The position numbers and the translations under genes were made by a program. Under the pieces are notes generated by a model. The model worked only from the letters and a program-made list of their open reading frames with translations, ran no database searches and was not told where the DNA came from. Positions 1 through 26,817 of a stretch of DNA of 26,817 nt are shown here, one piece after another; the first letter of the stretch is position 1, and every line of letters begins with the position of its first letter. This DNA comes from a virus: IMG/VR virus record IMGVR_UViG_3300047667_000677, positions 1 through 26,817 of that record. One strand, written 5' to 3'.

Positions 1-336
1 TAAATCGCCATCCGTATCGCCTAGCACTATGTTTAAATCAGAAACCGATTTTAGATACTTGTCGCGGTGTTCTTCACTGCCATTAATCGCGTAGTCTATC
101 GCTTGTTCATAGCTTTCAGTGTCGCTAAATCCACTACCGCGGTTTGTACTATCGTCGTTTTCACCAATTGGCGGGGTATTAGCACAATAATCAGTGTATT
201 CATGGATTGAGTTAAAATGAATAGCATAATATTGTTGTTTTAGTTTAGGCGGATACTCGTTAGTACTAACTCCCCCGTATTCATCACCGCCAGATACCCA
301 GTTATTGGATATTGATATATTGTGTCGCTCTAACAT
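1..336 (-). CDS. Partial accessory protein upstream partner of the AAA+ ATPase (N-terminal 112 residues only)
   Basis: The reading frame opens at an ATG (334-336) behind a good Shine-Dalgarno (TAAAGGAGCAATAAATG on the minus strand) and runs off the left edge without a stop. The visible part starts MLERHNISISNNWVSGGDEY and contains a stretch HFNSIHEYTDYC followed by GSGFSDTESYEQAIDYAING. That arrangement (a 'look-at-residues' N-terminal block, then an 'Fsgt-sfeeA--la-nG' block) reminds me of a phage family (DUF7192-like) often encoded beside MoxR/CbbQ-type ATPases, frequently with a C-terminal von Willebrand/CobT-like part. This family match is from memory and not certain. It follows the ATPase gene in the same leftward operon, with a 75-nt spacer that holds a hairpin. 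An exact TTAGTACTAA palindrome lies within the coding sequence (260-269). Confidence 0.75.
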   Translation of the reverse strand, partial: MLERHNISISNNWVSGGDEYGGVSTNEYPPKLKQQYYAIHFNSIHEYTDYCANTPPIGENDDSTNRGSGFSDTESYEQAIDYAINGSEEHRDKYLKSVSDLNIVLGDTDGDL

Positions 337-375
337 TTATTGCTCCTTTATGGTGGTTGGTAATTAAGTTTATAC

Positions 376-399
376 GGTGGCACTGTTACCAATGCCACC
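376..399 (-). promoter_or_regulatory. Intergenic hairpin A of a three-copy family
   Basis: On the minus strand GGTGGCA pairs perfectly with TGCCACC around a 10-nt loop (TTGGTAACAG). It lies between the ATPase stop and the next gene, ending 39 nt upstream of that start codon. No T-run follows, so it is not a canonical terminator. Two related hairpins with 10-nt loops sit at matching positions at 1735-1756 and 2174-2193. Confidence 0.6.
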
Positions 400-411
400 T
401 AATAAAATTAA

Positions 412-1293
412 TTAGCTCATTGCATTGGATACTTTCAAAATATCAGCTTCACCTAAATCCATAAATACGCATTCTTTAGCGGCTTCTTCCATCGTCGCAC
501 CAAGCGCGACAATTTCAGCCATAGCGTTTCCTTGTCGCGGACTAATCAGATGACGTATACCCAATTTTTGGCAAGTCTCACGCGCATTAATAACGAACTC
601 AGTGCACTCAATATTGTGTGCAAATGCACGTTCTAAGTCTAAATCATAATCTACTTCAATATATGATTTGAAACGCGCTAAAAAAGCAGCATCCATCCGA
701 TTACGTCCTGAATACTCGCGAGTAGCGCCCTTGCCCGTTGTATTCATTGCTCCAATGACGTGACAATCTGGGTGCTTATAAACCATACCTAGTTTAGGAA
801 TATCTATATAGCCGTTTGATAGCAAGCTATTCAGCAGAAGCGAGACGTTTGGACACCATGAGTCCAGTTCATCAAACAATAAAACGCCTCCTTTACCCTT
901 TGGATCAATCGCTTCAAATAAAACAGAAGGCACATAATTGCCGTTTGCGTCAGAATAGCCCACCAGTTTATGTTCTTGCGTGGTAGTTCCGATACAATAA
1001 AATTTCATGTCTAGTGCATCAGCGACTTGTTTACATAAAAATGACTTTCCGCTACCAGTATCACCTACCAAGCGTGGTTGATTATTAGCGCTAACAGAAC
1101 GAACTATTGACATAAATTTGTGGTGAAATAAGCCTTCAATTTTAGTCACTTTTTTCTTGTTGGTAATGTCTATCTTCTGTCGCGAAGGTTCAATTTTTGG
1201 CATTGCTTCGATAGCTTGGGTGATTCTATCGCCTACAATTAGCTCAACCGCTTTGCTCACTTCATCTTTGATTAATTTGTCTATTGTGCTCAT
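412..1293 (-). CDS. AAA+ ATPase of the MoxR/CbbQ (CobS-like) type
   Basis: A 293-residue AAA+ ATPase. Visible motifs are Walker A GDTGSGKS (77-84), Walker B VLLFDELD (137-144), a sensor-1 region VIGAMNTTGKG (Asn 184) and an arginine-finger-like segment AAFLARF (Arg 207). The first 50 or so residues are a charged helical extension. MoxR/CbbQ/CobS-type ATPases remodel partner complexes and usually work with a von Willebrand-domain protein. The partial gene at the left edge is the natural candidate partner, but only its N-terminus is visible. The ATG start overlaps the stop of the upstream gene by four bases (ATGA), which suggests translational coupling, and AAAAAGG lies just upstream. A small-subunit chelatase or gas-vesicle-type ATPase would look similar; the phage context argues for an accessory early-gene role. 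Function in the phage is unknown. Confidence 0.9.
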   Translation of the reverse strand: MSTIDKLIKDEVSKAVELIVGDRITQAIEAMPKIEPSRQKIDITNKKKVTKIEGLFHHKFMSIVRSVSANNQPRLVGDTGSGKSFLCKQVADALDMKFYCIGTTTQEHKLVGYSDANGNYVPSVLFEAIDPKGKGGVLLFDELDSWCPNVSLLLNSLLSNGYIDIPKLGMVYKHPDCHVIGAMNTTGKGATREYSGRNRMDAAFLARFKSYIEVDYDLDLERAFAHNIECTEFVINARETCQKLGIRHLISPRQGNAMAEIVALGATMEEAAKECVFMDLGEADILKVSNAMS

Positions 1294-1691
1294 TTTGTTG
1301 CCTTTTTCTTGTTTGCTTGGTTAGTTTTAAATTTTGCGATGTCGTTCATTTGCTTAACATATGCTAGAACTTTAGGTAGTGCATCCGCCTCAATCACGCC
1401 TAATTGCTCGTGTGTTGTCGCTTCTGGTACTGGCTTACTTTCCACCTTCGGGGTTGGTAGTGGCTTAGTTGGTGCGCCAATTGCTAAGTTATGCGCGTAT
1501 TCTTTCACTTGCTCAATATGCTCAGGTTTTACCCATATTTTGACTTGCTTAAAGCCTTTACCTTTCATTAAGTCGTAATGCTTTTTAACTCTACTGCGCC
1601 CGTCTGGATCAATAGCAGGTACAGCAGGGATAAAGTGTTCCCCCTTTGGATGTTGATAGTCTGGCTCGATAATTCGTTTATAGTTCGACAC
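1290..1691 (-). CDS. Small hypothetical protein with ribbon-helix-helix-like middle segment
   Basis: A 133-residue lysine- and proline-rich protein that I do not recognise. It starts at GTG (1689-1691), chosen because AAGGAGCAATATCGA lies directly upstream. Residues around 47-66 (KQVKIWVKPEHIEQVKEYA) have the strand-then-helix pattern 'kVkvWv-peh-e-vkeya' seen in some small DNA-binding phage proteins. A proline-rich linker follows, then a helical, strongly basic C-terminus ending NKKKATK. It overlaps the ATPase start by four bases, so the two are probably made together and may act together. A DNA-binding role is only suggested by the pattern and the charge. Confidence 0.75.
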   Translation of the reverse strand: MSNYKRIIEPDYQHPKGEHFIPAVPAIDPDGRSRVKKHYDLMKGKGFKQVKIWVKPEHIEQVKEYAHNLAIGAPTKPLPTPKVESKPVPEATTHEQLGVIEADALPKVLAYVKQMNDIAKFKTNQANKKKATK

Positions 1692-1734
1692 TCGATATTG
1701 CTCCTTGGTTATGGTTTATTAATTGGTTTACTAG

Positions 1735-1756
1735 GTAGCACTCAATAGAATGCTAC
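1735..1756 (-). promoter_or_regulatory. Intergenic hairpin B of a three-copy family
   Basis: On the minus strand GTAGCA pairs with TGCTAC around a 10-nt loop (TTCTATTGAG). It ends 43 nt upstream of the GTG start of the next gene. The loop shares TTCTA--GAG with hairpin C, and the flank CCTAGTAAA is also shared with C. Confidence 0.6.
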
Positions 1757-1768
1757 AAAGTAAAATAA

Positions 1769-2134
1769 TTATAGGTATAGGCCATTTGGGATTAGATACC
1801 CTTCAGTCACATTGACATATGCTAGTTCAAGATAATGATTAAGACCTTCAAAATACTCATCATTAGGGATTAGATAAACGCCACCACCTAGGCTTCTAAC
1901 ATCGCCATCAAAGTGAACTGGTAGGTCGTTTGCGTCGAACTCGAAAGTTATCCCCCTGTTATAGGGTTCATTGATTACCCCTAAATCGACTGTTAAATAT
2001 TCTTTATTATTCATCTCAAATTCAATTACTGGAATTGTGCCGCTTGCTAACATTTCATTAAACTGTGATTCTAGTCCGTCCATATTTTGTTGCTTAATAG
2101 TGGGCTTGCGTTCTACTGCTTGTTTAATATGCAT
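1769..2134 (-). CDS. Small hypothetical acidic phage protein
   Basis: About 121 residues, unrecognised. I chose the start at 2132-2134 (MHIKQAVERKP) rather than a possible one 45 bases upstream, because AAGGAAAACTAAA precedes it at normal spacing and the upstream extension runs into the conserved intergenic segment. After a basic N-terminus the protein becomes acidic and beta-rich (IEFEMNNKEYLTVDLGVI, then GGGVYLIPNDEYFEGLNHY), which suggests a small soluble domain with no membrane segment or signal. It is the second gene of the leftward operon, between two spacers that carry hairpins. No function can be assigned. Confidence 0.7.
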   Translation of the reverse strand: MHIKQAVERKPTIKQQNMDGLESQFNEMLASGTIPVIEFEMNNKEYLTVDLGVINEPYNRGITFEFDANDLPVHFDGDVRSLGGGVYLIPNDEYFEGLNHYLELAYVNVTEGYLIPNGLYL

Positions 2135-2173
2135 TTTAGTTTTCCTTAGTTGGTTATAAATTTTTACTAGGAT

Positions 2174-2193
2174 GGACACTCGCTAGAATGCCC
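2174..2193 (-). promoter_or_regulatory. Intergenic hairpin C of a three-copy family
   Basis: On the minus strand GGGCA pairs with TGTCC around the 10-nt loop TTCTAGCGAG, ending 39 nt upstream of the start at 2134. The third pair is G-U in the minus-strand RNA but A-C on the other strand. This fits selection on the leftward transcript. Confidence 0.5.
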
Positions 2194-2209
2194 AAGTTAG
2201 TACTAACTT
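2194..2209. promoter_or_regulatory. 16-bp perfect palindrome, putative operator
   Basis: AAGTTAGTACTAACTT is a perfect inverted repeat overlapping the stop codon of the upstream leftward gene. Its core TTAGTACTAA is identical to the one inside the operon promoter at 2546-2555. It is probably a protein-binding site. Confidence 0.55.
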
Positions 2210-2489
2210 AATTAAGTTTTGCGAGGACATAAGTTCCATTGGCTATTTTTTTGCGGGTCTCCGCTATACCTTCGTTTAAAAACTGGTTTCTGTACCTGCC
2301 TGTAGTCGCTGAATAATCCCAGCAGTCGCGATCAAGTAATATTTTAGGATTATTGCCGTTTGGCTTAAAAGCGATGGCAGTCCCGTAAGACTCAAACATA
2401 TAACCGCTTACGCCGTTATGTCTCGCGTCTGTATTGATGTACTGATTCGCGGCGTTGTTGCCTTGGGCTGTTTTTAATGCGTATATCAT
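2208..2489 (-). CDS. Small hypothetical phage protein, first gene of leftward operon
   Basis: A 93-residue protein. The sequence alternates short strands and turns, with a C-terminal part (CWDYSATTGRYRNQFLNE, then a helix) of the kind 'wdyS-tTgkyr--FL---t-ke--kkI--G-Y'. I associate this with a small phage family of unknown function (DUF8033-like), from memory and tentatively. It starts at ATG 2487-2489 with GAGACC just upstream. The predicted leader is about 40 nt and contains repeated AACCA motifs. The gene lies immediately downstream of a sigma70-like leftward promoter containing a palindrome, so it is probably the first expressed gene of the leftward operon. Confidence 0.8.
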   Translation of the reverse strand: MIYALKTAQGNNAANQYINTDARHNGVSGYMFESYGTAIAFKPNGNNPKILLDRDCWDYSATTGRYRNQFLNEGIAETRKKIANGTYVLAKLN

Positions 2490-2533
2490 GATATTGGTCT
2501 CTATTGGTTGGTTTTCTGGTTGGTGTAGACTGC

Positions 2534-2561
2534 ATTATAAGCTAATTAGTACTAACTTCAA
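2534..2561 (-). promoter_or_regulatory. Sigma70-like promoter of the leftward operon
   Basis: Reading leftward, TTGAAG (2556-2561) and a perfect TATAAT (2534-2539) are separated by exactly 16 bp. The palindrome TTAGTACTAA (2546-2555) occupies the spacer. Transcription would start near 2527, about 38 nt before the first ATG. Confidence 0.7.
2546..2555. promoter_or_regulatory. Palindromic operator candidate inside the leftward promoter
   Basis: A perfect 10-bp palindrome, TTAGTACTAA, lies between the -35 and -10 boxes. Exact copies lie at 260-269 and 2197-2206. TTAGCACTAA variants are at 3263-3272 and 3287-3296. A protein bound here would block RNA polymerase. Confidence 0.55.
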
Positions 2562-2574
2562 GTACTTTATTGCA

Positions 2575-2602
2575 TTGTATTGTTTGTTAGTCCTGATATA
2601 AT
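2575..2602 (+). promoter_or_regulatory. Sigma70-like promoter for the rightward small gene
   Basis: TTGTAT (2575-2580), a 16-bp spacer and a perfect TATAAT (2597-2602) face right. The predicted start is near 2609, giving a leader of about 60 nt. The -35 box is 13 bp from that of the leftward promoter, so the two are back to back. Confidence 0.6.
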
Positions 2603-2667
2603 ACCCGTATGCGATATAACTCACTGATTCTACTAGCTAAAAACCGCGTATTAATTAATAGCTAATC

Positions 2668-2979
2668 ATGCCTAAAGATACTCAAAATGTAAGGCGTACA
2701 AAGATAGTGCAAGCCTCAAAGGTGGCACTACGCGATACATTGAAGGCTAGTGAGTACTTGCGCCAATTAGATACCATTGCGGAGCGTATAGATAAAAACT
2801 ATATGACCCTAGAAACTGAGCAGATACAGGCATTGAAGCTATTGGCGGACATCAATCTGAAACGTCTAAATAAAGTATTGCCAGATTTAAAAACGGTTGA
2901 TAAGACTATAAGTATAGAGTCTAAGCACGAGACACTACTCGCACAGTTAGATCAGCGTCACATAATAGATATTAATTAG
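2668..2979 (+). CDS. Small helical phage protein, possible small terminase subunit
   Basis: A 103-residue, almost wholly alpha-helical basic protein. Its segment ALKLLADINLKRLNKVLPDL resembles small phage proteins with the pattern 'qi-AlkL-aDinlklLnKvLPDLK', sometimes annotated as small terminase subunits. It lies upstream of the large terminase but is separated by about 1.1 kb, a tRNA and three small ORFs, so the role is uncertain. The HTH protein just before the terminase is an alternative small subunit. The ATG is the only possible start, since stops precede it in frame. No clear Shine-Dalgarno is visible, so translation may be weak. It is transcribed from the promoter at 2575-2602. Confidence 0.8.
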   Translation: MPKDTQNVRRTKIVQASKVALRDTLKASEYLRQLDTIAERIDKNYMTLETEQIQALKLLADINLKRLNKVLPDLKTVDKTISIESKHETLLAQLDQRHIIDIN

Positions 2980-3450
2980 ATAGCACTAACACCAAGCAAG
3001 GATGCACTGGTAATCAAGATATTAACTATTAACTATCGGCTGTAAGTAATACTGTAATAGTCGAGTACATACTGTATCCCTTAACACCATAAGGACTAAC
3101 ACTAACACTTACACGCTGCTATTCACCTTATAAGCTGCATTAGTTATCCCAACAAATATAGCTATACAGCGCCCTCATGCTCTTCTCTTATAAGTATTCA
3201 AAACTCCAGAGCCTTATATATGCTGGCTTTCCCCATCATGCAGTTCCTACTTTAGTCAATGATTAGCACTAACTAAGGTACTATTGTTAGCACTAATCAT
3301 CCTTCTAGAATCCTATTATCTAAGCCCCCCTCCCCCCCTTTTTGGCTGGATAGGGAGAGTTCGAGACCCCCATTTACATAACAACCCAATTTCTAGTTAT
3401 CCATTCGTCCAATAGTTGTACACTCCATCCAATTATCGAACACTTTCCCC
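2980..3450. other. Non-coding gap with operators and a polypyrimidine tract
   Basis: About 470 bases hold no convincing gene. They contain a small hairpin (CCTTA/TAAGG, 3079-3094), several CACTAAC half-sites (2981-2990 and around 3095-3108), the paired TTAGCACTAA palindromes, and a C-rich tract ending in five T's (about 3326-3346). The position next to the packaging genes makes it a candidate for a packaging or genome-end region, but no cos or pac signature can be recognised by eye. Confidence 0.5.
3261..3298. repeat. Pair of TTAGCACTAA near-palindromes arranged as an inverted repeat
   Basis: GATTAGCACTAAC (3261-3273) and GTTAGCACTAATC (3286-3298) flank a 12-bp spacer. Each is nearly palindromic, and together they form an inverted repeat mismatched only at the central CA. 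They match the operator-like palindromes of the leftward promoter with one base changed. They are likely binding sites for the same regulator. Confidence 0.55.
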
Positions 3451-3472
3451 TTGAAATGTCCAATAGTTGCAC
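3408..3472 (+). repeat. Three direct copies of TCCAATAGTTGYAC
   Basis: TCCAATAGTTGTACAC (3408-3423), a diverged TCCAATTATCGAACAC (3428-3443) and TCCAATAGTTGCAC (3459-3472). Start-to-start distances are 20 and 31 bp, close to two and three helical turns. The last copy fills the spacer of the tRNA promoter, which suggests operator or activator sites. Confidence 0.6.
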
Positions 3473-3480
3473 GTTATACT
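3451..3480 (+). promoter_or_regulatory. Sigma70-like promoter of the tRNA and morphogenesis region
   Basis: TTGAAA (3451-3456), an 18-bp spacer and TATACT (3475-3480). The expected transcription start is about 3486-3488, at the first base of the tRNA. No other promoter is evident before the terminase, so this may also drive the downstream genes. Confidence 0.65.
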
Positions 3481-3485
3481 AGCTT

Positions 3486-3560
3486 TGCGGTGTGGAGAAG
3501 TTGGTATATCTCGTCTGGCTCATAACCAGAAGGTCGTGGGTTCAAGTCCCACTGCCGCTA
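3486..3560 (+). tRNA. tRNA-fMet-like initiator tRNA, anticodon CAU (3521-3523)
   Basis: A complete 75-nt cloverleaf. The D stem is GAGA/TCTC and the D loop keeps A14, G18-G19 and A21. The anticodon arm is TCTGG-CTCATAA-CCAGA. The variable loop is AGGTC. The T arm is GTGGG-TTCAAGT-CCCAC, and the discriminator is A73. The acceptor pairs at 2-71 to 7-66 (two wobbles) while 1-72 is T-T, so the end is unpaired. That mismatch, the A11-U24 pair and A73 are hallmarks of bacterial initiator tRNA. The stretch from the D arm through the T loop also reads very like E. coli tRNA-fMet as I remember it. Of the three G-C pairs expected in the anticodon stem, two remain and 29-41 is T-A. The CCA end is not encoded (ACA follows). 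Confidence 0.88.
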
Positions 3561-3652
3561 ACAAGCTACCATATATGGGGTAAATAAGACTTAAACCCAG
3601 TACCAGTAAGGGCTGTAGCCTGTTTTTATAAACCAGTCTAAAGAGAGAGAAA

Positions 3653-3808
3653 ATGACATCAAAAATAAAAGAAAATGAAAATCTGGACACTTGGCTAAAG
3701 TCTGTCGCGAGAAGGCTTGAGGCTGAAGTCCTGAAAGACCACGGCATTGATATCCATATTAAATGCACTGTAAAGCGTAAGCCCAAAATAGCCGCAACTG
3801 GGTTGTAG
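3653..3808 (+). CDS. Small hypothetical basic protein (51 aa)
   Basis: This short frame encodes 51 residues beginning MTSKIKENENLDTWLKSVAR and ending in a basic tail (VKRKPKIAATGL). GAGAGAGAA directly precedes the ATG at good spacing, which is the main reason for calling it. It has an amphipathic, charged helical first half and no signal or membrane segment. It is the first gene after the tRNA and leads toward the terminase genes. I do not recognise it. Confidence 0.6.
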   Translation: MTSKIKENENLDTWLKSVARRLEAEVLKDHGIDIHIKCTVKRKPKIAATGL

Positions 3809-3821
3809 GTTTTAACGATTC

Positions 3822-3923
3822 ATGAAGAAACAGAGACAATTTATAGCAACCGCATCTCTGTATGGGATTTCCCCCGAACTATTAGCTATGGCGAGGGGGT
3901 TTTCTCCCTTGAAAAAAATATAA
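3822..3923 (+). CDS. Very small ORF (33 aa), possibly coupled to the HTH gene
   Basis: MKKQRQFIATASLYGISPEL followed by LAMARGFSPLKKI. There is no clear ribosome binding site upstream. It ends three bases before the ATG of the helix-turn-helix gene, which itself lacks a Shine-Dalgarno, so coupled translation would explain how the latter is started. The sequence looks protein-like (helix, turn 'YGISPE', helix), but at this length chance cannot be excluded. Confidence 0.35.
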   Translation: MKKQRQFIATASLYGISPELLAMARGFSPLKKI

Positions 3924-3926
3924 AAA

Positions 3927-4121
3927 ATGAAAGACCTAACGGCAAGTAGTCTGGTAAAGGAGATCGGATTAGATTCAGTGGAAGAACTCGCAAGCATGAG
4001 CAATACATCCCGCAGTAGTTTATATTGGATGTTCGAACACAACCGTGAAAAATTCCAGTGCATAGCCATAGGCGCATATCACATGAAACAATCAATCCAA
4101 GAAAGAGACAATAATGCGTGA
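3927..4121 (+). CDS. Small helix-turn-helix protein preceding the terminase
   Basis: A 64-residue protein with a Cro/Xre-like or small-terminase-like helix-turn-helix. The stretch LVKEIGLDSVEELASMSNTS plus RSSLYWMFEHNREKF matches the common 'a-elG-ksl-ela-itgvsrstL--w---np-kF' pattern of tiny proteins encoded directly upstream of phage large terminases. It may be the DNA-recognising small terminase subunit, a regulator of the late genes, or both; sequence alone cannot say. The Shine-Dalgarno is poor, and translation may depend on the preceding small ORF. It overlaps the terminase start by eight bases, so the two are tightly coupled. It is the only recognisable HTH gene in the window and hence the only visible candidate for binding the palindromes nearby. 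Confidence 0.8.
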   Translation: MKDLTASSLVKEIGLDSVEELASMSNTSRSSLYWMFEHNREKFQCIAIGAYHMKQSIQERDNNA

Positions 4122-5682
4122 AGAAACCGATGAAGACAGAGAATTAGCACTACGGAAGTTACTCCGTGATGATTTCGTTTATTACGCCAAGGTCAATTTA
4201 AAAATCCGCACTAAGTCTGATGGCCTCCAATCCTTAGAGATGAACCAAGCGCAGCGCCATGTACACGCCATCGCTCAGAAACAGTTGAAAGAATTAGGCT
4301 ATGTTCGGCTGATCGTTTTAAAGGGTCGACAACAAGGGATGTCTACTTACATTCAAGGTCGGTTCTATTGGAAGATTACCCACGCAGTCGGCAAACGTGC
4401 CTTTATCCTAACCCATGAGGGTGATGCAACTAAGCACATCTTCGGAATGACAACAAGATACCATGAACATTGTAATGAACTTATTAAACCGAGTACCAGC
4501 GGTGAATCTCTTAATTATATCCGTTTTGATAAGCTTGATTCAGAGTATCGCGTTGGTACTGCTGGTAACAAAAATACAGGAGTATCCTCAACCAATCAGT
4601 ATTTGCATGGATCAGAAGCCGCACTCTGGGTTAATGCAGGAGACCTTGCCGTAGGATTGCTTCAAACCGTTCCTGATAGCCGAGATACTGAAGTCTGGCT
4701 GGAGTCCACAGCGCGGGGCATGGGTAACTGGTTTCATAAGCAATGGGTATTGGCTGAGAAAGGTGAAACAGATTTCATTCCAGTGTTTGTACCGTGGTAT
4801 TGGCAGGATGAATACATAAAAAAAGCCCCGTCCGACTTTGAAATGGACGAAGATGAAGTGGATTTGCAGTTATTGTTTATGCCGTACACAGACTTACAGG
4901 GTGTTGACCGCTTAGAACTGTCGCCTGAACAGCTCCAGTGGCGCAGACTGAAGATTAAGTCTATGGAATCGGATGGAACGGACGGATTAAACAGATTCAA
5001 ACAAGAATACCCAATGAATGCGACAGAAGCATTTCAGTCCTCGGCAGGGGGTGGCCTTATTGATCCGCTTTGGTGTATGAGGGCAAGGAAAAATGTGGTG
5101 GATGCTCGCGGAGCGATTACTGTAGGCATTGACCCTTCGTTTGGTGTGGAAGGTGGAGATAGATTCTCGCTTGCAGCCCGACAAGGCCGCAGAATTATTG
5201 AGGTAATTTCCTATTCTGGAGCAGATGTGAACACTTTAGGGCAGAAATTGTCCAAATGCATCCAATTTATAGAGAAACATAAGCCAACTTTGTCGTTTAT
5301 CGACTCTGGTGGTGGGTCAGACATATGCGATGCCCTCCATGACAAAGGCTATCCCAACGTAATTCCCATCGCTTTTGGCTCTACAGCCGATAATGACACG
5401 AAATACGGCAATAAAAGGGCAGAAATGTGGGGTAGGATGGCTTTATGGCTCAATGACGAGAACACTCCCGTACAATTGCCTGATTCAGATAGCTTACAAA
5501 CAGACCTATGTGGTAGTCTCTACAAGAGAGATTTAAACCATAGGCTTCTGTTATTGCCAAAAGACCAGATCAAAAAAGAGCTGGGTTTCTCGCCCGATGA
5601 AGGTGATGCGTGTGCGCTAACATTTGCACAGCACATACCTTTTAGAGTTCACGAAGTAATTGAAGTAATTTCGAGCATGTAA
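4114..5682 (+). CDS. terL: Terminase large subunit (DNA-packaging ATPase and nuclease)
   Basis: At 522 residues this has a normal length for TerL, the motor that cuts concatemeric phage DNA and pumps it into the prohead through the portal. The ATPase part shows a degenerate Walker A, KGRQQGMST (70-78), a catalytic-glutamate region LHGSEAALW (Glu 168) and the coupling motif WLESTARGMGNWFH (about 195-208). The RNase H-like nuclease part has acidic residues at Asp 340 (VGIDPSFG), Asp 397 (FIDSGGG) and Asp 495/498 (DEGDACAL), the expected metal-binding set. The start is preceded by GAAAGAGA. The gene overlaps the HTH gene upstream and is followed after two bases by the next gene. Which packaging strategy it uses cannot be read from the sequence. 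Confidence 0.97.
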   Translation: MREETDEDRELALRKLLRDDFVYYAKVNLKIRTKSDGLQSLEMNQAQRHVHAIAQKQLKELGYVRLIVLKGRQQGMSTYIQGRFYWKITHAVGKRAFILTHEGDATKHIFGMTTRYHEHCNELIKPSTSGESLNYIRFDKLDSEYRVGTAGNKNTGVSSTNQYLHGSEAALWVNAGDLAVGLLQTVPDSRDTEVWLESTARGMGNWFHKQWVLAEKGETDFIPVFVPWYWQDEYIKKAPSDFEMDEDEVDLQLLFMPYTDLQGVDRLELSPEQLQWRRLKIKSMESDGTDGLNRFKQEYPMNATEAFQSSAGGGLIDPLWCMRARKNVVDARGAITVGIDPSFGVEGGDRFSLAARQGRRIIEVISYSGADVNTLGQKLSKCIQFIEKHKPTLSFIDSGGGSDICDALHDKGYPNVIPIAFGSTADNDTKYGNKRAEMWGRMALWLNDENTPVQLPDSDSLQTDLCGSLYKRDLNHRLLLLPKDQIKKELGFSPDEGDACALTFAQHIPFRVHEVIEVISSM

Positions 5683-5684
5683 TT

Positions 5685-6383
5685 ATGGTAAATAATCCAG
5701 ACGGTAAGGCAAGAGGCGGTAGCGGTGGGGGTAGTGCCGCTGGTGCTACTCCAACTACGCCCATCAACAGCGGTGTAGGCAACCAAGGCGGCTTAGTAAA
5801 CAACTGGGACGGCACTACTGCTGTCTCATGGGAAACTTGGCAAAGCCAATTAGCCTTCGCTAGAGAAGCGGGAGCGCCCAGAGAAACCAAAGCCAGAAGT
5901 AGCGAAGATGCTAGATACTGGTATGATAACTACGTCACTCAATGGAACGCTGCCTCAGTTGAAGGCCGCAATGCTCTTGACGAACAACACAGTTTTGCAT
6001 TAGTTCCAGAAGTGGCGGCAACCGCACCATCTGGTGGTGGCGGTGGTGGAGGTGGAGGTGGATCAGCCCCACCAAAAGATGTAGTTGATCCAATAGTATC
6101 TGACCCTGTAATCTCTCCCGTTGATGGCGACGATACAAACGAGGGTTCTGACATGACCCCAGAAGACAACGACATCATTGATGAAGAACTTGATGATGCA
6201 GTAGTCGACCCATCTCAAGACAAAGACGAGAACGACGAAAACGACACAGTGCTTACTGTTCGGGATGTAACTCCAGAAGATGCAGTAGTCGACCCTGCAA
6301 CAGGACAAAGATACGCCACCCCAGAAGCGGCTAGACAAGCGGGGATAACTAATTGGGTCTGGGCTTCAGACTACACAGGTTAA
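5685..6383 (+). CDS. Glycine-rich acidic protein between terminase and portal
   Basis: 232 residues, not recognised. The N-terminus is Gly/Ser-rich. A short folded-looking part (about residues 35-110, with conserved-looking Trp residues in WDGTTAVSWETWQSQLAFA) leads to a run of ten glycines. A highly acidic segment follows (about 130-200). The C-terminus DPATGQRYATPEAARQAGIT plus NWVWASDYTG looks like a small docking motif. The phrase DAVVDP is duplicated by a 17-bp direct repeat. The position in the terminase-portal gap and the low-complexity linker suggest a virion accessory or head-associated protein, which is inference from place alone. No transmembrane segment is seen. Confidence 0.8.
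   Translation: MVNNPDGKARGGSGGGSAAGATPTTPINSGVGNQGGLVNNWDGTTAVSWETWQSQLAFAREAGAPRETKARSSEDARYWYDNYVTQWNAASVEGRNALDEQHSFALVPEVAATAPSGGGGGGGGGGSAPPKDVVDPIVSDPVISPVDGDDTNEGSDMTPEDNDIIDEELDDAVVDPSQDKDENDENDTVLTVRDVTPEDAVVDPATGQRYATPEAARQAGITNWVWASDYTG
6195..6295 (+). repeat. 17-bp direct repeat within the acidic linker gene
   Basis: GATGCAGTAGTCGACCC occurs at 6195-6211 and 6279-6295, 84 bp apart, which is 28 codons in frame. It encodes DAVVDP twice and could allow in-frame contraction by recombination. Confidence 0.7.
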
Positions 6384-6388
6384 TTAAA

Positions 6389-7987
6389 ATGCAAGAAGAT
6401 AAAGATGCAGTAAGAATAATCGCAGTCTACAACAAGCTAAAGACGGGTCGCAAGAACTGGGAAACTTACTGGGAGTACATATCTCAATACGCAGCACCCA
6501 ATAAAAGCTCGTTCATTGAGAAGCGAGCGCAAGGCGACATGACAAGAGCCAACCAGATATTTGACGGTACGGCAGGGAGAGCAGCCAGATTACTAGCAAG
6601 CTCGATCATTGGCGCTGTCTTTACTGGCAAGTGGTTTGGCTTACGACTCCGAGGCGTGGACTCAGACAGTGATGTTTGGAGTGCTTGGCTAGAGGAAGTG
6701 ACAGAAACAATGCTTGCTGCGTTTGAAGACTCTAACTTTCTTGTTCAGATAGGTCAGGACATATTTAGCATGGTCACGTTTGGTACTTCTGGCCTTTCAG
6801 TTGAACAGAACAGTGATGACCAGATTTTTGACAAACTCATATTCAAGGACAATCATTTAAGCACCTTTGTCTTTGATGAAGGCTCAGATGGCATTCCAAA
6901 TAGGATTTATCGTGAGATTATGATGTCGCCAGAAGCGGCTCTTGATCGGTATTTAGACCACCCGCTTGTGCCTACTGAGATTATAGATGACTTCAAAAAG
7001 AAAGTAGAGATGAAGTCTCATAGCCCCCTCAAGTTTGTAGAGGCTATTGAGCCAACTACCCTACTTTCTAGCGCAGACAGAGAAGAAGGAAACTTTAAGG
7101 TTTCTCTCGTTTATGCCACTGAAAAGAAAGATATGTTTGCTTCATACGTTGAGGACTTGCCAATGCTTGTTTCTCGATGGGATAAGATTACTGGTGATGT
7201 GTACGGCTGGTCGCCTTGCATGACAGCTATGCCAGACATCCTCACGATTAATGAAGTAGATCGACTCGAGTTGGGCGCGTGGGAAAAGAACATACTCCCA
7301 CCCAAAGAGATCGTAGTAGGCACTCTACTCAACGGAAAACTAAACCGTGGGGTTAATGGCGTTACAATCGTAAACAGAGCAGGGGCAATCAACAACATTG
7401 ATGAACCGTTTAGCTTTAGAAACAGCCATATCAAAGCAGAGAATGTTAGAGAGTCAATTAAGTCTGCATTCCATGAGCAAGAGCTAATACTTCCAGACAG
7501 AAGTCACGACACAGCAACAGAGGTTCGTATTCGCTACGACCTTATGCAGCGATTGTTAGGCGCAACATTTGGGCGAATCAAGTCTGAGAAACTACAGCCG
7601 CTAATCAATCGCGTATTTAGAATAATGTACGATGGCGGCGCATTCCCTCCAATTCCAGAAGACGGCACTCAGTCAGATATTGCGGTGGAATACTTATCTC
7701 CACTGGCTAAATCTCAGAGAGCGTCAGAGGTTGAGGCTACTATGCAACTATCAAACTGGATACAGCAGCTTTCAGCAATGAATCCCAAGGTTATGCTTGG
7801 CTTTGATGAACACGCAGCAGGTCAAGTCTTGGCAGATGGCTTAGGCGTACCGACAAAAGTATGGAAAGACAAGAAAGCCTATGACGCTGCAATTGAAAAA
7901 GCTCAACAAGAAGCCATGCAGCAACAGCAACAGCAACAGCAGCATGAGAAAACCCTGAAGAACGGAGAACAAATTGAAGAAGAATAA
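6389..7987 (+). CDS. Portal (head-to-tail connecting) protein
   Basis: About 532 residues, the T7 gp8-type portal that forms the dodecameric ring at the capsid vertex. The N-terminus (IAVYNKLKTGRKNWETYWEY, then ISQYAAPN) and the segment DGTAGRAARLLASSIIG are typical of Head-tail_con family portals. I start it at ATG 6389 (MQEDKDAV) with AGGT upstream, not at an in-frame ATG 36 bases earlier that lies inside the preceding gene and has no ribosome binding site. The C-terminal tail contains eight consecutive glutamines from alternating CAG/CAA codons (7919-7942) and an acidic end. Such tails usually project into the capsid. It overlaps the next gene by 14 bases. Confidence 0.95.
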   Translation: MQEDKDAVRIIAVYNKLKTGRKNWETYWEYISQYAAPNKSSFIEKRAQGDMTRANQIFDGTAGRAARLLASSIIGAVFTGKWFGLRLRGVDSDSDVWSAWLEEVTETMLAAFEDSNFLVQIGQDIFSMVTFGTSGLSVEQNSDDQIFDKLIFKDNHLSTFVFDEGSDGIPNRIYREIMMSPEAALDRYLDHPLVPTEIIDDFKKKVEMKSHSPLKFVEAIEPTTLLSSADREEGNFKVSLVYATEKKDMFASYVEDLPMLVSRWDKITGDVYGWSPCMTAMPDILTINEVDRLELGAWEKNILPPKEIVVGTLLNGKLNRGVNGVTIVNRAGAINNIDEPFSFRNSHIKAENVRESIKSAFHEQELILPDRSHDTATEVRIRYDLMQRLLGATFGRIKSEKLQPLINRVFRIMYDGGAFPPIPEDGTQSDIAVEYLSPLAKSQRASEVEATMQLSNWIQQLSAMNPKVMLGFDEHAAGQVLADGLGVPTKVWKDKKAYDAAIEKAQQEAMQQQQQQQQHEKTLKNGEQIEEE

Positions 7988-8231
7988 TGAGCAAACAGAC
8001 CAAGAGGCTTACTATGAGGCTCTTGTTTCTGGCGACATAGGAAAGGCCATGAAAGATTTGGTCGGCAACAAACCGTTTGAACAATGGCTTGAGGCTTTAA
8101 AAGAGCAGTATCTAACTAGGGATACTGTTAGCACTGACGGTTACGCAGCCATTCGCATTGAAGGCGAGCGCAGCATGTTACTAAATATTATCAATACATA
8201 CAAAGAGGTCAAAAATGCCACATTGGAGTGA
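7974..8231 (+). CDS. Small hypothetical protein between portal and scaffold
   Basis: 85 residues starting at TTG (7974), chosen because GGAG lies six bases upstream; an in-frame ATG further on would remove the conserved-looking N-terminal half. It is helical and charged, with EAYYEALVSGDIGKAMKDLV followed by a second helix (FEQWLEALKEQYL) and a short C-terminal part. It overlaps both neighbours (14 and 17 bases), so it is almost certainly translated with them. Small proteins at this place are common in T7-like and BPP-1-like podoviruses, but I cannot assign a function. Confidence 0.75.
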   Translation: MKKNNEQTDQEAYYEALVSGDIGKAMKDLVGNKPFEQWLEALKEQYLTRDTVSTDGYAAIRIEGERSMLLNIINTYKEVKNATLE

Positions 8232-9006
8232 AGGGTTGCCAGAAGAAATGGCGAGTCACGGTGATGTTAAAGGGTCTGAAAACCTAGAGACATTTGTTAA
8301 GCGGTACATTGATGGGCGATCAGCAATGTCGCGCTCAATAATGATGCCTAATGTCGAGTCTGGGGATGATGAAAAGAATAAGTTCTATGATCGTCTTGAG
8401 TCTGTAGACGGTGTTGTTCGTGTTCCCTCTAGCCCTGATGACGCAGAGGGTTGGAAGAAGACCTATGCCAAGCTCGGTGTTCCAGCAGAGTCTAGCGCAT
8501 ACGGACTAAGCGATCCTGATGTAGCCGCAAAGCTACATAAGTTGAACTTAAATGGTGGTCAAGCCACTCAGATAAGCGAGATGATGGAATCTTTATCCAA
8601 GCGTAAGGCTCAGGACTTTGAAGAGCTTTCACAAGCGGGGTTAAACGAGTACAAGGACAGCATGGGGGCAGAAAAGTTTGAACATGCTGCCAAGGCTGCA
8701 ACCAAAGTGCTTCGTGATTTTGGTGGTGATGGTTTAATGGATTTGCTTGAAAAGTCTGGCTTAGTCAATAATGCAGAACTGATTAAGTTTGGCTCGGCTC
8801 TAAGCAGAACAATGTCAGACAAAAAACTGACGCGAGGTGAAAACGAAACCGTTACTTACGGGTCTAACAAAGAAGAGTTAGAGTCTAAGATCGCGGCTAT
8901 CCGCGCAAACCCTCAAGACCCTTTTTATCATAAGAACCACCCAGATCATGCAAGACGGGTGGACACTGTGACTAAGTATTACGAGGAATTACACCCACAG
9001 AAATAA
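8215..9006 (+). CDS. Scaffolding (capsid assembly) protein
   Basis: 263 residues. It begins with the segment WSEGLPEEMASHGDVKGSEN, and further on the phrase DDAEGWKKTYAKLGVPAESS matches the 'peewe-fy-kLG-Pes-dgY' signature of podovirus scaffolds. The remainder is rich in charged helices (MMESLSKRKAQDFEELSQAG, AKAATKVLRDFG). The C-terminal segment DPFYHKNHPDHARRVD is typical of the end of such proteins. Scaffolds chaperone capsid-protein assembly inside the prohead and then leave. AGAGGTC lies just before the ATG. It stands between portal and major capsid, the usual order, and is the last gene before the capsid promoter. Confidence 0.9.
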   Translation: MPHWSEGLPEEMASHGDVKGSENLETFVKRYIDGRSAMSRSIMMPNVESGDDEKNKFYDRLESVDGVVRVPSSPDDAEGWKKTYAKLGVPAESSAYGLSDPDVAAKLHKLNLNGGQATQISEMMESLSKRKAQDFEELSQAGLNEYKDSMGAEKFEHAAKAATKVLRDFGGDGLMDLLEKSGLVNNAELIKFGSALSRTMSDKKLTRGENETVTYGSNKEELESKIAAIRANPQDPFYHKNHPDHARRVDTVTKYYEELHPQK

Positions 9007-9012
9007 TTAGTG

Positions 9013-9041
9013 TTGACATGCTAGTCAATAGGGTTTATGTT
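9013..9041 (+). promoter_or_regulatory. Consensus promoter of the major capsid gene
   Basis: TTGACA (9013-9018, perfect -35), a 17-bp spacer and TATGTT (9036-9041). The predicted transcription start is near 9048, giving a leader of about 120 nt before the capsid ATG. Confidence 0.75.
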
Positions 9042-9042
9042 A

Positions 9043-9083
9043 GGTCTAACAGACACGCATTTGCCCTGTTGGTCTAGCAGACC
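9043..9083 (+). promoter_or_regulatory. Two palindromic repeats at the capsid transcription start and leader
   Basis: GGTCTAACAGAC (9043-9054) spans the expected transcription start, and GGTCTAGCAGACC (9071-9083) lies in the leader, 28 bp on. The second is a perfect GGTCT/AGACC hairpin with a 3-nt loop. They could be operator sites, or the second could act as an mRNA-stabilising hairpin. Confidence 0.5.
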
Positions 9084-9166
9084 TTAGAAATGCAGGATTA
9101 GCCCCTTTATTAGGGATTCCTAACCGAATAAAAACTAACTTTAATTTTATTTGAGGAATTACTCTA

Positions 9167-10063
9167 ATGGCTATCTCCGTTCAAAACGCACACATTGAAG
9201 CGTATAAATCCAATGTAACCCACTTAGCACAACAACGTAGCTCGCGTCTTCGCAGCACAGTGATGTCTGAAGTGATGAATGGCGCAATCCACAACTTTGA
9301 ACGCATGGGTCTTACCTCTGCTGTTGTAAAAGCTGGACGCGACACCGCAACACCGAATATCGAAGTTCCCCATGACAGGCGACAAGTAACCCTTACGGAA
9401 TATCATTGGGCTGCTCGTATTGATCGTGGCGATGATGTCCGAACCTTAATCGACATCGAAGGAAAATACTCAGTAAACGCTGCAATGGCAATGGGTCGCC
9501 AATGGGACGATATTATCATAGCCGCTGCTTCCGCAGATGCCGTGACTAAAGTTCCTACTACTGACCCTGCTGGCGGTGATTACACCCTTGGTACTGCTGC
9601 TTTACCCGCTGGCAACATTGTTGCTAATAGCGTTGGTGGCGACACTACCATGAACCTCGGAAAGCTGCTTGCGGCTAAAGAGATTTTACTAGCTTCAGAT
9701 GTTGATGAAGATTATGAGTCAATGTATTGCTTGGTTACTGCCAAACAGCTACATGAGTTATTGAATGTGACTAAAATCACTAGTGCAGACTACAACAGCG
9801 TAAAAGCTCTTGTTAACGGCGAAATCGACACCTTCTTGGGCTTAAAATTCATTCGCACCGAGCGACTTGCAACCCGATCTACCGACAAAGTTGGCTTAGT
9901 CTATTGCGCTTCTGCAATTGGACTCGCGATTGGTCGAGATATGATGGCTCGCGTTAGTGAGCGTGACGATCTATCTTATGCCAGTCAGGTTTACACCGAG
10001 TTCATGGCTGGTGCAACACGATTAGAAGAAGAGAAAGTAGTTGAGATTCTAACCGTAGCATAA
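9167..10063 (+). CDS. Major capsid protein, HK97-type fold
   Basis: 298 residues, related to the podovirus capsid family of BPP-1-like phages (Phage_capsid_2 type). A helical N-terminal part (HLAQQRSSRLRSTVMSEVMN) precedes a beta segment, HDRRQVTLTEYHWAARID. The spine helix with MAMGRQWDDIIIAAA (about residues 108-122) is characteristic of the family. The axial domain follows, and the C-terminus ATRLEEEKVVEILTVA closes the fold as expected. TGAGGA lies nine bases before the ATG, a strong ribosome binding site. The gene stands alone between its own consensus promoter and a strong terminator, which fits a protein needed in hundreds of copies per virion. Confidence 0.95.
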   Translation: MAISVQNAHIEAYKSNVTHLAQQRSSRLRSTVMSEVMNGAIHNFERMGLTSAVVKAGRDTATPNIEVPHDRRQVTLTEYHWAARIDRGDDVRTLIDIEGKYSVNAAMAMGRQWDDIIIAAASADAVTKVPTTDPAGGDYTLGTAALPAGNIVANSVGGDTTMNLGKLLAAKEILLASDVDEDYESMYCLVTAKQLHELLNVTKITSADYNSVKALVNGEIDTFLGLKFIRTERLATRSTDKVGLVYCASAIGLAIGRDMMARVSERDDLSYASQVYTEFMAGATRLEEEKVVEILTVA

Positions 10064-10091
10064 ATTAAAACTCCCTCCTTTGGGCTTAACA

Positions 10092-10125
10092 GGGGCTATG
10101 GCTTATGCTTTAGCCCCTTTTTTTT
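10092..10125 (+). terminator. Strong intrinsic terminator after the capsid gene
   Basis: GGGGCTA (10092-10098) and TAGCCCC (10111-10117) form a 7-bp perfect stem around a 12-nt loop, followed by eight T's (10118-10125). It probably sets the capsid:tail expression ratio, with downstream genes depending on read-through. Confidence 0.92.
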
Positions 10126-10137
10126 AAGAGGCAGCAA

Positions 10138-10746
10138 ATGTCATCAAGAGTTGATATAGCAAATATGGCACTTTCCTATCTGGGAGAGGACACCATAATT
10201 TCGTTCACAGATGATACGAATGAAGCCAAAGCAATAAACCTTCACTACGAAGCATGTAAGCGATCCCTTCTTATGTATCACAATTGGGCGTTCGCTACAA
10301 AGCGACAAACATTGACCGAGGTTACTCCGTTAGTGCTACCGCTACGCCTTGACCCTTACTGGCCTTATGTGTTCATATACCCTGCCGATTGCTTAAAGAT
10401 GCTTCGGGTGGACAATGATGCGAAGGCTTGGCAGAGATTTAAGGATCAGATAATGACCGAATCCTCTACCTTTAACTGTGAGTACATAGAGGACGTATCG
10501 GAGCAGTATTTTACTCCTGCATTTGAGGAGGCGTTCATTTATTACTTGGCTGGGAAGATATGCCTAGCAATAACGGGCGACAAATCACTTAAAGGTGATA
10601 CTCAGGGCTTATACGCTCAAGCATTGCAGTTTGCCATTAGCGCTAACGATCTTGAGCAGGGTATACAGACAATGGGTAACTTGGATGGCTCTAGCCTAAG
10701 ACGAGGCTTTTATGGAATTGGCATTGGGGAAAATACAAACTCGTGA
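10138..10746 (+). CDS. Tail tubular protein A analogue (head-tail adaptor)
   Basis: 202 residues of the T7 gp11/P22 gp4 adaptor type, which forms the ring between portal and tail nozzle. The N-terminal signature IANMALSYLGEDTIISFTDD plus LHYEACKRSLLMYHNWAFATKR is typical ('A--aL--LGe--I-s--D----a------Y---r---L--h-W-FA-kr'). The C-terminal helices (EAFIYYLAGKICLAITGDKS) also fit. AAGAGG precedes the ATG. It follows the capsid terminator directly and overlaps the next gene's GTG start by four bases. Confidence 0.9.
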   Translation: MSSRVDIANMALSYLGEDTIISFTDDTNEAKAINLHYEACKRSLLMYHNWAFATKRQTLTEVTPLVLPLRLDPYWPYVFIYPADCLKMLRVDNDAKAWQRFKDQIMTESSTFNCEYIEDVSEQYFTPAFEEAFIYYLAGKICLAITGDKSLKGDTQGLYAQALQFAISANDLEQGIQTMGNLDGSSLRRGFYGIGIGENTNS

Positions 10747-13007
10747 TTATCAAAGCCATTCAAAACAACTTTACTTCTGGAGAGATAACTCCAAAGCTAC
10801 GCGCTCAAGCAAGCACCGAGCTTGTTGCTAAAGGATGTAAGACACTTGAGAACATGCATCCAGACTCCCACGGCACTGTTGTTGGGCGAGATGGTACAGA
10901 TATTCTCATATATGACGAGTTGAACGTGTTTGGTCAGACCCCTGTTCGACTTATAGGACTAGAGGTTTCTGTTGAGCAGAGTTATTTGATTCAATTCCAA
11001 AAGGTTGGAAGTGCGGGGGGTGGATCACAAGTACAAATTTTTGACATATCCGCTGGTACGGCAGTCTTAGAGAACTTTGTTATCTTTGATGGTGCAAATG
11101 CACTGGCTGAAACGGTGTTTTCGCCAATGCCGTACACCGAAAGCGAGCTTGCAGACGTTCATTATGTCCAGATAAAAGACATGATCGTTCTTGTTCACAG
11201 CAATTACCCTCCAATGAAGCTATTTAGGTACGATGATATTTTGGCTGGAGTGGCAACAGGCAACATTAAATGGGGTTTTGGGTTTTTAGGAACTTATGGT
11301 GCTGAATGGGGCAACGGACTGAGGATAGAGGACATAACCACAACTGAAGGAACAAAATTAGGCTACCCAAGAACAGTTGCGTACCACCAAAACCGATTGA
11401 TTTATGGCGGCATGACCCATGCAGGGAGCAGACTTATATTCTCGCGAGTCGATAACTTTACACAAATAGATACAGGTTTTTGGAGTACATACGATTATCA
11501 CCAAGACGCTTGGTTTTACGAAAATATATATGCCGATCCACCCTCAACAGTAGACGAGTTTAGAATATACGGCAGTTTAGCAGACACAACACAGCTTACT
11601 ATGCTGTCCAACGGCAATGTAATCGACCCGTCAGACTATACGGTGACTGCTCCTGTTGCAACGGGAAGAAACATCCTAGTCAAAACGCTCGCTTATTACG
11701 CAGGGGCAGATTCAGCACAAGTATACGGATACAAGTATGAATACAGGCCGATTCGACCTACGTATCTTACTATCGACTTTCCTATTGCATTAAGCATAAC
11801 AAATAATATTTCTTGCGTTATCCCAAGGCCAGAGGACTCTGGATTAGTTTTAGATATGGCAACGACAAAGCAAAATCACATCCAGTGGATTGATTCTGGC
11901 GAAGGGTTGTTTATTGGAACTACGGGTGGTGAATGGGTTGGCTCTATCAATGAGTACATCTCCGCAGTAAACCCACCAAACTTTGCTCAAGTAGGATTTC
12001 ATGGCTCTCAGCACATACAGCCAGCTAAGACTGGGGATGCGATTGTACACGTTACTGCGTCTGGCAGAGAGCTTAGGGCATTTAGAAGCGACTTTTCTGC
12101 AAACCGTGAGAAGTGGGTTAGTATTGATATTGCTTGGACTGCCGATCACCTGTTTGAGGATTACACTATAGTATCAATTGCTTTTGTCCAAGTTCCAGAA
12201 AACATACTTTACGTTTTAACATCAGATGGCAGTTTGCACTCTTGTGTTTATGATTCGTCAATGGATGCAACAAAGGCTGGTTGGTCAAAGCACCCAGTAG
12301 ACTTTAATATTATTTCAATAGCGCCCTACCGAGACTCTAATTACGACAGACTTGGCTTGGTTAGCGAGGTGGTGGCTTACGTTGATAACGACTTAACCAC
12401 ATTCAATATCGTCGCTATTTCAGATAGAAGCTCGTCAATGGATCACAGGTCTTTTGTATCTAGCAATACAGCCCTTTTGACTGTTGATATTACTGGCATT
12501 CTTCGTCTTGAGGCATTAAGTGAGTTTGGAACAACGCCTAGTGACGATTTAATTATTGCAATCATGGGTGATGGGGCTATTGATTTCTATGGAACTTATA
12601 CAGAGTTAGTGGCAACGGGAAGATATGCCACAGGCAACCCAGATGTATACACACTAAACACCCCAGCAAGGTTTGTTGAATGGGGTATCCCATTTATTCA
12701 GAAAATAACTCCACCAGACTTCGACTACCAAGCTGAGGGTTCACAGTATTTTGATGACAAACGGCTAGTTAAGGTCTGGCTTGACCTAATTGAGTCTCAG
12801 CCGCCACTAGTGAACGGTAAATTCCCGTCTGGTCGCACCACGGTTACGGCTATGGGCAACCTAGAACCACCTATTGATGGAAAAACAAGAGCTTATACTG
12901 TAGGATCAAGCAAAAGGTCTAACGATATTGAGATTGTACAAAAGTACCCGTATCGACTACAGATCGCGGCTATTGGCAGTCTGATTAATATAGGTAATAC
13001 ATCGTGA
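10743..13007 (+). CDS. Tail tubular protein B analogue (tail nozzle)
   Basis: 754 residues, close to the length of T7 gp12, which forms the hexameric nozzle to which fibres attach. The start FTSGEITPKLRAQASTELVA followed by a Gly/Arg phrase (TVVGRDGTDIL) is the usual opening of this family. The segment PRTVAYHQNRLIYGG ('P--v-fyq-RLvfgG') is its best-known internal signature, and the body is beta-rich. Translation starts at GTG (10743), whose last bases form the TGA stop of the upstream gene; no strong Shine-Dalgarno is near, so coupling is likely. The stop overlaps the following gene in the same way. Confidence 0.92.
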   Translation: MIIKAIQNNFTSGEITPKLRAQASTELVAKGCKTLENMHPDSHGTVVGRDGTDILIYDELNVFGQTPVRLIGLEVSVEQSYLIQFQKVGSAGGGSQVQIFDISAGTAVLENFVIFDGANALAETVFSPMPYTESELADVHYVQIKDMIVLVHSNYPPMKLFRYDDILAGVATGNIKWGFGFLGTYGAEWGNGLRIEDITTTEGTKLGYPRTVAYHQNRLIYGGMTHAGSRLIFSRVDNFTQIDTGFWSTYDYHQDAWFYENIYADPPSTVDEFRIYGSLADTTQLTMLSNGNVIDPSDYTVTAPVATGRNILVKTLAYYAGADSAQVYGYKYEYRPIRPTYLTIDFPIALSITNNISCVIPRPEDSGLVLDMATTKQNHIQWIDSGEGLFIGTTGGEWVGSINEYISAVNPPNFAQVGFHGSQHIQPAKTGDAIVHVTASGRELRAFRSDFSANREKWVSIDIAWTADHLFEDYTIVSIAFVQVPENILYVLTSDGSLHSCVYDSSMDATKAGWSKHPVDFNIISIAPYRDSNYDRLGLVSEVVAYVDNDLTTFNIVAISDRSSSMDHRSFVSSNTALLTVDITGILRLEALSEFGTTPSDDLIIAIMGDGAIDFYGTYTELVATGRYATGNPDVYTLNTPARFVEWGIPFIQKITPPDFDYQAEGSQYFDDKRLVKVWLDLIESQPPLVNGKFPSGRTTVTAMGNLEPPIDGKTRAYTVGSSKRSNDIEIVQKYPYRLQIAAIGSLINIGNTS

Positions 13008-13414
13008 ATCATGCTCAAAATCTAAAAAACTTTCAGGATCATATTGAAAGTAGGGATGATGGTATCGAGTTAGCAACATCCCACTTTAGAGGTGATGGTG
13101 TTTATGTTCGGACTGTCGGAGTTCCAGAAGGCTTTGGGTTCGTAGGAAAGACCCATGACAGCAACCATGTCTTTATGATTGTTTCGGGTAAGTGCGTTGT
13201 CACTAACGAGTTTGGCGAGAAAACAATATACGAAGCCCCCTATGTGATGGAAAGCAAGATAGGTACTCAGCGAACCATACTGGCATTAGAGGATACAATA
13301 CTTCTCAATGCTCACGGTGTTGACGATACGCTTTCTATTGAAGAAATAGAGGATGTTTTAACACACATGCCTATTATCTCCTTAGAGGCAGACACACAAG
13401 AGAGGATAGGCTAA
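13004..13414 (+). CDS. Cupin-like virion-region protein
   Basis: 136 residues with a predicted beta-barrel pattern. The phrase GKTHDSNHVFMIVSGKCVVT (about 48-67) resembles cupin motif 1, in which His 51 and His 55 could bind a metal and 'SGK' forms the turn. The second cupin motif is weak (LLNAHGVDDT). Small cupin-fold proteins are often encoded among podovirus tail genes, and their role is not established. It starts at GTG sharing bases with the previous stop, and its TAA overlaps the next ATG, so it is expressed as part of the tail and ejection block. A structural jelly-roll without metal is an equally possible reading. Confidence 0.75.
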   Translation: MNHAQNLKNFQDHIESRDDGIELATSHFRGDGVYVRTVGVPEGFGFVGKTHDSNHVFMIVSGKCVVTNEFGEKTIYEAPYVMESKIGTQRTILALEDTILLNAHGVDDTLSIEEIEDVLTHMPIISLEADTQERIG

Positions 13415-14076
13415 TGGGTTTCTGGACTGCACTTGCGGTATCGGTGGTTAGTTCCGCTGCCACATCAACGGTTGCCAATAGCCGCGCCCGTAAAACAAAC
13501 AATGCAGCTACAATTGCAGGATACCGCCAAGATTTATTTAACGCTAATGGCAATTCCGCTATGACTCTTGCTAATAATCAGGCTAGGGCTAGTTTGGCTG
13601 GCATGACTGCTGGACAAATTCTTGCAATCGGGGCTATGAACGCAGCTAATGTTGAGAAAGCGCGAGATCGAAACATAAAGTTGTTAAATTTTCAGAAGGT
13701 CGAAGACAACCGCCTACACGTAAATGAAGAAGTGAGAATGGTCGGTAATATACGGGTAGGTTATGCATCGGCTGGTGTGTCTACCTCAACTGGCTCTGCC
13801 AAGGCAGTCAAGATCGCTGAAATGAAAAAGGCTGAACTTGGTCGTGACTACATGAACGAAGTCTCAAAACAACAAATACTAGGGCTTTGGATGACAGAAA
13901 CAGAAAAAGCGGGCTTTATTCGCTTAGAAGCCAGCATGTCTGCCACCGCCACCGCCGCCAATGCGGCCTTTCAGAATCAAGTCGCGCAAAGCGAAGCCGA
14001 TCAGATTGTTGCTAATGCACAAAACAATCTTGGAAGTAACAACGGTAGCAGCGCGATAAGAAGCATATACTCTTAG
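13414..14076 (+). CDS. Internal virion protein, T7 gp14 position
   Basis: 220 residues, Ala-rich. A hydrophobic N-terminal stretch (WTALAVSVVSSAATSTVA) precedes long helices, then repeated Ala/Asn-rich segments. These features and its position directly after the nozzle and cupin genes match the gp14-like internal virion protein, which forms the outer-membrane part of the ejection channel in T7. The central VGNIRVGYASAGVSTSTGSA phrase ('r-sf-asGvd--sGs') is typical of this family. GAGGATAGG precedes the ATG, which shares its A with the upstream TAA. Assignment rests on pattern and order rather than strong identity. Confidence 0.8.
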   Translation: MGFWTALAVSVVSSAATSTVANSRARKTNNAATIAGYRQDLFNANGNSAMTLANNQARASLAGMTAGQILAIGAMNAANVEKARDRNIKLLNFQKVEDNRLHVNEEVRMVGNIRVGYASAGVSTSTGSAKAVKIAEMKKAELGRDYMNEVSKQQILGLWMTETEKAGFIRLEASMSATATAANAAFQNQVAQSEADQIVANAQNNLGSNNGSSAIRSIYS

Positions 14077-14085
14077 GAAGTTAGT

Positions 14086-16089
14086 ATGAAAATTGAGACA
14101 TGGCAAAATAGACGCTCCACTTCTGTAGAGAAGGCTTTGGTTAGGGCTAACACTATGGGTACGCCTAGAGAGCATCAATTCTTTGAGCAGGACTTCAAGG
14201 CCGCAAAGTCAGGCTCGCAAGTCAACAGCGAGACTCGCAACAGACTAAACACTAAGACCAATCTTGGTGATATTGTTGCCACATCCGTAATCTCGGCTGC
14301 TGCCTCGGCTGCTAATAACTGGAATCAAGAGCGAATAGCTGAAAAGAAGGCGCAAGGACAACAGGGTGCAAAGGACTTAGCTAATGAGTACGTTAAGAAA
14401 TACGTTAGCGCCGCCGCCGTTCGTGCTGGCGCTACTACAGGCGCGGGACTCTACACAGTGTCAGAAGGTGGGAGCGTTACGCTGAACTCCACTTCAGTAG
14501 AAGAGAATACAGCCGCCATTTATCAGGCTGCGGTAGATAATATAACCGAACAAGTTGAAGGCAATGAACACGCAAAAGACGTAATAGGTTACTTTAAAGA
14601 ATCTGTATCTAATATTGACTCACAAACCAATGATATTATAAATAACACGGCAATTTCGGGTGCTTTTTCGGTAATTGACGGAACGACAAAACTGGGATTC
14701 GCTAACGCAAAAAACAAATTCGACATACAGGCTGAAGTAGAAAGAGCAAAAAAGGTAATGCTTAACGGCAAGAGGTATTATTCCGACGGTCAAATAGATT
14801 TATTCGCACAGCAAAGCCAGATTTCCAGCGAGAAAAACGGACTAGACTCAGCCTTAAAATCTTTAGAGGCGTATGCGATCATCTCAGGTGATGACGATGC
14901 ATTTAACACCACTTACTCAGCACTACTTGATACGTTCACTAGCGGCGCTTATTCCAATGTTTCTGGCGAGCATATGTCAAAGGTGAGAGGCGCAGCTAAG
15001 AACATCAAAGACCTCGCCATAGAGCGAAATAGAGTAAGGCGAGTGGCTAATTTTCACAAAGACAATAGAAACGGGGAGATTAACAGGGAAGACCCATACT
15101 CGGTTTACACGCCCGAACGGGCTGAAGATATAATAAACCAACAGATCAAGCCAAAGGCTGAGACAACCCCACTCCAAAAACAGGCGCATACAACAAAAAC
15201 CAATAGACTTCTTAGGGAGATTGATGATGGAACGCTAAAGCGAAGATTGCAAGAGCAAGGTGAGTGGGATTATGGCATCTCTAACTTTGACAACCATGAG
15301 CGATACCTTCAAGAGTATGACTTTCAGCATTCAAACCAAAACAACAGTCAGATAAATTCTTGGATAAACACCCGCCGAGATGAAGTTGTTGCTTCGGGAC
15401 TAATAAAAGTAGAGGCTCAGATTAAGGGCATAACCCTTGGCCTTGGTAATGCGGAAGATTTAGCCGAGGTAGCAGCAAATATTAATTTGCTCACCCCAGC
15501 GGTATCAAGCGATATTCAAGCACAGTTAGTGGCAAACGCCACACTCTTTCAGTCAATATCGCAAGAAACGACTGCCGACATTGACTCAGGCAAGATAAAC
15601 AACCCTGACGAGTTCACGCACCCTGATGCTTTAGCGGCTCAATACATATCGCCAAATACGCTGCCTAGACAGATTAAGGAGATAACAGGAGTATCTAATA
15701 TAGAAGATACTGAATGGCAAAAAGTAAGCGATCAGCTTTACGCTGAGTCTGGTTCGCTGCAATGGCTTGCTGGCAGGATTGATCGTACTGCTAATTCCAA
15801 TGACACGATAGAAAAAATGGTGAAGGATATGGATGCATACATAGCGGTTCATCCAGAGTTAGGGCTTACTTCTGACATGGAAACTCTAAAGGCTAATAAG
15901 GACGCTAGAGAACTATGGAAAAGCGCAAACAATATAACAAAGGCGCAAGCGCAACTTCTAGGCGCTTTAAAGTCCAGCTATATTTCTTTGAAAAAGCCGA
16001 TTGAAGAATACAGAGCTAGAGAAAAAGCCAAGCAGGATAGGATAGACTCATACAATAAAGCCAAAGCTCTAAAAAACAGGGGTAACTAG
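14086..16089 (+). CDS. Internal virion protein, T7 gp15 position
   Basis: 667 residues, largely helical with many Asn, Gln and charged residues, and no signal peptide or strong membrane segment. Size, composition and place after the gp14-like gene suggest the gp15-like ejection protein, which forms the periplasmic part of the DNA-translocation tube in T7. One segment (SVISAAASAANNWNQERIAE, about 68-87) opens a small-residue helix. The C-terminal 60 residues are a charged coiled coil (IEEYRAREKAKQDRIDSYNK). GGAAG lies six bases before the ATG. I see no enzymatic motif. Confidence 0.75.
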   Translation: MKIETWQNRRSTSVEKALVRANTMGTPREHQFFEQDFKAAKSGSQVNSETRNRLNTKTNLGDIVATSVISAAASAANNWNQERIAEKKAQGQQGAKDLANEYVKKYVSAAAVRAGATTGAGLYTVSEGGSVTLNSTSVEENTAAIYQAAVDNITEQVEGNEHAKDVIGYFKESVSNIDSQTNDIINNTAISGAFSVIDGTTKLGFANAKNKFDIQAEVERAKKVMLNGKRYYSDGQIDLFAQQSQISSEKNGLDSALKSLEAYAIISGDDDAFNTTYSALLDTFTSGAYSNVSGEHMSKVRGAAKNIKDLAIERNRVRRVANFHKDNRNGEINREDPYSVYTPERAEDIINQQIKPKAETTPLQKQAHTTKTNRLLREIDDGTLKRRLQEQGEWDYGISNFDNHERYLQEYDFQHSNQNNSQINSWINTRRDEVVASGLIKVEAQIKGITLGLGNAEDLAEVAANINLLTPAVSSDIQAQLVANATLFQSISQETTADIDSGKINNPDEFTHPDALAAQYISPNTLPRQIKEITGVSNIEDTEWQKVSDQLYAESGSLQWLAGRIDRTANSNDTIEKMVKDMDAYIAVHPELGLTSDMETLKANKDARELWKSANNITKAQAQLLGALKSSYISLKKPIEEYRAREKAKQDRIDSYNKAKALKNRGN

Positions 16090-16091
16090 AA

Positions 16092-18359
16092 ATGAGTGAC
16101 CATAATTATCTATTAGAAACATTTAAAGAAGACCGAATTAAGGCTAATGGTCAAACTCAGTATCCTGATACGCCCCTGCCTGACTTCATTCTTAATCCGA
16201 ATCCAGATAAGATGGGCGAGGCTGCACTTATTGAGAATCCAGAATTCCAAGAGCAAGCTAGGATAATGTATACGGAGACAATGAGGGCTAGTTACCTTCA
16301 TTACCTGAATCAAACCGAGGCATACAAGGCCGCTAATGAGCTTGATGATGGCTACTTAGATGATCCCGCAGACATTGCTAGATGGGCGATTGCTGATGTA
16401 ACTTGGTCACGGCACAATGATGTTCGCTGGTTCTTGAATATAGGAAAGATGAAGAACGCCAATCCCGACCTTCTTGTTGCTTGGGCTAACGTAGATAATA
16501 TGTATGAGCAAACTCCAGACTTAGCTACTGGAGACTTTAGCTCTGAGTCATGGAAGCAGTTCGGCAGGGGAGCAATAAAAGGACTTCTATCGCCTTCAAC
16601 TCTATTTGGCGGGAGTATTATTGCTAAGGCGGCTTTTGGAAAGGTGGTTACTCAAAGTATGCGATCAGTGCTTCATTCCGCAGCTAAACAAGCGGTTAAG
16701 AGTGAAATAGGTAGACGTAGAGCAACTAAGGCTCTTAAATTTACTGGTGTTGCTGCTATTGGTGCTGCTGAAGGCGCTGCATATTCTGTTGGCTCTGCCA
16801 GAACAAATGAAAGTCTTGATATTTATGCGTCAGGCGCGTCTTCCCTCGATCAGCCTATTTCTCGTGATCCTGAAATTACTCGTCAGGCGGCAAGGGACGG
16901 GGCTGCAATGGGCGCGTTGCTTGTTGGTGGCGGGGCTGCAATTGGACTCGCAGCTAAAGGAAGTATCGCTCTGGCTCAAAAGTTCTTGGTCAAGAGAGGT
17001 GAGGCTGTCGGCGGTAATGCTGGTAGTCCTAACAATACATTTGTTGATAGCGATGCTGCTGCGATGAACTTTGCTGCCAAGCATGGTGATGGACAGGTTA
17101 GAGATGTAGAAGTTAGTGCTAACCATCCAGTAGCAATTGAGAAGGAACGAGTTACAGCTCAAGATTTAAGTGAGGCCATTGGGGTTCATATTTCAGATGA
17201 AGTAGCTACGGCTATCAGGCAAGAGATAAAGCTCGCTAATCAAGGCAAAGACGCAGACCCAAGAGACTTAGAGTTTCCTGATACTGTATTAACTTCGGAT
17301 GCCTTGAACACACCAACCCTCACAAAGATACTTACTGATAACGGCGTTGATCTTGTGGCTTACTCTGAGAAGAACGTAAGTGACGAAGAAATGAGAACCT
17401 TGATGGGTGCTGTGGATGGGTTTCATTTAGACCCCAAAGACTTGCTGTATCGAGGAATGCGTGAAGAGAACGACAATGAGAAGCTAATCGGCACTCAATG
17501 GGCTTCACCAAACCCTGACCTTGCAGGCGCGTACTCTAAAGACTTCTTTGATAATGTTTATACCGAAGGCTCTAATGTTCTCCCTGTTGTAATGAAGCAT
17601 AAGAACTTGTTCAATACTGCCGATCACGGAATTAAAGATGGGTCTCTTGAGGTTGTCACTAGCGAAAAGCTAAAGAGCCTGATTAAAGCTACCCTGCCTG
17701 AAGGTGAGGAAACTAAGTTAGACCAGATTCTTAGCGGGCTTGACGGTAAATCTAAGCGGGCTATGCACGAGTGGTGGGGCGAGCCTTCTGTTGTTGAAGC
17801 CTTGCAAGGCGCGGGTTTTGATGGCATTAAATCAACTCAAGGCCGAGGCAAGAACAGCATCCCGATTCAGGGCGTTTTTGACCCCAAGCATATGAAGTCA
17901 AAGTTCGCTAAGTTCGCCACTCCAACTGCCATGATGGTAGCGGCAGACATTGGAGCGAAAGAACTTGATGATGAAGATGCCAGCCTAGATCGCTCTGGCG
18001 TTAGCACTAGCTATAAGGTGTTCGATCAATCCAAGATGGTCAATCTAGGTACTCGCAAATACAAAGAAGGCGTTCCTAACTTTGTAGACAGATACATGAA
18101 CCCATCTAAGCATCCGTTTATGTCAAACGAAGACGGCAGTAAAAGCACTCATAGAATGATGCAGTCTGGTAATATCACATACCCTAGTATTATCCAGAAC
18201 GATAAGGGTAAACTAGAAAGCCTTGAACCAGATGATGCACTCAACTATGCTAATGCCACTGGTGAGTTTGAGCTTCATGCAGATGAAAACACAGCTAGTG
18301 AGTGGGCTATGGGTAAATATAAATCGGTCAGCAATGAACCACAGGCGTTTGAGAAATAA
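16092..18359 (+). CDS. Ejection-block protein with putative ADP-ribosyltransferase-like domain
   Basis: 755 residues, extra to the T7-like set of three internal proteins. Three regions can be seen. About 1-200 is helical. At 214-236 and 270-297 there are hydrophobic Ala/Gly-rich segments that could insert in a membrane. At 450-605 the pattern fits the ADP-ribosyltransferase fold found in phage polyvalent proteins: LLYRGMREEN (Arg 454), GTQWASPNPDLAGAYS (Ser 472), VLPVVMKHKNLF, then AGFDGIKS (575-580) and IPIQGVFDPKHMKS (Gln 593). Family members typically read 'yhGt', 'faT-dp--A--Ya', 'PV-l--kNp', 'GyDGv' and 'y-vFdp-qIKS'. Catalysis is not proven, since the first-motif His is replaced by Arg. 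A protein in this place is likely packaged and delivered to the cell with the DNA. AGGGGTAACTAGAAATG provides the start. Confidence 0.75.
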   Translation: MSDHNYLLETFKEDRIKANGQTQYPDTPLPDFILNPNPDKMGEAALIENPEFQEQARIMYTETMRASYLHYLNQTEAYKAANELDDGYLDDPADIARWAIADVTWSRHNDVRWFLNIGKMKNANPDLLVAWANVDNMYEQTPDLATGDFSSESWKQFGRGAIKGLLSPSTLFGGSIIAKAAFGKVVTQSMRSVLHSAAKQAVKSEIGRRRATKALKFTGVAAIGAAEGAAYSVGSARTNESLDIYASGASSLDQPISRDPEITRQAARDGAAMGALLVGGGAAIGLAAKGSIALAQKFLVKRGEAVGGNAGSPNNTFVDSDAAAMNFAAKHGDGQVRDVEVSANHPVAIEKERVTAQDLSEAIGVHISDEVATAIRQEIKLANQGKDADPRDLEFPDTVLTSDALNTPTLTKILTDNGVDLVAYSEKNVSDEEMRTLMGAVDGFHLDPKDLLYRGMREENDNEKLIGTQWASPNPDLAGAYSKDFFDNVYTEGSNVLPVVMKHKNLFNTADHGIKDGSLEVVTSEKLKSLIKATLPEGEETKLDQILSGLDGKSKRAMHEWWGEPSVVEALQGAGFDGIKSTQGRGKNSIPIQGVFDPKHMKSKFAKFATPTAMMVAADIGAKELDDEDASLDRSGVSTSYKVFDQSKMVNLGTRKYKEGVPNFVDRYMNPSKHPFMSNEDGSKSTHRMMQSGNITYPSIIQNDKGKLESLEPDDALNYANATGEFELHADENTASEWAMGKYKSVSNEPQAFEK

Positions 18360-18361
18360 TT

Positions 18362-21300
18362 ATGGGCTTATTTAGAGACAGCACTAGAAAAATATTTGGT
18401 TTTAAGCCAAAGAATCCAGTTAAGGCATTAAGAGAGAAAAATCAGGCTCAAAGGCAAGCTACCGCCGATGGCCTAAACGAGCAGTATCGTCAGGCTGAAG
18501 CAGAAGAAGCAATCCAGACAGAGGTATCCGAGGCGGCAGATAGGGATGCCCAGATAGCGGCGATAGAGCTTGAGTCTGGTGTTGATGCGCCCAAAGAAAG
18601 AATTAAAGCTGAAGGCGACGGCAATGTTAGCCCTAATGAAGGAGGTGAGTCTACCCCTAGCCCAGCTCCAGAGGAAGACTCAACTGGAAAGATGAAGGGG
18701 GCATTCAGGAATGTAGATCGCGATGAACAGGCCTATAACCTTGCAGACTCAGATAGAGAGGCGGGATACAAGGCTCACAAGCAAGTAGACCCTAAAGTAA
18801 TGGAGGCAGCATTAAGCCACGAGCCGCTTGATGGGATAGTTAATGTCGCTCGTACCGATTCTCGAAACACCTCTATGCTCGGTCAGGTTTCTGAGGATAC
18901 CTACAATACCGCCCTTAGAGCTGCGTTCTTGAAAGCTAAAAAAGAGCGAGTAGAGAAGACGGTTAATGACTTTGAGCCAGAATTAAGAGATGAATTACTA
19001 AAGCACAACTGGATGGATCGAGTTCTTGAAAAAGACAAAGAATTAGGTGGTCAGAAGAAGAGAATACCAAAAACCAGAGAAATGCAGCAAGCGGCGGCAC
19101 ACAAGGTTGTAGGTTTTGATAAAGTAAAGTGGCTTGATAAAGAGATGGCTGATCCAAAATCGCCTATCAACGACAAAAATCATGACGTATATGCGTTCCC
19201 AAATACGCCCTCTGCCGTTGCCTACAGAAAGGCGCATATTGCAGCACTAAACTCAACTCTATCCCTTGCTGATATAGGAAATAGAGGTAGAGGGCTAACA
19301 GACGAGCTAATGAGGAAGCGTGAAGACGAAGACATTATGGGTGATATTGTTCTTGGTCAAATGGGTTTGTTTGAAATGCAGCTAACAGAAATGTATGAAG
19401 AATCTGTACGGATGATTGGCAAAGGCGGCGGCACATCAGAAGAAAAGTACAACTTGTTGAAAGGGCTAACAAACGCTAAAGCCACAACTGAAAGTATCGC
19501 TGGCAGGGCTAAAAACTTCAGTGATAATTTGAGAGCTATGAGCGTTCCTGCGGGGTCTGCTGCATTCCGAGGCGCTGAAATTAAGAACATCATGGATAAT
19601 TTTGAAACTGGGGGGATGTTTCAGGCTAGGAATGTTGACCGTCTTATCGCCGCCCTAGTTGCTACTGACGGAAACCTAAAGAATCTCGCTAAACTTACTG
19701 AAAAATATTCAGGCAAGAGGGTTTTTGATGGCATCTATGAAGCGTTCATATCCAATCTGTTTTGGGATTTAACCATTCATAAGTTTAATATGCTTAGTTC
19801 TGGGGTACACCTTACTGCAAGTTTAGCTGGTGTTTCGGCTGGTGCTGCCGTAGGTGAGCTTAGAAGGGCTATGTCAAAGAACAAGAACCTTGATGCAGCT
19901 TCATTTGGAGAGGCTAAAGCCTACGCTTATGGCCTGAAGGTGAACTTTAATCAGATGTGGGAGAACATGCAGTTGGGGTATAGAATGGGAGTTGAGCGCG
20001 GAACTAATGAAGACCTTCCTTCATCAACCCGTTTCTTTCAGTCTAGCGAACCTTCATTTGGCGCTCATATGCTTCCTCCATCCCTTCAAGATGGACTGCT
20101 GGGTGCAGGGCTTGAGACATACGCAAAAATATTCATTCGACCAACAAGGGGAATGATTTCTAGTGTCGATCAGGTGTACAGAGAATTGGCTAAGTCGGCT
20201 ACTGGGGCGCAAATAATATACAGAATACTTACCACTAGAGAAAAGCTAGAGCCTTACAGCGAAGAGTTTAATCTGAGGGCTAGATTGATTGCCGATGGCG
20301 AAGACCCAAAATATTCACATTACGTTAATGACGAAGCATTAGAGGCTGGAGCTAAGGCTGTTTTCCAGAATAGAACTAATAGCCTCGCAATGAGAGCAGT
20401 CCGTCTTGCTAATGAAATTCCTGGGATGCGTTACCTAACTACGTTTGCCCAAACAATTGATAATATGTTTGCGGTGGGACTTGAGTACAGTCCTTTATCC
20501 CCTGTGTTTACAAGACATAGAGCTGAATGGAATAAAGGCGGCGCAGAACGAGACATAATGGTTGGCAAGGTTGGCTTAGGCTCTCTTGCTTTAGGCACTA
20601 TGATTGGTATGCAGCTACAGCAAGACTATAAAGACAAAGATACTGGCGCAGTAATTCGACACTCAAACATAAATACGGGAAACACAAGAGACTTCGCGGG
20701 AATGAGAATGAAGTCGGCAATGGGTCGCACCATAGGGCATCTAAGCATACCTGTATTTAATAAAGATAGCGGCAAGTATGAAGGTGAGAATATTGATTTT
20801 GACTTAAACAGGATGGGGGTATCGTTTCACACCGTCTTGCATTTCGCTCAAATAACAGAACTCGCTTTATTGATACGTGATCCCGCAACAGCCGCTTCAT
20901 TTACGACTCAGATTGCCGCCTCACTTGGAGATATGCTTACAAATTACTCTGCAATGGGTGGGTTTACAACTGTCAATCAATTATTATCAGGCAGAATTGG
21001 GATTGATGATACTATTATTGATGTCTGGTCTAGGCTAACTCCGTTCTCTAATGGCATGACTCAGATGCTTTCCCATAGCTTAGGTCACGGCAGCGAATAC
21101 AAGAGACAAGTCATCCCAAGCAGAACGGGCGCAACAAAGAAAGAAGTTTCAGGAATGATTGTAGAGCAGTGGGATATGGAGATGGAGAGCAGAATGATAA
21201 ACTTCTCATCTTCTGACTCAGAAGTACAGACTGCAACCGCAATTGAGACAGCCCTAAAAGACATAGAGCAGATGTTTCTTGACATAGATCAATTCATCCC

Positions 21301-22078
21301 TGCTGCCGTGGCTAAATACATGCAGATAGTCAACCCGTTCACTAACGATATGCTTGTTGGCAACAGTTCGCTTGACCCTGAGATAACTGTTTTCGGAACA
21401 AAAGCATTTCATACCTCGCCAAACGAAATCGGTATAACTGGTCTGGTCTTAGATGAATACATATCAAAGAATCACTGGGCTGATAGGCGTGAGCCTATAA
21501 TTTATGCTGAGTTCAATAAGAACGGGTATGCCCCGCAAAGAGTTTCTAGGGTAATGACCTTTGATTTTCTCGACCTAGACGGAAATCCTCACAGCATAGA
21601 CGTTAGCCTTGACGTTCTTGACTACCGAGCCAAAAAATTAGCTGAAGAAAATGGCGTTAAAGACGCAGAACACAGAAGTATAACTGCGTCCTATACCAGA
21701 TACGCTGAGTTTGCAGGTAAAATATACTTGGATGGGATGGAGGCGCTAATTAACACTCAGGCTTATACAGACTCTAAGCCTAGAAATAGAGGGCTTGATG
21801 ATCGTAGTGATTTAATGACCAAAGAAACAACTAGGCTAAGAGCTATGGCAAGGGAGCAGTTTTTAGCGGATGACAGCAACGCTTACATTGTTGAAATGCT
21901 TAAAGAAGAAGTCATTCGGCAGATGAATTTTCCTGATGAAAGCTACATTCTAAATGCACCTTCATATAAAGATCAGGTAAAGCAGATCAACTTGGCTGAC
22001 GAAAGGAGGGCTAACAAACCCCCTGTCACTTTACATAAGCCTGAAGATAACAGAGTACCAAAGAGGATTCAGCCATGA
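18362..22078 (+). CDS. Large internal virion (DNA ejection) protein, T7 gp16 position
   Basis: 1238 residues, the largest gene. After a charged N-terminus with a low-complexity linker (about 70-105), the protein is helical. It has hydrophobic segments such as MLSSGVHLTASLAGVSAGAA (477-496) and VGLGSLALGTMIGMQ (about 737-751). The segment NEIPGMRYLTTFAQTIDNMF plus EYSPLSPVF recalls the 'PFi-Tp-nif---le-sP' signature of large phage ejection and polyvalent-associated proteins (LPD38-like), from memory. It should form the inner-membrane end of the ejection channel. No lytic transglycosylase motif, present in T7 gp16, can be found. It ends with a Pro/Arg-rich tail and overlaps the next gene by four bases (ATGA). 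Confidence 0.8.
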   Translation: MGLFRDSTRKIFGFKPKNPVKALREKNQAQRQATADGLNEQYRQAEAEEAIQTEVSEAADRDAQIAAIELESGVDAPKERIKAEGDGNVSPNEGGESTPSPAPEEDSTGKMKGAFRNVDRDEQAYNLADSDREAGYKAHKQVDPKVMEAALSHEPLDGIVNVARTDSRNTSMLGQVSEDTYNTALRAAFLKAKKERVEKTVNDFEPELRDELLKHNWMDRVLEKDKELGGQKKRIPKTREMQQAAAHKVVGFDKVKWLDKEMADPKSPINDKNHDVYAFPNTPSAVAYRKAHIAALNSTLSLADIGNRGRGLTDELMRKREDEDIMGDIVLGQMGLFEMQLTEMYEESVRMIGKGGGTSEEKYNLLKGLTNAKATTESIAGRAKNFSDNLRAMSVPAGSAAFRGAEIKNIMDNFETGGMFQARNVDRLIAALVATDGNLKNLAKLTEKYSGKRVFDGIYEAFISNLFWDLTIHKFNMLSSGVHLTASLAGVSAGAAVGELRRAMSKNKNLDAASFGEAKAYAYGLKVNFNQMWENMQLGYRMGVERGTNEDLPSSTRFFQSSEPSFGAHMLPPSLQDGLLGAGLETYAKIFIRPTRGMISSVDQVYRELAKSATGAQIIYRILTTREKLEPYSEEFNLRARLIADGEDPKYSHYVNDEALEAGAKAVFQNRTNSLAMRAVRLANEIPGMRYLTTFAQTIDNMFAVGLEYSPLSPVFTRHRAEWNKGGAERDIMVGKVGLGSLALGTMIGMQLQQDYKDKDTGAVIRHSNINTGNTRDFAGMRMKSAMGRTIGHLSIPVFNKDSGKYEGENIDFDLNRMGVSFHTVLHFAQITELALLIRDPATAASFTTQIAASLGDMLTNYSAMGGFTTVNQLLSGRIGIDDTIIDVWSRLTPFSNGMTQMLSHSLGHGSEYKRQVIPSRTGATKKEVSGMIVEQWDMEMESRMINFSSSDSEVQTATAIETALKDIEQMFLDIDQFIPAAVAKYMQIVNPFTNDMLVGNSSLDPEITVFGTKAFHTSPNEIGITGLVLDEYISKNHWADRREPIIYAEFNKNGYAPQRVSRVMTFDFLDLDGNPHSIDVSLDVLDYRAKKLAEENGVKDAEHRSITASYTRYAEFAGKIYLDGMEALINTQAYTDSKPRNRGLDDRSDLMTKETTRLRAMAREQFLADDSNAYIVEMLKEEVIRQMNFPDESYILNAPSYKDQVKQINLADERRANKPPVTLHKPEDNRVPKRIQP

Positions 22079-22701
22079 CAGTAGCGACAGGTGAGATTAA
22101 AAGCTCACAACACACTGGTGACGGGGTAGAAGATACCTTTCCAATTTCATTCAAGTGGTGGAAGAAGGCTGATATTGTCGTAACCGTCGATGGGGTTATT
22201 ATTAGCGACAGTCTTTGGGCTGCGGCTTTTGCAGATGGCACAGCGTTTGGCTCTAGCAACATCCAATCTTGGGTTGTGTTCACTACACCACCTGATGCGG
22301 CTTCGGCTGTAGTACTAACGCAGGTGTTAACCGTCACACAAGAGACTGATTACAGCCCATTCGGTAGCTTTAAAGCTGAATCTCACGAAGGGGCGCTAGA
22401 TAAAATGACAATCTTGCTTCAAAACGCTGTTTTAGCTATAGGAACAGAAACAAGAACATCGTCAACAACTCCAAGCGGGACACCGTATGGAACAATAACC
22501 CACGATGGCTCTGGAAATTACACAGTCCAAGAAGGTAGTTATGTGGCGGGATCATTAAGTGTTAGTGATAATGGTCAAATCCTGTATCATGGGTTAGGCA
22601 TAACAGAGTTAGACCCTACTGCTGGCACTTTTAGTGCGGATAGTGGCATATGGGAAAATCAAGCAACATTAATAGCAAGGTATAATCATGTCCCATCATA
22701 A
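22075..22701 (+). CDS. Tail fibre N-terminal/adaptor protein (T7 gp17 N-terminus type)
   Basis: 208 residues. The first 125 match the pattern of tail-fibre attachment domains: a strand-rich start (GDGVEDTFPISFKWWKKADI, then VVTVDG), a long hairpin, and LTQVLTVTQETDYSPFGSFK plus ESHEGALDKMTILLQN ('R-tp-tQ-tdy---d-f-a-t-E-alDkl-ml-q'). The C-terminal 60 residues are a small beta domain ending in a basic YNHVPS. Such proteins bind the nozzle and carry the receptor-binding fibre, which is probably the next gene, overlapping by 14 bases. It overlaps the upstream ejection gene by ATGA. Confidence 0.88.
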   Translation: MTVATGEIKSSQHTGDGVEDTFPISFKWWKKADIVVTVDGVIISDSLWAAAFADGTAFGSSNIQSWVVFTTPPDAASAVVLTQVLTVTQETDYSPFGSFKAESHEGALDKMTILLQNAVLAIGTETRTSSTTPSGTPYGTITHDGSGNYTVQEGSYVAGSLSVSDNGQILYHGLGITELDPTAGTFSADSGIWENQATLIARYNHVPS

Positions 22702-24286
22702 GTACATAGTAGCAATTGCAGCATTCTTAATAACCACGGCTGTAGCTGCCGCGGGGCTAGAAAATAGACAGCTAGCAGACATGGCTGCTGAAACCATTAA
22801 GATGAATCAGGGGATCTCTGGCAAGCCTGAAGATGTAGCAATAGCTGACTTAACGGAAGAAGCAACGCCATCTGCGGGAGACATGCTTGTTGGTTTTAAT
22901 TCTTTGGGTGCTATTAAAAAGTTTGACGTAAACGGGCTTTCTGACGGAAACGGAATTTACACTGCAAATGGAACTCTGCCGACAGGCAACAACAGGGTCT
23001 TTACTCTTGAAGGAACAAGTCAATTCCAGATACAAGGGGCTGGCAGCAGCGAACTGTTTGTAGGCACAACAGAGGCTTCCATCATATCGGGTGCAGGGTC
23101 ATACAAATCCACGGTTAATGGCTTAGAGATGAACTTCGGGGCGGCTAAAGACTTGCTGATAAACAGCTCTTCAGGTACTTCTGGGCAAGTACTAAGCTCT
23201 AGCGGCGCAGACCTTCCTCCTACATGGCAAGATGGGCTTTCTGCCGCTGATGTCACCGCTAACGATCAGGTGGCGGTATGGACTGGTGATGGCACTTTGG
23301 AAGGCGGCGCTAGTTTCACTTTTTCTGGCACAGAATTAAATGTCACAGCGCCTAGCGACCCAGTAATAAGCCTAACGGGAACGTCAGAAAACGAGACTTG
23401 GAGGATGTGGGTAGATCAAACCGACGATAATTTTACAATTGACGTTACAACTACGGGCGGGACAGTAGTCCCTTTTGAGATAGAGCAGTCAGTAGTAGAT
23501 AATTTGATTAACGTAGGAACTCTAATAGATGCCTCTAGGGTTGAGATAAACGGCAACCTTAAAATGTCTGGCGCTATTACAACCACGTCTACAGTAGACG
23601 GTAGGGACGTTGCACTAGATGGAACGAACCAAGATAACCACATCGCAACACCTAACCATACGGTAGACACGAATGCTTCAAGTGTGTGCGATACAGGGGA
23701 GGTTCTTGGAGGTGCGGCAGATGGCTGTATAGCAGCGGGTAGTGGAGGAAGTGGAGGGGGCAACTTAACCACTAAAGGTGACTTAGAAGCATATGATACA
23801 GCACAAACCCGCTTACCTGTAGGGGCAGACAACTACATACTTACAGCGGACTCTACAGCAGCAGCAGGTGTTGAATGGAAAGCCTCTAGCAATAGGGGTA
23901 TAAGTGTAACCCTATCTGGCACTCAATCCATAACGGCAGGGGTTCAAGCTAAGGTGGCGTTCGTAACTGAAGAATGGGACATAGATAATGAGCATGTAAG
24001 TGGAACGTATACAGCAAAAAAGGCAGGGTACATCGAAGCTTCTGGGCAGCTCACGTTTAATGTTGCTGCTGACGGTGACCAATTAAATGTGTTTATTAAG
24101 GTTAACGGCGTGAATGTTTCAAACTCTACTGCACAGGCATCAGACGCAAACAACCAAGTGGTTCCTTTTAAAAAGCTGTTAAACCTAGCAATTAATGACA
24201 CTGTGGAAATACATGTCCAAAACGCAAACAACAACGACACATTACAATCTTCCAGCGACGGAACATTCTGGCAGATGATTCAGTAG
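22688..24286 (+). CDS. Tail fibre with C1q/TNF-like C-terminal domain
   Basis: 532 residues, the likely receptor-binding fibre. After residue 24 the segment ENRQLADMAAETIKMNQG and following repeats resemble podovirus fibres. The middle is a repetitive beta region with fibre phrases such as NLTTKGDLEAYDTAQTRLPV and GADNYILTADS, a Cys pair (SVCDTGEVLGGAADGC) and a short Gly/Ser linker. The last 130 residues form a jelly-roll of C1q type (FVTEEWDIDNEHVSGTYTAK, KAGYIEASGQLTFN, FIKVNGVNVS), which normally trimerises at fibre tips. The first 23 residues, MSHHKYIVAIAAFLITTAVA and AAG, look like a Sec signal peptide, which is odd for a virion protein. The ATG has AAGG upstream, so this start appears genuine. 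Confidence 0.85.
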   Translation: MSHHKYIVAIAAFLITTAVAAAGLENRQLADMAAETIKMNQGISGKPEDVAIADLTEEATPSAGDMLVGFNSLGAIKKFDVNGLSDGNGIYTANGTLPTGNNRVFTLEGTSQFQIQGAGSSELFVGTTEASIISGAGSYKSTVNGLEMNFGAAKDLLINSSSGTSGQVLSSSGADLPPTWQDGLSAADVTANDQVAVWTGDGTLEGGASFTFSGTELNVTAPSDPVISLTGTSENETWRMWVDQTDDNFTIDVTTTGGTVVPFEIEQSVVDNLINVGTLIDASRVEINGNLKMSGAITTTSTVDGRDVALDGTNQDNHIATPNHTVDTNASSVCDTGEVLGGAADGCIAAGSGGSGGGNLTTKGDLEAYDTAQTRLPVGADNYILTADSTAAAGVEWKASSNRGISVTLSGTQSITAGVQAKVAFVTEEWDIDNEHVSGTYTAKKAGYIEASGQLTFNVAADGDQLNVFIKVNGVNVSNSTAQASDANNQVVPFKKLLNLAINDTVEIHVQNANNNDTLQSSSDGTFWQMIQ

Positions 24287-24356
24287 CCCACGAGAAAGTA
24301 TACTCGAGCTACTCAGCAAAAATTAACTAACGCCACCGTGGTTGGAATGGTAAACA

Positions 24357-24710
24357 ATGATTATAGGAAATTTAATAATGGGTGCAGCTAACGGGGTCAG
24401 CGATTGGGTTGCCAATACTCTTCTTATGCCTCTTGTGTATTTTTTGTTTGCGTCCTTAGCTGCCGTAGTCGTGGTTGTCTATGACCATGACAAGACACTA
24501 GCAATGGGGGAGGCAACAGCGGGCGTTGAGATTGGAATTAAAAATAAACAGCTTGAAGCTCAAGAGGTATTGAATGCAACACTCTTGGTCTACATTAGGG
24601 CTAACGAGAAAAGGCTATACCAGCTTGAGCAAGACGGGGCTTTGGATAAACAGAGCATAGCCAACATAGATAAATCTTTAAAAAGAATTGAAAAGGCGGT
24701 TGGAAGATGA
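24357..24710 (+). CDS. Membrane-anchored coiled-coil lysis protein (holin or inner-membrane spanin candidate)
   Basis: 117 residues. One strong transmembrane segment (LLMPLVYFLFASLAAVVVVV, about 22-41) follows a short amphipathic N-terminus. Then comes a charged helix rich in Glu/Lys with a heptad-like end (RLYQLEQDGALDKQSIANID, KSLKRIEKAVG). This N-anchor plus coiled coil is the layout of an inner-membrane spanin, but single-TM holins look the same at this level. GGAATGG lies upstream of the ATG. Its stop overlaps the endolysin ATG by four bases, so it is made together with the endolysin and belongs to the lysis cassette. Confidence 0.75.
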   Translation: MIIGNLIMGAANGVSDWVANTLLMPLVYFLFASLAAVVVVVYDHDKTLAMGEATAGVEIGIKNKQLEAQEVLNATLLVYIRANEKRLYQLEQDGALDKQSIANIDKSLKRIEKAVGR

Positions 24711-25138
24711 TGATTAGTCCTAACTTTAATATGCAAGAGCTTATTGCAAGCAAATACGCAGAAAGGAATGGAATTGACAATACTCCCAACGGAGAGGCCA
24801 TGAAGAACCTTGTCAGGATTGCATATACGCTAGAAATTATCAGGAACGATTTAGGCTCTCCTGTAATTATATCTAGTGGATACCGTTGCCCAGCAGTAAA
24901 CAATGGGGTGGGTGGCTCTAGCCGATCTAAACACATGCAAGGCTTGGCTGTAGACTTCACTGTTGTAGGCTATACTCCACCGCAAGTAGTAGAAAGAATA
25001 CGCAATCTAGTAGGTTATGATAAACTGATACTGGAGTTTGATCGGTGGATTCATCTAGGTTTGTCGAGCAATTTAAGGCATGAAGTCTTAGTTGCAAGGA
25101 AGGTAGACAATTTAACAATATACGAGATATTACCATGA
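24707..25138 (+). CDS. Endolysin, peptidase M15 family
   Basis: 143 residues with the full M15A zinc-peptidase signature: SGYRCPAVN (57-65), SKHMQGLAVDF with His 76 and Asp 83, and WIHLGL with His 116. These are the metal ligands (the third histidine closes the site) of enzymes cutting the peptide stems of peptidoglycan, usually as an L-alanyl-D-glutamate or D-Ala-D-Ala peptidase; which bond is unknown here. There is no signal or SAR anchor, so it should need a holin to reach the wall. The gene sits between the membrane protein and a lipoprotein and overlaps both by four bases. Confidence 0.93.
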   Translation: MMISPNFNMQELIASKYAERNGIDNTPNGEAMKNLVRIAYTLEIIRNDLGSPVIISSGYRCPAVNNGVGGSSRSKHMQGLAVDFTVVGYTPPQVVERIRNLVGYDKLILEFDRWIHLGLSSNLRHEVLVARKVDNLTIYEILP

Positions 25139-25947
25139 AATATTTAAAGCACTTATTATTGATGTTAGTCCTAACTATGACGGCAGCTTGCGCTCAGTTT
25201 GGGGCGAAGGTCGAAACCTCGGATGGTCGCACTATCCCCCAAGAAGCGTACATTGCTGAGAAACAGTTTGAAGCTGAAAAGGCTTGCTATGAAAGCAAAA
25301 AGCCCACGATGCTTCCAATGAGTCAGAACATAAGTGCCGCTGAGGCCGTTGCAATAGCGATGGGTAATGTCATGGCTATGATGGTAGCGGCTGAGACACC
25401 ATGCGGTAGCACCAACGTAAACGACGTAAGAATTGCACAAGCCAAGGCTCGATGGGGGTTTGGTGGCGCACTTGTTCGTGGGGTTGCGGTGGGTTACGGA
25501 GTCGGTCAGATTACAGACTTCGGTATAGCGTTGGCTAATGCGAAGGGTCAGACATACAACACCGATTTATCTGGCGTAAGGCAAAGCAATGGAGGCACTA
25601 GCACTGGTAGCTCAGGCGGTAGTGATGGCTCTATTTCTGGCGAAGAATTGGCAGACAGCAATATCCCATCTCAGGGTGATACTGTAAGCCAATCCAGTGA
25701 GGGCATATCAACGAACACTATCAATATTGGGGGCAATGTAGCTGTTTCGGGTGAACGTGCCGCAGCGGGGCAACAGGCGCTTCTCAATGGGGATAACGCG
25801 CTTATATCTTCAATAGTGGATAGCGAGTTAAAGCAATCGCCTACTGGTGAGAATCAGGAGGGGCTTCAGAACTCCAATGATGTTCAAGACGAAGCGGTTG
25901 GTGGCTTTCAAGATGATGATGGTGGAAACGGAGTATTGGATTTCTGA
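25135..25947 (+). CDS. Lipoprotein of the lysis cassette
   Basis: 270 residues beginning with a signal peptide (KYLKHLLLMLVLTMTAAC). The lipobox TAAC places the lipidated residue at Cys 19, so the mature protein should lie in a membrane of a Gram-negative envelope. An Ala/Met-rich hydrophobic helix (AEAVAIAMGNVMAMMVAA, about 69-86) and a second Gly/Val-rich one (FGGALVRGVAVGYGVGQI) follow. The second half is Ser/Gly/Asn-rich and disordered-looking and ends acidic. It could be an outer-membrane spanin subunit partnering the coiled-coil protein, but it is longer than most. I do not recognise the family. It overlaps the endolysin by four bases. Confidence 0.8.
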   Translation: MKYLKHLLLMLVLTMTAACAQFGAKVETSDGRTIPQEAYIAEKQFEAEKACYESKKPTMLPMSQNISAAEAVAIAMGNVMAMMVAAETPCGSTNVNDVRIAQAKARWGFGGALVRGVAVGYGVGQITDFGIALANAKGQTYNTDLSGVRQSNGGTSTGSSGGSDGSISGEELADSNIPSQGDTVSQSSEGISTNTINIGGNVAVSGERAAAGQQALLNGDNALISSIVDSELKQSPTGENQEGLQNSNDVQDEAVGGFQDDDGGNGVLDF

Positions 25948-26522
25948 TGAAACCAGTTCTATTAGTTCACGGCATTGGCAATGATGGTGGAACACTGTTT
26001 GCGTTTGGCGCTAAGTTAGAGCGAATGGGACACAATGTTAGATACTACCGCTATGAGCAGCGTCACTTTTGGTCATATTGGTTTGAACCTAACATGCGGC
26101 ATGATGGAGCTAGTCTTCTGCATTCTGACCATTACGAGGACGGTATGGACGTTATCGCACACTCAAATGGTCAGCTAGTCGTGCAGTCGGCTGTCAAACA
26201 GGGAGCAAGATTTGGCAAGGTGATTATATTCAGTGGGGCGGGAACGTCTGACCAGTTTGTTTGGCCTTCGTGGTCTATGGAGGAATGTCACTGGTTTGTT
26301 AACACAAAGGACAAAGCGGTGTGGTGGGGGTCTTTACTCCCATCACACCCCTTCGGCAAGGCAGCAAGAATCGGATACGCTGGCGTTAGGGATAACAGAC
26401 ACAAGAATCATAAATACGTGTGGGCTAAATTGTTTAATAGCGACCACTCGTTCTGGTTCAAAGAGTTTGCCAATCAGATGCTTGAGAAAGTAGGGATCAT
26501 ACGGTTTGGCTCTAAGGATTAG
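25947..26522 (+). CDS. Alpha/beta-hydrolase (lipase/esterase-like)
   Basis: 191 residues, a compact serine hydrolase. The N-terminal strand and oxyanion motif is VLLVHGIGNDGG (4-15). The nucleophile elbow reads DVIAHSNGQ with Ser 73 (A-H-S-N-G in place of G-x-S-x-G). A late strand ends in NTKDKAVWWGSLLP with Asp 122 as the likely acid, and NSDHSFWF supplies His 167. Such enzymes hydrolyse lipid or other esters, and the substrate here is unknown. Being the last gene of the lysis cassette, translationally linked by TGATG to a lipoprotein, suggests an envelope-disrupting role comparable in concept to mycobacteriophage LysB, though no relation is claimed. There is no signal peptide. Confidence 0.88.
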   Translation: MKPVLLVHGIGNDGGTLFAFGAKLERMGHNVRYYRYEQRHFWSYWFEPNMRHDGASLLHSDHYEDGMDVIAHSNGQLVVQSAVKQGARFGKVIIFSGAGTSDQFVWPSWSMEECHWFVNTKDKAVWWGSLLPSHPFGKAARIGYAGVRDNRHKNHKYVWAKLFNSDHSFWFKEFANQMLEKVGIIRFGSKD

Positions 26523-26749
26523 ATACAGTTCTGGTCGAAGTATTCCTTATCCTCCTCTGCCTTTTCTGGCGTTTGTTTTATAGCAATGCATCCGTCAACC
26601 TTGTTGAATCGGCACTGTTTAAGTAGGCTCTCGCACCTCGCATCAACAACTGGCTCTACATGCTGATACCCGCCAGAGCTTGTAGTGCCGCCACCACAAG
26701 CTGTTAGTGCTACTGCCAGTACAATCACAGCTAATTTTAATTTGCTCAT
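26519..26749 (-). CDS. Small cysteine-rich lipoprotein
   Basis: 76 residues on the opposite strand, beginning with a clear signal peptide and lipobox (LKLAVIVLAVALTACGGG, lipidated Cys 18). The mature 59 residues hold four more cysteines, suggesting disulfide bonds in the periplasm. It faces the hydrolase gene tail-to-tail with a 4-bp overlap. A GGGCATAGATT sequence before the ATG is a modest ribosome binding site. It starts three bases after the stop of another minus-strand gene. It may be an outer-membrane spanin partner or a superinfection-exclusion lipoprotein; neither can be shown. Confidence 0.75.
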   Translation of the reverse strand: MSKLKLAVIVLAVALTACGGGTTSSGGYQHVEPVVDARCESLLKQCRFNKVDGCIAIKQTPEKAEEDKEYFDQNCI

Positions 26750-26752
26750 AAT

Positions 26753-26817
26753 CTATGCCCATTTAGTCCAGTTGATGAATACAGTGGTGATTATCACAGC
26801 CACCGTAAAATTCTTAT
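26753..26817 (-). CDS. C-terminal end of a membrane-protein gene (partial)
   Basis: The open frame runs in from the right edge and stops at TAG (26753-26755). The 20 visible residues, KNFTVAVIITTVFINWTKWA, look like one transmembrane helix at the protein's C-terminus, ending three bases before the lipoprotein start. With so little visible, a chance frame cannot be excluded, but gene spacing and hydrophobicity support it. Confidence 0.35.
   Translation of the reverse strand, partial: KNFTVAVIITTVFINWTKWA

Follow-up and report, generated by a model that had tools for sequence, protein, structure and literature searches.

Lysis of Gram-negative hosts by phages is taught as the work of a holin, an endolysin and a spanin. 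In a 2018 survey, 91 of 677 phages (about 13%) had no spanins, and another lysis route was called for (PMC6139136). The mycobacteriophage mycolylarabinogalactan esterase LysB is presented in two reports (PMC5707550, PMC6116114) as a serine esterase of the lysis cassette that acts on the outer lipid layer. In the open-access literature, no report was found of an alpha/beta hydrolase in the lysis cassette of a Gram-negative phage. A candidate for such a gene was studied in a window of 26,817 nucleotides, which is the whole stretch of viral DNA that was analysed, and the hydrolase family to which it was assigned (A6) has not been described before, as far as could be found in the same literature.

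The source phage is a marine podovirus. In a Pfam search of the window proteins, the capsid (PF19821, E 4e-73) and the portal (PF12236, E 1e-85) placed it among the podoviruses, and phages of Pelagibacter, Vibrio and Alteromonas were among the relatives found in a capsid search. The IMG/VR contig 3300047666_000645 (L071, which is G001:1-12000, and L002) belongs to the same phage; it matches the right and left ends of the window at 100% and therefore spans about 11 kb that are absent from the window. An internal protein of 755 aa gave a weak match to an ADP-ribosyltransferase (ART-PolyVal, E 0.0022, below the cutoff).

On the plus strand, a transmembrane (TM) protein, an M15 endolysin, a lipoprotein-like protein and the hydrolase are encoded in this order by one coupled run of four genes (Table 1). 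The TM protein and endolysin genes overlap by 4 nt, as do the endolysin and lipoprotein genes, and the lipoprotein and hydrolase genes overlap by 1 nt (TGATG). The sequence-only reading had placed a serine hydrolase at the end of a lysis cassette, downstream of the endolysin and translationally linked to a lipoprotein, and in each of these points it was borne out. The hydrolase is the final gene of the plus-strand cassette because the next gene, which encodes a small lipoprotein with an LTAC lipobox, lies on the minus strand. This small gene is convergent with the hydrolase gene, and their 3' ends overlap by 4 nt. A scan of the cassette for sigma-70 promoters did not rise above chance, and the cassette showed no terminator. 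The TM protein, which had no match in a Pfam search, has a single strong TM segment at residues 23-41, and the hydrophilic tail behind it is probably a coiled coil. The tail of the 270-aa lipoprotein-like protein is of low complexity; these two proteins could be a spanin pair. Short proteins with an N-terminal TM segment and a coiled-coil-like tail, also candidate holins or i-spanins, were observed upstream of the endolysins in the counterpart loci L212, L204 and L072.

Table 1. Positions of the genes and predicted functional residues in the window.
Feature	Position	Strand	Basis
Internal protein, 755 aa	16092..18359		weak match, see text
TM protein, 117 aa; candidate holin or i-spanin	24357..24710	+	hydropathy
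M15 endolysin (D,D-peptidase type)	24707..25138	+	Pfam PF08291, E 6.6e-25; PHROG 894 endolysin, E 9.3e-36
Lipoprotein-like protein, 270 aa, in o-spanin-like position	25135..25947	+	N-terminal hydrophobic stretch, then TAAC (imperfect lipobox)
Lipase-like alpha/beta hydrolase (predicted), 191 aa	25947..26522	+	ATG start; family alignment, model
His8-Gly9, conserved HG after strand 1; probable oxyanion-hole region	25968..25973	+	invariant in A6
Ser73, predicted nucleophile (AHSNG elbow)	26163..26165	+	invariant in A6
Asp122, predicted catalytic acid after strand 113-119	26310..26312	+	12 of 13 members (Glu in L140); strand from model
Signature after the acid, P-S-H-P-F-G-K-A-A-R-I-G-Y-A-G	26340..26384	+	G137 and G143 invariant in A6
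His167, predicted catalytic histidine, then invariant Ser168	26445..26447	+	invariant in A6
Small lipoprotein, 76 aa	26519..26749	-	LTAC lipobox

With the single hydrolase protein as query, nothing usable came from Pfam (best E 0.079), PHROGs or NCBIfam, nothing relevant from PDB sequences, nothing from an IMG/VR scan with its own peptides and no match from 50,697 phages and 72,556 plasmids. Related contigs were obtained by a search with the capsid, and one of them, G003, bears a close copy of the hydrolase (67-69% identity). Relatives were also sought with a degenerate DNA pattern encoding D-[VIM]-[VIM]-A-H-S-N-G, which recovered one more close copy, L138/G051, and the phage hydrolases L140 and L134, both of them distant. 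Through L140, gene 060 of Shewanella phage S0112, annotated as 'alpha/beta hydrolase', was reached, and thus one family member sits in an isolated phage. Gene 060 led to nine more IMG/VR loci, of which L210 and L211 encode the same protein. With the family profile, two full copies were found in gammaproteobacterial genomes (L220 and L221), each adjoining a GH108 endolysin and each probably part of a prophage; a search of Alphaproteobacteria with this profile, run without a positive control, gave 0 of 385. A scan of genome contigs with A2 gave no family members. Many matches of the HSNG scan, with MAHSNGRD (phage) or VAHSNGSYYF (bacterial), were rejected as non-hydrolases, as they lack HG and the remainder of the pattern.

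The resulting family is diverse and has at least 16 members. When the three close copies were aligned with ten distant ones by hhalign, a probability of 98.9 and an E-value of 1.1e-17 were obtained over 162 columns; the part of this match that lies beyond the search motif is independent evidence that the close and distant subgroups are related. Scattered weak matches of family members to Hydrolase_4, Ser_hydrolase, DUF900 and Lipase_2 were found, and L140 alone was seen to exceed a curated cutoff (Pfam Lipase_2, 21.1 versus 20.3 bits). The window protein had no match to Lipase_2 (PF01674) at E<=1 and did not reach its gathering score. Its enzyme class is clear, yet it falls outside current Pfam families.

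In the A6 alignment of 13 rows, HG, HSxG, an acid at Asp122, [FW]G..xxG and HS are conserved, and H8-G9, H72-S73, G75, G137, G143 and H167-S168 are invariant. The window protein follows the family pattern HG ... HS[ND]G ... D/E ... [FW]G ... G ... HS, in which the part after the acid reads P-x(n)-[FW]-G-x-[AM]-[AG]-x-x-G. By sequence, a putative nucleophile elbow (Sm-x-Ser-x-Gly), an acid and a histidine occur in this order in the 13 members. The triad proposed from the DNA (Ser 73, Asp 122, His 167) agrees with the codons and with their conservation across the alignment. The AHSNG elbow that had been called unusual is present, but it is not odd inside the family, as HSNG occurs in all but one A6 member.

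The copies in G003 and G051 are 67-68% identical to the window hydrolase (69-70% over the BLAST alignment) and hold the same gene position, and comparison with them gave dN of 0.25-0.32 with saturated dS. Purifying selection is evident from these alignments. With two close homologues at the same place in other phages and with such values, the reading frame did not arise by chance. Neither a signal peptide nor a TM segment was seen in the 191-aa protein by hydropathy. Its pI is 9.3 and 15.7% of its residues are aromatic, including nine Trp; the large virion and packaging proteins of the window have acidic pI and 5-11% aromatic residues. This basic, aromatic-rich composition is weakly suggestive of a protein that would suit an anionic membrane surface.

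The fold was predicted by AlphaFold2. With the hydrolase sequence alone, pLDDT was 33.6 and pTM 0.23, and this model was discarded; with the family alignment, pLDDT was 79.8 and pTM 0.82. The absence of a hydrolase fold in such a prediction had been named in advance as evidence against the assignment; an alpha/beta-hydrolase fold was obtained, and the top PDB matches were alpha/beta hydrolases. The best solved match in Foldseek was 1i6w, a B. subtilis lipase described as 'a minimal alpha/beta hydrolase'. In VIA-align, this lipase (LipA) scored Z 13.6 over 157 residues with 17% identity and was tied with the esterase 1zoi (13.8), an A. fulgidus lipase and RBBP9/YdeN, the minimal hydrolases lying within 1 Z. 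According to the model, therefore, the protein is a minimal alpha/beta hydrolase with a LipA-like fold. Since esterases, thioesterases and peptidases also have this fold, the substrate cannot be read from it.

LipA, the best structural match and a Lipase_2 (PF01674) enzyme, resembles the window protein in its minimal fold, its similar size (about 180 aa) and its Ser-Asp-His triad; its elbow is AHSMG (A-H-S-x-G), and it has an HGIG-like oxyanion motif. It differs in being secreted and bacterial, and the conserved stretch that follows the acid in the phage family is peculiar to that family. The comparison with lipases and LysB that had been suggested thus gave a lipase match, and LysB was absent among the 50 structural matches listed, which is no evidence against kinship and does not exclude it. 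Searches by tblastn in phages and by PHROGs gave no match between the two either. LysB is larger, has the elbow GYSQG and faces another host envelope. The likeness lies in position, the gene following that of the endolysin within the lysis cassette, and in chemistry; the hydrolase may work like LysB in these two respects, and kinship is not claimed.

The placement in a lysis cassette recurs in unrelated phages and putative prophages. In nine of 13 lineages, a known or predicted peptidoglycan hydrolase was found at most two genes from the hydrolase (neighbouring genes were called by longest ORF and checked in Pfam, and several contigs are short). It is an M15 enzyme in the window, L208 (M15, TM, hydrolase) and L211 (TM, M15, hydrolase), DUF5675 in L209 (DUF5675, TM, hydrolase) and L213 (TM, DUF5675, hydrolase, lipoprotein), a GH24 lysozyme in L212 (TM, GH24, opposite-strand HNH, hydrolase), GH108 in L220/L221 (hydrolase, GH108), a weak M15-like protein in L214 (M15-like, TM, hydrolase, lipoprotein) and an annotated endolysin in S0112 (hydrolase, small ORF, endolysin). 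A lipoprotein gene adjoins the hydrolase in the window, G003, G051, L213, L214 and L215. A crude binomial test of the linkage gave p ~2e-6 for nine of 13, and p ~0.002 when only the firmest endolysins were counted (6/13), both under the assumptions of independent lineages and a guessed background of 12%. Since the partner enzymes cut different bonds, the target of the hydrolase is probably not one particular peptidoglycan bond, and the hydrolase probably has a target of its own, apart from that of its partner.

Four lineages, some of them short contigs, had no recognised peptidoglycan hydrolase nearby: L134, L215 (TM, lipoprotein, hydrolase), L207, in which the copy lies between tail and terminase genes, and L140, from a T7-like podovirus, in which it is flanked by scaffold and capsid genes (6383-6970, minus strand), an unusual spot for a lysis gene.

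What computation shows is the fold, the triad, the family, the operon and a linkage that recurs with differing peptidoglycan hydrolases, and the reading somewhat favoured on this basis is that the protein is an accessory lipase or esterase of envelope lipids, released by the holin at lysis. As no TM segment was seen by hydropathy and the modelled chain opens straight at strand 1, the hydrolase would stay in the cytoplasm until the holin acts; given the missing export signal, it would accumulate there together with the endolysin and cross the inner membrane via the holin lesion. In the periplasm, it would hydrolyse the acyl esters of envelope lipids, most probably those of phospholipid and possibly those of lipid A or lipoproteins, and the outer membrane would be weakened alongside the action of the endolysin and the neighbouring lipoprotein. 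By analogy, such a role would make it for Gram-negative outer membranes what LysB is for the mycobacterial one. The proposed step, an outer-membrane breach after endolysin action, is the one assigned to spanins (Rz/Rz1, u-spanins), which are membrane-anchored and non-enzymatic, whereas the window protein is a predicted soluble hydrolase. The hydrolase may be dispensable because most neighbour phages also carry lipoprotein or TM genes, possibly ordinary spanins. A broader proposal is made only tentatively and is rather doubtful: the enzyme would be a lipolytic lysis protein widespread among Gram-negative phages, able to open the outer membrane from inside by hydrolysing its lipids and to replace or assist spanins; if true, this would explain how some phages in which no spanins are recognised escape. 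With its ties to lysis genes in phages that are unrelated, the hydrolase family offers a concrete candidate, open to testing, for a step in which an enzyme acts on the outer membrane.

The sequence-only reading had named outer-membrane lipid and O-acyl or O-acetyl groups as possible targets, and had also allowed that the protein may reprogram host lipid or serve adsorption. A passenger metabolic enzyme, such as a cytosolic lysophospholipase, thioesterase or small-ester hydrolase that is expressed late with the lysis operon and has no direct role in lysis, would alter host lipids or detoxify a metabolite. The lack of a secretion signal, a fold common to thioesterases and esterases and the copies in L140 and L207 away from recognised lysis genes are consistent with it. 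However, endolysins too are often without signals, and a passenger would hardly be expected to turn up time and again beside endolysins of several chemistries in phages that are unrelated, which makes this alternative unlikely. Linkage to peptidoglycan hydrolases would also be expected of a de-O-acylase that strips O-acetyl groups from peptidoglycan, LPS or capsule, thereby improving endolysin action or preventing virions from rebinding to debris. M15 endopeptidases do not cut the glycan strand, and therefore deacetylation would be of little help to the M15 partners in the window and in two further lineages; moreover, lipases and esterases lead the structure matches. Such an activity is accordingly quite improbable.

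Gene 060 of S0112 bears on the remaining alternative. Its product belongs to A6 and is followed, after the small ORF, by the putative endolysin 062; it differs from the window hydrolase in its length (225 aa; about 22% identity) and in coming from a siphovirus. The position of L140 and the listing of gene 060 under structure/morphogenesis by the S0112 authors would point to an enzyme of the virion, of entry or of superinfection exclusion, with the receptor or the entry path as its target. This is very improbable, since most family copies are in lysis cassettes and a virion or adsorption role is weakened by mass spectrometry of S0112 virions, in which neither S0112_060 nor the endolysin was detected, low abundance being offered as a reason for all undetected proteins (PMC6893657, Table 4).

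The genes of the cassette differ in their conservation among the close relatives. The window endolysin is about 55% identical to those of G003 and G051, while the lipoprotein and TM protein had no significant similarity to their counterparts in BLAST, though the lipoprotein position is the same. The capsid of G051 is only 35% identical to that of the window, which points to movement of lysis genes from phage to phage. An HNH-like nuclease gene was observed immediately downstream of the hydrolase gene in L072 (5890-6426) and L204 (15-551); the nuclease is 86.5% identical between G003 and G051, whereas their hydrolases are 62% identical. It is possible that this nuclease is a mobile passenger of the lysis region.
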